The notes below the pieces were generated by a model. That model was not told the DNA's origin and did no database searches. It was given only the letters and a program-made list of their open reading frames with translations. The translations under genes were made by a program, and so were the position numbers. This document shows, in pieces, positions 1 through 64,000 of a stretch of DNA of 64,000 nt (position 1 is its first letter; every line of letters begins with the position of its first letter). Source of the stretch: Mycosarcoma maydis (lineage: Eukaryota; Basidiomycota; Ustilaginomycetes; Ustilaginales); the NCBI RefSeq assembly GCF_000328475.2, contig NC_026478.1:186001-250000 (forward strand), in the 5' to 3' direction.

Positions 1-78
1 ACTTGGTCCATCTCCTCCCACCATCTTCCCACTCGCTTTGGTTCACAGTCCTTACTTAACTGACGCTGACAACCCAAC

Positions 79-1560
79 ATGGTCAAGGTAGTTACTTTCC
101 ACGCTGCGGCGGCGCTCGCGCTTGCCGGCACCGCCATTGCCGGCCGCACCTCGAGGCTGCACCACCGTCAAAGCTCTGCTTCGATCATGCAGTCCGACTA
201 CCAGAACGGTGCCCCCGCTCCTGGCGCTCGTCCAGGTGACGCTGCCGGCCAGACCGTCGTCATCGACAACGACGGAGGTCACGATGACAACTCGCAGCGT
301 GCCGGTTGCCCGACCATCTTCATCGGCTCGGCTGCCGTCGGAGGATCTTTCTCAACAGGTTGGACCGACATGCCCCAAGTGCTCGGCTTCGACACGATGC
401 GTGACCTGTCGGTCGGCAACAACGTCGTTCAACCCTACATTATCGAACGCGGCAAGAATGCGGCTCAGATCAAGCGCGTCATCATCACCCAACCTGGTTT
501 GCCCCGCGACTACTGGAAGTATGCCAACCTGGTGCGCAACTCGCTGCTCTGTGCCTCGGTCAACTCGACCATGGGCATCAACAGAGATGAGATCCTGATC
601 GCTGCACCCACCTGGTTTAGCACCAACGATGCTTCTGCCGGTTCGGCTCAGTCGAACGATCTAGTGTTTACCGGAGGAAGCTGGGCCACCGGTATCAACT
701 CGGCCGGTCCCAACGGCGAAGCCATCTCTTCTTTCGAAGCGCTCGACGATCTCATCGACAAGTTCTTTGACAAGTCGACCTACCCGAACCTGCAGCACAT
801 CGTCGTTGCGGGCCATTCGCTCGGAGGTTCCTTCACCCAGCACTATGCCATGCTTCGAAAAGCTAACTCGGCCCAGGATTCCAAGATCAGCTACTTTGTT
901 GGTAACCCTGGCGCGTACGTCTGGCCCACCTCGGACCGACCTGTCCAAAATCCCGGTGGCAACTGTGCCTCTACTGCCGATGAGTGGGGATACGGTCTGC
1001 AAAACCTCCCTCCGTACGGTAACGGGCAAGGCAGCGCTAGCAGCATCGCCTCGCGCTACTACGGTAGAAACGTCATGTACGCTCTCGGCACCGACGACAA
1101 CGAGGGAGGTGACAGCCACTGCGAAGCCCAGTACCAGGGCACATCGCATCTCAGCCGAGGCCAAAACTTCCAGCGCGAATTGGAATCCGCCAACGGCGGT
1201 ACCGTCCCCTCGAGCCAGCAGTTCAACTACGTCTCTGGAGTGGCTCACGAAGACTATCTCATCTTTAGCGATCCCAACAGCCAGCACTTTTTGTTTGTTC
1301 AGGGTACCGACTTTGGCGCAGCTAACCCCACTGGCTCCAGTTCGTCATCGTCGGCCGCGGGGGCTTCGGCGACGCGTAGCAGAGCATCCTCTTCGCCTTC
1401 TGGGTCGGCAACTAGGTCTGGCACGGCCGCTTCGGCTTCCGGTTCGGGCTCGCAGTCGGGTTCATCCACGAGCGGTGGTGCTTCCAACTTGATCTCGCCT
1501 GCAACGGCAGTCTCGGCGCTGCTCGCCTCGTCGGCGGCGCTTCTGGCTCTGGCTCTTTGA
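79..1560 (+). CDS. GPI-anchored secreted alpha/beta hydrolase
   Basis: This is a 493-residue single-exon protein, probably an esterase or lipase-like enzyme at the cell surface; the substrate is unknown. Residues 1-21 form a signal peptide (short basic start, Ala/Leu-rich core, AIAG end). The nucleophile elbow GHSLGG lies at residues 245-250 with Ser247. A VAHED segment about 160 residues later could supply the catalytic His. From about residue 416 the chain becomes Ser/Ala/Gly-rich and ends in a hydrophobic tail (ALLASSAALLALAL), as expected for a GPI attachment signal. The fold assignment rests on the elbow and on general similarity to fungal secreted alpha/beta hydrolases. The ATG is the first one, 78 bp into the window, so most of the promoter is outside it. 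Confidence 0.8.
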   Translation: MVKVVTFHAAAALALAGTAIAGRTSRLHHRQSSASIMQSDYQNGAPAPGARPGDAAGQTVVIDNDGGHDDNSQRAGCPTIFIGSAAVGGSFSTGWTDMPQVLGFDTMRDLSVGNNVVQPYIIERGKNAAQIKRVIITQPGLPRDYWKYANLVRNSLLCASVNSTMGINRDEILIAAPTWFSTNDASAGSAQSNDLVFTGGSWATGINSAGPNGEAISSFEALDDLIDKFFDKSTYPNLQHIVVAGHSLGGSFTQHYAMLRKANSAQDSKISYFVGNPGAYVWPTSDRPVQNPGGNCASTADEWGYGLQNLPPYGNGQGSASSIASRYYGRNVMYALGTDDNEGGDSHCEAQYQGTSHLSRGQNFQRELESANGGTVPSSQQFNYVSGVAHEDYLIFSDPNSQHFLFVQGTDFGAANPTGSSSSSSAAGASATRSRASSSPSGSATRSGTAASASGSGSQSGSSTSGGASNLISPATAVSALLASSAALLALAL

Positions 1561-2082
1561 GCGACATTGCACGTGGTATCAGCCAAAATCTCTTTGATAC
1601 TACAACTGGACCTTTTCTGTCTCCCATCGTCTCTGCTACATCGTAAATGCTTCAAGGGTGCGTGCCTCTGATCGTTGCAGTTTGCTTGCGAGTCGTGCTA
1701 TGACAGATGTGAATGTGTGCAACAGTCGTGAATATGTTGGGGTGTTACGCGCTTTGATATGATTTAAAGCCAAGAACAGGAAGAATTCGTGATTCACAAT
1801 TGTAAAGCCACGCACGGTAACGTGTAAGCGCTGAGCGTGTTGACATACACGATACACAACCCGATTCGTGATTGGATTTTGACAGATTTCATAAGTTAAC
1901 TTTGACAATCGTGGATCGCGGATAGGCGTCACGCGCATGGATGAGTGAGAATAACACTTTGTTGGCAATTGGTGATTCGTGATTATCGTGTATGCTCTGC
2001 ACCTCACCTCCATCCGGTCATCGACGGTGTCTCTTCGCATGGCTGTCTCTGTTGTCGTCTCGATGGATGCTGCGCCTTGACC
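1561..2082. other. intergenic, 3' end of hydrolase and promoter of EXS gene
   Basis: I see no gene here. The interval holds several single copies of the dispersed GATTCGTGATT-type motif (around 1788-1800, 1862-1876 and 1970-1984) but no array. The open frame that continues upstream of the EXS gene begins at 1945 and has no sequence that looks like part of that protein. Confidence 0.6.
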
Positions 2083-3678
2083 ATGAGTGATCCCGGCACT
2101 TCTGCACCGTCGATCGGCAACGATCCGATCTACGACGACAGGCTCTGGTCGTTTTCGGCGTTTTTCCCACCGCCGTACCGCGTGCTTTTGCTCGCGTCGC
2201 TCGGCCTGTTGCTCTTCGCCATGAACGTCTTGGTGCTTGAATCCAAAGGAATCGATCTGTTTGCGCTCTTCAGAGCGGATGCCGCCGAAAAGAGACGTCC
2301 AATACCTTCAAGCTCGAACGGATTCCATCGTAGCACCACAGGCGCAAGCACTCAGTATGGGTCGTATCACAACGTCGCTTCCTCAAGCACCGCTTTGTCG
2401 TCCAGCGAGAACCGAGACGCGGCTATCTTGCCGATGCCAAATAGGTCGTCGGAAGCATCGGCATCAGCAGCAGTACTGACAGCAAGGCCGCTGTTGGCGT
2501 TTGGCGCGTTGCAGCTCTTCTGGTCGTTGCTTGGCTGGGCATCGTATCGGTTTTACGTCGACAGTCTTATCGGCGATCCAAAGGGTCGACACGCACAAGC
2601 GTTGCAAGCGATCACAGTGACGGGCGCGTTTGCAGCGCTTCTGTGGCCGGGCAACCTTTTCTTCAAACCGATGCGCAAAGCCTTTGGTCGATCAATATGC
2701 ATCATCTTCTCGCCTTCTTTGACGCAACCGATCACGTTTAGCGATGTGATACTCGCTGATATCCTCACTTCGTTTGCCAAAGTGCTCGGAGACGTCTGGC
2801 TGACAGCGTGCTTCCTGGTGCCGCGCAAAGAGCACCATACCTGGTGGAATGGCAAAGGATCCATCGCAGTACCTGTGCTCATCTCGCTACCTTACGCGAT
2901 TCGATTCCGACAGTGTCTCTCGGAGTACGTAGTGTCTCGTACGATCGACAATGCAAGCAAGAACAAGCGTGCGCTGTGGAATGCAGCCAAGTATGCATCC
3001 GCTCTTCCTGTGATTTGGCTGAGCGCATGGTACGAAGCCGACAAAAACCCACGAGGTCACCAAGGAGAATGGGTGACACGCTACATGCTCTGGTTCTTGG
3101 CGGTATGTGTGAATTCGATCTTCAGCTTTTGGTGGGACGTTACCAACGATTGGGGATTATCTCTGTTGCAACCTTCTAACATGCGCTCGATGGCTCAAGT
3201 AGTCCAGCATGCAGCGCACATTCATCGAAGACGAACGAGCTATATGCCGCTACCTCTGGGTGAGCAGGCCGAGACTCTGCCCATGTCGAATTTCCGCGCC
3301 GACGAGAAGCCCGATTTGACGTCGAATCTGCATGCATCCTCGCTTGCCGTTCCACCGATCAACACCTCCAGTGGACCCGCGTCAAGTCATGGTCGAACAC
3401 TCTCGGCGATGGAACGTCTGCTCCGGCCGTCTCCATCCCTGCTCTTTCCAGGCTGGATGTATCAGTGTGCGATCCTGCTCGATCTGCTGCTCAGGTTCTT
3501 TTGGTCTTTGAAGCTGTCTTCGCACTTGCACCATCTGGTAGAGTGGCAGGGTGGCATGTTCAGTATGGAGTTGCTCGAAATTCTGCGTAGGTGGATCTGG
3601 GTGTTTTTCAGGGTGGAATGGGAGGTTGTTCGACGCAGGGAGAGCGCAAGGTCCAGAGCGCACGTGGCGATGGATTGA
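2083..3678 (+). CDS. EXS-domain membrane protein, ERD1-like
   Basis: This is a polytopic membrane protein of 531 residues. The EXS domain is shared by yeast Erd1 (Golgi; recycling of glycosyltransferases and retention of ER lumenal proteins) and by the XPR1/SYG1 phosphate exporters. Here there is no N-terminal SPX domain, so the Erd1 type fits better. The N-terminus has a hydrophobic segment (residues about 23-44), then a Ser-rich linker, then several membrane segments. The C-terminal stretch ending LLEILRRWIWVFFRVEWEVVRR is the typical EXS end. I chose the ATG at 2083 because the 46 codons upstream in the same frame do not look coding. It is longer than yeast Erd1 (about 360 residues) because of the linkers. 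Confidence 0.75.
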   Translation: MSDPGTSAPSIGNDPIYDDRLWSFSAFFPPPYRVLLLASLGLLLFAMNVLVLESKGIDLFALFRADAAEKRRPIPSSSNGFHRSTTGASTQYGSYHNVASSSTALSSSENRDAAILPMPNRSSEASASAAVLTARPLLAFGALQLFWSLLGWASYRFYVDSLIGDPKGRHAQALQAITVTGAFAALLWPGNLFFKPMRKAFGRSICIIFSPSLTQPITFSDVILADILTSFAKVLGDVWLTACFLVPRKEHHTWWNGKGSIAVPVLISLPYAIRFRQCLSEYVVSRTIDNASKNKRALWNAAKYASALPVIWLSAWYEADKNPRGHQGEWVTRYMLWFLAVCVNSIFSFWWDVTNDWGLSLLQPSNMRSMAQVVQHAAHIHRRRTSYMPLPLGEQAETLPMSNFRADEKPDLTSNLHASSLAVPPINTSSGPASSHGRTLSAMERLLRPSPSLLFPGWMYQCAILLDLLLRFFWSLKLSSHLHHLVEWQGGMFSMELLEILRRWIWVFFRVEWEVVRRRESARSRAHVAMD

Positions 3679-3821
3679 TACACATGCTCGTTGCTTCTAC
3701 ACCGGACACAGAACTCATGACAAAGACCCAAGGCGTATGTGGTAAAGAGCATGCATGTGCTTGTGGCAAGAAACGGCTTGAGTTGATGATTGGTGTAAGT
3801 TTACAAGGCACGAATCGTGGC

Positions 3822-4430
3822 TTACTCTTGCTTGTCGAGAAAGCCAAGACCCTGAGCGCGAAGTTTGCGTTCCAACTGTTCCAACCACTTTTGGAGGAGT
3901 GGTACCGTCTGTGGAGCTGAATCGGGGGCGAATGAGCTAAGGTAAGCGAAAGCGTTGTGTGCGATCTTGGGGGCGATACTTAGTGCTGTAGCCTCGAGGG
4001 CGGAGCAAGTTGATGTTGGTTGTGTGAGAGCGAATGTGGTAGCTCGAGTGGGGTGAAGCGTAGCCAGTTGTTCGTCGACGAGCGCGTCGGGCTCGATGCT
4101 GATCCCCAATGTCGCTGTAGCGTCTGTAGTGGCAAGCGAGGCGGGACGTGTCACTTTGAATATCGCGCTCGGTTTCGTGTTGCGCACCGCCCCGAGCAGC
4201 TTCCACGCGCCCGCGGTTGAAGTAGGATTCGTCTCACTTGTCGGCGCGGCACAAGGCCACAGCAGGTGCACAGTAGCAGAGTATCCGGCGGGAAAAGCTT
4301 GGACCCCAGTCATGAACACCACCACGTGCGAGATTGTCGAGACGTTATCGAGTGCGAACACGCAATGCGTTTCGTCCACCTGCTGCGCGTTTGTCAACGG
4401 TAGACGACCTGGAAGCACTACCGAAAACAT
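3822..4430 (-). CDS. Hikeshi/Opi10 family protein
   Basis: This is a 202-residue protein of the Hikeshi family (yeast Opi10). In animals Hikeshi carries Hsp70 into the nucleus during heat stress; in yeast, loss of Opi10 gives inositol overproduction. The start MFSVVLPGR and the following QQVDET and DNVSTISHVVVFMTG segments are the family hallmark, and the length matches the usual 190-210 residues. It is a single exon. It is convergent with the EXS gene (143 bp between stops) and divergent from NOP16 (537 bp between starts). The C-terminal end, PLLQKWLEQLERKLRA, is helical, as in the family. Confidence 0.9.
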   Translation of the reverse strand: MFSVVLPGRLPLTNAQQVDETHCVFALDNVSTISHVVVFMTGVQAFPAGYSATVHLLWPCAAPTSETNPTSTAGAWKLLGAVRNTKPSAIFKVTRPASLATTDATATLGISIEPDALVDEQLATLHPTRATTFALTQPTSTCSALEATALSIAPKIAHNAFAYLSSFAPDSAPQTVPLLQKWLEQLERKLRAQGLGFLDKQE

Positions 4431-4967
4431 GGCGAGCAGCTAGCGAGCAGCTAGTGAGCAGCTCTTGCACAGCGTCAAAAACGCACCTGAATGTTGTTTG
4501 CCAAGGTGCAATGTGCAACGTGCAAAGTAGGGCAACGCTCGAGCCAAACTTCGACTTGGCTCGCTCCCTCGTCCGCTTTCGGTATTTGTTCGTCGTGGTT
4601 AACGCGAGAGAGACCACCCGAAACCAACCTGTGACTGAAGGCTTGGAGAAAGATCCGTGTACGAACACGAAAGCTTTCCTGAGCTCCACATGAGAATCCA
4701 GAATCGGGCGAAAGAGTCGAGTTAGGTTCGGATCAACGTCCGACTTCCGACTTGCGGAATTCTTTCCCGAAATTTCGTCTTTGGATGACGCTCGAGACTA
4801 AGGAAATTTTCAGCGCAGCAACGACCCACATCATATCTAGACTCGTGAACTCTTTCTCAATAGCACCACATCTCCGATAAGACAGACTGGCTTTCAGCAG
4901 CTTTCAGCAGCTTCCACTACATCTACTTGCACTACAACGTAACTTACGCTGCTACACTCTATCTACG
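4431..4967. promoter_or_regulatory. shared divergent promoter region, Hikeshi/NOP16
   Basis: These 537 bp lie between two start codons pointing apart. On the Hikeshi side, an imperfect 11-bp repeat (GAGCAGCTAGC/T-like) is present three times at about 4432-4466. On the NOP16 side, CTTTCAGCAG is repeated twice at about 4890-4912. A three-unit GTGCAAN heptamer array lies at 4506-4526. I see no clear TATA box. Confidence 0.5.
4506..4526. repeat. heptamer array, GTGCAAN x3
   Basis: Three adjacent 7-bp units (GTGCAAT, GTGCAAC, GTGCAAA) in the promoter region of Hikeshi/NOP16. It belongs to the class of 7-bp-period arrays seen across the window, with a unit unlike the common ATTCGTG. Confidence 0.6.
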
Positions 4968-5648
4968 ATGGCGAATCCACGACAGCGTCGCAAGGCGCGT
5001 TCCGGTAGCACGCTGAAACCGTCGCTGAACGCGAAAAAGCAGATGAAGAAAAAGCTTGCACGAGCCCCCACCATCCACGGGGCTGACGTTCTGAAAGACA
5101 ACTACGATCCCAAGCTCACACTGCGTCAGAACTACGCTCGATTGGGACTGGTGCCTTCGTTAGACGTTCGGCCTAATACGGGCGGAACTGAACGCGCACC
5201 ATCGAGTATCTCTGCATCGTCGAGCAAGGAGGGTCAAGCAGCGGTACGGAAGGGGATGGCGAGGGTGATTCGAGATGATGCTGGTAATATTGTGGATATC
5301 ATCGAGGCTGACGAGCACGATCAAGATGAAACCGCCTGGGGTAAACCGTTACCAAGCAGCATCGCCGATCGATCCGATGTACCGACTTTCATGCCCGTCT
5401 CGCAACCTGCATCGAATCCCGATGCGCTGCAGCAGCTAGAACAAATCGCGAGCCAAGCAGCGCCAGTAGAACGTCACACCAGCCAGAAGGAATCGCAATG
5501 GCTCGTGGAATTGGTGAAAAAGCACGACGACGATACCCAAGCCATGGCCAAAGATCGCCACTTGAACCTATGGCAGAAAACCGAGGGCGAGATCAAGAGG
5601 GCCATCAGAAAAGCCGGTGGTTTCCAGGCATTGCGTACTTCCGCCTAA
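4968..5648 (+). CDS. NOP16: ribosome biogenesis protein Nop16
   Basis: This nucleolar protein of 226 residues is needed for assembly of the 60S ribosomal subunit. The N-terminus is MANPRQRRKARSG followed by a Lys-rich stretch (KKQMKKKLARAP, residues about 24-35). Then comes the conserved block with WD-equivalent residues DNYDPKLTLRQNYARLGL, the best family signature. The C-terminus ends in a helical, basic segment (LNLWQKTEGEIKRAIRKAGG). Length agrees with fungal Nop16 (about 200-240). It is a single exon, convergent with the molybdenum-cofactor unit (169 bp between stops). Confidence 0.92.
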   Translation: MANPRQRRKARSGSTLKPSLNAKKQMKKKLARAPTIHGADVLKDNYDPKLTLRQNYARLGLVPSLDVRPNTGGTERAPSSISASSSKEGQAAVRKGMARVIRDDAGNIVDIIEADEHDQDETAWGKPLPSSIADRSDVPTFMPVSQPASNPDALQQLEQIASQAAPVERHTSQKESQWLVELVKKHDDDTQAMAKDRHLNLWQKTEGEIKRAIRKAGGFQALRTSA

Positions 5649-5817
5649 GACAGGGTTTTCGGCATCTACTTTTCTGTACTTTTACACCATCGTATCACTT
5701 GCAAGCACACTATTTCTGTCACACACATACACACACACGGACCACTGTCAGCGTGATTCCAGCGATAAACTGTATCATTCCACGAACTGCTACTTCTGCT
5801 CGATGGCCTAGGACAGC

Positions 5818-7227
5818 TCAAACGCTACGCTCCCAATCGCCGCTCTTACCACCACGTTTGCTGATCACCATGATCTCACCGATCCTCATTGTCTTGCCCG
5901 CAACCGCCTTTACCATATCCCACACGGTCAAGCAGGCCAGCGTGCAACCCGTGAGTGCTTCCATCTCGACCCCAGTCTGACCCTCGGTCCTTGCCGTACA
6001 CTCAACCGTGATCCAGCTGATCTCGTCTGCCTGCTCGGTGGAAGCGTTGATATCGAGCTTTACCTCGACGTGCGTAAGCGGCAATGGGTGGCACAATGGG
6101 ATCAACTCGGCGGTACGCTTTGCTGCCATGATGCCTGCTAGTTGTGCAGTGTGTAGCACAGGGCCTTTTCCAGAGATGCCTTGTTGCGTCTCGGTGGCGC
6201 GCAGCAAAATGGCGGCAGAGTGAGGCATGTAGACTCGACCTACAGCCGTAGCCGAACGCGACGTGGAGAGCTTGGCAGATACGTCCACCATCGAGGCCGA
6301 TCCGGTGGCCGGGTCGATGTGCGACAATCGGTGAGAGTTTTGTTCGTCCGCAGCGGGTCGAGTGGGCACAGGTGCGTCGTTGAACAGCTGAGTTACTGCG
6401 GCTGCACCTGCTCGAGCGAACTCGGCTTCTTCTAGAGATCCGGTCTGATATGTTTGCAGTTCGAGCTGTTGGCGCAGCAAATCGTCGTTGGCAGCGAATG
6501 CTTCTTTCGAATTGATCTTCAGTTGCTGCGAGCTGGAATGCTCGTGATACTGCTGCCGCGGGACTTGATCTTGCTGGTTGTAGTGCTGTGCGCTTAGCTG
6601 CATGACATCCTGCTGATGTTGCAGCGGCAAAGGCACTGCAAATTGCGCCGACGAGTCGGGATTGTCCACAAACGCATCCAGTGATGACCAAGGCGAGTCA
6701 TCGTCCTCGCTACTGTTTTGCATGTATTCGGACCACTTGGCACTTGTTCTTGGAGCTGCTTGCAAACCAAAGGCATCATCGCTTCCACCGTAATTTGCTG
6801 GCAATCCGACGCGCGATGGCACCGAAGGTGGTGCATCTGAAAATCTTACACCTGACACTGCACCCATGTCTGCAATGTGTGATCGTCGAGACATGGTTTT
6901 GACAGCCGCAGCACCTGCTTGAGCAAAGATGGCCTCTTCCATCTCAGAGATTGGATGCTTGGCTGCGCTTGACTTGGCCTGTGACGGTTCCGGAAGTTCT
7001 GCAGTGGCATCGACAGACGGATGCTTGTGGTAGACTTGCTTGTATAGAGATTTATCTGCGAGGTTCTCGAAGGCCTTGTCAAGATCGCCCCAAGGGTTGT
7101 CGTCGTCCTCATTATTTCGATCGTACTGATGCTCTCGTTGCCTGCCTGCTGAGGAGTGGAACGCCCTTTTGATGGCCAAAACTCTGCTGTGAAAGCCTGT
7201 CGCTTCAGGCAGGCTGCTGCGTCTCAT
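5818..7227 (-). CDS. MOCS1B: MoaC-type cyclic pyranopterin monophosphate synthase (MOCS1B)
   Basis: This enzyme carries out the second half of the first step of molybdenum-cofactor synthesis, making cyclic pyranopterin monophosphate in mitochondria. Starting at the ATG at 7227 it has 469 residues. The C-terminal 170 residues are a full MoaC domain: [18 protein letters not shown], then [15 protein letters not shown], then [16 protein letters not shown]. The N-terminus [11 protein letters not shown]...KRAFHSSAG looks like a mitochondrial presequence with the R-x-F-x-S-S-A cleavage type. About 300 residues separate the two and hold an internal duplication (see findings). The frame stays open upstream to 7437, with no ATG, overlapping the end of MOCS1A. 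A frame-preserving intron candidate lies at 7266-7370. Whether it is made alone from a bicistronic mRNA or as a spliced fusion with MOCS1A cannot be settled here. Confidence 0.85.
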
Positions 7228-7265
7228 GAACACGCCAGGTCTCGTACTGCTCGGCTTGTTTGATC

Positions 7266-7370
7266 CTGAATTTTCGAAGGGTAGAAAGAGGAGCGAGGAG
7301 GTGAGCAAGGCCTGCGCTTCAAGCTGTACTGAATGCAGATCGCGGCGTGAAAGAGTCCGACTCTGCTTAC
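7266..7370 (-). other. candidate intron between MOCS1A stop and MOCS1B start
   Basis: On the minus strand a strong donor GTAAGC (first base 7370) lies 12 bases after the MOCS1A stop. A pyrimidine-rich tract ending in AATTCAG (last base 7266) follows, with a GCTCAC branch-like site before it. The length of 105 bp matches the three MOCS1A introns (80, 104, 102 bp). Removing it keeps the MOCS1B frame and would leave only 50 bases between the MOCS1A stop and the MOCS1B ATG. Confidence 0.5.
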
Positions 7371-7382
7371 GTGGACCCACGT

Positions 7383-9003
7383 TTAGCCGCCAATGGTGAT
7401 CATGGGCCTGTTGAGCGACTTGGCCAACTCGGTGGGATCACGCATCCCAGCATGTTTAGCATGCTTGCGACCCACGGCAGCTCCAATCAGTTGCAACAGC
7501 TGATCGTCCGTCGCGGGTGCGCCATTTGAGCCTGTGCTGAGAGAAGCGATGGGGCCAAAGCCGGTTCGCATCGCATCACGAAGGCTAACTTCGGCGTTGC
7601 CAAAGAGGCAGACCTGCGGAAAAGCAAGAATAGTGGTGACAGATAGAGACGATCAGAGATCAGCGTTGTGCCTGAAATATCAACGTGGGACCGATCGAAG
7701 AGGATCAACACTTACCTTGAGATTGCCGTCCGCAGTAACGCGGAGTCTGTTGCACGTACCACAAAAATTATCCGTCATACTAATGGGCAGAAGCGTCATG
7801 GTCAAAACATTGGTTGAATAGTCAGCGGGTCGAACGAAGAAGAAGAAGAAACGATGCCGCAAGAATCGGAACGAGAGACATACCTGGTGATGAAGCCGAC
7901 GGTGCCTTGATGACCGGGCACATGCCAGTGTTTGGAGGTATCGTTGGGATCGTCGCGGCTTGTGACACGCTCGAAATCAGGGAACTCTGTTTGGATTGTC
8001 CTGACGAGATCACGGTAGGGCACGAGCTTTTGGACCTGCCACTTGTTTCCGTCAAAGGGCATGTACTGCAAGGGAACCGCCATCAAAGAGTCGATGTAAG
8101 TACGGGCTACAAACGGTGAATGCAAAAGGGCGGCAAAGAACATACCTCGATGAAGCGGATGGTGATAGGCTTGTCTTTGGTATAGCGCACAAAGTCAGCG
8201 ACATCCTTTGTGTCGTTGAGACCTTTGATGACGACCACATTGATTTTGACGCTGGAGACACCTAGTGCGAGGGCCCTCTCGATGCAATCCATGACAGCTT
8301 GGTGGCCTCTTCTTCTCGTCATGAACTCGAATTTGAACGGGTCGAGAGTGTCCAACGAGACATTGAGATGAGTGAGACCGTTGTTAACGAGTGTATCGAG
8401 CTTGCGCCTGCCAAGTGCGATGCCGTTGGTGGTGATGCCGATCTGCTCAAGCCCGTGCTGCTTGAGTGTATTGAGTGAGGTGACGATCTGGGGCAGATCT
8501 GAGCGAATGGTGGGCTCTCCACCTGTCAATCGAATCTTGTTGACACCTTGCGAGACGAAGAGCGTCGCAAGGCGTTGGACCTCGGACGTGGAAAGAAGAT
8601 TTGCATGTGGCGTGAGAGGTACGCCATCTTCGGGCATGCAGTAGAGGCATCGTAAGTTGCACTTTTCCGTCAACGAGATGCGAAGGTAGGTGTGCTGTCG
8701 AGAATGACGGTCGCGGAGAAAGTGAGAGGGGGATGGTGGTTCGAGCTGCGCGTCGATGTCCGAGATTCTTTGACGAGCTCGTTGGTGCGACGCCAGATTG
8801 GAGGTTAAAGCGGCGCTCTCTGCCATGTACGGCTGAAGTGTGCCCGGCGATACCTCTGTTGGCGCTGTCAATGGTTTGGCGGACAAAGTTGAGCGCGACA
8901 AGAGCCGCAGCTGTCTGGGTAATCGTATGCTTGATGGAGTTGTTCTGCTAGCAGAGCGGGCTGCTCTTGTGATCAGCCGGCTTGGCCCAGCTATCGGCAT
9001 CAT
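7383..9003 (-). CDS. MOCS1A: GTP 3',8-cyclase, MoaA type (MOCS1A), four exons
   Basis: This radical-SAM enzyme converts GTP to 3',8-cH2GTP, the first step of molybdenum-cofactor synthesis. Exons on the minus strand are 9003-8146, 8065-7884, 7779-7716 and 7613-7383. Introns are 80, 104 and 102 bp with GT...AG ends, giving 444 residues. The joins restore [30 protein letters not shown] and [12 protein letters not shown]. The N-terminal Fe-S motif is CNLRCLYC, the C-terminal cluster uses CGTC plus the later Cys, and TGGEP binds SAM. The start [20 protein letters not shown] is a likely mitochondrial presequence. The protein ends IGG followed by TAA; a free C-terminal Gly-Gly is required for activity in the human protein. 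Upstream in-frame codons to 9210 include repeat DNA and are unlikely to be coding. Confidence 0.9.
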
Positions 9004-9127
9004 CTTGGAGGCTGTGTTTGTAGCAGCTGCAAGGGTGCCTAGCAAGTCACAGAGTGGTTGTAGGAAGAGATGCGGATACGAGATCACGGATAGAGCATGC
9101 TTCAAGATTAGATTTTGCCACGCTTCT

Positions 9128-9162
9128 GATTTGTGATCTGTGATTCGTGATTTACGATTTGA
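9128..9162. repeat. heptamer array, GATTYGT-like x5
   Basis: Five consecutive 7-bp units: GATTTGT, GATCTGT, GATTCGT, GATTTAC, GATTTGA. This is a degenerate member of the window-wide heptamer family, lying just upstream of MOCS1A. Confidence 0.7.
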
Positions 9163-9254
9163 ATCGAATCGATTTTTGCTTAGAATCATAATCCAAGTCG
9201 GTTCAAACAACCTAACATTTCACAAATTTGTTCGGGGTCGTGCGATGTGCGGTT

Positions 9255-9289
9255 ATTCACGATTCACGATTCACGATTCACGATTCACG
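9255..9289. repeat. heptamer array, ATTCACG x5 (perfect)
   Basis: Five perfect tandem copies of ATTCACG, the best example of the CGTGAAT-type subfamily on the opposite strand, in the MOCS1A/permease intergenic region. Confidence 0.9.
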
Positions 9290-10307
9290 ATTTTCAGCGT
9301 TTCCTGTTTTGGTTTTTACTTGGGCCCTGTTTCGGCCAAGTCCGAGTGGTGAGTGGGGTGGAGTGTGAGTGTGAGGGTGGAAGTGGCACAGCTGAAACAA
9401 TCATCAATTTGTTGCGAGCATGCACGGATCTTATCTATCAAACCAACTGCAAGTTTGATGCGTACACAAGCACAGCTTCTGATTGGTCTCGCACTCGCCT
9501 GTTTAGCCGCAATCTCGGGCGAACTGCACAACGGCTTCCTCATGATTGGCCGCTTCTGGAAAGGTAATCGTGATTCTTGCACTCGTGACTAGTCAACAGC
9601 TCTATCTATACTCACAAGCAACAAGTCACAGTTACAACGGCACTCGTGACTCACCTCTTAAACTTGATGATGCTTTCAACGCCACCCCGCGTGTTGTCTC
9701 GTCCCTGCAAGAATCGCGAATCGTGAATCGTGAAATCGGTTGATAAGTTGATTTACCAGCAAAGGCATGCAAGCGAGTTTACATGCATTCACGATTCGTA
9801 ATTCGACATTTGGTCCACATGCTTTCCCCACGCAGACAATCACGATTCGTGAATAGCAGGTTTGAGCAGGTTTGACGAGTTGACTGATAAGTGGCGTCGG
9901 CTTGTGCGGCTAACCATACCGGCCGTCGGGGCGAGTTTGAAACTGTACGACTCTGTGACTCACAAACACGTATCTTGGTCGACAGCTGACTCTGTCCGCG
10001 CTGACAAAGTGCAGCTACACCCGATTCAGGTCGTGTTCCTCGGTTCCTAATCTAGTAGGAGAGGAGTGAACCTGCCACAAACTTGCCACCTTTCTTATCT
10101 TGTTCGCTCCTATATCATCGCGCCCCATCGAGCTGCCAGTTGACATATCCCGCCCCTACTTGATCTGCCGACGCGGTTGCAAGCTTACGTGCAACCCAAC
10201 AACGTCAGTACGTTTGGCACTTTAATTGCCGACTTCAAGCCTTCAGAGATCCACCCTTTCCCTCCTGGTCATCTGACCACCAACCCATCCCTCATCTCGT
10301 TGCCCGC

Positions 10308-12140
10308 ATGACTTCGACAGACGACGACAAAGTCTACGGCACCATGTCTTCCAAGCAAGCCACCGTTACTACCCAACCCTTCGCTCACCCTGAGCCGCAA
10401 CATATTAGCACTTCGCATGAGCTCAGCAACGACGGCGCTACTCCTACCACCTCATGGACGCGCAGCCCAGGCCTCCACGCTCGCCACGTAGCTCGCAAGC
10501 TTACGACACGCCATGCATGGCTTGGCGACTATCAGTTTGGCGCTCTCTGCCTGCCGCGCCTCTTGCCTTGGAAGCCCGACTCGAAGCTCAACGGTGGTGC
10601 GGCTGAATCTCCTTTCTACGGCGTCCATGACGAGCTTCCGATCGCAGTAGCAGCGATCTGCGGCCTTCAACATGCGCTTGCCATGCTCGGAGGCCTCATC
10701 ACCCCTCCAATGATTATCGCGTCCTCGCTCAGCTTGTCTGCCGAAACGTCGGCCTACCTCATCTCTGCCAGTCTCATCACCTCAGGATTGATTTCTGCCG
10801 TTCAGCAATCTGCTATTCCTCTTCCTTTCATGGGTGGACGACAGCTCGGTACTGGCTTGCTTAGCGTAGTCGGCACGAGCTTTACCACGCTCTCCGTCAC
10901 AAGTAGTGTCTTCACCAACCTATACGCTGAGGGCGTATGTCCTCTTAACCCAGATGGCAGTCGAGCCGCTTGTCCGGATGCGTACGGCTACCTGCTTGGA
11001 ACCGCAGCAGTGTGTGCTTTGCTCGAGATTGCACTTTCCTTCCTCCCCGTCAAGGTGCTCAAACGAATGTGGCCTCCGCTGATCACGGGAACCCTTGTCT
11101 TCTTCGTCGGCATTAAATTGATTGGTGAATCCGCCATCCCCTCGTTTGGTGGTGGCTCCTCATGCCACGGAACCACCAAACTCTGCTCCGGCACTGATCA
11201 CCGAGCTTACCTCTGGGGTGATGCGCACTACCTCGGTCTCGGTCTCCTCGCTTTCTTGACGGTCGTGGTCACAGAAATTTTTGGCAGTCCTGCGATGCGT
11301 AACGCTTCAATAGCCATCGGACTTTTGTTCCCGCTCGTGGTAGCAGGCCCACTAGGATACATGTCTTCGGCACCCATCGAATCGGCACGTCCCATCACGT
11401 TTCTCTGGGTGGAAACGTTTCAACTTCGAGTCTATGGTCCCGCCGTTTTACCGCTCCTGGCGGTCTACATCTCGCTCATGATGGAATGCATTGGTGATGT
11501 CACGGCAACGTCAGAAGTGAGTCGCGTCGAGGTGGATGGAGTTGCCTACGATCGACGTATCAGCGGTGGTGTACTGGTCGACGGTCTTGCTGGCATCTTC
11601 AGTGCGCTGTTCACCGTGCCACCTCTCTCGGTTTTTGCGCAGAACAACGGTGTCATCGCTATCACCAAATGCGCCAATATTCAAGCTGGTCGATGGTGCA
11701 GTTTCTGGCTCATCCTGTTTGGCATCATCGGTAAACTAGCTGGTTGCGTACGAGCCATCCCACAACCCGTCCTCGGCGGCGTGCTGCTGATTCTCTTTGG
11801 CTCGATCGCTGTATCAGGCATCAAGATTTTGCAATGTGTCACCTTTACGCGAAGGAACCGTTTCATCCTGGCGCTCAGCTTTGGATTTGGCTTCGGTACC
11901 TTGTTGGTACACGACCTATTTAGCAATCTCTTCACTTACAAGGGTGGTAACAAGGCGCTCTCGGGTTTCTTGGACAGCATCATCATTGTCATTTCGACGC
12001 CATTCTTGATCAGTGCCGTCGTGGGCATGATTGCCAACGGGATCCTGCCGATGGACGAGGAGGACAGGCAGCTGCAGCGTGCACGAGAATCGCCGCAGCT
12101 GGCACCCAATTCCGCCTCTGACGAGAAGCTTCCTGCCTGA
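10308..12140 (+). CDS. nucleobase-ascorbate (NCS2/NAT) transporter, xanthine/urate permease type
   Basis: This is a plasma-membrane proton symporter of 610 residues, most like fungal UapA/UapC xanthine and uric acid permeases. The N-terminal cytosolic part runs to about residue 100. Then GLQHALAMLGGLITPP opens the first membrane segment with the family QH pair, followed by about a dozen hydrophobic segments. The NAT signature QNNGVIAITKCANIQAG begins at residue 445 (Q445-N-N-G448). TM10-region residues PLLAVYISLMMECIGDVTATSE carry the conserved acidic E and D. It is a single exon. It lies divergent from the molybdenum-cofactor genes, whose product is needed by xanthine dehydrogenase. Substrate preference is inferred from the family only. 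Confidence 0.9.
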   Translation: MTSTDDDKVYGTMSSKQATVTTQPFAHPEPQHISTSHELSNDGATPTTSWTRSPGLHARHVARKLTTRHAWLGDYQFGALCLPRLLPWKPDSKLNGGAAESPFYGVHDELPIAVAAICGLQHALAMLGGLITPPMIIASSLSLSAETSAYLISASLITSGLISAVQQSAIPLPFMGGRQLGTGLLSVVGTSFTTLSVTSSVFTNLYAEGVCPLNPDGSRAACPDAYGYLLGTAAVCALLEIALSFLPVKVLKRMWPPLITGTLVFFVGIKLIGESAIPSFGGGSSCHGTTKLCSGTDHRAYLWGDAHYLGLGLLAFLTVVVTEIFGSPAMRNASIAIGLLFPLVVAGPLGYMSSAPIESARPITFLWVETFQLRVYGPAVLPLLAVYISLMMECIGDVTATSEVSRVEVDGVAYDRRISGGVLVDGLAGIFSALFTVPPLSVFAQNNGVIAITKCANIQAGRWCSFWLILFGIIGKLAGCVRAIPQPVLGGVLLILFGSIAVSGIKILQCVTFTRRNRFILALSFGFGFGTLLVHDLFSNLFTYKGGNKALSGFLDSIIIVISTPFLISAVVGMIANGILPMDEEDRQLQRARESPQLAPNSASDEKLPA

Positions 12141-12770
12141 AAGAACGCGCTGTACATGAATTTATTCTTTCTCTCCAGCTCTTTGAATCGTGGCTTTGTC
12201 TACGAAAGTGTATGAGCGCGAATGAGCCGCATTCGTGATTCGATGCCGGCGAGAAACGTCGAATATGTGCGGAAGTGTTTGCGATCGACATGATCTGCGA
12301 TACACAGTCCGCCGGCCGCCGATGTCGGAGTCGTCGACATGGTATCCGTAGAGCTACAAGTGAATTTCCACACTTTCTCATCGGAGCTGTACAGTAGGGC
12401 AAACGCATGAGCACACCCGGTAAGGTTTGGTCTCGACAGGTGCAAGGCTGGCGAGATTCGTCATTCACGATTCGTCGTTATCGCCGACAAGGACAGTCAC
12501 ACGCTGCGCGCCGTGGGTCGTGGGTCGTGGATGAGTTTGGGCATTGTTAGATTTCTGGCCCAGCCGGTCCGTCGGTTTATGAAAACCGAGCACGCCTGAT
12601 TTCACGCCGAGAACGCATCAGCTTGTGCCAGCTAAGAATCCACACCTGACAGACGACACAGTTGCTCGCATCTCAACTGTGTTCTGCACACACGCTGGAA
12701 CGTTGTCATCTGAGACCAAGGCTTCCTCCGCTGACTGTTGTAGGTAACGGCACTTTGACGTGGTGCAAAC
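12141..12770. other. intergenic
   Basis: No gene seen in 630 bp. It holds a short heptamer array at 12511-12531 and single ATTCGTGATT/ATTCACGATTCG motifs near 12230 and 12464. The rest is promoter-type sequence for the TMEM135-like gene. Confidence 0.5.
12511..12531. repeat. heptamer array, YCGTGGG x3
   Basis: Three tandem 7-bp units (CCGTGGG, TCGTGGG, TCGTGGA). The unit differs from ATTCGTG but keeps the CGTG core and the 7-bp period. Confidence 0.6.
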
Positions 12771-14339
12771 ATGGCAGCTCCGCTCTCGGCATCGCAAACG
12801 ACGCCTTCGCACAGTGCTGTGCATGGGACGATGAAAGAGCTGCGTGGATTCCTGGCGGACGGACGAGTGCCTTTGAGCGCTCGCGTCGCTGCGCGAGCGT
12901 TTGCCCTGGGCTATACGGCCAATGTTGTTCTCGATGGGATTCTTCCGTTGGCGCTACGCAAGAAGTCGGCACGCCAAGCACTCGGCGCTCTGGTCTCGAT
13001 CAAGTCGCTGCAATCCGGATCGGTGCTTGCGCTCTTCTCGGCACTGTATCGAGCGCTGCTCTCGCGACTCACGACGCTGCGGCTCTCGCTGCTGTCCAGA
13101 GCGCGCAAGGTTGACGAGCTCGACTTGAGCATCACGCGCGATCGCATCCGAGCATCGCTTCTGCGCGTGCTCAACTCGGCAGGCTTGGTGCCGTTTACAG
13201 CATGTCTGGTGGCATCCTCGGTACTCTCGCTCTTCCCGATCACGAGTGTACGTCGATCTCTTGCGCTTTGGTTCTCAACGAAAGCTGTGGAGTCCGTGTA
13301 TGTGCACCTTCGCGCTGTAAATTCGCGGCTGGTCAGTTGGGTGCCAGACTTTATCGGCGGTGGATTCTTTTACGCACTTGCGAATGGTCAGCTATTATGG
13401 ACATTCCTGTTCGAGCCTTCGTGCTTCCCAGACTCTTACGGCAGAGTGATCCTGGCTCGAAGCACGAGCTATATTCCACCACGACCAGCGACGTTGCCGA
13501 CGTCCATCGCTTGGCCTGCATCCAGGGATATCGCAGATACGATCGCGGCACTTTCCACGCCGTCAGCTACGGCTGCTGCGTATCCGGCATTCAAGGCGCC
13601 GGTGCTATCGGCATTGACACCGCCCAAGTATCCTACATCAAAGTATACGCTCATCAACCCGGTGCTGGATTATGCACCCGCGCATCCAGCGCACTCGAGG
13701 TTGCTGTGTGCCGTCCTACATCCAACGCAGCCGAGTTGTCTCAAGAACTTGTTGAGTTTCTTTGCCACTGAATGGCAGGCTTCTGCAAAGTTGGTCGCCC
13801 TCTTCACGGCTATCAGCCAGCTGCTCTCGTACAAAAAGCTTCTCAACGACCCAGAAACGGCATTGTTCAAGTTTGCACTAGCTGTGGTCCAGGGGGCAAC
13901 GGTGATTTCCGGTTCAATCGGCACAGCATGGGGTCTAACATGTTTCTTCCAACAGTACCTGCCGCGTACCTTGTTCCCCAGAGCGAGGTATTTCCTCAAC
14001 GGCTTTCTTAGCAGCGTTTTCATCCTCGCTGTGCCCCAAGCCAGGAGGGCTCAGCTGGGCAGCTACACCACCAGGCAGAGTTTGAATGCACTCTGGGGTG
14101 TAGCTGAGAAACGAGGTTGGTGCAAAAGCGTCACGCACGCCGATACATTCCTCTTGAGTCTAGGCCTCGCTACCTTGGTCGCCATGTATGAAACCATCCC
14201 CACCAGTGTAGACAAGATCATCGCCAGGACTATGTCGTCGTTGGTCGGTTCTCCCGCTGCCCTCGATCCCGAAAAGCAGATGCACCTGAAATGGTCCCCT
14301 CCCACCTCCCAAGCGCAGCACAAGCCCAAGTCCCTTTGA
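12771..14339 (+). CDS. multi-pass membrane protein, TMEM135-like
   Basis: This is a 522-residue protein with several hydrophobic segments. These include LRVLNSAGLVPFTACLVASSVLS, the FIGGGFFYALANGQLLWTFLF region and the C-terminal TFLLSLGLATLVAMYE. The C-terminal half shows the order seen in fungal TMEM135-type proteins: a long segment with SGSIGTAWGLTCFFQQYLPR, then an arginine-rich RARYFLNGFLSS, then a Trp-Gly block ALWGVAEKRGW, then a final helix ending MYE. TMEM135 proteins act in peroxisome/mitochondrion-related lipid traffic in animals; the role in fungi is unclear. The family call is from pattern memory and moderately secure. It is a single exon, convergent with PAL (308 bp). Confidence 0.55.
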   Translation: MAAPLSASQTTPSHSAVHGTMKELRGFLADGRVPLSARVAARAFALGYTANVVLDGILPLALRKKSARQALGALVSIKSLQSGSVLALFSALYRALLSRLTTLRLSLLSRARKVDELDLSITRDRIRASLLRVLNSAGLVPFTACLVASSVLSLFPITSVRRSLALWFSTKAVESVYVHLRAVNSRLVSWVPDFIGGGFFYALANGQLLWTFLFEPSCFPDSYGRVILARSTSYIPPRPATLPTSIAWPASRDIADTIAALSTPSATAAAYPAFKAPVLSALTPPKYPTSKYTLINPVLDYAPAHPAHSRLLCAVLHPTQPSCLKNLLSFFATEWQASAKLVALFTAISQLLSYKKLLNDPETALFKFALAVVQGATVISGSIGTAWGLTCFFQQYLPRTLFPRARYFLNGFLSSVFILAVPQARRAQLGSYTTRQSLNALWGVAEKRGWCKSVTHADTFLLSLGLATLVAMYETIPTSVDKIIARTMSSLVGSPAALDPEKQMHLKWSPPTSQAQHKPKSL

Positions 14340-14647
14340 TACACCTCAACATCCCTTCACAGCCCTCGAACCCAAATTCCGAATCCGCTACGACCTCATC
14401 AGCTCCGACAAGCAGTCAACCATGTCCTGCATCCCCCTTCGACGCCACGCAAAAACATGCATTCGCATCACCTCGCCTTGGTGCCGGTACACACGGTCAT
14501 ATTCGGTAGTGCCAAATCACTCTGACAAATCAACACACAGTCTCTCGCTGTCCATGATCATCTCGATGGCCCTTTTGGCACTCACACGCAATTCGTCACC
14601 GTAGATGGCCAATCTATACTAACTATTACTACGCTGCTTGCACCCCT
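14340..14647. other. convergent 3' regions, TMEM135-like / PAL
   Basis: No gene in these 308 bp between two stop codons. Short open frames here have no recognisable content. Confidence 0.5.
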
Positions 14648-16822
14648 CTACAAATCCCTTTCGAGCTCGCTCAGCATGTTATACAACTCGCCATCTCGAA
14701 TACTAGCATAGATGACCGAGACGTAACCGCCCGTCGTGTTCCATTGCTCAAATTCGCCCTTGAATTCGTTGAGGTTCTCCTTACCATGCATGGGCACACC
14801 CAGCGTCTTCCTGACAAACTCGTAGGCGCGCTTGGTCTTGCCCAACAGGTGGCTGGCATGGCAAGCGTATGGGTTGTCAAGAAATTCGATCGTTACCTGC
14901 CTGTAAATCTTTTCCGTGTCAGCTACACCGGTGGCGCGCCACTTGACAATGTTCCTCAGCGGATCCGCACCACCACCGCTAGGCAGCTCGGAAAAGTACC
15001 TCACAAGCACAGACGACGCGTCTTGGTACGTCTCGACCAGTCGATCGCGAAGGTCCTTGGACGAGGTTTCGTCGAGACGCTTGCTCATGCTCTTGAGCAC
15101 CTGTGCTGCAATCTCTTGCTGCTTGGTCTCATCCATCCACTCGCCAAAGTGACTGTGCAGCGATGCCAAGATGAGCGTGGGCAGCTGCTCAGCAACCTTA
15201 TACTGCAAAGCGCGAATATCGAGTGCTTGGCACAAGAGGTAGAGCGACCAAGCCTGAATCATCGAGAGGCACTCGATCGCCTGCAGCGTCTGGCGGCCGC
15301 TGATGAGCGCCAGCGAGTTGATGGCCTGGTTGGCCATCTCTGCACTTTGTACATGCGTTGAAACGGGGTTGCCGAGGAACATGAGTTCCGAAGTGACACT
15401 GGCAAGCGCAATATCGATTCCCTTGGCGTGGAAGTTGAGCGACAGATCAGGCGTGGAAGCCAAGTTGGCGGGCAATCCTCGGTTCATTGCCGGGTTGACG
15501 AGCTCTGTCATCTGCTGGAACGTCATTTTGCCCATAGCACACAAGGCGAGGCGGATCTTCTCGACGGCATTCGTCATGGCCATGGCCTGGAAGTTGCCTC
15601 CGTGGTGGATGCGACCGTCGCCGTCGTACGGGTCGATCATGGGGTTATCTGTGGTGCTGTTAATCTCAATGTCGACGGATCGCTTTGCGTTTTCGATGTC
15701 CTCGAGACCCGGGCCGACCCACTGGGAGGCGGTTCGCAGCGTGTAACGGTCCTGACGCAGCGTTCCGTTGTCTTCGGAGAAGAGGACGTGCTTTTCGTTT
15801 TCGAGATGCTCTGCTAGCCTAGAGCCGGAAAGAAGCGCGCGGATAAACTTGGCGCTCTTGATCTGACCAGGATGCGGGCGGGCGATTTCGTGAATGAAAG
15901 GAGCAAAGCTGGCATCGGTACCCTTGAGGGCTTCGACGGCCATAGCGGTGGTGAGCTGCGTCAGAGAGGCTAGATTTTCGGCCTCGTAGGTAGCGAGACC
16001 CGCAACAGAGGCTGAAAAAGCGGTGCCGTTGAGCAGACCAAGCGCCTCCTTGGGCTCATACTGGACGGGGGTGATCTTGTGCATGCGACAAGCCTCATCC
16101 GCAGTCACCTTGACACGCTGACCACGGCCGTCGGTGACAAAGCAGTAGATGCCACGCTGACCGGCAAGCGCACCGGCTACGTAGCTAAGTGGGCTAAGAT
16201 CACCACTGGCCGAGATACTCGACCTGACTGGTACGACTGGAGTGACGTTGTTCTGGAGGAAAAGCTTCTGCATCTTGTCGAGCACCTCCCAACGCACACC
16301 CGAATGACCGCGCATCAGAGAGCTGAGCCTAACCACGATGGCACCCCTTACCCATGCCTCCGGCATGATCAGTGAAGACTCTGTGTCCGTCAAAGGGAGT
16401 GCAAAGGGTGCCGAGCTGGGTTCGCCCGTGGGGAATGTGGATGGCACGGGGAGCACGCCACACTGCTGCATCTGGAGCAAGGCCAGCTGAAGCGCACGTG
16501 TGTTGGCGGTCCTCGAGTCGGCGGACCCACCGAACCCCGTGTTGATGCCGTAGATTGACTCGCCACGGTCGAGCTTGGCGATTAAGGACTGGACCGAGTC
16601 ATCAATACGCTTTCGCGTCTCAGCGGAGGGGTCGAGGACGGGAACGTGACCGTATCGAGCGGAAGCGACGAGACCCTGGATCTTGAGATTGTAGCCGTCG
16701 ATAACGACCTGCTCGGTTCGGAAGGACGATGCTTTGCGAAGTTTGGTATCCGAAGGCTGGACGAGCAAGCCTGGACGCGTGGATGCCTCGACGGGAGGGA
16801 GCACGTCTGCGGTTGGAGCCAT
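14648..16822 (-). CDS. PAL1: phenylalanine ammonia-lyase
   Basis: This enzyme deaminates L-phenylalanine to trans-cinnamate and ammonium in the cytosol. It has 724 residues and one exon, the usual length for basidiomycete PAL. The Ala-Ser-Gly triad that forms the MIO cofactor is at residues 205-207 in SISASGDLSPLS. The catalytic loop Tyr is in YGINTGFGGS (Y91). HGGNFQA, the NxxQ/ENQFS-equivalent region (STPDLSLNFHAKG) and TTDNPM follow in order. At the substrate-selectivity pair before CGVLP the sequence is QMQQCG. Yeast-type PAL/TAL has a His-Gln pair there, so the first position is Met (about residue 118). It is convergent with the TMEM135-like gene, and its promoter is the 0.9 kb upstream. 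Confidence 0.95.
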   Translation of the reverse strand: MAPTADVLPPVEASTRPGLLVQPSDTKLRKASSFRTEQVVIDGYNLKIQGLVASARYGHVPVLDPSAETRKRIDDSVQSLIAKLDRGESIYGINTGFGGSADSRTANTRALQLALLQMQQCGVLPVPSTFPTGEPSSAPFALPLTDTESSLIMPEAWVRGAIVVRLSSLMRGHSGVRWEVLDKMQKLFLQNNVTPVVPVRSSISASGDLSPLSYVAGALAGQRGIYCFVTDGRGQRVKVTADEACRMHKITPVQYEPKEALGLLNGTAFSASVAGLATYEAENLASLTQLTTAMAVEALKGTDASFAPFIHEIARPHPGQIKSAKFIRALLSGSRLAEHLENEKHVLFSEDNGTLRQDRYTLRTASQWVGPGLEDIENAKRSVDIEINSTTDNPMIDPYDGDGRIHHGGNFQAMAMTNAVEKIRLALCAMGKMTFQQMTELVNPAMNRGLPANLASTPDLSLNFHAKGIDIALASVTSELMFLGNPVSTHVQSAEMANQAINSLALISGRQTLQAIECLSMIQAWSLYLLCQALDIRALQYKVAEQLPTLILASLHSHFGEWMDETKQQEIAAQVLKSMSKRLDETSSKDLRDRLVETYQDASSVLVRYFSELPSGGGADPLRNIVKWRATGVADTEKIYRQVTIEFLDNPYACHASHLLGKTKRAYEFVRKTLGVPMHGKENLNEFKGEFEQWNTTGGYVSVIYASIRDGELYNMLSELERDL

Positions 16823-17744
16823 GATGCCAGATGCGGTGGGAAGAGGAACGGTAGTGACGCGAGAGGACAGCTGTTATGGTCGTGTAGAGACGATCGAAGA
16901 GGCACGGCACGCAGATATGGGCGGATAGGAGGTGAGAAAGTCGGCAAGGATTGCTGTCTTATACTATGGTCACCTTCAGGCTCCAAGTCTCTGGCTATCT
17001 GGCAATCAGGAGGCGGCACCGCGACACGGAACGGGCGAGCCGATCGTCAGAGCAACAATCGTGAATCATGAGGCAGCGATTCTGACTTCATTCCGCGCAA
17101 TGCGTTGTCCATCTCCTGACACGGAACGGTCCCACTCAGCCGCGTCCACTCCCTCTGCAAACCACACCAAAAAAACAGAGTTGTCGCGGAATAGCCGATG
17201 ATAGCCAGACAGGGAATGTGCGCGTTGTTTAATCACGAATGTGAACGCTCAGAGTGATGAACAGATTAACCTGCATGCTACTGTAGTTGCGCGCATTTGT
17301 GGGGAGCAGCCGACGGTTTTGACCCTGATTTTCAGGATTGGGATGCACAATTTCGGTCGTCTCGCGTTTATCGGCCGTTGTCACGCGTCACAAGGGCCAT
17401 CCTAAGCTGTCTGTCTGGCATGGCATTCGTGATTGCTTGTTCCGCGTCTGTTGGAGCTCCCTTTTAGAACGCACGCCCGCTTCAGCAAAGAAAGCTCAGC
17501 ATTCGTCCTCTTAGGCTGGACGTCGTACTGTCATACACGAATCGAATCTCGATCAATTCACACGCCCGAAGTGGGTACTTCTCGCCACCGCGTTGGATGA
17601 ACCGAAACTAGGATCGCCATCTTTAGCCTCTTCACAGCCGTTTTGGCAATTAAGCTTGTCGAGTCTCGTCATTTGGTTCAGCGCACCCACTCAAGACTTG
17701 TTCTTCCATATGCATCCTGCGATTGAATCAATCCCGATTGTTGA
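16823..17744. other. intergenic, PAL promoter and denD-like 3' end
   Basis: About 920 bp with no gene I can support. There are isolated AATCGTGAATCATG and AATCACGAATGTG motifs (about 17056-17070 and 17231-17245). No array and no clear TATA box were noticed. Confidence 0.5.
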
Positions 17745-18770
17745 TTAAATTTGGCACGTCTCTGACTTGTTCTGTGAAGCCAAGAACTCCTGGAACTCGC
17801 GGATGTTGTGTTCGAATCCACCTTGATCCACCTTGAACCCGATCGCTAAAGCAAACTCGTTATCAAACTTGGCTGGAAAAGTGCCCACCAGCCTCTCGCA
17901 AACTTGGTCCTTCTCAAATTGAATCAAAGCCACCGCTTCGTCACCGGCCACCTTGCGCAACGCCTCCACCTGCTCTTTGACGCTGACTGTGAACCCAGGC
18001 AGGTTGACAGCTCGGGAGTACTTGGGAAACTTGTTGGCGGGGATGTCTTTGGCGATCACCAGGTTTTCCAGCACTGTGCTGGGAGATGAGATCCACAGCT
18101 TTGTCGATTCGAGCACTGGATCGTTGGCGCTCTTGCCGATCGGGCAGGTGGCATTGAGGCCTTGAAGAGGTTCTCGGATGATGCCCGAAACAAACGCCGT
18201 AGTAGCCGCTGCAGGTGCACCGGGTCGAACCGTGATGGTGGGCAGCCTGACCGCACGCCCGTCGATGAACCCTTTGCGCGAGTACTCTGTGACCAGATAC
18301 TCGCACATCACTTTCGCTGTTCCGTAATTCGATTCGGGCCTAGGGTAGGTATCTGGCGTTACCACCTCTGGTAGCTTGCCGCCAAACACGCCCACAGACG
18401 AAGCAAAAATGAACTTAACCCCCGCGACCAACTGTCTAGCCTTGTCGAGGAGTGATCGAGTGGATTCGAAATTCACTCGAAATCCGAGGTCCCAGTTGTC
18501 CTCAGAGCCTTTCGACATGATTCCGTGCAAAGAGTAGATGACAGACGGCAGGCCCAGCTCGGTTCGGAAGATCGAATCCACCCCAGCTTCACAGGTGAGG
18601 TCCGCGGCGAGACGGACGTTTTTGACGCCGGCACTCTTGGGTGCAGACGGCTGGTGTACATCGACCAGGATAAACTGGAATGTGTGTTGAGGTTGAAGGC
18701 GAGTCAAGGTGTCTGCGAGCAGCGAACCGAGGAACCCCCCTGCACCTGTGATGAGCACCGTCGTTGACAT
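17745..18770 (-). CDS. NAD-dependent epimerase/dehydratase, D-erythronate dehydrogenase-like
   Basis: This is a 341-residue extended short-chain dehydrogenase. The Rossmann motif TGAGGFLG is at residues 8-15, the catalytic Ser in FASSVGVFG (about 124-125), and the Tyr-x3-Lys pair is Y149/K153 in SNYGTAK. The segments SLHGIMSKGSEDNWDLGFRVN and RLPTITVRPGAPAAATTAFVSG match the DenD subgroup (oxidation of D-erythronate in bacteria). Fungal members are not biochemically assigned as far as I know, so the substrate is an inference. It is a single exon on the same strand as the hydantoinase-B gene upstream (666 bp between); no evidence shows co-regulation. Confidence 0.8.
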   Translation of the reverse strand: MSTTVLITGAGGFLGSLLADTLTRLQPQHTFQFILVDVHQPSAPKSAGVKNVRLAADLTCEAGVDSIFRTELGLPSVIYSLHGIMSKGSEDNWDLGFRVNFESTRSLLDKARQLVAGVKFIFASSVGVFGGKLPEVVTPDTYPRPESNYGTAKVMCEYLVTEYSRKGFIDGRAVRLPTITVRPGAPAAATTAFVSGIIREPLQGLNATCPIGKSANDPVLESTKLWISSPSTVLENLVIAKDIPANKFPKYSRAVNLPGFTVSVKEQVEALRKVAGDEAVALIQFEKDQVCERLVGTFPAKFDNEFALAIGFKVDQGGFEHNIREFQEFLASQNKSETCQI

Positions 18771-19436
18771 TGTTTGTAAACGCTGCAGTCGATTCCAGAA
18801 AGCGGGTTACCAGATCGGATAGAGCATGAGGTTGATCGAGAAAGCTATTTGAGGGTACAATGTTGGTCTGACGGACTTCTGATCGCCTCGAGAGCGGGAA
18901 GAAGAGGTCCCAGTTAACAGGCTGGTCTGTGTGTTGTGTGTTTTCCTACTCTCGGTTTCGTTTCTTGGCTCGTCTACAGTCACGTCGACGTGGGGGAATG
19001 CGGACGAGTCAAGCACGAAGCACTTGTCAACCCCGCATCAGTCGAAACGTGAATCGTGAATGCAAACACCGTGCCCTGGGCCATTTCCACGCGATCGAAT
19101 TCATCCAAGCTTCGCAGCGTCGCATTCGCACGGTCGCAGATCAAGACGGTCAGCTCCAATCGGTCTGACGAAGCATAACAGCAGTGAAAAGGAGACGAGA
19201 CGAGCAGACTTGAGAAAATGTTACGGCAAAATCACTCATGACAGTCAGGGCGCGTCCGAACCGCCCCCACGTTTTGGACGTTGCTTACTTTCTCTAAACC
19301 GCCGCAGAATTGGCCGAACGTCATCAACACTATCTCGGTTCCAGGACTCACACCACTCGTGACTTGCGTACGGCCTCACTTGTCATCACACTGGCTTTGT
19401 ATGGCAACGAAGCTAGGTACAACGGCTCGAACCATT
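18771..19436. other. intergenic, same-strand genes
   Basis: No gene seen in 666 bp between the hydantoinase-B stop and the denD-like start. A CGTGAATCGTGAATG motif lies at about 19048-19062. Confidence 0.5.
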
Positions 19437-21410
19437 TCATGCGCCAAGCTGCAACGAGCTCCATTCAGCAATGCTTCCCTTGGTCCTTGTCGCGTGATGC
19501 GCTTCCTTCCTGATGACACCGTGCGTGCTACGAGGATCGACGTTATCCCCGCTCTTTACCATCACGCCGCTGGGCGTGCTGGGATCGTTTAGCAGTGGCG
19601 CCATCCTACCTGATGCGTTACGTTCGTTGATCGGGGCCTTGTTCCTCGCTTCGTTCTCCGCACCTTGGTGTTCTTTCGTTTCCTCCATCTCACTGTCAAC
19701 CTTCTGCGTTTTAGTATAGCTTGAGGGTTTGCTGCCCCATCCACCACCACCAGGCGTTTGTATCACGATCCTATCGCCTCTTCCCATCGGTGTGGTGTTC
19801 TTGCCACTCAAGTTGATGACCCGGGGCGGCGCCTTGCCCTCTTCCTCGCCCTCCCGCAGATCTCCATCCTCGTGCCTCCGCTGCTTGATCCACAGGTTGA
19901 TCCCCTTCTTCGCACCCTCGCCCCCTTCCAGCCCAAATGGCTGAAACACCCTCCTCTCGCTCAAGATCGACACCTGGATACCCGGACTGAGAAACTCGAT
20001 ATCTCTGACCACACCGTCTCCGCCCCTAAATTCTCCCTCGCCACCCGACGCATCTCTCAACGAAAACTCGCGCAGCACAACAGGATACCTTCTCTCCATG
20101 ATTTCTGGATCGGTGATGCGCGTGTTGGTCATGTGAGTGTGGACGCCCGAGGTACCATGCCAGTACGGTCCGGCACCAGAACCACCAGCGATGGTCTCGT
20201 AGTATCCGAAGCCTTCAACGTGGTTTCCGTCTTTGTCCTTGCCTCCAAGACCGAAAGTGAGATTGTTGGTATCTCCCTGACTCGCCGCTGCAGCGTTGAA
20301 AGCTTTGAGCACTACGTCGGTGATTCGTTGACTGGTGAGCACGTTACCTCCCACCACAGCTGCGGTCTCGCTCGGGTCTAGCAGAGAGCCGTTGGGGATG
20401 CGAATGTCGATCGGCGTCAAACAACCCTGATTCAGAGGGATCTCGCTAGTAACCATCGATCGAAGACAGTAGATGATGGCACTTGAAACGACGGATCGAG
20501 GACAATTAAAGTTGGCGGCCACCTCGGGACCTGTTCCTTGAAAGTCGAAAATCGCCGATCCGTTTTGTGTGTCAATATCAACGCTCAGTTCGATAGGCGT
20601 TCCATCATCCATGTAATCAATGGCATGAAGCTTTGTGCCTTGTCGGCTTGCCACATTCCGCAGCAACGAGCGAACTGCCTTTTCCGCGTTGCTACGAATA
20701 TACTCCATATACTGCTGCACTTTCTCCAGTCCCCACTCTGCCACCAACGCGTGGATGAGGTTGATGCCCTTCTGGTTGGCGGCGATCTGTGCCCGTAAAT
20801 CGCTTTCGACATCACGGAAACACCTTGTTCCTGAGCAGCCTGGGTACTGTGCCGGTTCTTCCAACATATACTTTTCCAGTCCTTTTCGATCAAACTTGCC
20901 TTGGCTGACGATTTTGAACGATTTGATCCTAGCACCTTCCTCGAACAGTGTCTTGGACATTGGTGGCATCGAACCAGCCGTGATACCACCGATGTCAGCA
21001 TGGTGGCCTCGGCTCGCACAGAAAAAGATGATCTCGTCCGAATCTTGTGCATGGCAAGGTGTGATACAGGTGATATCCGGTAGATGCGATCCACCCGCCA
21101 TAGGCATATTGGCCATGATGACATCGCCGCGCTTCATCTTCTCTCCAATCGAGGCGAGATAGTCGACTTGGAACTTGACAGCGAAGGACATGGATCCGAG
21201 ATGAACAGGAAGATGCGGTGCATTAGCTACTAGCGAACCATCAGGGCTGAAAAGCGCGCAGGAAAAGTCGAGTCGCTCCTTGATGTTAGTTGATATCGAG
21301 GTCTGCTGTAGCGATTTGCCCATAGACTCGGCGACCGACATGAACCGGTTCGCGAAGAGCGAGAGCAAGATTGGATCAGGTCCCGCCTCTTGCTTGTTGT
21401 CGTTTGCCAT
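19437..21410 (-). CDS. solitary hydantoinase B / oxoprolinase C-terminal-half protein
   Basis: This is a 657-residue protein that corresponds only to the HyuB half of ATP-dependent hydantoinases and 5-oxoprolinase. The start ATG at 21410 is followed at once by the family block [20 protein letters not shown], then [18 protein letters not shown]. The domain ends at [19 protein letters not shown] (about residue 560) and an 80-90 residue low-complexity tail follows. In eukaryotic 5-oxoprolinase the HyuA half precedes this in one chain of about 1,290 residues. I find no HyuA sequence upstream before the next gene. It could therefore be a partner subunit, a truncated but still open gene, or an enzyme of another carboxylase/hydrolase type. 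The in-frame region above 21410 does not look coding. Confidence 0.8.
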
Positions 21411-22049
21411 TATGATGACGTAGATCGTAGTGCAATGAAAGTGTCGAATAAACAGGGACAACACAGTTGCACGTCGGTGTGCATGTCACGAATCGGCGTT
21501 GAGAGTCGCATGGAGCGATGCAGCTCGACCACAACTGTGAGGTAAGTGCACTTGGACTCCACCCTCTCGGTCTCTGGCACGGTCTTCTCTCGGCTAATTT
21601 TTCTTACTCGTTCAGGCAGCACAAGTAAAATCGGCGGTTTGTTCAATCAGATAGCCTAACATCGGGATCAAAAACGTGCCGATCGGCACACCTCACCATT
21701 CGAAACTCACATCACTCAGCTGCAAAAACCACATGCTGCTCAGAGAGATGCTCCCACACAGCCGCGTCGATGGAATCAAGGGTATGAGGTGAAACAGCGA
21801 CCCGAACCATGTACAGATATCAAAGGACAGGCCCGAAAGACGTGTGGGATGCTAGCGTTTCAGACTGGCCTAATGCTGGATCAAATGTATGCGGCCAGTA
21901 ACGGATCAAATGAATGTGGAAAGCCTCTTAAGGAAGAATGCTATGCTGAAAGAGAATCAAGTGAGAGAAAGAAGTGTCCAAGTGGGTTGCTTGCTGAGAG
22001 ATTGAGCTCGGCCATAGCATTGGGTGATTTGCTTTGTTGCACATCAAGC
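21411..22049. other. intergenic
   Basis: No gene supported in 639 bp. The plus-strand open frame beginning at 21789 runs through the antisense of the next gene and is a shadow. No HyuA-like sequence was found on the minus strand here. Confidence 0.5.
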
Positions 22050-22835
22050 TCAGAGCAGGATGGTGAGACCAACAACAGAAGCAGCAGCCAGACTGAAAGC
22101 GGCAGCGCTGGAGCTCGAGCACGAGAGTGCACCGTTAGGACGGCCCGAGGTGGTAGGAGAAGCGGTGCTTCCCGTGCTAGTGTTGCTTGTAGAGGCGCTG
22201 GTTCGCGAGGCGGAAGCGCCAGAGCTGGTTGGAGCTACACTTGCCGAAGATCGAGTCGTTGTTCCCGCGGCAGGCGTACCGGTAGACGAAGATGCAGTGG
22301 TAGAGCTAGTGCCACCTACAGTCGATCCGCTGACAATCGAGAACGGCGCATTGTCGGAAGTGGTGCTGTTGTGGGTGATATAAATCTTGTCGGTGAAAGA
22401 CTGCAGGTTTTCGTCCTGTGTCGACATGGCGCGCAACGCCGTGTAGTTTCCGGCGTTCCACGAGCTCGGAACGGTAAAAACGAAACCGCCGCATTGTCTA
22501 CCGTCAGGACCAGGTTGACCGTAACCGGCACCCGCGTCGCAAGTACTGGAGGTGGGCGGAGCAACGCCAACGGTGTAAGCGACCTGGGAATTGTTGTTGG
22601 TCATGAGATCGATCTGGACGTTACCCTGAGAAGGAGGATTATACCAATTGACAGCCACCTGCTGGCCTGGCGACCAGTAGATGGTGCACTGGTAGAAATC
22701 ACACGATGGTTCGTCGATGACGAGCGTCGAGTTGGGATCCTGGTACTGTCGAATCTCGAGCTTCGGAGCCGCAGCAGCCAATGCTGGAGCGGTAAGAATA
22801 GCCGCAGCGGTGACTAACTTTGCGAGAGGAGCCAT
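22050..22835 (-). CDS. Kre9/Knh1-like GPI-anchored cell-wall protein
   Basis: This is a 261-residue secreted protein. Residues 1-22 are a signal peptide (MAPLAKLVTAAAILTAPALA). The middle part, with SPGQQVAVNWYNPPSQGNVQ, IDLMTNNNSQVAYTVG and VPSSWNAGNYTALRAMS, is an immunoglobulin-like fold of the Ser-Thr-rich GPI-anchored (Kre9/Knh1) type. It contains several Cys that could form disulfides. From about residue 170 it is nearly all Ser/Thr/Ala, a typical O-mannosylated stalk. It ends in a hydrophobic GPI signal (AAAFSLAAASVVGLTILL). The likely role is in wall structure or beta-1,6-glucan-linked attachment; no enzyme motif is visible. It is a single exon. Confidence 0.75.
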   Translation of the reverse strand: MAPLAKLVTAAAILTAPALAAAAPKLEIRQYQDPNSTLVIDEPSCDFYQCTIYWSPGQQVAVNWYNPPSQGNVQIDLMTNNNSQVAYTVGVAPPTSSTCDAGAGYGQPGPDGRQCGGFVFTVPSSWNAGNYTALRAMSTQDENLQSFTDKIYITHNSTTSDNAPFSIVSGSTVGGTSSTTASSSTGTPAAGTTTRSSASVAPTSSGASASRTSASTSNTSTGSTASPTTSGRPNGALSCSSSSAAAFSLAAASVVGLTILL

Positions 22836-24195
22836 CTTGACAAAGGCTTGAAGAGGGTGTGTGTGTCGGTAGAGATGTTCAAGTAACCAAAAGAGCGTTG
22901 ACGTTGGATACAGGAGAGGAGGTAGGGAAGAACGACGTTGGTGAGGGAGAGAAGCCTAGGTCAGAGAGAAAAAGACAGACGCACCCAAGATCGAGACCGA
23001 GTCTTGGTTTGGAAGAGCTGGTTAGAGAGTGGCTGGAACGAGCGCGGATTTGCCATTGATCCGGCTTGTCTCTTTCTCGATGGCATTTCCAAGATTCACT
23101 TCCATGGTTCGCGATTCGTGATTTGGTGATTTGCGAGAGGTGAGTCTAGAGCTTTGACTTGTGGAGCAGAATCGACATTGGTGATTACGAATCCTATTTT
23201 TAAACGAGGCCCGGATGGCAAGCCCGAGTTGCCTCCTTCATGCGGCCGCACTGGAGGAAACAAGAAAGCAACACACAATCCCTCCGGCAGCTTAGCTGCG
23301 TCGAAATTCACAATTCTTCACGCTTCTTGTTCGCATTTTTGTTTTACATTTTTGGAAGCGCATCTCGCAGATCGGCGACGCTATGCAGCATGACCGAACA
23401 CGATTTCCACCGCAGCTTTGCAGTCACGAATTGCGCGTGCATGTTCTATGGCGTCGGAGTGACCCTGTCGATCCTCCCTGTTTTCGATTGTGCTAACTTA
23501 AGTTAGCTTAAAGCCAGCAAAGATGCACGCGTGTGTGCTCGAAACAAACATAAAACTCGAAATAAGTTAAATACACAAACGCACTTCAGGTCAATCAAGA
23601 ATCAAGAATGCTTTTATTTTGCAGACAGCAAGGTGAAGCAGGTGAACAGGCAGCAAGTCGCAAGTCGTCATGTGACTGGACAGGAGTAAAGCATGTGCAT
23701 ACTTCTGACTTTGAGCACGTACCTAGTCACCGCATTTGGCGTTGCGTTGCAAGAGTCAACGCACAGACTGTTTCGTGCCAACAAAAGAGAGAAGCCATAG
23801 ACAGCCAGCTTGGTGTCGAGCACACAGTCATGATTCCGATGAAAGCTCCAATCGAGCGAGCAGCTTGCTGTTGAGTCAGTCGTGGATGCCAGTGAACAAA
23901 GCCGCAAGGCAAGCTAGCCTGCCCGCGTCTGTGCTGCCCAAACTACACGTCGGGCTGTGCTGCTGACCTAGGGACTCCGACCCTGTATCTCGGGATTTTA
24001 CACCCTAGTGGCCCTTTGCAGCATGCAGACAAACCCAAGCAAAGGCTGTGGCCAGATATTTTAGCGAGAGGTGAGGAAAATGAACAGAATCACGAAGGAT
24101 CTCACAAATCGGGTGTAGATCGTCAAAATCGAACAGTTTCACCGGTCGTCCGTGGTCGATTTAACGAGGCAGCAGCAGCACGCCTGGAAATTGCG

Positions 24196-24205
24196 AGAAG
24201 CTTCG
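24196..24205. promoter_or_regulatory. heat-shock-element-like site (AGAAGCTTCG)
   Basis: An inverted nGAAnnTTCn pair, the minimal two-unit form of a heat-shock element, about 600 bp upstream of the alpha-crystallin start. A gapped TTC-N7-TTC form lies at 24332-24344. Both are short enough to occur by chance. Confidence 0.25.
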
Positions 24206-24225
24206 TGTGCAAAGCCCTAGAATTT

Positions 24226-24244
24226 TAGACTTGCCGCAAGTCTA
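24226..24244. repeat. perfect inverted repeat, 8-bp stem, 3-base loop
   Basis: TAGACTTG, loop CCG, CAAGTCTA. The stem is a perfect 8-bp match. It lies in a geneless region about 560 bp upstream of the alpha-crystallin gene. Function unknown; it could be an RNA hairpin or a protein-binding palindrome. Confidence 0.7.
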
Positions 24245-24637
24245 TTTCGAGCCAACCATCGCGTTGATTCGTGATAATTCGATAGGCGTCCAAAAATACA
24301 GAAAAGGGTTTTCAGCACGCATGAGAGTGAGTTCGAGCGCTTTCTATGTGCATCTCTGAGCATCCATGGCAATCCACAGCGATCTCTGACAATCTTTTGA
24401 AGACGTTATCCTTCCTTTTGTGTCGCCAAAATCAGGGTCCAATGCGTGGCAATTCACTGACGCCTTCGGAGTTTACCCTGGACCTGTCAAACAGTCGTGA
24501 CTCGTAACTGTTCAAACCGCAGCATTCCCCACCCGCCGCCCGCCCGTCGCACGACTCAGCTGCTTGTGGAGCGCGTCGTCATAGACGGTGTACAATGATT
24601 GTGTCTTGCTACAACTGGTCTCGCATGAGCTCATACC

Positions 24638-24643
24638 TATAAA
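24638..24643 (+). promoter_or_regulatory. TATA box of alpha-crystallin gene
   Basis: TATAAA lies 164 bp before the ATG at 24802, followed by a pyrimidine-rich leader with CTCACTCAACAC-type initiator sequence. A strong TATA is typical of inducible stress genes. Confidence 0.5.
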
Positions 24644-24801
24644 GACATTCCCCGTGTCCGTGCCTAATCATCCCATCTTTTCATCAGACTCACTCAACAC
24701 TGCCCTCTTACTTAGCAACACTCCCCAGCTCCCCATCACTAGCTCGCACCTTGCCTGCCTCTTTTGTCACAAGCACTCTGCGAACCAACCCAGCATACAC
24801 G

Positions 24802-26115
24802 ATGGAGTTCTTCTTCCCCGCCGACGTCTTTACCGCTTACCCTCGACAGGGTCCTTCGGCCCGCACCACCTCATTTGGTGCAGGGCCCTCCACCAACCCC
24901 TTCAACGGATGTGGTTTCGACAGCCACCCTCTCTTTGCTGACGCCTTCGTCGATGCAATACAACACCAACGCGCTGCTCGCGCTCGTGTCGAGGCTCAAC
25001 GCGCCGCCCGCGCAGAAGCCGCTCGCCGAGCCAGAGCTGCCGCTGCCGCTGCCGCCGCTCGCCGCGAAGCTGAAGAGCGCCAGGCACAGGCCTACCTGCA
25101 GCACATTCTCGAAGTGCAGCAGCGTGAGGCTCAGCGCAGACTCCATCTCGAACAGCTCCACCGCCAGCGACAGGAAGCACAGCGCCGACAGCAGTACGCA
25201 GAATATCAGCGCCGCAAGGCCTACGCTATCGAGAAGGAACGCCAGCGCATCGCTGCGGCCAGAGTCGCAGAGGATCAGTCCAAGCAACTCTTGCTCGCTC
25301 TCGAGGATCTGATCTTTGGTGGTCTCAACTCGTTCTACCGTGCCTGCCAGCAGGATGACGGCGACAATGACGATGACAATGTCGAACTCGCACACAAGAA
25401 CGACACTGAGCAGCAGGCTGTTGCTCCAATGTCTACTACTCAGGCTCCCGCTGCCGATGTCAAGGGCAAGGGCAAGGCTCAGGAAAGCGATGACAACAAG
25501 CCAGACATGGAACTTGACGATGACGAGCACACACCTGACACAACCACCACAGCTGCTGCACCCATCATGACCGATGAGGATCCCGAAGAGGTTGGTCCTG
25601 TCCCCACTTCTCCCACTACCGAGGCTACTTCTGCGCCAGCTCCCGTCCCTGCATCCAAGACAGAACAGGTCGTCTTCTCGCATGCTTTCCCCAGCGACGC
25701 CAATTTCAACAAGTCAACTATTCGCGCTGATCAAATCAACGTCTCAGTCGACGAAGCTCAGCGCAAGGTGACGGTCTCTGGTCTCTGGAACGACCAGTCC
25801 GCCTCCTCTTCAGCCGACGCTTCTCCTGCACGTGCCGCCAGCCCTACCCCCAGCGACACTTCTTCTCGCCGTGGCCGTTCGCGCTCACCCAAGCGAGCCC
25901 GGGTTTCAGATGTGGACGAGAACGGCGATGAGATTGTAGCCCCTGACACCGACGCAAACGAAGACGACTTTGTCGAGGTCAGCTTCACTCGAGCTCCTCC
26001 AGCCCAGGAAAAGATCCAGAAGAGTTTCGACCTTCCCGCTGGTGCCAACGTCGAAGATCTCCGCGCTGAGCTCACCGACGAGGGTCTCAAGCTCTTCACC
26101 ACTGTCTCGGCCTGA
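24802..26115 (+). CDS. alpha-crystallin/Hsp20-like protein with coiled coil and split domain
   Basis: This 437-residue protein is probably a stress chaperone. Residues about 55-160 are an Ala/Arg/Glu/Gln-rich coiled coil (repeats like RRQQYAEYQRRKAYAIEKER). An acidic, Pro/Thr-rich linker follows. The C-terminus carries pieces of an alpha-crystallin domain: VVFSHAFPSDANFNKSTI, then INVSVDEAQRKVTVSGLW, then after a charged insert KIQKSFDLPAGANVEDLRAE and LTDEGLKLFTTV. The insert of about 60 residues contains a basic nuclear-localisation-like stretch RRGRSRSPKRAR. I chose the ATG at 24802 because it follows the TATA box and leader; 17 extra in-frame codons upstream look like leader. It is a single exon. 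Confidence 0.75.
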   Translation: MEFFFPADVFTAYPRQGPSARTTSFGAGPSTNPFNGCGFDSHPLFADAFVDAIQHQRAARARVEAQRAARAEAARRARAAAAAAAARREAEERQAQAYLQHILEVQQREAQRRLHLEQLHRQRQEAQRRQQYAEYQRRKAYAIEKERQRIAAARVAEDQSKQLLLALEDLIFGGLNSFYRACQQDDGDNDDDNVELAHKNDTEQQAVAPMSTTQAPAADVKGKGKAQESDDNKPDMELDDDEHTPDTTTTAAAPIMTDEDPEEVGPVPTSPTTEATSAPAPVPASKTEQVVFSHAFPSDANFNKSTIRADQINVSVDEAQRKVTVSGLWNDQSASSSADASPARAASPTPSDTSSRRGRSRSPKRARVSDVDENGDEIVAPDTDANEDDFVEVSFTRAPPAQEKIQKSFDLPAGANVEDLRAELTDEGLKLFTTVSA

Positions 26116-27387
26116 TTTTGATTCTGATGTTGTTTCCGATTTTCGGTTCGTGTTCCCACATATCTTCCGTGACCAATAGCAATCAATACGTTTTGTAGAT
26201 CAAATCTCCCACAAATAGCGAGTCACGAGTGCGAACCAAAGAAAGTTAGTACAGAAGCATCGTTAAAACATCGCCTGTGTCATCAGCATAATACATTCCG
26301 ATGTGAAAGCGACCGTCGGCTCTTAGTTTGCGATATCCATCCACCCGCTTTCCCCGCCGGCTGTTGGCTGCACCGCGGTTAGTTATCGCCGCTCGAACCG
26401 TCTGTTTCGTCAAGAGATTGAAACGTTGTGTGAAAAACGAGATCGCACGGACACCGAGACACTCATGTCCTCTATAGTTTGTCAGTGAATCATGAATGTC
26501 AGCCTAAATTGTCTGCATACAGCTTAGTTGTGACTCAGGTGCTGCATTCCCAGTCAGAGAGCTCATTTATCATGCTGCGTCACTCTCAGTGCCGAGTGTG
26601 GTACCCTGAAACGTGCTCAACTCTAGTCGTGAGTTGGTCAACCCCAGTGAAGTTGGCGCGAAAAGTGCCTCGGGCGGTCAGAGCTTTTTCTTATCTCTTA
26701 AGCGAGGTTCGTTTGTGGTGTTAGTGAGCTAGTAAGTTGTGGACGCGCAGTGACATGACAGTTCAACAGTGAGTATGACGCGTCCCAGTTTTCTTCGCCT
26801 CTTGACTCTTGACATAGGCTTTGACGCAGTTATCAGCGTGGATCGCCGTCGTCATGCTGTCACTCCTTTGCTTGCATTTGGGTTTTCCTCCTGACGCTCC
26901 TCGTAGGTTCCTCAACCGCAAAATTCTCCTTCTTTTTGTACTAGAACGGCGCTGAACGAATCCCCGAGATAAGAAAGAAGTAGACTAACTTAGCCGAAAG
27001 ATTCGATCTAGTCGTGCAGCAGTCGTGAGTGTGGATACGCTAGCACCGAATTGCGGAGTACATCTAACAACCTTCTTATCAGCGCCAGTCAAAGGCGCGC
27101 AGTACAAGGTGGATCCCCTCGAACACATCTTCATCCAGGATCACGTGGTGTTTGTGAGCATCACATCGTTCGTTTGCACACAACTTGTGTACAGGCGGAG
27201 CACATGCATGCATGCCCTCGTCGACTCTCGCAGCTGTCCACGATGATATAAGCAGACAACTTTTCAGGCAGGTCGTTGCAAAACCACCCTCGCCCCCAGA
27301 GCCCATTCTTTGTCCCTAACATCCGTCACAAGAAGAGAAACGCTCTGAAAAGTATTGAAGAGCAGTCGACTGTACTTGTCCGCCAAC
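26116..27387. other. long intergenic region, promoter of FNT transporter
   Basis: About 1.27 kb with no supported gene. HGATAR-type hexamers occur at 26393-26398, 26691-26696, 26830-26835, 26967-26972 and 27076-27081. This is near chance density, but the last four lie within 700 bp of the start of a transporter that could be nitrogen-regulated. Confidence 0.45.
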
Positions 27388-28433
27388 ATGTCGCAAATGA
27401 TCACGTTGGAACAGGCGACGTGGGCCTGGATCGAGGCAGGTCCACGAAAACACCACATGGCCGTGGGCAAGCGTTTCGTCAAGGGTATTATGGCAGGTTT
27501 CTGTAAGTTTACATCGACAGGACCTTGAGATTGCATGCTCGTGGTTCTCTCCATTGGAAATTGCCGTTGACCTTCTTTGAAGCTGGAATCGCGTGCCTTG
27601 CGACATCCCTGATAGTGCTCTCAACCGGTGGAATGCTTGTCCAAATCATGTCAGCCAACCCATGGTTCGCCACCAATGCTCCTGGTCTTCTCAAAATCAT
27701 GCAAGGTGCTGTGTTTCCCGTCGGTCTGTGCATGATCGTCCTCCTGCAAGCCGACCTCGTCACTGGTGAAATGGCTGTCTTCATCATGGCCACCGTCAAG
27801 CGAAAGGTTCCTTACTGGGGGTTCCTCTATGGATGGACGATTACGTTCATCGGTAACCTCATCGGTGCGCTCCTGTACGCTGCCTTTCTGGTTCACTTTT
27901 CCGAGATCTACACTCCCGCTATGGGTAAAGGTGCCGCCGCCGGTGCAGACGCCAAGGTTTCCGCTATCAACTTCCGCGAACTCTGGCTCCGAGCGATCGG
28001 GTGTAACGTGCTCGTCTGCGTCTCTGTCTTTCAAGCCTCGCTTGCCAAGGATGTCGTTTCCAAAGTCGTTGCCAGTTGGTTCCCCATCTTCGTCTTTGTT
28101 GCAGCTGGCTTCGAACATGTAGTGGCAAATATGTTTTTGATCAATGCTGCGCTCATGACAAGGCAAACTAACTTCAGCGTCGGCGAGTACATCTGGAAGA
28201 GCATCATCGCCAGCTTCCTCGGCAATATCATCGGTGCTGCCTTGCTGGCGTTGCCTCTTGTCTATCTGCACGGTGGTGATGAGTTCGACCCCAGTGGAGG
28301 CGCTCGAGCTGGTGCGATGAGCTCTGGTGTTTCCGTCAACGATGTCACTCTGCCAGGAAGCGGGCATGCGACCGCGATGGAGCAAGACAAGTGGGCCAAG
28401 GATATTGAATCGCAGGTCAATCAGGCCAGCTGA
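27388..28433 (+). CDS. formate/nitrite transporter (FNT) family protein, two exons
   Basis: This plasma-membrane channel-like transporter is for small monovalent acids (formate, nitrite, acetate or lactate in family members). Exon 1 is 27388-27502 and exon 2 is 27616-28433, with a 113-bp intron (GTAAGT...GATAG), giving 310 residues. The join restores GIMAGFLLSTGGMLVQIM, as in fungal homologues. If the intron is ignored, the frame at the start of exon 2 reads into unrelated residues. Six membrane segments are visible. The NLIGALLYAAF and GNIIGAALLALPL segments and MFLINAALM carry the Asn/Gly positions of the two symmetry halves. Length and order match the family; the substrate cannot be told from sequence. 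Confidence 0.88.
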
Positions 28434-29001
28434 ATGGCATACATGGTTTGACTCTTGGCTCTTTGTAATCTTTGGCAATCACGAATGTCGAAGCATCGTT
28501 TATTTGTTGATGATGACAGCATATTGATGTGTGTGCTCGCTTTCTGTTCGCATCTGGTTCGTCCCAGCTTTGCGTGAGTTCGCTCGAGTCATTTCAACGA
28601 TCTAGGTACTCTCTTGAACTTATGATGGCATATCTTGTGTTCTTAGAAACACAGCAACGACATATTGATCGACGAGCGGCTCAAATCAAACGTCGGCTGA
28701 AATTAACCAAAAATAGGGCACAACAAATCACGAGTATTATTATATAATTTGTGGCGGTAAGTTAAAGAAGAAGTTGTGGTCGGCTTTGCATTTTTGTTTT
28801 GTTTTTTCTCCGGAATCCAAATCAACGTGCAACGGTTCCACGTTCGCCACAACGTGAACCGTGAATCCCACGTCAGTGAACACGAATTGTGAATCAAATG
28901 TTGCCTTTTCAACAAGCGTTCGACCCTTTCCTCTCGCTGACCAGAACCACGTTAACCGAAGAGCTGTCATTACGCTGCTGTGATACGATCAGAGCATCAC
29001 T
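28434..29001. other. intergenic
   Basis: No gene in 568 bp. A single AATCACGAATGTC motif follows the FNT stop (about 28478), and a TGAATCCCACGTCAGTGAACACGAATTGTGAATC stretch lies at about 28860-28895. Otherwise AT-rich leader of the HECT gene. Confidence 0.5.
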
Positions 29002-32000
29002 ATGAACGGCGCGAACACCTCTGCGCGTCCTGCATGGGGTGCCAAGAAGAGCGGCGCCTCTGCTCCACCGACAGAATCATCTTCGCGCGAACCCACGCCA
29101 TCATCATCATCGTCGTCGTCGGCATTTCCACCTCTATCATCACCACTATCACGGCGTGGCTCAGCTCGTCCCAGTCCTTCGCCATTAAGCAGCGACTCGT
29201 CGCTCATCTCGAGCTCCTCCTTCAATCCGTATCCGACTCGTAGACAGGAGCTCGCCCTCCGTGCCGCCAGCCATGGCACACGCAAACGCTCGCATATCAC
29301 CCGCACCGATCCGTCCACCTCGCGCATTCACTCCTTGATCGAAAACTCATATGACGAAGACGATGCTATCATGCATAACTACACTGAAGACGACGACAAT
29401 GATGGTCAAGTGTCGTCGCGTGGCGCAACCATGTCGTCAATCGTCTTCCGCGATTTGTCCACCTCTACTTCGACAGGTGCATCCAGCTTGCCTTGGCAAC
29501 AAGGTAGCTTGAGTCCAGGCTTGGCCATGTTTGCAACGACAACGTTTGGCGGAGAGCCACTGAGAGTGCTAGCCAACGTAGACGAAGAGTTGGGCGCAGC
29601 ACATATGGGGCCGAGGATCTACAAGCGGCACAATCAGAAACATGTGCGTAACAAGGTCAAGGCCAAGATTGATGCGAGTCACACGGTTGGTATGCGAAAT
29701 GCTCCGGAACTACCGATGCAAACGAGCGCTGAGCGCATCCGCCCAATGCCGGGGGATTCTCCATCGCAAGCAAGGGCGGGCATGACGACGGGGGAGCAAG
29801 AATATTTGAGACGAGTCGACTTGCCGAAATTGGTCGACGAGTGTAGGCGGTGTCACAACATAACGGCCATTCAGCGGAGAGCTGCTGATGATAAGGCATC
29901 CTCGTCTAGCGACCAAGAGATGGCACCGTTCTTGACATTGCTGGCAGCGATCAAGCTTAGACTTGCCGACCCTGGGACGTGGGTTTCTTCGAGCCGGCAT
30001 GCTATCATTTCGGACGATCTTCTGCCCATCGGGCTCCAAGGACACTCTCCTATCGACTTTTCCTTTCTGCCTCCTCACATGCTCGTTGGATTGCGCCAAT
30101 CTGTATTGCAAGGCCTTAGCCATCTTCTGGATGCATTACTGGAATCGATGCGACACGAACTCGTTGAAACGCTCTCTCGACTTCTTCGCATGCGCTCATT
30201 GCGTCCTACGAGCACCGAAAATGCGGATTTGAAATCTACACTTCAGCAAACGTTTCTGCGAATTCTCGAAATATTTGACCGTCTGCCCGTTGGATCAAGC
30301 ATGACACCTGTTGAGCTGCTTTCCGACGTCTTGAAGCTCATTAATGCAGAAACAGGTTCAGACGCGCTCGTTGACCTAGTCGGCGAACTTGTCGGGCTTT
30401 GCGGTCAACAGATGTCTTCCGATCCGTCGATACTCACCGAGACGCAGGATCGAACGCTCGTCACCGCTGCATCGTTCCTCTCGTTGTGCTTCACACTCAA
30501 CTCCTCTCGACCGGCCCGTACGCGCTTGCCGGCGCATGCGTTTTACTGCACAGTCCTCGACTTGGCTCCCTTTGTCGAGCATTTCATCCACCATGTTGCT
30601 TCGCTCGTCCATTCCGGCGCGACTCCCACAGCAGGATTGGCTAGGTTCAACATTTGCGCTTGGCCGTTCCTGCTCTCACTCGGCGCCAAGGTCCGAATCC
30701 TGCAGTTCGAGAATGAAGTTCGCCTCAGTCGCACACGCGTTCGTGAGTCTTGTCAAGCTCAGCGCTTTACTCTTGGCTCGTCCAAGGAGGACGAGAAAGC
30801 AGAGCTAGTGGTGATGCCGAACAGTCTCAACCTTCGAATCGATAGGCATGCAGCATGGCGCCAAAGCAGAACGCTGCTGCTACAGCTTCTCGAATCAGGT
30901 GCGCACGTGCGTGGGCTCAGAGTGGAATTTGCCGGCGAGCAAGCGGCGGATGGAGGTGGACCGGCTCGCGAGTGGTTTGCTACCGTCGCTTCCAACTGTT
31001 CGTTTCGGGATGTACTAGGTCCACACGGCTGGTTCATCGCTACTTGCCCGGTTCAGGAAAAGGAGAGCCAAGACGCGGCTGCATTTCTCGGCATGCTGCT
31101 CGCGCTTGCAGCGTTACACACGACCAAACTCGCGCTTCCTTTCTCGCTGCCATCTGTAGCATTCAAGATCGCCAACGCGCCCAAGCTCGAACAAGTGCAG
31201 CTAACACCGGTCGATCTGGAGTTTGCCGACCCAGCACTGGCAAAGAGTTTGCAATCTGTGCTGGATTGGACCCTGACAGATCAGGGTAGAGAACAAGACG
31301 CGGACAAACTGTTTGACAGCACCTTCTCGCTCAGTTGGAGTACCAACATCTGGACAGCGCAAGACGGGGTCAAAACGGTAGATTTGATTCCCGGCGGAAG
31401 GCATCGCGCTGTCAAGGTGCGCGAGAGGCGCGAGTTTGTTTCCAAGCTGATCTCGCGCGTTCTCATAGGCTCGGTGAGTGAACAGGTGATGGCTTTCCGA
31501 GATGGCTGGCAGAGCATCATGGCTTCTCACTGGCTCAGCGGAGCACCCGCAGCTGGCGTCAAGTCTGCATCAGACGTTCTGAGCAGAGGCGGTGCAGCTC
31601 TCTCGCTCTTCAGTCCGGAAGAGATCAACCAGGCAATCGTATCGGTCGCCTCGTCGTCCACCGCTGACCTTGCAACCGCGTTAGACGTAGCCGATATCAA
31701 AGTTTCTACCGAACTCATCCTTGCCACTTCTGCTGACAGAGACCGAGGAGCGCGAGTGGCAGAATGGTTCTGGACCACGTGGTCCACCTTGGCTCCTCAT
31801 CGTCAGCGTCGATTGCTAGCCTTTATCACGGGCGCGCAAGACGTACCTGCAAGCGGAGCTAGAGGAATCGGACTGCGTATACACCTCGTCAATCCTAGTG
31901 TCGATGACGCAACAGATGGCGACGCACGATCGTGGCCATTGCCTTGGTCTTCCACGTGTACATCTACGCTCTTCCTACCCGTGTATCCGGCCAAGCAGGT

Positions 32001-32058
32001 TTTGGAGGACAAGCTGAACGTCGCTATCGAGCATTATCAAGGTTTTGGGCTGCGCTGA
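29002..32058 (+). CDS. HECT-domain E3 ubiquitin ligase
   Basis: This is a 1018-residue single-exon protein that accepts ubiquitin on a Cys and transfers it to substrates. The N-terminal 90 residues are Ser/Pro-rich and disordered. The middle has helical repeats without a family I recognise. The HECT domain runs from about residue 645 (LRVEFAGEQAADGGGPAREWF) to the end. The catalytic Cys is C986 in SSTCTSTLFLPVYPAKQ, 32 residues before the C-terminus, followed by the family ending KLNVAIEHYQGFGLR. Spacing is canonical, but the Phe after the catalytic Cys in most HECTs is Thr. It resembles Hul4/HECTD-type ligases more than Rsp5 (no WW or C2 domain seen). It is convergent with the next gene (110 bp between stops). 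Confidence 0.88.
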   Translation: MNGANTSARPAWGAKKSGASAPPTESSSREPTPSSSSSSSAFPPLSSPLSRRGSARPSPSPLSSDSSLISSSSFNPYPTRRQELALRAASHGTRKRSHITRTDPSTSRIHSLIENSYDEDDAIMHNYTEDDDNDGQVSSRGATMSSIVFRDLSTSTSTGASSLPWQQGSLSPGLAMFATTTFGGEPLRVLANVDEELGAAHMGPRIYKRHNQKHVRNKVKAKIDASHTVGMRNAPELPMQTSAERIRPMPGDSPSQARAGMTTGEQEYLRRVDLPKLVDECRRCHNITAIQRRAADDKASSSSDQEMAPFLTLLAAIKLRLADPGTWVSSSRHAIISDDLLPIGLQGHSPIDFSFLPPHMLVGLRQSVLQGLSHLLDALLESMRHELVETLSRLLRMRSLRPTSTENADLKSTLQQTFLRILEIFDRLPVGSSMTPVELLSDVLKLINAETGSDALVDLVGELVGLCGQQMSSDPSILTETQDRTLVTAASFLSLCFTLNSSRPARTRLPAHAFYCTVLDLAPFVEHFIHHVASLVHSGATPTAGLARFNICAWPFLLSLGAKVRILQFENEVRLSRTRVRESCQAQRFTLGSSKEDEKAELVVMPNSLNLRIDRHAAWRQSRTLLLQLLESGAHVRGLRVEFAGEQAADGGGPAREWFATVASNCSFRDVLGPHGWFIATCPVQEKESQDAAAFLGMLLALAALHTTKLALPFSLPSVAFKIANAPKLEQVQLTPVDLEFADPALAKSLQSVLDWTLTDQGREQDADKLFDSTFSLSWSTNIWTAQDGVKTVDLIPGGRHRAVKVRERREFVSKLISRVLIGSVSEQVMAFRDGWQSIMASHWLSGAPAAGVKSASDVLSRGGAALSLFSPEEINQAIVSVASSSTADLATALDVADIKVSTELILATSADRDRGARVAEWFWTTWSTLAPHRQRRLLAFITGAQDVPASGARGIGLRIHLVNPSVDDATDGDARSWPLPWSSTCTSTLFLPVYPAKQVLEDKLNVAIEHYQGFGLR

Positions 32059-32168
32059 TTCTCGACTCTCGCAATGCCATCACCTGTTTGGTCTATGCCT
32101 ATGTATCATCTATGTATGTTGTTGTCGATGCTCTACTGTAACAGCACGGTGGAGGGGCGTGGGTGTGT

Positions 32169-33497
32169 CTACTTACGCGCCTGCGCAACGAGCCAATCCC
32201 CGATCTCAGTCAGAACGACTCTTGTCTTTTCCGTATCCTCCTCGGACATGCCCTGGACGTTTTTCATCATAACGTGTTCGTAGCCTGGCCAAATTTTGAT
32301 CGACTTGTGCTCGTTTGGCGTGCCCACCTTGTCGAAGAAGTGCTTGCTTCCGTTCGGATCAGTGACTCGATCGTTTGCTCCGTGGTGGATTGTCAGTGGG
32401 CACGTGATGAGGTGCGCTTTTGCAGCAAGATCATCAATGCCATCTAGTATGGCTAGACCGGTCGAGATTCTCACTTTGCCTTTGTAGGTTAAGGGATCGG
32501 TATTGAATTCGTCTTCGACGCGCGGGTCGTCCGAGACGTTTCCCTTGATGGCGGAAGCGAGCGGTAAGCGACCGGCGAAGAAGCGGAGGATGTGGGCGAT
32601 GTACTCGATGGCTTTGCTGGGTCGGGATTGCGCCGAGATGGTGATCATGGGTGCAGCGACGGCTACGCCCGAGAGGCTGGGCCTGTAGGGGGTGGGTTTG
32701 GTGCCAATGATGGCGCTCGAGTCGAAGCTGGATCCGTTGCTGCGTTCCGGTCGATGGTGTGCGAGAGGCGTGCGTTCGTGTGCGTTGAGAGCTTCTTCGA
32801 CGAGCTCTTCGTCGGTGATCGTCTTGGCTTGCTCGCTAGGCACCTGCTTGAGGCTCAGATCGGGTCCACCATCCTTTGCTGCTGTCAAAGGCGGATACAA
32901 CGCTGCGTAGTACAAGACCGTAAAAGCCCCCATGGAATGACCCTCTGCGAACAACTTTCTCTCCCTCGCCGCTTTTTGCAACAGTCCGCTTTCCTCATCC
33001 CACGTCCTCACATCCATCACCACCGCATGCATCGCTCTGGCATTGATCTTCATGCTCGGCAGATAGCCATGCAACCCTGTACTTCGACCGAACGAAGGTA
33101 AATCGATGGCGATGACTCGAAAGCCACGTTTCATGAAATGAAGCGCGTGAGGTGCCAGCTTGCCTGCATAATCGTTGATTCCGTGCGCCATGACAATGTC
33201 GCTGTGGAGCTGTTCGGATTCGAGCGCAGCAGGACACGTCCAGATGTAATAGGTGACCCACGACCATTTCTCCTTGTCCCACGAGCCTGATTCGAGCAGC
33301 GAATGTGCGGGGATGAGAACGCGGCGTCGGATGGCCGACACTTGGGGATTCGAGTAGATGAGACGATGCTCAGCAGCCGAGTAGGGGATGTCGGAGCGGC
33401 CGTACGTCGGATCACCGCCTCCTGGAGTGAGCAGGTTAAGGTGGCATAGGAGAGGTTCGGTGATGACTTGGTGTGCGATTCGTAGCAACTCCATCAT
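32169..33497 (-). CDS. alpha/beta hydrolase, monoacylglycerol-lipase/serine aminopeptidase S33 type
   Basis: This is a 442-residue single-exon hydrolase. The oxyanion HG pair is in VMAHGINDYAGK (H105-G106). DLPSFGRSTG follows, and the nucleophile elbow is GHSMG at residues 186-190 (Ser188). The Asp is probably in ITIHHGANDRVTDPNG and the His in IWPGYEHVMM near the C-terminus. This order matches monoglyceride lipase/S33 proteins. A linker of about 70 residues between the elbow and the cap (around residues 205-280) is longer than usual. ATG codons at 33497 and 33494 give nearly the same protein. It is divergent from the mitochondrial RRF gene. Confidence 0.82.
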   Translation of the reverse strand: MMELLRIAHQVITEPLLCHLNLLTPGGGDPTYGRSDIPYSAAEHRLIYSNPQVSAIRRRVLIPAHSLLESGSWDKEKWSWVTYYIWTCPAALESEQLHSDIVMAHGINDYAGKLAPHALHFMKRGFRVIAIDLPSFGRSTGLHGYLPSMKINARAMHAVVMDVRTWDEESGLLQKAARERKLFAEGHSMGAFTVLYYAALYPPLTAAKDGGPDLSLKQVPSEQAKTITDEELVEEALNAHERTPLAHHRPERSNGSSFDSSAIIGTKPTPYRPSLSGVAVAAPMITISAQSRPSKAIEYIAHILRFFAGRLPLASAIKGNVSDDPRVEDEFNTDPLTYKGKVRISTGLAILDGIDDLAAKAHLITCPLTIHHGANDRVTDPNGSKHFFDKVGTPNEHKSIKIWPGYEHVMMKNVQGMSEEDTEKTRVVLTEIGDWLVAQARK

Positions 33498-33812
33498 GAA
33501 CCAAGTCGATCTATCGGAGAGAGTCTACCGGTGAGACGTTATGGGAAGGAAACAAGCAAGCAAACAGCAAAGACGCCACAAGATCAAGGCGGAGCGAAAA
33601 CCTCACACCTCGAAGAGAGTCGTGAATGGGATTCGCGGGCCGAGACATACACGATGTAGCGTAAACACAAAGCTAAGCAGGGTTCCACATTCGGATCTCA
33701 GCGACAGGAATAACTGAATGCCAACCACAGTACAGCGTGCATCGGCAGAAAATGAATCGGCACGCAGCTCATCGTCACATCGTCACGTTCTGCATATCAC
33801 CCTCCACCTGGG

Positions 33813-33847
33813 CACGTAGTACGTAGCACGGTAACGTGTAGCGTGAA
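33813..33847. repeat. degenerate heptamer array, CACGTAG-like x5
   Basis: Five 7-bp units: CACGTAG, TACGTAG, CACGGTA, ACGTGTA, GCGTGAA. Only the first two match closely, so the later units may be chance. Confidence 0.4.
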
Positions 33848-33927
33848 ATCATACCAATGTTAGGCCGCTAGAATGCACAGTGGTGCATTTTCGCGGTGCG
33901 CGACTCAGACTGGGCTGTTCGTGGTTC

Positions 33928-33976
33928 ATTCGTGATTCGTGATTCGTGATTCGTGATTCGTGATTCGTGATTCGTG
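33928..33976. repeat. heptamer array, ATTCGTG x7 (perfect)
   Basis: Seven perfect tandem copies of ATTCGTG, then ATTT. This is the longest array of the family in this window, 160 bp upstream of the RRF start. Confidence 0.95.
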
Positions 33977-34136
33977 ATTTGGATGTTTCGGGTTTGGGTT
34001 ATGACAGATTCACATTTTTGCAGGACCAACCGTAAGTTGTTGCATTCACGATTGACGTACTTCGAGTTGTGAATCTGCTCAGTGTTTCCTGACCACCATC
34101 TCGCATCGACTTGAACGGACAAGCTCACTCAGCAAG

Positions 34137-35099
34137 ATGGTAGCAACTTCCGCACAGCGTGCCGCTGTAAGGATGCTTAGAGGTTGGCGCACCTCGGTGG
34201 TTCGAACGAGCACAAGCGTGACTTCGACTAGCATACTGCCATTGAGCACTCGTTTGCGATGCTCAGACCTGCCGCATCAGCCGTTGATGGCCGTCCAGCG
34301 TCGCTTGAAATCCAAGCGCTCCTCAGCACAATACATCGATCCGAATGCAGCTGACGCTGACGACGTGCCCGTGATCAAGACCAAAGGCAAAGCGTCCAAA
34401 AATAACCGTGCGGCGCAACCCACGTCGCGCGGAGCTCGTACTAAACGTGGCGACGCAGAACAATCCTCGGATGTTGAATATAAGACTTCGACCCGCAACC
34501 AGCACCTCCCAGACGAAGCATTCGACTTTGACGCTATCTCGTCGCACATGTCTCGCGCAGTTGAGCGGTTTCGTTCGACAGCGTCGACGTTGGTCGGTTC
34601 GTTCGGTCGTGCCGACCCGAGCTTGCTCGACTCGATCAAAGTCGAGTACCCGGCAGGATCTAGCTCAAAAGCGCTTCACCCGTTGCGAGATTTTGCCACG
34701 GTCGGTGTCAGGGACGGCGCACTCATCGTAACCGCCTTCGACGCGGATATGGTAAAACACATCGAACGCGCCATCTATGCGAGCAACCTCAACCTCACAC
34801 CACAAACCCAAGCTGGGGGCGAAGAAAACGTACTTCGCGTAGCCGTACCACAACCCACAACCGAGTCGAGACAAGCCTTGGTCAAAGATCTCACAAAGAT
34901 CTGCGAAAATGCAAGGGTCAGCATCAGAGACGCTCGCCACAAGGCGCAGAAACAGATCAAGTCGGACATCGACAGGAAAGTGGTCGGCAAGAGCGAAGGC
35001 GACAGGGAGTCCAAAAAGGTAGAAGCCGAGACGAAAAAGTGGTCGACCCAGGTAGATCACTTGTTCGAAAAGATCAAGGCAACATTGTTGTTGGTATGA
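34137..35099 (+). CDS. RRF1: mitochondrial ribosome recycling factor
   Basis: This 320-residue protein frees mitochondrial ribosomes after termination. The N-terminus (MVATSAQRAAVRMLRGWRTSVVRTS) is Arg/Ser-rich without acids, a mitochondrial presequence. A Lys/Arg-rich linker runs to about residue 125. The RRF domain begins at HMSRAVERFRSTASTL and includes DPSLLDSIKVEY, HPLRDFATVGVRDGALIVTAFD, IERAIYASNLNLTPQ and LTKICENARVSIRDARHKAQ. This is the classic order of the three-helix bundle with its inserted beta domain. It is a single exon, convergent with the TLC gene (230 bp). Confidence 0.9.
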   Translation: MVATSAQRAAVRMLRGWRTSVVRTSTSVTSTSILPLSTRLRCSDLPHQPLMAVQRRLKSKRSSAQYIDPNAADADDVPVIKTKGKASKNNRAAQPTSRGARTKRGDAEQSSDVEYKTSTRNQHLPDEAFDFDAISSHMSRAVERFRSTASTLVGSFGRADPSLLDSIKVEYPAGSSSKALHPLRDFATVGVRDGALIVTAFDADMVKHIERAIYASNLNLTPQTQAGGEENVLRVAVPQPTTESRQALVKDLTKICENARVSIRDARHKAQKQIKSDIDRKVVGKSEGDRESKKVEAETKKWSTQVDHLFEKIKATLLLV

Positions 35100-35329
35100 T
35101 TTTGGTACGCTATCTTGGTACGCCAATATCGCAAAACGCAATCACATTCTTCTAGACAATCACGAATGTTTGGTCTGATCGTGGCTTCCTGAGATTGCTA
35201 ATGCCTGTGTACAGTCTGTCGTCGAAAAGAGGATGAGCTCACTTCTACTGCAACATCTCTTTACTCTAGTGCAACTAGTGCAACTTAAACTTGAACAGTC
35301 GATACTATTACAAACTGTTCCAGTCTGCT

Positions 35330-36274
35330 TCACTGCGCCTTTCCACCTTTCTTGGCACCAGCCTCCCTCCAAAACTCTTCGTCGTCCTTGCCCGTTATGC
35401 CCACCTGCACCTTCTGCTCTCCGATGAGCACCTTGCTTGGCTTGGCATCGTCCGGTTTCACGGTAAATCTCTTCTGGATCGCGCGGATCATGGCTCGGAA
35501 CCAGAAAAAGTTGAGACTGTTTAAAGTCAAGTTGCCGACCAGGTAGAATGTTTTCAAGTGCAACGGGATCGGTGGGTGGTGAGGCTTGGCCGGGGCAACG
35601 ACAAATTTGAAGAAGCTGATGCTGTTGTACACACCAAATGTGAGCCTTGCACCTACATAGGCCGAGAGCAGGAAGACGGCATTGATGAGCTGCCATTTGG
35701 AGCCTGTCTTGCCGAGCTTGTCTAGGAACCAGTGGATGTTGAGGAAAGGCGTGGAGATTTCCCATAGCAAGAAGCCGATACCATCGTACATAAAGATGGG
35801 GTGGTAGACGAGCGTGAAGGCGATCAAAGCGACGAGACCGTGTGCGATGAAGCCGGGTCCTTCGTGAAGCACCGAGATGACCGAGTCCCAGACAAAGTAG
35901 CCTTGAGCGATCGCGTAGACCGAAGCTGCTTCGTGGTCGTATCCGTACAAACGATCGATCGCGAGCGGATGCGTTCGCAGACCGAGTGCATTCGTCTCTC
36001 GGGCCTTGAGCCAAATGCGTGCTGCGAGCGGCGTGATTACCGCAGCGTGCACAAACGAGACGACGTGAATGTCCCAGCTGATACGCGTCTTGCGGTTGAA
36101 CTTGGCGAACGTCTTGGGGAAAAGTCTAGGTGAGACCTGAGATGATAGCGTTTGGATGGCAAACCAGAGCAACGCAGAACGAATGAGAGTAGGTACGTGT
36201 GTTGGCAGGTGGTGCATACCGTACTTGTCGGCATACGGCTGCAGCCATGCAACGATGGGATCGGCGACTGCCAT
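35330..36274 (-). CDS. TLC-domain membrane protein (TMEM56/TLCD-like)
   Basis: This is a 314-residue protein with a TRAM/LAG1/CLN8 (TLC) domain. It starts MAVADPIVAWLQPYADKYG. About six hydrophobic segments follow, including SALLWFAIQTLSS, DIHVVSFVHAAVITPLAARIW (the family His-Val block), YFVWDSVISVLHEGPGFIAHGLVALIAFTL and WEISTPFLNIHWFLDKLG. The ...EISTPFLNxHW... and preceding HG...LxAF residues are strong markers of the TMEM56 group, not of ceramide synthases. The likely location is ER or plasma membrane; related animal proteins affect membrane lipid order. It is a single exon with a basic C-terminal tail. Confidence 0.85.
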   Translation of the reverse strand: MAVADPIVAWLQPYADKYGMHHLPTHVPTLIRSALLWFAIQTLSSQVSPRLFPKTFAKFNRKTRISWDIHVVSFVHAAVITPLAARIWLKARETNALGLRTHPLAIDRLYGYDHEAASVYAIAQGYFVWDSVISVLHEGPGFIAHGLVALIAFTLVYHPIFMYDGIGFLLWEISTPFLNIHWFLDKLGKTGSKWQLINAVFLLSAYVGARLTFGVYNSISFFKFVVAPAKPHHPPIPLHLKTFYLVGNLTLNSLNFFWFRAMIRAIQKRFTVKPDDAKPSKVLIGEQKVQVGITGKDDEEFWREAGAKKGGKAQ

Positions 36275-36501
36275 TTTCGACCGTCGACGAGTCTGTCAAG
36301 ACGATGCTTGGTGGTGAAAGCAGAGAGTAAGCAAGGTACCAACACGATGCAAAATCGTCAACTCGTGGTGCTTCACGCTTTTATTTCGCTTGTTTGAGTT
36401 GATTCTTGATTCACAATTCGTGATTTGATAAACGGCGTGTGCGTGCTTGTCCAAAAGGCATTCACGACGTTCTTCGCGGGCATTTTCTGATTTCTCCCAA
36501 C

Positions 36502-36538
36502 AATCACGAATCACGCGAATCGCGAATCGTGAATTGTG
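36502..36538. repeat. heptamer array, AATCACG then AATCGTG type
   Basis: Units AATCACG x2, a 2-bp CG spacer, then AATCGCG, AATCGTG, AATTGTG. The unit switches from the AATCACG to the AATCGTG form across the spacer, giving a roughly palindromic layout. Confidence 0.8.
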
Positions 36539-36618
36539 AAGGCGCGCTGCTCGTCGCTCGCAGTGTTGCGCTGTGTGAAAGAAACACGTTCGTGGTCTGC
36601 TGACCTCTCTTCCCCGCA

Positions 36619-36653
36619 AATCACGAATCACGAATCCTGAGTCACGAGTTACG
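36619..36653. repeat. heptamer array, AATCACG-like x5
   Basis: Units AATCACG, AATCACG, AATCCTG, AGTCACG, AGTTACG. Two perfect copies followed by three decaying ones, all in register. Confidence 0.8.
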
Positions 36654-36741
36654 ACCAACCGCCATGGTTTGATGCAATCGAGCATGACGATCTGACATTG
36701 TTTTGGAGGTCCAGTCACGAGCCTCGTGCCTGGGTTCCCAG

Positions 36742-36762
36742 TCCGTGTTCCGTGATCCGTGT
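36742..36762. repeat. heptamer array, TCCGTGW x3
   Basis: Units TCCGTGT, TCCGTGA, TCCGTGT. The CGTG core and 7-bp period are kept with a different flank. Confidence 0.65.
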
Positions 36763-37035
36763 TCTGGTTGCACGTCGCACACATGACGTATATACCAAAC
36801 GTAAAAGTGGAGAAAACCGACGCTGCGCTTAGGCTATCAAGTCACAGCGTGTGCAGTTCTGGAAGATGCTCTTTCCAAAGTAAGCGCGTCTTCGAGTCGA
36901 GAGATTTGCGGTCTGTCCGTTGATCGTTCTTTTCCACTTCCCCTTCGCCATCCACCCGTCGCACTACCATGGTGTAGCTCACACGATCAGCTTACATCTT
37001 GCATCCTCGCACTTGTCACGCAAACCTCGGCGATC

Positions 37036-39609
37036 ATGTCGTCGGCGGACGAAATTCAAGCAGCGCTCAGCGAGCTTTTCTGTCCCCCCCTGGACACCAC
37101 TCTGGTAGCAGCCATAGCGTTCGAGCCAGGACAGACGCTGCAGAGCGCAAAAGAGGTTTGCGAGACGCTGGCCGCCGCTGCCATACCTGATCTAGAGCAG
37201 TACCCTGTCCAGCCTTCGCATGCTACCACTCTGTCTCCAAATGAGGTCGGTAGCCAAACACGCTCGACCAGCTCAGGTGCCTCGACAAGGAAGAAAGCTT
37301 TCGGTGGCAAGCTCACCACTGTCAACGAGGATACGAATACAGCTGCATCCACTCTGCACAACAGTAATAACACTACACCTACTTGCACTTCGACCAATTC
37401 GCCCACGTTAACAGCAGCAGAAACTGCAACCGTCCAACGCCTCTTGGACGAATGGTCGCTCGTAGACAATTCGTCTCAAGATCCGCACAACTTACACCTC
37501 ACCGACGAAGAATCCAGCACCTCGGATTTGGAGCGCAACAATGACGAACCACGGCATACTCTGCCAGGGCATACTCTCCTGTTCAGCGATGCTGCAAGCC
37601 GCCTCGTAGATGCCGAGATGTGCGAAGCGGAGAAAATAGCCAAATTATCCGGTTCACCTAAGGTGGATCCACAGGCCCTCGCTTCAGGCAACGCAGATAT
37701 AAATGGCGCCAAAGAGGCAAAGATCAACAAAGACAGCTTTGACCCCGTCGTGTTTCTCCAGCATGCTTTCCCTTCGCGTACAGCAGAGTTTCTGAGGGAC
37801 ACGCTGAAAGACTCGCATGGAGACGTACAGACTACCGTGGACACTATCATGACGATCGATTTGATTGAAGTAGAGGATGCGCGCAGTGCTACTGCTGCCC
37901 AGATGGATACGTCGGATTCCTGTGCCAGCACACCACGTAAAGGTGGCGGTCTCGATTACGAGGCACTTGCCAAGGGCGTTGGTCTTGATACAAATGGCTG
38001 GCAAGATTCTCATCTCAAGCGCAAGAAGCGTCGCGCTGCACGTAGGGAGCTGCAACAGGAACAACAATCAGCTGCTATTGGTCTTCCGTCGTCTGGCAAA
38101 ACCAAGCAGAAGGGCAAGGTGACCGTCAACCTCACCGACCTGCGCCACGGAGGCGCCTCCTCAAATCTCTTAAAAAAAGTGCAGCAGCAAAACCCACAAA
38201 TGCCGTCTAATGCGTCCTACTTGCCGCAACTGACAGACGAGCAACTGGCAGCAAAACTCGCCGCCGAAGAGGAAGATGCAGCCAAGGACCCCGACGCCAA
38301 CCAACCTGTATCGGACAACCAGTGGTTGCTCACCTCGTCTGTCCTTTCGCAGCTGTCGACATTGCTCGACGTCGAACCTAGCCAGGTCACGTCCGTGTAC
38401 AATGAGTCTTCGTTCAAGCTCGCGGTCTGCTTTGCTCGCTTGCTCGAGTTAGAGTCAGACAAGTGCTCTTCTTTAGCGAGCTTGGACGAAGCAGCGGATG
38501 CTTCGGCTGGTACGGCAGAACGGATCGCTGAGAGCATTGCCGCGATCAGCGATACCTCTAAAGCTACTGCAAGCAAAGCTCTGCGGGCAACAAAGGGCAA
38601 GCAGGATGCCGCTTTGGATTTGATACAGTTGCAGCTCCTCGTGCAGCGCCAGGTTGGCGAGGCTGATGCACTCGATCCAATGGGCAGATTGAAGCAGCTC
38701 GGTGCAGCCGAAGTACCCAAAAGCGTCGAAGCCTCTGGTGTACGCGGCTACGCTATCAATGCAAGAGCGAACGAAGGGAAATTTGCGCGCACGTTCCCGA
38801 CTCCGTCCCAAGCTGCTGCTTCCAAGTCGACTTCTAGCGACGCATCTGGCGTTGTTTACTCCAACGTTGTTGGTCGCAACACCCCAGGACCGGTCTCTGG
38901 CGCAGTAGCAGCGTTGAGATCTGGCTCTGCCGCATCCGTCTTTCCCGCCAGCTCGGCCTTTGTTGGCGCTTCTGCCATCGACGATCTGTTGGATGGCCCC
39001 ATCGCTGTCGAGCGAGGGCTGGCGTCGCACACCACTCACTACGATCCCGTTCGTCGCATGACCGAGTATCGTCTCATCGCAGAAGAGTATCGCATGCGCC
39101 GCGATGAAGCTCTGCGCAAAGCAGCTTCAGCCTGGCGGTCGCGGCGTAGTGGCGTACGATCGGGTGACAGAGCCGGAGGCGGCGGAAGTAGCGGAATCGC
39201 ATGGCACTATGCGGACGAAGCGCGTCGTCTTGATGCAAAGTCGCGTGCCTGGTCTCTGCGTGCCTCTCAAGCTTTGGTGGAAGATCGACGTCGCGCCGCC
39301 ATTGGCGTGGAGCGCCCAGACGTGCAACCAACAGCAGCGAACATTGCTGTTAGCAATACAATCGATTTGCACGGCGTGACGGTGCACGAAGCTCTGTCCA
39401 TCGTGCGAGAGCAGGTGACGCGGTGGTATGCAAGGCCGGGTCCGGGTATGAACCCACCTCCGTTTAAGATTGTGACGGGTGTCGGCAGACATTCGCCGCA
39501 TCAGATTGCGGTTCTGCGACCAGCAATCGCAAAAATGCTGGACAGAGAAGGGTGGAGATACGATGTTGATCACCAGCGCGGTTTCATCATCGTGCGCGGC
39601 ACCAAATAG
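37036..39609 (+). CDS. CUE/DUF1771/SMR-domain protein, Cue2-like
   Basis: This is an 857-residue single-exon protein. It resembles yeast Cue2, the endonuclease that cuts mRNA at stalled, collided ribosomes. A CUE-like helical block lies around residues 235-280 (FDPVVFLQHAFPSRTAEFLR), and a second candidate is near residue 435 (LLTSSVLSQLSTLLDVEPSQV). A DUF1771 helix pair covers about residues 675-745 (YRLIAEEYRMRRDEALRKAA). The SMR domain fills the C-terminus, with D777-L778-H779-G780 in NTIDLHGVTVHEAL and the GVGRHS loop at 815-820. Both are the conserved nucleic-acid/nuclease motifs of SMR. The domain set fits Cue2/NONU-1; exact orthology is inferred. Confidence 0.8.
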   Translation: MSSADEIQAALSELFCPPLDTTLVAAIAFEPGQTLQSAKEVCETLAAAAIPDLEQYPVQPSHATTLSPNEVGSQTRSTSSGASTRKKAFGGKLTTVNEDTNTAASTLHNSNNTTPTCTSTNSPTLTAAETATVQRLLDEWSLVDNSSQDPHNLHLTDEESSTSDLERNNDEPRHTLPGHTLLFSDAASRLVDAEMCEAEKIAKLSGSPKVDPQALASGNADINGAKEAKINKDSFDPVVFLQHAFPSRTAEFLRDTLKDSHGDVQTTVDTIMTIDLIEVEDARSATAAQMDTSDSCASTPRKGGGLDYEALAKGVGLDTNGWQDSHLKRKKRRAARRELQQEQQSAAIGLPSSGKTKQKGKVTVNLTDLRHGGASSNLLKKVQQQNPQMPSNASYLPQLTDEQLAAKLAAEEEDAAKDPDANQPVSDNQWLLTSSVLSQLSTLLDVEPSQVTSVYNESSFKLAVCFARLLELESDKCSSLASLDEAADASAGTAERIAESIAAISDTSKATASKALRATKGKQDAALDLIQLQLLVQRQVGEADALDPMGRLKQLGAAEVPKSVEASGVRGYAINARANEGKFARTFPTPSQAAASKSTSSDASGVVYSNVVGRNTPGPVSGAVAALRSGSAASVFPASSAFVGASAIDDLLDGPIAVERGLASHTTHYDPVRRMTEYRLIAEEYRMRRDEALRKAASAWRSRRSGVRSGDRAGGGGSSGIAWHYADEARRLDAKSRAWSLRASQALVEDRRRAAIGVERPDVQPTAANIAVSNTIDLHGVTVHEALSIVREQVTRWYARPGPGMNPPPFKIVTGVGRHSPHQIAVLRPAIAKMLDREGWRYDVDHQRGFIIVRGTK

Positions 39610-39686
39610 ATAGACAGCCGGAACTTGTTCTGACAAAGAGTCGCGCCTCTGAAATCCGAGACGTGTTAGAGTTGCGTGAGCTCTGC

Positions 39687-40601
39687 TCACGTAGTCAGAG
39701 CATCAAACCATTCCAGAATGGCCTTGTCGAGTGCGTCCAAAGCCCGGCTGGAACGATAGAAGTGGTCGGCGCCTTGTACAAGCACATGATGGAATGACGA
39801 TCCACCCTTCGGTCTCGGCGGAAAGGGAGCTAAGGAGCTGCATTCTTTGGTCCAAGTATCGTAGGTTGCAATTCCGGTGAATTGATCCTGATCACCGTAG
39901 ACAGCTAGTATATGGCTTGCCACGGGCTGCGAAGCTCCATGGACAGTGGGTGTTGACTCGGCCGCTCTCACTGCAGCCTTGGCCTCGCCTTCGTCGTCTG
40001 CAGTAGCGGTGCTTGCGCCAGGCAGAGTGCTGCTGGTGAGCAGCTTCTTGAGGGTATCGGTATAGGCCTTGGTAGTGAAGAAGCTCAACGCCCAAGTGAC
40101 ACCCGCTGGGAAGCTCAGCAAAATGTATCTCGGCTGCTTAGCGGCTCGGAACTGTTTCAGGTCATATACTTCGGAAGGTACTTTGACTGTGCTTGCGTAC
40201 AGCGCGCCGGCTGAATACCCGCCAATGACTAGCTGAGCGGCGAGGCTATCTGGAAAATCGACACAGAAATTGTCGATGCACTTGGCAACGATCTCCTGAA
40301 AGTCGCTGCATTCGGATTTACCTGTCCAGCTCGCCGAGCCATCGGATTTGCCAACACCGCGAGAGTTGAAGCGGACGACACGCAGATGCGCATGCGTCAG
40401 CAGCATCGAAGCGAGATAGGTGATGACAGGATCATCGAGTGACCCTCCAAGTCGGCCAAGTGGATGAGCAAGGACAGCGAGTCCACGGCAGGATGTCGAT
40501 GAGGAAGCGAGCGAAGGGGGATCCTGAACAACGGTCTGCAGGTAGATCTTGCCGCTGTCGAGCGCGACAGGCAGCATGGTCGGCTCTGAATATCGTGGCA
40601 T
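39687..40601 (-). CDS. alpha/beta hydrolase
   Basis: This is a 304-residue single-exon protein. A chain start at the TTG three codons earlier (40610) is unlikely; the ATG at 40601 gives MPRYSEPTMLPVAL. HPLGRLGGSLDDP carries the oxyanion HP pair, and VVRFNSRGVGKSDGS follows. The nucleophile elbow is GGYSAG at residues 127-132 (Ser130). VYGDQDQFTG supplies a probable Asp and VQGADHFYRSS the His. This is the pattern of the small dienelactone-hydrolase/COG2945-like alpha/beta family found in all fungi. The substrate is unknown. It is convergent with the Cue2-like gene (77 bp between stops), the tightest pair in the window. Confidence 0.8.
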   Translation of the reverse strand: MPRYSEPTMLPVALDSGKIYLQTVVQDPPSLASSSTSCRGLAVLAHPLGRLGGSLDDPVITYLASMLLTHAHLRVVRFNSRGVGKSDGSASWTGKSECSDFQEIVAKCIDNFCVDFPDSLAAQLVIGGYSAGALYASTVKVPSEVYDLKQFRAAKQPRYILLSFPAGVTWALSFFTTKAYTDTLKKLLTSSTLPGASTATADDEGEAKAAVRAAESTPTVHGASQPVASHILAVYGDQDQFTGIATYDTWTKECSSLAPFPPRPKGGSSFHHVLVQGADHFYRSSRALDALDKAILEWFDALTT

Positions 40602-41009
40602 GTCGTGCAAGAATGGATGTATATCGTAAAGGAGCTAGTGATAGACTGAATGCAAGTGACGATGCGGTAGTTAGTTGGACATTGTGAGACGATCGCGATG
40701 CCGATGTACGTAGGGAAGACTGTCGTGAGTGTGGTGGGAGAAGGTGCGTGCTTGCTTAGCAACCACAAACCCAATGCTCGCTTATTGCACGTCCCATCGG
40801 CCAAAATAAAGCCTCGTGACTGTGAGTGCCGCGTTTCGCGACGCCCAAGTCGATGGAATTCCGGCTCCTTGTCGCTTCATCGTTGCTCCAGTTCGCAGTG
40901 GTGCTTCGGGCCATGAATCGTGAATGTCATTTCATGTCGATGGCTGGAGTCCATCGTGTCATGCGACCTCGATGAGTTGTAAACCATCGAAGGTGTTACA
41001 GGCCGCGCT
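40602..41009. other. intergenic
   Basis: No gene in about 400 bp. It holds the promoter of the hydrolase and the 3' end of the small oxidoreductase-like gene; one ATGAATCGTGAATG motif is at about 40914. Confidence 0.5.
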
Positions 41010-41354
41010 TCACCAGTCGAAGCTGCCAGGAATCGTGGTGGTCTTAGGCATTGGGTTTGCTCCGCCACTCTTGGCTTGATTAGCTGATGAGGATTTCTCT
41101 TGTGCCCCAGCGCCCCACCTTTCACGCCAGCACTCGAGCTCCTCTTTCCACAGTGTCTTGACACAAGGGTCGCAGCTACTTCCACAGCACTCGTCTGGCT
41201 TGGGCGGAGGGGGTGGATCGTCATAATTGCGCGAGGCAGCCTTGATGAGCTGCTTTTTGCGAATGTTGGTGATCCTTCGCTGCGCCAAAATCTTGGGCAA
41301 GCTCTCGACATCTGCAAAGACTGGCTCGGGGGCCGTGTTCACTTCCCATAGCAT
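41010..41354 (-). CDS. small oxidoreductase-like (OXLD1-type) protein
   Basis: This is a 114-residue protein with the oxidoreductase-like domain marked by PPPPPKPDECCGSSCDPCV, then LWKEELECW. In animals OXLD1 is mitochondrial, and the Cys-rich motif is thought to bind a partner or metal. The reading frame continues upstream of the ATG at 41354 without another ATG. A CTTGCAG that could serve as an acceptor lies just before the frame, so a short 5' exon with a targeting peptide may be missing. The C-terminus is Ser/Ala/Pro-rich. It is divergent from the unknown 456-residue gene. Confidence 0.75.
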   Translation of the reverse strand: MLWEVNTAPEPVFADVESLPKILAQRRITNIRKKQLIKAASRNYDDPPPPPKPDECCGSSCDPCVKTLWKEELECWRERWGAGAQEKSSSANQAKSGGANPMPKTTTIPGSFDW

Positions 41355-41809
41355 CCTGGCTTTATGGTCTGCAAGGAGTTGTACGATGAAAAGGAAGCAT
41401 CGGTCGAGGTTTAGCAGGTTGGACACCTAGTCAGGCACTCAAGTCGGAAGCAAGTTCAGCCGGGATTCACCGAACTCGGACTCGTAACTGAGACAAATCC
41501 CGGATAAATTCGAGGGATGGCAATCAACTTGGGCGATCTCACATTTTCAATCGAAGCCCAAGGCCAAGAAATCACGAATCACGAATGCCACGCGACAACC
41601 GTGTGCAACGGAGACTTTTTTGGACACCGACACTCACGACTCTGGTGCGCTCGTCTTACCAACACCGAACCTCGCGACCCTGTGAAACAACACACAGCCC
41701 GCATTGCGTTTGCATATGCACCGCATACACACGTCTCAGCCCCCTTCTTCTCACCCACCACTTCATCTCATGACCGCGGCGTGATCATAGCGATCAAAGA
41801 TCAATCGGC
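41355..41809. other. divergent intergenic region
   Basis: No gene beyond a possible 5' exon of the small gene on the minus strand. An AATCACGAATCACGAATG motif lies at about 41571-41588. Confidence 0.45.
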
Positions 41810-43180
41810 ATGATCACAGACCATAGGGTCCAAGTTCCGCCAACAGAGCAACAGCACCGATATCCTCCCGCCGCTTCCTCGTCGCCGGCACGCCAATCAA
41901 TGCCATTCAATACAGATGCAACACCATCAGCAAGTGATAATGATCTCATTAGCTACATAGTACATACGGATACGAATGGCGTCAGCGATCTACGATTGCA
42001 AGTCAGTCAAGAAGCATCGTCTAGCAAACAACCTCTGCACCCAGTATACTTTCGCGAACGGGCTCTGACAGAGCGTCATGAGATTGTCGACAGCATCATA
42101 GATGCAAATACGGGCGCCACGTCATGGACGATCCATCGGCCAACGAGAGGGTGGTATCTGTATCTACGCTCTCCTGCTATGCCGCCCGGGACCGCAATCT
42201 CGTTTCGCTCGGACTCTGGCGACAATTATGATCCAACCGCGACTCCACTTTCCTTCTCACTGAATACGAGAGTCAGGATGCACGCACTCGAATTTTGTCG
42301 AGCTCGCATCAGCACCTCCTCTGATAGCTTACGACATCAAGGTGATGACATTGCGGCAGCGACTACAAGTAGAGAATCCAATGGCACATGCCACGGAGTT
42401 ACTGTGCGCCTTGAAGAAGACGTGGGTGCCCAACGAAACGAAGTACAAGATGTAGCAGTAGCTGTGACAGGGCGACAAGATCGTAAGTCATCATCAGGTG
42501 GACATACAAGAAGAAGAAGCGGCGCTACTGGCTCAGCCACCAATTTGCTCGACTCTCGGCAGCCAAGTAAGCGTGCCAGCTCAACCATCGCGAAAAGTCC
42601 CAGGATTCCAGAGACGGATGACGAGCCTGCTACGCCTGCCTCCCAGCCACGCAACCACCTGCCGCCATCACGTCTTGCAATTCCGGCCGCATCCACACCA
42701 TCTGCATCCTTACCGCAATCACCAAGTGGAGACCGGCCCTACTCGCCCTCGTTGGCTTCGACGCCCAGCCTGCCAGCCTCGCCTTTGGCACCTCACGTGT
42801 CGACTTTCCTGTTGACCGACGGGCAGGGCCCAAACTCGAAAGCCACTACACAAAGCTGGGTACGCTGGGCGTGCTCGATACTTCCGGCTGAGATTCGACC
42901 GTCCCTGTCGCTGGATGCCGATAAATCTTTCAGTCTCCACTGGCTCAATCCGCCCGCCACTACACAACAAGCCACAACAGCCAAAAGCGTTGAGGTGGTC
43001 CGGTTTCAAGATCAAAGCGGACGATGGATGTGGAACTCTCATACTCGCGGCAGGCTGACACTACAGACTAGCGCTATGCAAGCCGTAGGTCTACCGAAAG
43101 AATTTTGGATTTCTGCTGCCTTGGCTTATATTCAGTTCCTTGAGGACAAGGACGCATATGAAGCTGCTAGAGACGCATGA
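41810..43180 (+). CDS. unknown protein, Ser/Pro-rich middle
   Basis: I do not recognise this 456-residue single-exon protein. The N-terminal 45 residues are Pro/Gln/Ser-rich. Residues about 46-165 look folded (DLISYIVHTDTNG, DANTGATSWTIHRPTRGWYLYLRSP, SFSLNTRVRMHALEFCRARI), like a beta-rich domain. A long low-complexity part with basic and Ser/Pro clusters follows to about residue 345. The C-terminal 110 residues look folded again (WVRWACSILPAEIRPSLSLD, RFQDQSGRWMWNSHTRG, VGLPKEFWISAALAYIQFLED). Two folded ends around a flexible linker suggest a scaffold or regulator. No signal peptide or membrane segment is seen. Codon use looks like its neighbours, so it is a real gene. Confidence 0.7.
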   Translation: MITDHRVQVPPTEQQHRYPPAASSSPARQSMPFNTDATPSASDNDLISYIVHTDTNGVSDLRLQVSQEASSSKQPLHPVYFRERALTERHEIVDSIIDANTGATSWTIHRPTRGWYLYLRSPAMPPGTAISFRSDSGDNYDPTATPLSFSLNTRVRMHALEFCRARISTSSDSLRHQGDDIAAATTSRESNGTCHGVTVRLEEDVGAQRNEVQDVAVAVTGRQDRKSSSGGHTRRRSGATGSATNLLDSRQPSKRASSTIAKSPRIPETDDEPATPASQPRNHLPPSRLAIPAASTPSASLPQSPSGDRPYSPSLASTPSLPASPLAPHVSTFLLTDGQGPNSKATTQSWVRWACSILPAEIRPSLSLDADKSFSLHWLNPPATTQQATTAKSVEVVRFQDQSGRWMWNSHTRGRLTLQTSAMQAVGLPKEFWISAALAYIQFLEDKDAYEAARDA

Positions 43181-43317
43181 CCCTCAAACTCGACACGCCT
43201 TCGAAATATTCGCATCTTTGCAGACACATAGCATTCTTGAATCTGACTATTTTCCTGCATTGGCATCGTAGCGTCGTGTTGATGCAACGTACGTGTGCGT
43301 CAAAAGCTTGTGCATCT

Positions 43318-44322
43318 CTAGTGAAACTTGCCGGGAACGACCGGCAAGCTCGCCTGCAAGCCACCATCTACTGGCAGCGCGACACCGTTGACATACGTTG
43401 CTTCATCCGAAGCCAGGAATGTGACAGCGTTAGCGATCTCGGCGGCGACACCGTACCTTGCGGTTGGGTTGAGCTGACCGATCTTACCTGCCGTACCTCT
43501 TTCCCTTGCCATTTCAAACGTGGGCATGGTCATTCCTGTTTCGATCAGACCTGGGCAGACCGCATTCACCCTGATATTGGTTCTCTGCAGCTGCCAGGAT
43601 GTCGTCTGTGCCAAGCTGATAACAGCGGCTTTACTGGCCGAGTAATCGACGCTTCCGGCACCGGATCGGATCCCGGCTACCGAGGCGGTCATGATGATGG
43701 AACCGCTGGGTTCGGGTTTATGCTTAGGGTGAGTTTTGAGCATTGCTTGCGAGGCGTATTTGCAAGCGAGGAAGCAAGAGGTGACGTTGATGTGGTGCGT
43801 GGTTTCGAGGTCTTCCACGTCGGTTGCGGTGATAGGTGCGCCGGTGGCACGAGCGGCGTTGGCAAAGAAAATGTCCAAGTGACCATTGTCAGCCACGGCT
43901 TGGTCGATAATGCTGGTAACAGAAGCTTCTTCGGCGGCATCAGAGGCGATGGCGGTGCATTTGACATCAGGATATCGTTTGGCAATGGTTTCTTTGAGCA
44001 AAGGAAGATTCTCATCGTCGATATCGCATACGTAAATGTGCTTGACGCCTTCGTGTGCAAACTGAAGCGCTGTAGCTCGCCTATCCATCACAAACGCAAA
44101 TGAGTCGTCAGCCTACAGAAAGCAGGAGGAAAAAATTGAGAACATAAGAGGTTCAAGCACTCACCCAATACCCGAGAGACTGCCGCAGCCGGTGATGATG
44201 GCCACTTTGCCCGCAAGACGACCCGAACGAGGACGAGTATCAAGGTGGTTGCGGATGCGCTCGAGTCGCTGCAGCGTAGCAGCATATGCGTGCTTTTGTT
44301 GATCTTCCTTTGTCTGTGCCAT
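43318..44322 (-). CDS. short-chain dehydrogenase/reductase, two exons
   Basis: This NAD(P)-dependent oxidoreductase has 306 residues. On the minus strand, exon 1 is 44322-44165 and exon 2 is 44080-43318, with an 84-bp intron (GTGAGT...GATAG). The join restores the cofactor loop TGCGSLSGIG/RATALQF. The catalytic Ser is in MTASVAG (about 186), Tyr199 and Lys203 in DYSASKAA, and PG follows in AVCPGLIETGM. The NNAG motif is replaced by FFANAARA. The C-terminal block ASDEATYVNGVALPVDGG is typical of 3-oxoacyl-ACP reductase/FabG-like SDRs. The substrate cannot be told. It is convergent with the unknown protein gene (137 bp). Confidence 0.85.
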
Positions 44323-44480
44323 CTTGATCAAGGTGCTGTCTGTGATGGAATGCGGAGCGCAACGGGTGCTCGTCTGAAAGCCAGAAATCACAATCAAGAA
44401 TCACGAATGTGAGGAGTACGAAGGGCGGTTCACCGGATCAATTTCGTCGGGTCAACAGAAAGCCGGAGCTCAGCGTGAGT

Positions 44481-44508
44481 CTCGTGTCTCGTGCCTCAAG
44501 CCTCGTGC
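44481..44508. repeat. heptamer array, CTCGTGC-like x4
   Basis: Units CTCGTGT, CTCGTGC, CTCAAGC, CTCGTGC. The same CTCGTGC unit forms an array at 50341-50368. Confidence 0.7.
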
Positions 44509-45007
44509 CTTTTCAGGTTCACTGTTAGGGTCTCTCATGAATATCTTTGAAGATCCAAAAATGGAGGATTCGTGGTTCGAGATTCGTGATTCAGTTGCAG
44601 GATACAATCCAAATCACGAATCCGATTGGTTGTCTAAACACCCTTTTGGTATAGCGGTTAAGCTTCAAGAGATTCATTCGTGATTCACGTGTTCTCGACC
44701 TCAACTAACGAAAAGCTGGCCCGCGCACATGCAGTGGTTTAACGCCAACACATCCCCACATCCCGATAAAACATCCATCTGACAACCCATGACAGTGAGT
44801 TGCACCTGCAAAACAGGCTGGCAGCGCAACGGAAGCAGTCGTGGAACCGTTCTCGAATGAACGCAACGGCAAATCGTGGAGCACGAATGAAAATCTTACG
44901 GCCATGTGCGAGCCAGAGATAAAGAGCTGGCTGGCCAGGGTCCAACGAGTAATGGTTTTACATGTGTGTTCCGAGGATCCGAAGCAGCAACGAATCTCCA
45001 CATCAAC

Positions 45008-45042
45008 ACTCACGCCTCACGACTCACGACTGACGCCTCTGC
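45008..45042. repeat. heptamer array, ACTCACG-like x5
   Basis: Units ACTCACG, CCTCACG, ACTCACG, ACTGACG, CCTCTGC. Related on the opposite strand to the CTCGTGC/ATTCGTG units; located 235 bp upstream of the UPRT start. Confidence 0.75.
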
Positions 45043-45276
45043 TGCCCTTATCATCCTCGTGTTGCAGTCATTTGATCCCTAAAACCCTGCCTCCCCTTCC
45101 ACAACCGCGCCACTTTTGACCATCATCTCTGCAGCCGATCTCCGCTTCGACTTACTAGTTATCGACCTCGTCGCTGGTTAAAGACATACTTGTGTATCAC
45201 ACAAGCCGAAGTGCCCTCCTTACTCTCATCTTCACCAGCAAGCAGCTAGTCCTTAAAGCTTCGCTCTTCCGTCACC

Positions 45277-46095
45277 ATGTCACAATCGAGTATCCACGTC
45301 GTCTCGCATCCTCTGATCTCACATCATTTGGCGAATCTGCGCCTTGCGGATACCTCGCCCAAGGGTGAGTCAACTTTCATCTCTACCCTCCAGGCTCTTC
45401 TGTTGCTGAACGTCTCTTTCTCCCATACCTTTCTGCAGAGTTCCGCTCACTTGTGAGGAATATCTCGTCGGTCCTCTGTATCGAAGCTTCGCGCTCGCTT
45501 CCCGTTAAGCAAGTTCAAGGCCAAGGGCCGTTGGCCACCTTTCAGGGCGAACAGCTCTCAGAACGCATTGGTCTCGTCCCCATTCTCCGGGCTGGTCTTG
45601 GAATGACTGAAGCGTGTCTGGAACTGCTCCCCGAAAACACATCGGTGCTTCATATTGGTCTTTTCAGAGAAAAAGTATCGCTTCAGCCCGTCGAATACTA
45701 CAACAAGCTGCCCGTCTCTCCCACTGTCGACCAGGTGATCATCCTCGATCCACTGATCGCAACTGGTGGCACAGCTGTGGTGAGTACTCTCGCATCCTTC
45801 TCACCGACTTTGCACTTATCCTTTCTCGATTAGCCGATCCTCGATAGCTGAACTTTCGATTGTTGTGTTTCAATTGCAGGCGTGTATCCAAATGATTCTG
45901 GATTGGGGCATTCCAGTGGAGAAAATCAAGTTCCTCTGCGTTCTCGCGTCTCAGAAGGGTCTCGAGAATGTGGTCAAATCAGTGCCAGGGCTCGAGGTTT
46001 GGGTCGGCCACGTTGATCCTCAGCTCAGCGAAAAGGGTCTCATCCTGCCAGGCTTGGGCGATACTGGAGACCGCTTGTTCGACACTCAGACCTAG
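45277..46095 (+). CDS. FUR1: uracil phosphoribosyltransferase, three exons
   Basis: This pyrimidine-salvage enzyme makes UMP from uracil and PRPP. Exons are 45277-45364, 45439-45779 and 45880-46095. The introns are 74 and 100 bp (GTGAGT...CAG both times), giving 214 residues, the family length. The first join restores SPK/EFRSLVRNIS and the second ATGGTAV/ACIQMILDWG. The PRPP loop is ILDPLIATGGTA. Also typical are VPILRAGLGM, the LPENTSVLHIGLFREK dimer segment and the C-terminal LPGLGDTGDRLFDT. Splice sites and the frame are unambiguous. The protein lacks the N-terminal uridine-kinase domain of some fused versions. Confidence 0.95.
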
Positions 46096-46711
46096 TTCTT
46101 CCACTTCAACCGTCTTTCGCGACATCACTCTAGCCCGTCGCACATTACCATCATTTTCTATAAGCTGACGAGGCTTGGAATCAGAGCATGTGCATTATGT
46201 ATCGGAGCAGCGCTAGCATGACCTCTTCACAGCATGAGGAGGGTCGGCTGATGTTGACTCGCTCATTTGACTGTGCTGGAGTCTGTATTCAAGACTGTGA
46301 AAGGGTCGAGAGCCAATGCCAGGGCAAAACGAGATCAGTGAAAGAGCTCCTCGCTTACACTGACTCACGAGTGAAGTGAGAAGACCACAAGAGGGAGCAC
46401 TTTGTCACCAACGCGAAACCCCAACCGCCCCGCAAACCGAACAGAAGAGTGGCAGCAAGATGCATTCCCATCACGACTCATTTAGCGAATAGGAACCTAA
46501 TCTAGCACTGCTTGCCATTTGATTCTCTTACGGGCTTGTGGCGCAGATCCGCCTTGTAGCTTTACCGTTCACTCATATCGCTGTGGTCACAGGGTCGAAC
46601 CTTTCCACTCGAACGTGTGTTCAGAAGTGATTCACGAATGTGCAAAAGATTGCAGTCACAACTTTGAATGAATTGGTCATTGCTTGTAAAGCTGCAGCTT
46701 GAAGGGAACGA
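46096..46711. other. convergent 3' region UPRT / Hsp31
   Basis: 616 bp with no supported gene. A TCACGAATGTGC motif occurs near 46632. Open frames of 60-odd codons look random. Confidence 0.5.
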
Positions 46712-47419
46712 TCAAGCCTGGAGAGCAGCCAGAATCTGCCTTCCGACCGCAGCAGCACTAGCCGGGTTCTGACCAGAGATCAACACTCTGCCGCCGGTCT
46801 TATCCACAATGACTTTTTCGGCCCACGGCTCGGCCTTTTCAAACGTGGCACCGCGTTCGATCAGCCTGCTTTCGACCAGCCAAGGGATAGCCTTGGTCAG
46901 ACCCGCCTGTTCCTCTTCTTGGTTGGTAAAGCAGGTAATCTTCTTACCGTTGACCAGGTAGCTACCATCGCTGAGCTTGACGTCCGCGAAAACAGCAGGA
47001 GCATGGCACACGGCAGAGGTGGGTTTACCTGCTTCGTAGAAGGTTTTGATCAGCTCCTGCGAGGTGGTGTCGACGGGTAGGTCGAAGCATGGTCCGTGCC
47101 CACCGGGATAAAAGATGGCGTCAAATTCAGAGACGGAAGAAGCAGAGAACTCCGAGAGACGTTTGGTGTTGTTCACCCAGTCCTGAGCTTCGGTGTCGTT
47201 GAGGAACTTGACACTGTCAGCGTCGTCTTTGAAGGCATCGACGGACGACTGATCGAGAGGCGCTTTGCCTCCTTTGGGTGAAGCCGAGACGAGAGTGTAG
47301 CCGGCATCCTTGAGGATGTAGTACGGGTGGGCGATCTCGGGGAGGTAGTAACCTGTCGGATGGTCCGACCCAATGAGCTTGGTGTGCGAGGTGAATACAA
47401 CCAGAATCTTCTTCGACAT
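46712..47419 (-). CDS. HSP31: Hsp31/DJ-1/PfpI family, glutathione-independent glyoxalase III type
   Basis: This 235-residue protein probably detoxifies methylglyoxal and acts in oxidative and stationary-phase stress, as yeast Hsp31 does. It starts MSKKILVVFTSHTK. The active-site Glu is in GYYLPEIAHPYY (Glu28). FYPGGHGPCFDLP is the oxyanion loop. The nucleophile elbow is SAVCHAP with Cys138 and His139, the same numbers as in yeast Hsp31. The in-frame ATG 18 codons earlier (47473) would add MSAPSVKTYKSHCTDIVN. I chose 47419 because it aligns with the family start. It is a single exon. Confidence 0.9.
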   Translation of the reverse strand: MSKKILVVFTSHTKLIGSDHPTGYYLPEIAHPYYILKDAGYTLVSASPKGGKAPLDQSSVDAFKDDADSVKFLNDTEAQDWVNNTKRLSEFSASSVSEFDAIFYPGGHGPCFDLPVDTTSQELIKTFYEAGKPTSAVCHAPAVFADVKLSDGSYLVNGKKITCFTNQEEEQAGLTKAIPWLVESRLIERGATFEKAEPWAEKVIVDKTGGRVLISGQNPASAAAVGRQILAALQA

Positions 47420-47567
47420 GTTGACGATGTCAGTGCAATGTGATTTGTACGTTTTAACGGAAGGAGCGCTCATTCAGGCTTCTTGGACTTTATAATCACG
47501 AATATAACATAGCCGTGCCGAAAGCTGTTGTGTCGTCATGACTTTCACCAACCTTGGCATTCGCCAC

Positions 47568-47588
47568 ATTCGTGATTCGTGATTCGTG
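47568..47588. repeat. heptamer array, ATTCGTG x3 (perfect)
   Basis: Three perfect ATTCGTG copies, then ATTG, about 150 bp upstream of the Hsp31 start. Confidence 0.85.
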
Positions 47589-47949
47589 ATTGTAGCGAAA
47601 ATCGTGAATTTCGTCGTGCGTCATTTCAAGAGTCCCCATCAAGTAACTGCCAATCAAATATTATATTACATCTAGCGATCGGGCAAGCGAACTGCAGAGA
47701 AGAACAGGGAAAGGGAATGGAATCACGAATCGTGAATGTTCTTCTGTTGCGCGATTAACGCTGTCGCTTCGTGATTGGCGGCAGTTGAGCAGGTCTTGCC
47801 ATCTATCGCGTAGACAGTTCCTTTCGCCTTTTACGAATGGAAGACTAGCGATTCAACCGTGGGCGAGATGGCGAGTCTTTGCGATTGAATGCCAAGTTCG
47901 TGGGTGCTCAGTCTAACATCATCCAAGGTTGTACCACACGTGGTACACG

Positions 47950-47970
47950 GTGCAAGGTGCAGTGTGCACG
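47950..47970. repeat. heptamer array, GTGCANN x3
   Basis: Units GTGCAAG, GTGCAGT, GTGCACG, the same kind of unit as at 4506-4526. Confidence 0.5.
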
Positions 47971-48136
47971 TTTGTCTCAGGCTTAGCGACTCGATCAATG
48001 CTCCCCGCGTTGCCAGAGCTCAATGAAAGGTCATTCGTAACAAAAGTGATCTAGGCTATTGCCTCCATCAACAAGAAAGCTTAATGGATCGAGGAAGGTG
48101 GGTGTGCTGCACGAATTCCGTTGAGCAACGTACAAT

Positions 48137-48922
48137 TCACTTGGGCTGATACTTCTCAGCAGCGCTCTGAAACTGCTCCCTGAAGGCGTTGTCCCATTTG
48201 TTGACGAGTGCAATACCTGACCCAGCGCTGATCACGTCCTGGTCTGCCTTGAGCCCCTTGACCAAGTCGTCCATGAATTCTTGCACTGTCAACGAATTGA
48301 TAGCTCCCAGATGCTTCTTGTTGTCGTCCGGATTCTCCCTTTCCCTATGCAGATCAGTACCTACACTTGGCGGTACAATCTCCACCACCCTCACATTGGT
48401 ATGCTTGAGCTGTATCCTCTGCGCCTCACTCCAGAAGTGGATATAGGCCTTGGTGCCGTTGTAATTTGGGTTGATGATGCTGTATGGTACGAAACCCAAT
48501 ACGGAGCTGACGTTCATGATCACGCCAAGCTTCTTGCTTTTGAGGTGATCCAGAAAGGCAGTTGCGAGATGCACTGGTCCGCGAATGTTGATGTTGATCT
48601 CGTTGTCTACTTTGTCCAGCGCGAGATTCTGTACTTCGAGCGGTCGCTGAACTCCAGCGTTGTTAATCAGGCAGTCCACCTCGGGATGCTCGCACAGCAG
48701 CTTTTGCGTGAACGCTGGGAATTCGTGCACATTCCCAGTGTCGAGCACGTAATAAGGAGCATTTGAGAGCTTCTTTGATGCTTGCACTAGCTTGGACTCG
48801 GTACGACCGACGAGGATGACCTTTTTATTTTGCGAGAGAAAGTACTCGGCCATTGCATAGCCGAGTCCTCCTGCACCGCCGGTGATAACGGCGCATTCAA
48901 AGTCGAGGATCTTTCCGACCAT
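48137..48922 (-). CDS. short-chain dehydrogenase, DltE-like
   Basis: This is a 261-residue classical SDR of the group annotated as DltE/COG3967. I set the start at the ATG at 48922 (MVGKILDFECAVITGG); the 19 in-frame codons upstream look like leader. TGGAGGLG is the cofactor loop (14-21) and NNAG is at 87-90. The catalytic Ser is in MNVSSVLGF (139-140), with Tyr154 and Lys158 in NYNGTKAY. PSVGTDLH follows as the cofactor-binding PG-equivalent. There is no membrane segment or targeting signal. The substrate is unknown. It is a single exon. Confidence 0.85.
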   Translation of the reverse strand: MVGKILDFECAVITGGAGGLGYAMAEYFLSQNKKVILVGRTESKLVQASKKLSNAPYYVLDTGNVHEFPAFTQKLLCEHPEVDCLINNAGVQRPLEVQNLALDKVDNEININIRGPVHLATAFLDHLKSKKLGVIMNVSSVLGFVPYSIINPNYNGTKAYIHFWSEAQRIQLKHTNVRVVEIVPPSVGTDLHRERENPDDNKKHLGAINSLTVQEFMDDLVKGLKADQDVISAGSGIALVNKWDNAFREQFQSAAEKYQPK

Positions 48923-49189
48923 TTTGCCAGCGTCGAGAGGATGTGCAGAATGCCGGAACGGTAGTGTTCTTTCTCTCAATGTGAATGGCGGTTCCTACGC
49001 TGATGCTCTTCTTAGAAGAAGGCGCGAGCTGGTTTGCTTACGCACTCACGACTGAATTGTTCAAACTGTTCAGGGAAACGGCTTCACGAGCTTTTTGTTT
49101 TCGAGTCAAAGGCAAAACCTCCACTTATGGCCTGTGGCATCGGGCTCAGATCGTTAAAAGGATCGAGATTCATTGGACATGCTAGCAAC

Positions 49190-49237
49190 TTTTTTTTTGT
49201 TTTTGTTTTTGTTTTTGTTTTGTTTTTTTCCTTTTAG
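49190..49237. repeat. T-rich simple repeat with (GTTTTT) units
   Basis: A run of T followed by repeated GTTTTT hexamers. A simple microsatellite, likely variable between strains. Confidence 0.85.
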
Positions 49238-50340
49238 GGTGCCTCAGTTTTTGATCCACGATTCGGAGGTGAGGCGCGCACTGTCAGACAGTCACGATTC
49301 TTAACTTGACTGGCGTGCATCTTCCTCAATACAAGTCAAGATTCGTCAATGCGCACCAGTGAAGCTATTTCGGTTTCGTGATGACCAGGCTTCTCCGACA
49401 GTTATTCTCGAACATGTAAGTTTTCAGGCACACAATGTGTCCCAGAGAGGTGGCAATGGATCAATCAGTGAAGCCTTCTGCATTCGTGATTCGTGATTTG
49501 CGTACTCGTCCACCGTCGCACTAAAAAGAGAAGATTTACGATTGTCGAGTCGCTGAAGAAAATACGTTGGACCAAGTTGACGCGTTTGTGGTTGCTGCAA
49601 AGCTAAGCATGTACGATGTACGTTGCAAAAAAAAGCTTGAAAATACAGTGACGTGAGCAGCAGCTGGTTGGTTTCCACCCACGTTTCCCCACCAACCCCG
49701 CCGCCGCATGTGGTCTGCGTAACTGGAGAGGTCCTCCTTTTCCAACAATCGTGAATTCGTTTTTTTTTCTGGACCCACAGCTGCATTTAGAATTGTGAAT
49801 GTCTTGGATATTGTGCAGCTCGTTCGAATGGACCAACTGTCTGTTCTGTCTATTTACGCTCGTCGCCGCCTGAACAGCAGCGGTTTCTGACCGAGGACGC
49901 ACCGTCTAAATACGCTGCGGTGCGAAAAGATCTACACAACAGTCACATGAGTACAGATCGATAGCGTTCAAAGACTGACAGTATCAAGGTCGTCGAAGGC
50001 TCAAAAGTATGATGCGTTATAACGAATCGCGAATGTCCATTGCATCAGCGCTCGTTTTAAGCGACGTAGTTCGGGCTTTCTCGACCATCGCAGCGGTTAA
50101 CCAACGGCAATCTTGACTGAGACTGGGACCAGCACGGGAACCCGATAGATTCTAGAAAGGCAAGGTATCCGTGTATGGCAAGATGCTAGCCGTACTATAG
50201 TTTCATGCAGGCATACAGAAACTCACAACTGCAAGGGTCGTCAAACCAGAAAACTTTCCACCAGCTTTCTTCCCCATCCTCCTCCTTGATTTACGTGACT
50301 CTCTTCGCCATACACATGGTTCACGCTCTACATCTCAACA

Positions 50341-50368
50341 CTCGTGCCTCGTGCCTCGTACCTCGAGC
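50341..50368. repeat. heptamer array, CTCGTGC-like x4
   Basis: Units CTCGTGC, CTCGTGC, CTCGTAC, CTCGAGC. Shares its unit with the array at 44481-44508, six kilobases away. Confidence 0.75.
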
Positions 50369-50885
50369 CTCCCTTCCGCATCTTCTTCCGTGCTGTTTTC
50401 ATTGATTTGGCCTCCGTCTGCATCCCCGAACCTGCCGAAGTGACCACCGCGGCCCGCAGCATTTGCCATCGGCTCCTTTCTCACTTGGCCGACGGCGTAT
50501 TGCCATTGCTCCCTGTTCAGCCGGCCATTCGCAAGGTTTCAAGCTATAGCATTCAACCTGCCGTTGCTGCAGCCGAGTGTTACCTTGCCAGTCTGCCGTG
50601 CTCTGCACTTCACCCTCGTCTCACGATTCAAGAACGACTCGCTAAACAAAACTCATTCATCGTTCCTGAATCCCTCTGCCCTCCACGAGCCTCGCCTTGC
50701 CTCTACGTGCTTGTATTCAAACTCAGATTCGTCCTCTTTGTTTCTTATCGCCACACTTTTTTCTCTTTCCTTTCTGCCATCCCTTTACCTAGAGAGATAT
50801 AAGCACTCAGCCGTCTTGACAACGACCTCTACCCTCCCCCTTCCACACCCACTCTGTTCGGCCCTTTCCCTGTTACTTTTTCATC

Positions 50886-51974
50886 ATGGCTGACGAAATT
50901 CAGTGCACTGGTCCCGTCGACAACGGCAGTGGATCGATCGGTCTGCGTATCGGTGCCATCTTTATCATTTGGGCATCGTCCACGGCCTTGACCCTTTTCC
51001 CTATCGTTACACGTCGTATTCCGCGACTCTCCATCAACCGCGAAGCTTTCGATTTTGCCAAATACTTCGGTTCTGGTGTCATTATCGCCACTGCTTTCAT
51101 CCATCTCTTAGCACCTGCCGCGAGTGATGAGGAGCTCGGATCGCCATGTCTTAGCAGCGATTTCCAGAACTATCCCTTCGCTTTTGCATTTGCCATGATC
51201 GCCATGTTCGCTGTTTTTGTCGTCGAGGTGCTCGCCTTCCGGGTTGGAAGCCAATACGCCAATAAGCTCGCCTACGACTCCCATGCTGGTGGTCACCATC
51301 ACGCCATGGAGCATGGCGGCAACCCCAACCTCGCTCAAGAAGAACAGCACAACCACAACGCAATCAAGTCAGTCTCTTCGGACGACGTTGAAAACGCTGC
51401 TGCTGTTCCTGGTGCCGACTCAGCCGCCGAGGCCAAAATGGTCGCTGACTCGAGTTCAACCGCTTCTACCAAACTTGATCTCACTACCCAAGCATCTGAA
51501 ATCCTCGGCGTCATGATCCTAGAGTTTGGCGTCGTGTTCCATTCGATCATCATCGGTATCACCCTCGGCACCACCTCCGACTTTACCGTCCTCTTTATCG
51601 TCATCATTTTCCACCAAATGTTCGAGGGTCTCGGTCTGGGTACCCGTCTCGCATTCCTTCCTCTCGGCATGAAGTCGTGGATTCCAACACTGGGAGCTAT
51701 CCTCTACGGTCTCGTCACTCCCATCGGTATCGCTATTGGTCTCGGTGTACGTCACACTTACAACGGCGACTCGGCCACCGCCGCCTACGTCACCGGTATC
51801 TTTGACTCGGTCTCGGCGGGTATCCTCCTCTACACGGGTACTGTTGAACTGCTTGCACACGAGTTCATCTTCAACGACAAGATGCGCAACGCGCCTCTCA
51901 AGAAGGTTGTCATCAGCATTCTCGAGATGCTCACCGGCGCTGGTCTCATGGCGCTGCTCGGACGATGGGCATGA
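50886..51974 (+). CDS. ZIP-family zinc transporter (Zrt1/Zrt2-like)
   Basis: This is a 362-residue plasma-membrane zinc importer. Three hydrophobic segments precede a His-rich cytosolic loop (HAGGHHHAMEHGG and QEEQHNHN, residues about 135-160). The signature helices follow, with H219 in VFHSIIIGITLG and H243/E247 in IFHQMFEGLGLG, which form the metal site. The last segments include TPIGIAIGLG and TVELLAHEF. It starts MADEIQCTGP without a signal peptide and ends LMALLGRWA, as in fungal Zrt proteins. It is a single exon; length matches Zrt1 (376). Zinc-responsive control would be expected, but I see no clear Zap1-type element. Confidence 0.92.
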   Translation: MADEIQCTGPVDNGSGSIGLRIGAIFIIWASSTALTLFPIVTRRIPRLSINREAFDFAKYFGSGVIIATAFIHLLAPAASDEELGSPCLSSDFQNYPFAFAFAMIAMFAVFVVEVLAFRVGSQYANKLAYDSHAGGHHHAMEHGGNPNLAQEEQHNHNAIKSVSSDDVENAAAVPGADSAAEAKMVADSSSTASTKLDLTTQASEILGVMILEFGVVFHSIIIGITLGTTSDFTVLFIVIIFHQMFEGLGLGTRLAFLPLGMKSWIPTLGAILYGLVTPIGIAIGLGVRHTYNGDSATAAYVTGIFDSVSAGILLYTGTVELLAHEFIFNDKMRNAPLKKVVISILEMLTGAGLMALLGRWA

Positions 51975-52545
51975 GCGTTTTCTTTCTGTCTTTCTGCTTC
52001 GCCCTCGCTTCGGACCTCGATTCTTTCCTCTCTACAGAGCATATTCCCGGACATCATTGTCTTAATTCTCACACAAAATTGAGGGAGAAGCATTTATGAT
52101 TATCTTGCACGCATCAGTCGTGAGTCTTCACGCTGTAATTCCATCTTACTTTGGCATTCGAGCTTAATGAGCTGCTGCAGCCAAACGGAACAAGCGTGAC
52201 ATAAACAAGTGTGTGATTGTTTGAGTAACATTTGCGACGTACGGCGAACCTTGATCTTGGTATGTTTGCAGTATGCAAACAGAAGGCACTGTAACTTGCG
52301 CAACGTTCAGCACATTCGAATGTCGCAGTTATGCATGGAAGCTGCATCGCAACCTCTGCAATATGAACTTTTCCTCCACACTAATTCATGAATCGTGACG
52401 AATCACGAATGTTGCTCTCGGATTATTCCACACATGTCTTCATGCCAGTATGACGACTCTAATTCGAGCTAGATACAAAGATGTGACGAATGTTTACCTG
52501 GAGCAAGATGAAAGATACAGTAGTTTCGCCATGAACATCATGAAT
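51975..52545. other. convergent 3' region ZIP / F-box-like
   Basis: 571 bp with no supported gene. GAATCGTGACGAATCACGAATG at about 52388-52409 is another copy of the dispersed motif. Confidence 0.5.
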
Positions 52546-54471
52546 CTAGGATGCCCATGCCGCCCTCGCCCTGTCTTTGCGCCACAGCACATGGGCACCT
52601 CGTCTCGGACCCATGAGGTAGCCTTTGTCGAGCTCGATCTGCATCGAAGTAGCACCGGTCCCGCCGACTTGCACATTATCAAACACTCTCTTGAGTCTGC
52701 GGACCGCGCTCGGCCACGCAAAGACGACGATCTGCTTCAGGCTCCTTCCGAGTCGCTCGTCACTCCGCGGCCACGTCCTCAAGAGATGCAGGGCCTCTAT
52801 GAAATCGTGCATGTCGCTTTCCAGCTGGAACACATCGCCTTGTTCCGCTCCCCTCCTTATATCCGCTTCCGCAGTCCGCGCCTCGGCCAACCCTTCGTCA
52901 TCCTCATTCTCAAACGTCGGAAGCTGCGTAGGGCTCCATGTGTCCTGTCCATTTTGAAACGCCGGTCCACGCCGCCTCGTGACGAGTCGCAACTCTAACC
53001 TCTCTAGCAACGGCAACGTGGTCCGTAATTCCCTAGCTGTTGCTGCATCCATTCCAAACACCAGTAACTCGAGCTCTTTCAAATCCTCAAACGTTGGCAA
53101 GCTCAGATAAGGGATCGTCGTCAGCTCGGTACACAAGCGCACCGGCTGTGGTCCCTTCTCAAGTCTTGAGACTGTCCCCATATGTAATGCCCCCATACTG
53201 AACAGGTCCAAACTTAGTTCTTCCAATCGAGGACTGGCTAAGAGCATCTGTTCGATGCCTACCGAGAGACGTCCATGATCCGATAGAGCTGAAGGGCAAT
53301 AACCGGAGGCGTCGAATTCGGATGATCCAATTTGAAGTTTGCGGACGTACTTGCCCAAAGTCGGATTGAGCAAGGCAAGTGTGACGCGGAACGAGCGGAA
53401 TGAGGCAGGTGTATGCAGTGAAACGCTGTGGTAGAGTTTCGGGATGATGAGGTTGTAGTACCGTCTCGAGAGGAGAAGCACGTTCGTTGGACAGGATCGA
53501 GGTTCGTTTGGAGAGAGACTGGGACAGGCAGCAAGGGTGAGGATGTATGAGACAATTTCCTCGGGAAATTGGTGTAGCACGCTGTTGGCTGTCATGGTGT
53601 CGACTGTTGACAATGTCGGATACGAGGCTGCGGTTGAGTGTGCGTTTGAACAGTCCGTGTGTGATGAATAGAACGGTGAAAAGTAGTAGCTGGCCTGCGG
53701 ATTGTATAGAACGGGTGTATCATCTTGGAGTCCAGCTCTGCAGAGGATATCCGTGGCCCAAAAAGCAATCCTTTTCAGCGCGTGACCGACTCGCGTATCT
53801 AACGCTTCACGAGTGATAACGGTGACCAAGCTCGAGATTTCCGGATACACGGGCACCTCGATCCTTCTCTGCGGATCGGTCACGGCAATCCAGTCCCTTC
53901 TCTGTACCGAACCCAGCCGACTGGTGCCGCTGTCCGCTCTTGTACCTGTGGTAGAGTGACCCGTTGCAGAACCAAGGCCAGGTCGGGTTCTATTCCCAAA
54001 CGCTCCAAGCCCACTGTTGCTGCTACCACCGATGTGGGTACCACTATCAGGAATATTTGTCCCACCTATCCCGCCTCCATTCCACAACGTTCTGGGAATG
54101 ATCGGCGTGCCAGATGGCCAGGCTGTCGACCCCAACAACAGCATATTAGCGTGCGATGCTGCAGTTCTCGATGCTAGTCTTGCCTGTAGTCGAACGCTGA
54201 ACCAATCATAGAGTTGCTTGACAAAGTTTCGGACGCCCAAGTAGATGAGTCGGGAGATGGTGAGGGCGGCTACCGCGTCGAGAAGCAGGTAGGAGACCGA
54301 CAGTGTGAGCACGGGAAACCACATACGTGCGCTAGGTCGGGGGACTTTCTTAAGCCAGTTGAGTCGGATGAGGGAAAGAAGTGACTCTTGAATTCGGCGA
54401 GCAGCGAGGGTGATGAAGATGTATCTAGAATGAGTGTGGGTAATGATATTGTTGGGGTCAATGCTGGCCAT
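52546..54471 (-). CDS. membrane-anchored F-box-like protein
   Basis: This is a 641-residue single-exon protein. Residues about 51-80 are a hydrophobic stretch (WFPVLTLSVSYLLLDAVAALTI), probably a membrane anchor. A Gly/Ser-rich linker fills about 125-190. An F-box-like motif lies at about 299-350 (VLHQFPEEIVSYILTLAAC, then NVLLLSRRYYNLIIPKLYHSV), followed by the usual fungal pattern of leucine-rich segments. Examples are RLEELSLDLFSMGALHMG, FEDLKELELLVFGM and LPLLERLELRL. F-box proteins bind Skp1 and bring substrates to SCF ubiquitin ligases; an N-terminal anchor is uncommon. The family call rests on pattern, not alignment. Confidence 0.65.
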   Translation of the reverse strand: MASIDPNNIITHTHSRYIFITLAARRIQESLLSLIRLNWLKKVPRPSARMWFPVLTLSVSYLLLDAVAALTISRLIYLGVRNFVKQLYDWFSVRLQARLASRTAASHANMLLLGSTAWPSGTPIIPRTLWNGGGIGGTNIPDSGTHIGGSSNSGLGAFGNRTRPGLGSATGHSTTGTRADSGTSRLGSVQRRDWIAVTDPQRRIEVPVYPEISSLVTVITREALDTRVGHALKRIAFWATDILCRAGLQDDTPVLYNPQASYYFSPFYSSHTDCSNAHSTAASYPTLSTVDTMTANSVLHQFPEEIVSYILTLAACPSLSPNEPRSCPTNVLLLSRRYYNLIIPKLYHSVSLHTPASFRSFRVTLALLNPTLGKYVRKLQIGSSEFDASGYCPSALSDHGRLSVGIEQMLLASPRLEELSLDLFSMGALHMGTVSRLEKGPQPVRLCTELTTIPYLSLPTFEDLKELELLVFGMDAATARELRTTLPLLERLELRLVTRRRGPAFQNGQDTWSPTQLPTFENEDDEGLAEARTAEADIRRGAEQGDVFQLESDMHDFIEALHLLRTWPRSDERLGRSLKQIVVFAWPSAVRRLKRVFDNVQVGGTGATSMQIELDKGYLMGPRRGAHVLWRKDRARAAWAS

Positions 54472-55285
54472 GCTAGGGTGCGTCAGCTACGCTAGTAGTA
54501 GGTGGAGTTCTTGCCGTGTAGCTGTGTAGGCCACTTAGCCATGTGCGCTGTTTCACATATTACGGCGAGGATCAGAAGAAAACAACCGTGATGGAACGAT
54601 GGGATCACGAAAGAAGTGATGCTGTGTGGGCGAGTAATAAATGACGGCAGAAGATGAGATGAGCACAAGATAAGATTCACGATTGGCCCACCAAATCTAC
54701 CTGGAAGCCTCTCTGCTCTTTGTGCCTCGTCCCAGCGACCCTGCATAAGACGGACACCGATGGTTGCCACCCTTTCACCCATGAACCCTTCAAGACAGCT
54801 GCTGGACAGCGCCGCTTCAAGCTGACAGTCATGAGTCGCCGCCGTTCGCCCGCGAGCGTGCACCACTAACTGAATCCGAATCGAATCTTTGTCCCGACTT
54901 TATCCTAACTTATGCAGAAATCCGCAAAGCTCCACTCGTCACTCACACTCTCTTTCGTACGTAAGTGCTGAGGTGTGAGATCGTAAACTTTCACAGAGCT
55001 TGATTGCGAACGTGGGACACGGTACATGCGACACGGACGCGAAAAATATCACGTATGGTGAATGCGTTCCTGGCTGTCGGTAAGTCCGATCCGTGCTGAA
55101 CCCTGCTTTGTTTGCCTTCGGCATCTGTAATCGTGAATACATGAGGTTCCATGATTAAATTTACAAGCGTGAAGGTGCAGCGGAGTGCAAATGATCTGCT
55201 TTGCTCGCCATCAAGCTGTCCTTCGTATCTTCTTCCATCGCTTCCCGACTGTTTGGTGTCGTGTCTGACGGCCAACATATCGAGA
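54472..55285. other. divergent intergenic region
   Basis: 814 bp without a supported gene. The plus frame that feeds into the YTP1-like gene from 55151 has no coding character before the ATG at 55286. A TAATCGTGAATACATG motif lies at about 55128. Confidence 0.5.
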
Positions 55286-56893
55286 ATGTGGCGCGTATCA
55301 TCACTATTGTCGAGGATGGCGATTTCACCGACAACGCTGCTGGTCAGCAGCTTCATGCTGACATCGTTTCCCACAGCCTTAGCACACGGTCATCATTCAC
55401 ATGGCCCCGCAGACAACTCGATACCCATCGATAATATTCTCTGGATTCACATCGGTGTCCAGACTTTTGCATGGTTCTTCCTTTTCCCTTTAGCCATGGT
55501 GCTTGGCATGGTGCGACATCGACTGCATGTGCCTGTCGCTATCACCTCGCTCGCGCTCACTGTCGGAGGCTACTTTCTCGGTCATGGACACGGCGGTCGA
55601 TCCTTCCCGCATACTGCTCATGGCACTATGGCATCGCTGCTCGTCTTTTACCTTGCTGTGCAGACATTTCTCGGCGTCTACCTCAAGCTGCATCTGCAAT
55701 GGCGGCCCGAAAAGTGGATTCGACCCACGCTCGTCACCATCCACGGCATCCTCGGTAAGAGCTTTCCTATCGTCGGCTGGGTGCAGATGGTGTTCGGTCT
55801 CTCCACTCTCCAATCCTGGTGCTTCGGTGGGCATCTTGGCCAATGCCTTGCCCACTACATTATGGGCTCCGCCTTTCAAGCCTATGCAGCCATCCTGGTA
55901 ATCATGATGAAAGCAGGCGGTGACTGGCTGCAGCGACGCGGTCAGAGTCAAGAATGGTTTGATTCGTGGGTCATCATGCTATGGGGCATCGTCAACACAT
56001 TCACCGAGCATCATGGTGGACCATGGACGCACAAGGACTTGCAACACACACTCATGGGCGTTCTGTGGTGGGCCGGCGGTGCTGTAGGAATCTGGCTCAG
56101 CCGAGGGGGTAGACGAAATGTCTTCCCATCCATCATCATCATCTTAACCGGTTGGGCGATGAGTGCCCACTCGCAAGCGCTGATGATTTCAACCATGATC
56201 CACTCGCTTTTCGGATACACGCTTATGGGTGCGGGTATTGCCAGGATGGTCGAGGTCTGCTTTGTCTTACAAGATCGTCCTACTGGAGCTACTGTCGAAT
56301 CACCAAACGTGCCTACAGCGAGCAACGAAGCGGTCAACGGAAGCTGGTACCCCATTCGAGCGTTCCAGTATCTTCCGCCTTATCTGCTAGTAGCGTCAGG
56401 CGTTCTTTTCATGTCGGCGACGGACGAAGAGCTGCGATGGGCTGATTCACAAGGCGTCGATCATGCTACATGGGGACTGATTGATTTTAGCGCCTCCATG
56501 CTCATGTTCCTGTGGATCAACGTGCTTGTTGATCTATATGTGGGGTATGGAGGCCAGTACGGTGCTGCGAGGAAGAACGCGGCACAGGCAAGAGGTGAGG
56601 ATAGCGAAGCACAGGCGAGCACGTCGCTGTATTCGCGCCTCAGCCTGGGAAACGGTCATGGCAATGGTGGTGCAGGGCACAGCTCGTCACGCGCAACAGC
56701 GACAGAGCAACACGAGCTCGGCGGCTTGACTTCAAAGCGAACACTGCTTAGCGGTGAGGATGATGAGGCGGAGGCAAGCCATGTATTGTTCGATGAAGAG
56801 GATGAGGATCCGTTCGAGGAGAAGGAGCGCGACGACTACGAGAGCACCGGCAGTGGCAGCAGCAGTGTCGTTCGCAGTCGCATTCACATCTAA
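55286..56893 (+). CDS. YTP1-like multi-pass membrane protein (DUF2427 + YTP1 C-terminal domain)
   Basis: This is a 535-residue membrane protein. A signal-peptide-like N-terminus (MWRVSSLLSRMAISPTT, cut near ALAHGHHSHG) precedes a His-rich segment. The DUF2427-type region with cytochrome-b561-like His pairs (GHGHGGRSFPHTAHGTMASLL) covers about 40-170. The YTP1 C-terminal region continues with SWCFGGHLGQCLAHYIMGSAF, NTFTEHHGGPWTHKDLQH and MISTMIHSLFGYTLMGAG. About a dozen hydrophobic segments are seen. The tail is acidic and Ser-rich. Conserved His in the membrane suggest haem or metal binding; the function is not established. It is a single exon. Confidence 0.8.
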   Translation: MWRVSSLLSRMAISPTTLLVSSFMLTSFPTALAHGHHSHGPADNSIPIDNILWIHIGVQTFAWFFLFPLAMVLGMVRHRLHVPVAITSLALTVGGYFLGHGHGGRSFPHTAHGTMASLLVFYLAVQTFLGVYLKLHLQWRPEKWIRPTLVTIHGILGKSFPIVGWVQMVFGLSTLQSWCFGGHLGQCLAHYIMGSAFQAYAAILVIMMKAGGDWLQRRGQSQEWFDSWVIMLWGIVNTFTEHHGGPWTHKDLQHTLMGVLWWAGGAVGIWLSRGGRRNVFPSIIIILTGWAMSAHSQALMISTMIHSLFGYTLMGAGIARMVEVCFVLQDRPTGATVESPNVPTASNEAVNGSWYPIRAFQYLPPYLLVASGVLFMSATDEELRWADSQGVDHATWGLIDFSASMLMFLWINVLVDLYVGYGGQYGAARKNAAQARGEDSEAQASTSLYSRLSLGNGHGNGGAGHSSSRATATEQHELGGLTSKRTLLSGEDDEAEASHVLFDEEDEDPFEEKERDDYESTGSGSSSVVRSRIHI

Positions 56894-57262
56894 GCTCATT
56901 CACCTCCTCCGACCGGAACTTGTTGTTTTGTGCAAGAATTTTTTTTGCCATCTTGCTTAGCTTTTTGCTTCTATAAGAACCAGAGATTCGTGATTCACGA
57001 TTGGTTAAACTCACGATTTGTTGTTGCTTGCGGGGCGAGGAGTTGGAACATATCGGCGATGTATTAATATTTTAGCTTCAATCGGGAGATGCATTATCAA
57101 AACGTGCTCCCGTTTTTTCAGCTTTCAAATTCAAACAAGCTACGAAGGTGAATCTCCAGACGTGAAACACGAAAGAGTCTGAGTCGTGAGTGACGCAAAC
57201 TGCTGCCTGTAGGAAAAGAAAACGCACCGACCAAGCTACACACAAATTTAATTTTGGGCCGT

Positions 57263-57297
<35 letters not shown>

Positions 57298-57761
57298 AAT
57301 CGAGCCAATGAACGCTGCTCACTCACGAACACACCACAGACACGCACGAGCTGGAGGAATACGGAGTTCTTGGCTATCTTCAAGATCATCGATTTGTGAT
57401 TGCCTCTCGTCACGTCTTACGTTCACTGCATCTTCTCTCGCTGCGATCCAATTTAAGGCGAACACCGATTCAAGACTCCGTTGGCTTACTCACACCAGGC
57501 ATTGTCCTCGCACGTTTCGATCAATTGAGTAGCTCGAATCGGATATCGAGCTAGATTGCAAGCCGCCTGCCTACCTTTCACCAATCTCGGGCCAAATCGC
57601 ACGTTCTTTCAACGCCGTCCACGAGGTTTATATCAGAGGCGCGTAAAAGTAGCACATCTCCGTCCTGCTAATTTCAGCAGATACGCCTCTGCATACGCGG
57701 AAGAACCCTTAAGGCTTGTTTGAAAAGGCGAGGCCGTGTCGTAGCGCTTCCCACTGCAAAC
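56894..57761. other. intergenic and long leader of PCT1
   Basis: About 870 bp, no gene. It contains an ATTCGTGATTCACGATTGG motif at about 56987, a (TC)14 microsatellite at 57267-57294, and pyrimidine-rich leader sequence. Confidence 0.5.
57267..57294. repeat. (TC)14 microsatellite
   Basis: 28 bases of perfect TC repeat in the leader or promoter of the cytidylyltransferase gene, 470 bp before its ATG. Confidence 0.95.
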
Positions 57762-59810
57762 ATGGCTGCACCGTCGTCTAGAACGGCCGAATCGGGTAGT
57801 GGCAGCAGCGTCGCCAGCTCAACTGCGCCAGCTCCCACAGCGAATGCGCCGGCAACAACATCGCCACAACACCCCCATCACCATCACCACCATCATCACC
57901 ATCATCACCATCACGCTCACCACATCACCGACCCAGCACGACGCAAAAAGAAGCATCTACCTGCCCAGCTAGCCCAACTCCAGCTCGAAAACGAAGACGA
58001 CGAAGCTAACAATTTTATCTCTTCTTCTCGTGACGCTTCCGAAGAGGATAACGATGATCAGGAAGAGACCTTCGACGACGATGCATCGATTGCTTCGCTT
58101 CGTCATCACCATCAGGGACCCAGTTCGGCAACTGTACCCATATCTTCGTCGCTCTCATCCATCCCGCCCAACGATAGAGATCAGGCCCTGATCGACTCGG
58201 CAGCTCTGCATCAGCCTTCCAAGCTGCAATATCAACTTAAGCCCACTGCTTTGGTTGACGACAAGACACCCGCTAGCTCTAGCCCGCCACGTGTTGCTGC
58301 AGCGCAAACGGTCGCACCTTTAGCGAGCGCAAGACCTGGTCAGCCTGCGGTTCAGCATGGTTTTGTCTCTCCCTCCTCGGTGCAACAGCAATCCTCCACA
58401 ACGGCGGAGCGCAGGAGGGAGGTCTCTTCGGACGATGATGAGAGGTACACCAGGCCTTCAGTTGGCACGACGCTTGCAAACGCCAGTGCCGCACTTTCCC
58501 GGAGCTCTTCTGCCGAGCTTTTGCCCAAAGTTGTCGCTGCGCAGAGACATGTAGGCACAGCCGATAGTGCCGCAGGTCTCAACCTTGGCACTCTCCCGGC
58601 TCCTGCTGTTGGTGGTGCCACCGCGACCTCACAGCCTTTGACCACCGTTAAGCCGCAAAAAAAGGCCACTGATCCGTTCTCGGCTGCCGCTTCCTCTGGC
58701 ATCGTGGATGCTCTTCCGGCTGCTGCTATGGCTGCTACCCCCAATGCACGACAGGCTAGCGATGGCACAGCTGCCCCCACTCTGGATCCTTCGGTGCTTG
58801 GTCAGTCGGCTGTTGCTTCCAAGCGCAAGGCTTCAGGCTCTCATCACGCTTCGCACGCCGCGGCCCGCCGAGCCGAGCTCAAAGACGGAGCCGATGACGA
58901 AGCGAGCAATAACACTGACGGAGGCACCCCTTACGATGGCGATGTCGAATATGCTGCCCGTACGCCCGTCTCGAGCCAGGTTGCAATCGGTACACCCACT
59001 CCAGCATCCTCTCAGCGCGAGGGAGCAAACAAACCGACGACTGTACCGAACATCTCTGCCACCAAGAGCACCGCACCAGGCCCTGTCCGTTCGCGCAGCT
59101 ACATCCAGACGATGAACAGCCGCCACGCAGATTGCCATCCGGAGGGCGACGATCTTGAAGAAGGGGGCTTCCAACCCTCCTCGATCCCCTCTGCTGAAGA
59201 GATCCAAGCCTGGGTACACCAAGCCATCTTCAACCCGGATCCTCAGCGCGACTATTCGATCAATCCGCCTCCCAAGCGATACGATAGCGAAGGTCGAGAG
59301 CGGCCCATCCGTATCTACGCAGATGGCGTCTACGACCTCTTCCACTATGCGCATGCTCTGCAACTGCGTCAAGCCAAACTGTCGTTCCCTTCTGTTCATC
59401 TCATCGTTGGAGTAGTCAGCAGCTTTTCGTGCGGAAAGCATAAGAACAAGCCCGTGTTGACGAGCCAGGAGCGCTACGAATGTGTGCGCAACTGCAGGTG
59501 GGTAGACGAGGTGCTAGAGGACGCGCCATGGGTCGTCGATCAGAATCTGATCGATACGCTCGAGATTGACTATATTGCACACGACGATTTACCGTACTCG
59601 GGGATTGGTATGGAAGACATTTATGCCTTTGTCAAGAGGCAGGGTAGGTTCCTGCCTACAAGGCGGACGGACGGTGTGTCAACCTCGGAGCTGCTGGGAA
59701 GGATCGTGGATGTGTACAGGGAAGGTAGCCTAGACGGAAAGCTCGTCAAGATCGGGCTGGAGGATCTGACTTCGACACATGCGATGCACCCTCACCACCA
59801 AGCCGATTGA
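57762..59810 (+). CDS. PCT1: choline-phosphate cytidylyltransferase
   Basis: This is the rate-setting enzyme of the CDP-choline path: CTP + phosphocholine gives CDP-choline. It has 682 residues and one exon. The ATG at 57762 is chosen; the frame above it has only a TTG. About 500 N-terminal residues are Ala/Ser/Pro-rich, with a 13-His run (57876-57914) and a basic KKK patch. The catalytic domain starts at RPIRIYADGVYDLFHYAH. The usual HxGH is HYAH here (H528-Y-A-H531). Next come QERYECVRNCRWVDEV, DYIAHDDLPY and RTDGVSTSELLGRIV. The chain stops about 40 residues after RTDGVSTS, so the amphipathic membrane-binding helix seen in yeast and mammals is not present in this frame. Confidence 0.9.
   Translation: MAAPSSRTAESGSGSSVASSTAPAPTANAPATTSPQHPHHHHHHHHHHHHHAHHITDPARRKKKHLPAQLAQLQLENEDDEANNFISSSRDASEEDNDDQEETFDDDASIASLRHHHQGPSSATVPISSSLSSIPPNDRDQALIDSAALHQPSKLQYQLKPTALVDDKTPASSSPPRVAAAQTVAPLASARPGQPAVQHGFVSPSSVQQQSSTTAERRREVSSDDDERYTRPSVGTTLANASAALSRSSSAELLPKVVAAQRHVGTADSAAGLNLGTLPAPAVGGATATSQPLTTVKPQKKATDPFSAAASSGIVDALPAAAMAATPNARQASDGTAAPTLDPSVLGQSAVASKRKASGSHHASHAAARRAELKDGADDEASNNTDGGTPYDGDVEYAARTPVSSQVAIGTPTPASSQREGANKPTTVPNISATKSTAPGPVRSRSYIQTMNSRHADCHPEGDDLEEGGFQPSSIPSAEEIQAWVHQAIFNPDPQRDYSINPPPKRYDSEGRERPIRIYADGVYDLFHYAHALQLRQAKLSFPSVHLIVGVVSSFSCGKHKNKPVLTSQERYECVRNCRWVDEVLEDAPWVVDQNLIDTLEIDYIAHDDLPYSGIGMEDIYAFVKRQGRFLPTRRTDGVSTSELLGRIVDVYREGSLDGKLVKIGLEDLTSTHAMHPHHQAD
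57876..57914 (+). repeat. PCT1: CAY (poly-His) codon repeat inside PCT1
   Basis: Thirteen consecutive His codons mixing CAC and CAT, followed by Ala-His-His. The mixed codons suggest it is kept at protein level and did not arise from recent slippage alone. Confidence 0.9.
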
Positions 59811-60160
59811 TCTGGCTGCGACCCGGGAGCTGCGAAGGCAAGCACGTACATTCCTGTCTAATTGATTCTTACCATGTACACTGACCTTGTATCTTGGCGA
59901 TTGTGTGATCATGTAGGTGTGTCTGATCGTTTGTGCCTCTGAAGGGGGCTGATGAGGTCTAGATACAGTTACAGAGTCTGGTCCCGATTTTACGAAGGCG
60001 GACAAGGCGGACAAGGCGGACAAGGCGGAGAATTTCGCGAAGCTGAGTGTGGAGTGGAGGTCGATTCATAAAACGCGGTACGATCGCTTCTTATCCTTCA
60101 CGACCGACACATCCATACCGACCACTTACACAACTCGTGGCTCTATCCGCCAGTCTTGCG
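59811..60160. other. intergenic
   Basis: 350 bp between PCT1 and the MMTAG2-like gene, holding a 9-bp minisatellite at 60001-60027. No gene and no extra PCT1 exon is evident. Confidence 0.5.
60001..60027. repeat. 9-bp minisatellite, GACAAGGCG x3
   Basis: Three perfect copies plus a partial copy on each side, in the 5' leader of the MMTAG2-like gene. Confidence 0.9.
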
Positions 60161-61108
60161 ATGTACCACCCAACTCGCGGTGGCGCTCGTGGCGGAGCTG
60201 CCGAATTCAGCTGGGACAAAGTCAAACAATCCAAACATCGCGAGTTCTACCTCGGCAATTCGGTCGCTGCCCCTACTGGACGCTGGCAAGACGGTCGTGA
60301 CATCAACTGGTACAACAAAGACGTAGCCTCCTCTTCCACCTCTGTAGCCGATGAGCGCAGAGAGGAGCTCCGAAGAATCAAAGAGGCCGAGACCGCTGAA
60401 CTGTATGCGAAGCTAGGACGTGCCCCTCCTTCTGCAACCGCCGGAGCGACCGCGGTAGTGGGAGAGAGATTGGCACGCGGTTCCGATGGGCTCGGGAGAA
60501 AAGCAGGAACAGGCGCAAATACCGAAGTTCTAGATAAGGATAGGAAGAAGTGGGGTACAACAGGTCGTGAGGAAGCCGTCTCGGAAGCGGATGAGAAGCT
60601 GGCAAGAAAGTTCGCGAAGGATGAGGTGAGGAGGCGTCGAGCTGCGGAAGTCAAAGATGATAGGCACGGGGAGGATCGAGGGAAAGCGCAAAGTGATGAT
60701 CGTTGTCGTCATTCAAGCCGATCCCATCATGAAGATGAAGCTCGGGACGGACATCGCCGACATCGTCACCGTGACGGCTCGTCCCGGCACCGAGACGGCA
60801 ACCGTGAAGGAAGTTCGAGCAAGCAACATCTACATGCAGACGGTGGCCATGACGAGAGATCGTCAAGAAGGCATCGGAGTCATCAAAATGATCGGAGCAG
60901 TAGAAGCAGAAGTAGGAGCAGATCACCGGAATCTCTGAGCCGGCATCGGTCCAGACATCATGATGAAAGGCGCCACAAACGAAGAGGTTCTCCATCAGGG
61001 GCTGGACGCGGCCACCGAGGTGAAGATGAGAAGCATCATCACGCCCCGCATTCTCGACGGTACCATGACGGAGAAGGTAGGCCACATCGAATGCATCGTG
61101 ACGAGTAA
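60161..61108 (+). CDS. MMTAG2-like protein (kinase-phosphorylation domain)
   Basis: This 315-residue protein is probably nuclear. The N-terminal 60 residues, MYHPTRGGARGGAAEFSWDK then REFYLGNSVAAPTGRWQDGR then DINWYNK, are the hallmark of the multiple-myeloma-tumour-associated-protein-2 family (human C1orf35). A helix with ERREELRRIKEAETAELYAKLGR follows, as in the family. The C-terminal 130 residues are Arg/His/Ser/Asp-rich (SR-like), as in many splicing-associated proteins. The exact role is unknown. I set the start at 60161 since the 38 in-frame codons above lack family residues. It is a single exon. Confidence 0.85.
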   Translation: MYHPTRGGARGGAAEFSWDKVKQSKHREFYLGNSVAAPTGRWQDGRDINWYNKDVASSSTSVADERREELRRIKEAETAELYAKLGRAPPSATAGATAVVGERLARGSDGLGRKAGTGANTEVLDKDRKKWGTTGREEAVSEADEKLARKFAKDEVRRRRAAEVKDDRHGEDRGKAQSDDRCRHSSRSHHEDEARDGHRRHRHRDGSSRHRDGNREGSSSKQHLHADGGHDERSSRRHRSHQNDRSSRSRSRSRSPESLSRHRSRHHDERRHKRRGSPSGAGRGHRGEDEKHHHAPHSRRYHDGEGRPHRMHRDE

Positions 61109-61688
61109 CCAAGATGCGGTCATCCAATACTCCTGCCATCAACATGCTTTTCACACTCAATAAAAGCTCACCGCTTGTATAGCCATCGTTTTAGGAGGGA
61201 CACAAAATCGCATCGTACGATTATGCTTTGGAGACTTGCTTGTTTCTTCTTTGATTCGGTCAGGAATGTGTATGCTTGATTCTATGCTCGGGGCGTGCCC
61301 TGTGGTTCGTAACATCATCGCTGAACGAGGAGGCAATGAACAGGCCTGGCATTCCTGACTGATTGACAAGTCGTGCAGATTCACGATTGCCTTTGACACC
61401 ACAAGACGCGTTTGAGTTTGAAGGCGCGCTCTGCAACCGTAAGTTTTTGTTTCTTCGGGCTGAGCCTCCACACGATCCAGCCCAAGGACCCTGAACTGAA
61501 ACCATCATCTTGTCGACCTCAGTGTGGGTGCCACCTACGTATCTCTGCCGGCCTCTCACCCATCTTCTACTAGACGTCGCGCCGATCAGAGGCATTCGGG
61601 TTCGCGGCTGGTCTCGTCATGCCGTTATAGGACTCCTTGCAGCATATAGGACTTGCCTTGCTCCGTTTCAACCTGATGCACGCACAAG
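61109..61688. other. intergenic
   Basis: 580 bp with no supported gene. The region just upstream of the polymerase start has a stop codon in frame at 61674-61676, which supports the chosen start. Confidence 0.5.
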
Positions 61689-64000
61689 ATGTCATCTCCA
61701 ACAAAGACTGCATGCAAATTTGACAGCCTTGCACCAACTGGCGTCGAAGCTTTTGCCTCATCATCAGGAGCCTCTTCAGATATGTCAGCCAAGTTTGAGA
61801 CCACTACTCACAAGGAGCACCTGTTGCCCAATCTTCCCACAGAAGAGGTTCACAGCAGTCTGACAGACCGAGCCCCCTCCCTCAAAGCGCCGGAACCAAC
61901 GCAACAGTCCGTCCCCTCACATACGAACCTCGAGACTGCAGTGCACAGCTCTGGTCCACCACCATGGCCTACCATCACATACAAGCATCTTCTTTCTGCT
62001 GGCACGCTCAACCCCACCAATCCCCTCCGTGTTGTGGCGCACTGCGATGTAGATGCGGCCTATGCTCAATTCGAAGCCTCACGTCTTGGCCTCGATGCCA
62101 CCGTCGTGCCGATAGCTGTGCAGCAGTGGCAAGGCCTCATTGCGGTTAACTATCCAGCTCGTGACGCTGGCGTTTCGCGTTTTGAAAGTATCCCGGAAGC
62201 TCTCAAGAAATGCCCCGATCTGCATCTCGTCCACGTAGCCACCTATGCACACGGAAGCAACAAGCCAGATTACCATCCGGATCCGAAACCGGAAACGCAT
62301 AAAGTCAGTCTCGATCATTACCGTAGAGAGAGCACCAAGATCCTCACCATCTTCAAAAGGACTTGCCCACACGGAGCGGTGGAGAAGGCAAGCATCGATG
62401 AGTCGTATTTTGACCTTACCATCGAAGTTCGCAAGCTGCTGATCCAGCGATTTCCGCATTTGGCCCATCCGCCTCCGGATGACCCAGTGACAGGAGCGAA
62501 AGGGATGGATCAGCCGTTGCCCCCACCGCCACGCCTGGGACTGAAACAATGGAAGCAGCTTGGGTATGTAGTGCCGAAGACGGGCGATGTAGGCAAGGCA
62601 ATGGGGATTGGTAGGCCGGAGAAAGCGGTGGCGAAAAGAGCACTCTTGGTGGATGCGCCTATCGGAGCTGGAATCGTATCGGAACTGCTACCCGAGCTGC
62701 CGAGCGCCAATACGTCACAAGCAGCCGACCACAGCGCCCAAGCTGCTCAAGGCCAGTCGACAGGCAAACAACCACCGCCATCATGGGGCTCCGACCAAGA
62801 TCACCTCACCGACCCTTCATCAAGTCAGCAAGACGACCTCGACTCGGAAGCCGCGCTCTGGGATCACATTGAATACGGCGAGACCACGTGGACCGATGTA
62901 GCTCTCGCTCTCGGCGCTGAACTCATGAACCGCGTACGACAAAATGTTCTTGACGAACTCGGATACACCACGTCAGCAGGCATCGGATCGAATAAGACGC
63001 TCTCCAAGCTCTGTTCGTCTTGGCGCAAGCCCAACGGTCAAACCATCATGCGTCCGTGTTCGGTTGCCAACTTTTTCTCTTCTTTGCCCTTCCAAAAGAT
63101 TCGATTCCTCGGTGGGAAGCTAGGTAATGCGATGGGCGCCGAGTGGAACTCAGCGACTGTGTCGGATCTGTGGGGAGTGGGGCTGGACGAGATGCAGGCC
63201 AAGTTCGGGGAAGAAGCTCGGTGGGTGTACAACGTGCTTCGCGGGATCGATTATAGCGAGGTGCGGGAGCGGGTGAATAACCAGACCATGCTGGCGAGCA
63301 AATCTGTCCGACCCGCGATCACAAAGCCGGAAGAAGCAACGCACTGGCTGGACATCCTCTCTACCGAACTAGCCATCAGGCTCAGGGAGGCAAGGGAAGA
63401 GCGGCGCAATCTTTGGCCAAAGACGTTGGTGCTGCGGTACATTCGAGCTGGCTCAGTGCCACGCAGCCGCCAGACAGCGTTTCCATTCACCAACCCGAAC
63501 AACCAAGACGATCTGGCCAAGGTGATTCTCAAAAAAGGACAGAAGTTATGGGAAGAGAGCCTTGGGGATGCCCTTGGTTTGGGGCTAGGATCGTCGGGCT
63601 TTGGAGAGGCCAAGGTGTTGACGATCGCGTTGGGTTTTGGAAGCTTAGCTGAGGGCGAAGCTGGTCAGCAAGGTATTGCTGGCTTTCTCGGGACGGCTAG
63701 TGGGAGCACAGCGACAGCATCGACATTTCCATTGCCAGCAGCACTAGCAGAAGGGCCTGAAATTACGAGACTCGCAGCAGAAGTTGACTCGGAGGAACAT
63801 TCGTCCCCAAAGAAGAAAAGGAAACGCAATCGTTTGGATGTCATGTTTGAGACTCAAAGCAAACAACTACAGTCGCAAGCGTCGCATTCCAAGCAAAAAG
63901 AGGGTCCGACGAAAGACAATCGTGATGACGATACAGAGCAACCCAGGGTCGACATTGACGAAGAAGCTGGCGTCAAGGTCGTCGAAGCTGCATCAGGACC
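61689..64000 (+). CDS. RAD30: DNA polymerase eta (Rad30-like), 3' end outside window
   Basis: This Y-family polymerase copies past UV photoproducts. 770 codons are visible and the frame is still open at the window end. The first in-frame ATG is 61689 (MSSPTKTACK); another Met at codon 32 is possible. The palm motif is AHCDVDAAYAQFEASRLG with metal ligand D120. AVNYPARDAGVSRFES is the eta-type finger block. The second acidic pair is in KASIDESYFDLT (D237-E238). TSAGIGSNKTLSKLCSS marks the helix-hairpin-helix area, and the little-finger domain follows. An insert of about 150 residues sits between the palm pair and the thumb. The end of the visible part is basic (SPKKKRKRNR), like a nuclear signal. 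The zinc-finger and PIP box must lie beyond the window. Confidence 0.92.
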   Translation, partial: MSSPTKTACKFDSLAPTGVEAFASSSGASSDMSAKFETTTHKEHLLPNLPTEEVHSSLTDRAPSLKAPEPTQQSVPSHTNLETAVHSSGPPPWPTITYKHLLSAGTLNPTNPLRVVAHCDVDAAYAQFEASRLGLDATVVPIAVQQWQGLIAVNYPARDAGVSRFESIPEALKKCPDLHLVHVATYAHGSNKPDYHPDPKPETHKVSLDHYRRESTKILTIFKRTCPHGAVEKASIDESYFDLTIEVRKLLIQRFPHLAHPPPDDPVTGAKGMDQPLPPPPRLGLKQWKQLGYVVPKTGDVGKAMGIGRPEKAVAKRALLVDAPIGAGIVSELLPELPSANTSQAADHSAQAAQGQSTGKQPPPSWGSDQDHLTDPSSSQQDDLDSEAALWDHIEYGETTWTDVALALGAELMNRVRQNVLDELGYTTSAGIGSNKTLSKLCSSWRKPNGQTIMRPCSVANFFSSLPFQKIRFLGGKLGNAMGAEWNSATVSDLWGVGLDEMQAKFGEEARWVYNVLRGIDYSEVRERVNNQTMLASKSVRPAITKPEEATHWLDILSTELAIRLREAREERRNLWPKTLVLRYIRAGSVPRSRQTAFPFTNPNNQDDLAKVILKKGQKLWEESLGDALGLGLGSSGFGEAKVLTIALGFGSLAEGEAGQQGIAGFLGTASGSTATASTFPLPAALAEGPEITRLAAEVDSEEHSSPKKKRKRNRLDVMFETQSKQLQSQASHSKQKEGPTKDNRDDDTEQPRVDIDEEAGVKVVEAASG

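Follow-up and report, generated by a model that had tools for sequence, protein, structure and literature searches.

The window, a 64,000-nucleotide stretch of the Mycosarcoma maydis (U. maydis) genome, contains a two-ORF MOCS1 locus of the nit-7/cnxABC kind, in which MOCS1A lies upstream and MOCS1B is adjacent to it on the same strand. Judged by sequence, the locus encodes the two enzymes that convert GTP to cPMP. This kind of locus is already known; its variant features here are the placing of a splice donor and an AUG before MOCS1B. Because a donor inside the Gly-Gly codons of MOCS1A is absent, the way in which fungi usually arrive at an AB fusion seems to have been lost. The likeliest reading, to which we give even chances, is that MOCS1B starts at its own AUG (position 7227) on an RNA that crosses the gap between the two frames and has lost a 105-nt intron.

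In humans and Neurospora, MOCS1B has so far been explained by an AB fusion that is later cut. Whether that fusion is needed can be tested naturally in a lineage that has no Gly-Gly donor. If MOCS1B is translated from its own AUG, the locus would offer a native bicistronic mRNA in a conserved pathway and in a genetically easy fungus.

MOCS1A and MOCS1B are adjacent single-copy genes

The features of the locus are as follows.

8146..9003, minus strand: MOCS1A exon 1, with the ATG at 9003, an N-terminal presequence, and the radical SAM motif CxxxCxxC
7884..8065, minus strand: MOCS1A exon 2, with GT-AG introns on both flanks
7716..7779, minus strand: MOCS1A exon 3, followed by the donor 7715 (AAG/GTAAGT), the best scoring in the scanned stretch
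7383..7613, minus strand: MOCS1A exon 4, with the third Cys of C-x2-C-x13-C, the C terminus ITIGG, and TAA at 7385-7383
7228..7382, minus strand: intercistronic gap of 155 nt, with neither ATG nor AATAAA
7266..7370, minus strand: candidate intron of 105 nt, wholly 3' of the MOCS1A stop, with a GTAAGC donor and a TTCAG acceptor
5818..7227, minus strand: MOCS1B, 469 aa, single exon, with MoaC at residues 313-460 and an N-terminal extension of ~310 aa
7150..7227, minus strand: basic N terminus of MOCS1B with the motif RAFHSS (residues 21-26), presequence-like or processing-like
6291-7110, minus strand: long extension before MoaC in the smut MOCS1B (residues ~40-310)

Splicing the four MOCS1A exons (9003-7383) in silico gave an open frame of 444 aa that ends Ile-Gly-Gly-TAA, so that the protein carries a free C-terminal Gly-Gly (ITIGG-TAA). 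The introns measure 80, 104, and 102 nt, start with GTATGT, GTATGT, and GTAAGT, respectively, and all end in AG. MOCS1A matches Radical_SAM (106.5 bits) and Mob_synth_C (115.1 bits) above the Pfam cut-off and carries the cluster motifs CxxxCxxC at residue 115 and C-x2-C-x13-C at residue 353, the last Cys of which is encoded by the first part of exon 4. The MoaC domain of MOCS1B is full length (156.8 bits; positions 1-136 of 136 of the Pfam profile). Given these domain scores, chance is no concern for the reality of the two genes. The frames and Pfam domains bear out the original prediction of a MOCS1 locus with a four-exon, Gly-Gly-stop MOCS1A followed by MOCS1B, and its coordinates, phases, and measurements (gap of 155, intron of 105, spacer of 50, B frame open from 7437) all hold.

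A search of the whole 19.66-Mb genome found no second Mob_synth_C or MoaC gene; MOCS1A and MOCS1B are single-copy genes. Oxidored_molyb genes are present at two places in the same genome. The cofactor is therefore presumably needed, and MOCS1B must come from the ORF at 7227-5818.

The genes flanking the locus, assigned by Pfam, are listed below.

2083-3678, plus strand: EXS family
3825-4430, minus strand: Hikeshi-like
4968-5648, plus strand: Nop16
10308-12140, plus strand: purine permease (Xan_ur_permease, 192 bits), divergent from MOCS1A
14651-16822, minus strand: aromatic amino acid lyase

By its sequence, the permease is likely a xanthine/urate transporter, and a gene for the cofactor of xanthine dehydrogenase would then adjoin a gene for such a transporter. 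Between MOCS1A and the permease, at 9136-9860, there are repeated ATTCACG/CGTGAAT-like units in both orientations.

The border between the two frames lacks a Gly-Gly donor

MOCS1A ends in the codons GGC GGC TAA, followed by AC. No GT lies within this sequence, and a Neurospora-type donor overlapping the Gly-Gly-stop codons is absent. Good donors are found near the stop at 7380 (GTGGGT, score of 6.0) and 7370 (GTAAGC, score of 6.4), where all scores are on a rough 8-point scale that we made from a general fungal consensus and that is not trained on this species. They begin 2 and 12 nt past the stop, respectively, and since both start after it, neither yields an A-B fusion. A GC-AG intron at G/GCGGCT was considered by eye and dropped.

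The sequence from the MOCS1A stop to the donor GTAAGC is ACGTGGGTCCAC, and removal of the candidate intron that begins there would shrink the A-B spacer to 50 nt. This candidate has a CTCAC branch-like site 36 nt from its end, compared with 31 to 46 nt for the best-placed sites of the MOCS1A introns. Its pyrimidine content over 40 nt is 0.78, compared with 0.62, 0.62, and 0.75 in the three MOCS1A introns. In length, branch distance, and pyrimidine content, the sequence resembles those introns. If the candidate intron is real, then some RNA crosses the A-B border.

The absence of ATG from the gap is shared by 0.13 of shuffles, and a CT-rich stretch was seen inside the gap by eye. Both features would suit a separate MOCS1B gene with its own promoter and an mRNA start in the gap after 7370; the MOCS1B AUG would then come first, and the intron-like sequence would not be an intron. 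Mushroom genes in polycistronic units are reported to be transcribed singly as well (PMC4503453). Such a gene is nevertheless improbable here, as the intron-like sequence would have to be a coincidence and the gap is only 155 nt.

The original prediction that MOCS1B has its own in-frame AUG 155 bases downstream of MOCS1A was confirmed: the first ATG of the frame is at 7227, with T at -3. The frame stays open upstream as far as 7437, with no ATG in that part. This openness is weakly beyond chance, since 0.08 of composition shuffles are open over the 70 codons, and across the gap alone the frame stays open in 0.155 of such shuffles. Stop codon readthrough into MOCS1B was rejected, because the spliced A frame past TAA meets a TGA that overlaps the MOCS1B ATG and is not in the frame of MOCS1B. 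Readthrough in U. maydis is reportedly the subject of a published study.

In-frame routes from MOCS1A to MOCS1B do exist. GTGATC at 7441, GTGATG at 7579, and the acceptor at 7265 are all in phase 1, and the donors in phase with this acceptor were confirmed to be only weak (best score, 2.4 of 8). Before the stop, exon 4 has donor-like sites that score 6.1 (at its first base), 4.9 (7589), and 4.0 (7475), with the rest lower. In phase 0, donor 7589 or 7475 can be paired with acceptor 7323 or 7311, and exon 4 can be skipped in frame from donor 7715 (score of 8.0) to either of these acceptors. The phases of the exon 4 donors first proposed for a fusion check out, but that proposal missed exon 4 skipping.

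Through one of these junctions (7715, 7589, or 7475 to 7323 or 7311; 7441 or 7579 to 7265), a minority A-B transcript could be made by alternative splicing, and its product could be imported via the MOCS1A presequence and cut at RAFHSS like NIT-7AB. Fusion as such is the tested route in Neurospora (PMC7232280) and the described route in humans (PMC9607355), and exon skipping accounted for 12 of 193 events reported in U. maydis (PMC2219887). The in-frame pairs with donor 7715 and the B frame open from 7437 would permit it. The sequence around the border is less favorable: the Gly-Gly codons lack GT, no donor in phase with the best-looking acceptor, 7265, exceeds 2.4 of 8, and, if the site at the first base of the exon is set aside, the other exon 4 donors score no higher than 4.9. 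Acceptors 7323 and 7311 have no long pyrimidine tract by eye. MOCS1B also has an in-frame AUG at which several smut models start. On balance, we regard a conventional fusion as possible but rather doubtful.

MOCS1 gene models in other fungi

Three protein searches, with 120 matches listed in each out of thousands, gave 304 proteins. When sorted by simple motifs, the listed proteins comprised 147 AB, 83 A-only ending in GG, 16 other A, 56 B-only, and 2 unplaced, with some AB falling among the 16 other A. The number of AB proteins among the matches listed (147/304) is in line with a fusion. In two of the searches, a single one of the matches listed was 100% identical: P0125, an unspliced piece, in one and P0001, a B-frame ORF, in the other. 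The name of the public U. maydis gene model was absent among the 120 matches listed per search, in which names are shortened.

Among the listed proteins, 99 run on past NRPM[IV]x[IL], and the next residue is Gly in 86 and D/V/E/A in 13. All 99 fit a codon starting with G, although the 86 Gly are expected anyway; the 99 include two proteins other than AB fusions (P0133 and P0214) and a few from animals. Judging from gene models, many of which come from predictors, the donor that joins A to B in fungal fusions appears to lie within the Gly-Gly-stop codons.

The annotated smut AB models differ. NRPM..I is kept in 2 of 9, both from U. trichophora, versus 94 of 140 non-smut AB models (Fisher p = 0.010, a guide only, since the models are related). 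The other seven smut models depart from MOCS1A before NRPM..I is reached, at six different points, and look like forced models. The Gly-Gly donor may have been lost beyond this genome as well, the DNA compared being that of the window. No published description of the two-ORF arrangement of smuts was found in the open-licence literature.

The U. trichophora models retain GG and read ITIGG-PAKRS straight on into B, which points to fusion in a relative and weighs against a start at the AUG. One of the AB models from this species (P0010) has Val in place of the Met at which B starts in others and lacks any Met ahead of the RAFHSS motif. If P0010 is right, U. trichophora has no AUG from which a B with the motif could start. 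In Pseudozyma flocculosa, A (P0124) and B (P0029) are separate models on contigs of equal size, as might be expected of separate genes, though the B model begins after the motif.

Two further models, a spliced MOCS1A with a GG end (P0123) and a MOCS1B (P0006), each come from a contig of 8976 bases, perhaps one and the same RNA-derived contig. If they do share it, this would be a case of co-transcription without fusion in a smut. A smut-type MOCS1B filed under Cichorium endivia (P0022) is probably fungal contamination of a plant assembly.

The N terminus of MOCS1B

The first 33 residues of MOCS1A have a net charge of +7 and no acidic residues and are amphipathic, with a hydrophobic moment of 0.71 (p = 0.01), compared with 0.55 (p = 0.02) for an Hsp60. 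The first 33 residues of MOCS1B have a net charge of +5 and are not amphipathic (hydrophobic moment, 0.35; shuffle p = 0.70). Amphipathicity is a weak test, since two mitochondrial-looking ALDH N termini fail it too.

Smut B proteins have R-x-F-H-S-S or close variants near the N terminus. M[KR]R or MQRR precedes this motif in 10 of 17 aligned smut B rows, an alignment in which B-only models start with Met by construction. A similar motif is common in the linkers of fusions: of the 104 non-smut AB linkers that were scanned, 69 contain R-x-[FYWLHIC]-[SHTYA]-[ST], whereas 1000 shuffles gave a mean of 12.3 and a maximum of 23. With smuts included, it was found in 74 of 112 linkers; the 38 linkers without it include three of eight smut models (P0015, P0016, and P0025). 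The scan used 112 of 238 radical-SAM-motif proteins; the other 126 were left out because they were A-only, the anchor could not be located, or the linker was not long enough, and P0011 was outside the 238. A Met upstream of the motif was considered as a smut hallmark and rejected, as the numbers (4/5 smut versus 30/69 other linkers) are too small to tell.

By general motif rules, we take the linker motif to be a mitochondrial processing site. A control with the longest ORF at each of 33 loci in the same genome found RSFST in the Hsp60-like L017, while the eight other chaperonin-family ORFs (L009-L016) had no motif within their first 80 residues. RVFTT turned up in an Hsp70 fragment (L022 and L024, one gene), where it does not mark a presequence, and an ALDH (L036) has RCLST. 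This control is small and mixed, and the longest ORF looks wrong-frame for at least L007 and L030.

Since the motif is common in AB linkers, it cannot tell independent import of MOCS1B from release out of a fusion, and its presence inside many linkers also fits a conventional fusion. The original prediction took the presequence of MOCS1B as a sign of independent import. The basic character of the N terminus and RAFHSS agree with this, but with a similar motif in 69 of the 104 non-smut AB linkers RAFHSS does not prove it, and the N terminus is not amphipathic. Nor is a presequence-like element before MOCS1B without precedent: an internal targeting motif before human MOCS1B and the cleavage of MOCS1AB are known (PMC9607355). 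One candidate for the site at which NIT-7B is cut free is this motif, present before B in the linkers of many fungi; the Neurospora paper, in the text available, does not place that site (PMC7232280).

The long extension that follows has no Pfam match, and a 181-aa piece of it matches only itself in the same genome (E values up to 10). It contains two pairs of similar motifs, one at residues 42 and 176 and the other at residues 101 (FAQAGAAAV) and 270 (FARAGAAAV). Similar stretches also occur in related Ustilaginomycotina proteins.

How MOCS1B may be made

In the reading that we put at even chances, the four-exon ORF would give MOCS1A with its free Gly-Gly end, and MOCS1B would be made chiefly from a bicistronic mRNA, an option that the original prediction had raised and that is still a live one, whose second ORF is read by reinitiation. 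Alternatively, the RNA for MOCS1B could be shorter and start within MOCS1A exon 4. RAFHSS would be the mitochondrial processing site of the MOCS1B precursor. Splicing of the candidate intron, co-transcription, AUG use, import, and processing are presumed steps in this model, which builds on the observed gene anatomy, family identity, lack of GT in the Gly-Gly codons, and intron-like sequence.

Several lines of evidence favor a start at the AUG. Both genes are single copy, and the two Oxidored_molyb genes would need the cofactor. GGC GGC TAA contains no GT, while good donors (7370 and 7380) lie past the stop, and the gap is short (155 nt, where intergenic distances average 973 bp according to PMC2219887) and free of a competing ATG. 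The candidate intron is like those of MOCS1A, 10 of 17 smut B rows share the M[KR]R/MQRR start before R-x-F-H-S-S, and seven of nine smut fusions look like forced models. Reinitiation would also be feasible, given that in yeasts and filamentous fungi it can be supported by a 9-bp sequence (PMC10352335) and that a human patient allele of MOCS1 gives trace MOCS1B in this way (PMC9607355).

Other evidence argues against such a start. Ribosomes usually reinitiate poorly once they have translated an ORF of 444 codons, the MOCS1B AUG has T at -3, and the N terminus is not amphipathic. A fusion, too, could make use of the B frame that is open ahead of the ATG, and Neurospora, the closest studied system, requires the fusion. 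Polycistronic transcripts are reported to be widespread in mushrooms and were not found in Neurospora; smuts go unmentioned in the available text of that report (PMC4503453).

More speculatively, smuts may largely have dropped the MOCS1AB fusion: the donor would have slid past the stop, the linker element would have gained an AUG, and MOCS1B would be read from a bicistronic mRNA by reinitiation and imported alone, with U. trichophora retaining the older state. We hold this history only tentatively.

Comparison with known systems

Plant CNX2 and CNX3, which we take to be mitochondrial proteins, are like the smut pair in that A and B are made as separate proteins, as would be the case here. The plant proteins are encoded at two separate loci (PMC7232280), whereas the smut ORFs are just 155 nt apart. 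Aspergillus nidulans cnxABC, likened here by description, is also one fungal locus for both activities, and bicistronic expression of it was discussed earlier in print (PMC7232280, citing another paper).

Human MOCS1 likewise has two ORFs at one locus, for MOCS1A and MOCS1AB. A bicistronic transcript gives MOCS1A, and MOCS1B is cleaved from MOCS1AB, which arises when exon 9 is alternatively spliced and has a targeting motif upstream of MOCS1B; in a patient allele, trace MOCS1B arises via reinitiation (PMC9607355). Two published accounts differ on whether the human cleavage comes before or after import (PMC9607355 and PMC7232280). Unlike in human MOCS1, the Gly-Gly codons of the smut locus hold no donor for a fusion, and an AUG precedes the N terminus of MOCS1B.

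The human and Aspergillus systems had been compared with this locus at the outset, but Neurospora crassa nit-7, where an intron itself encodes the Gly-Gly-stop (PMC7232280), had been left out. As in the smut, nit-7 is one locus with A first, ending in Gly-Gly-stop, then B, and an intron at the border (a candidate in the smut). The nit-7 intron (1460-1696) encodes Gly-Gly and the stop of NIT-7A, and when it is spliced out NIT-7AB results, a protein that sheds its A part once it has been imported; both products are needed in mitochondria (PMC7232280). From the published coordinates, we infer that the nit-7 donor is the G/GT of the first Gly codon. Whereas intron 1 of nit-7 holds the Gly-Gly-stop, the smut candidate intron lies wholly past the stop, and the Gly codons lack GT. 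NIT-7B made alone from its own Met neither enters mitochondria nor complements (PMC7232280); the smut MOCS1B, in contrast, has an AUG before a basic, motif-bearing N terminus that is a putative presequence.
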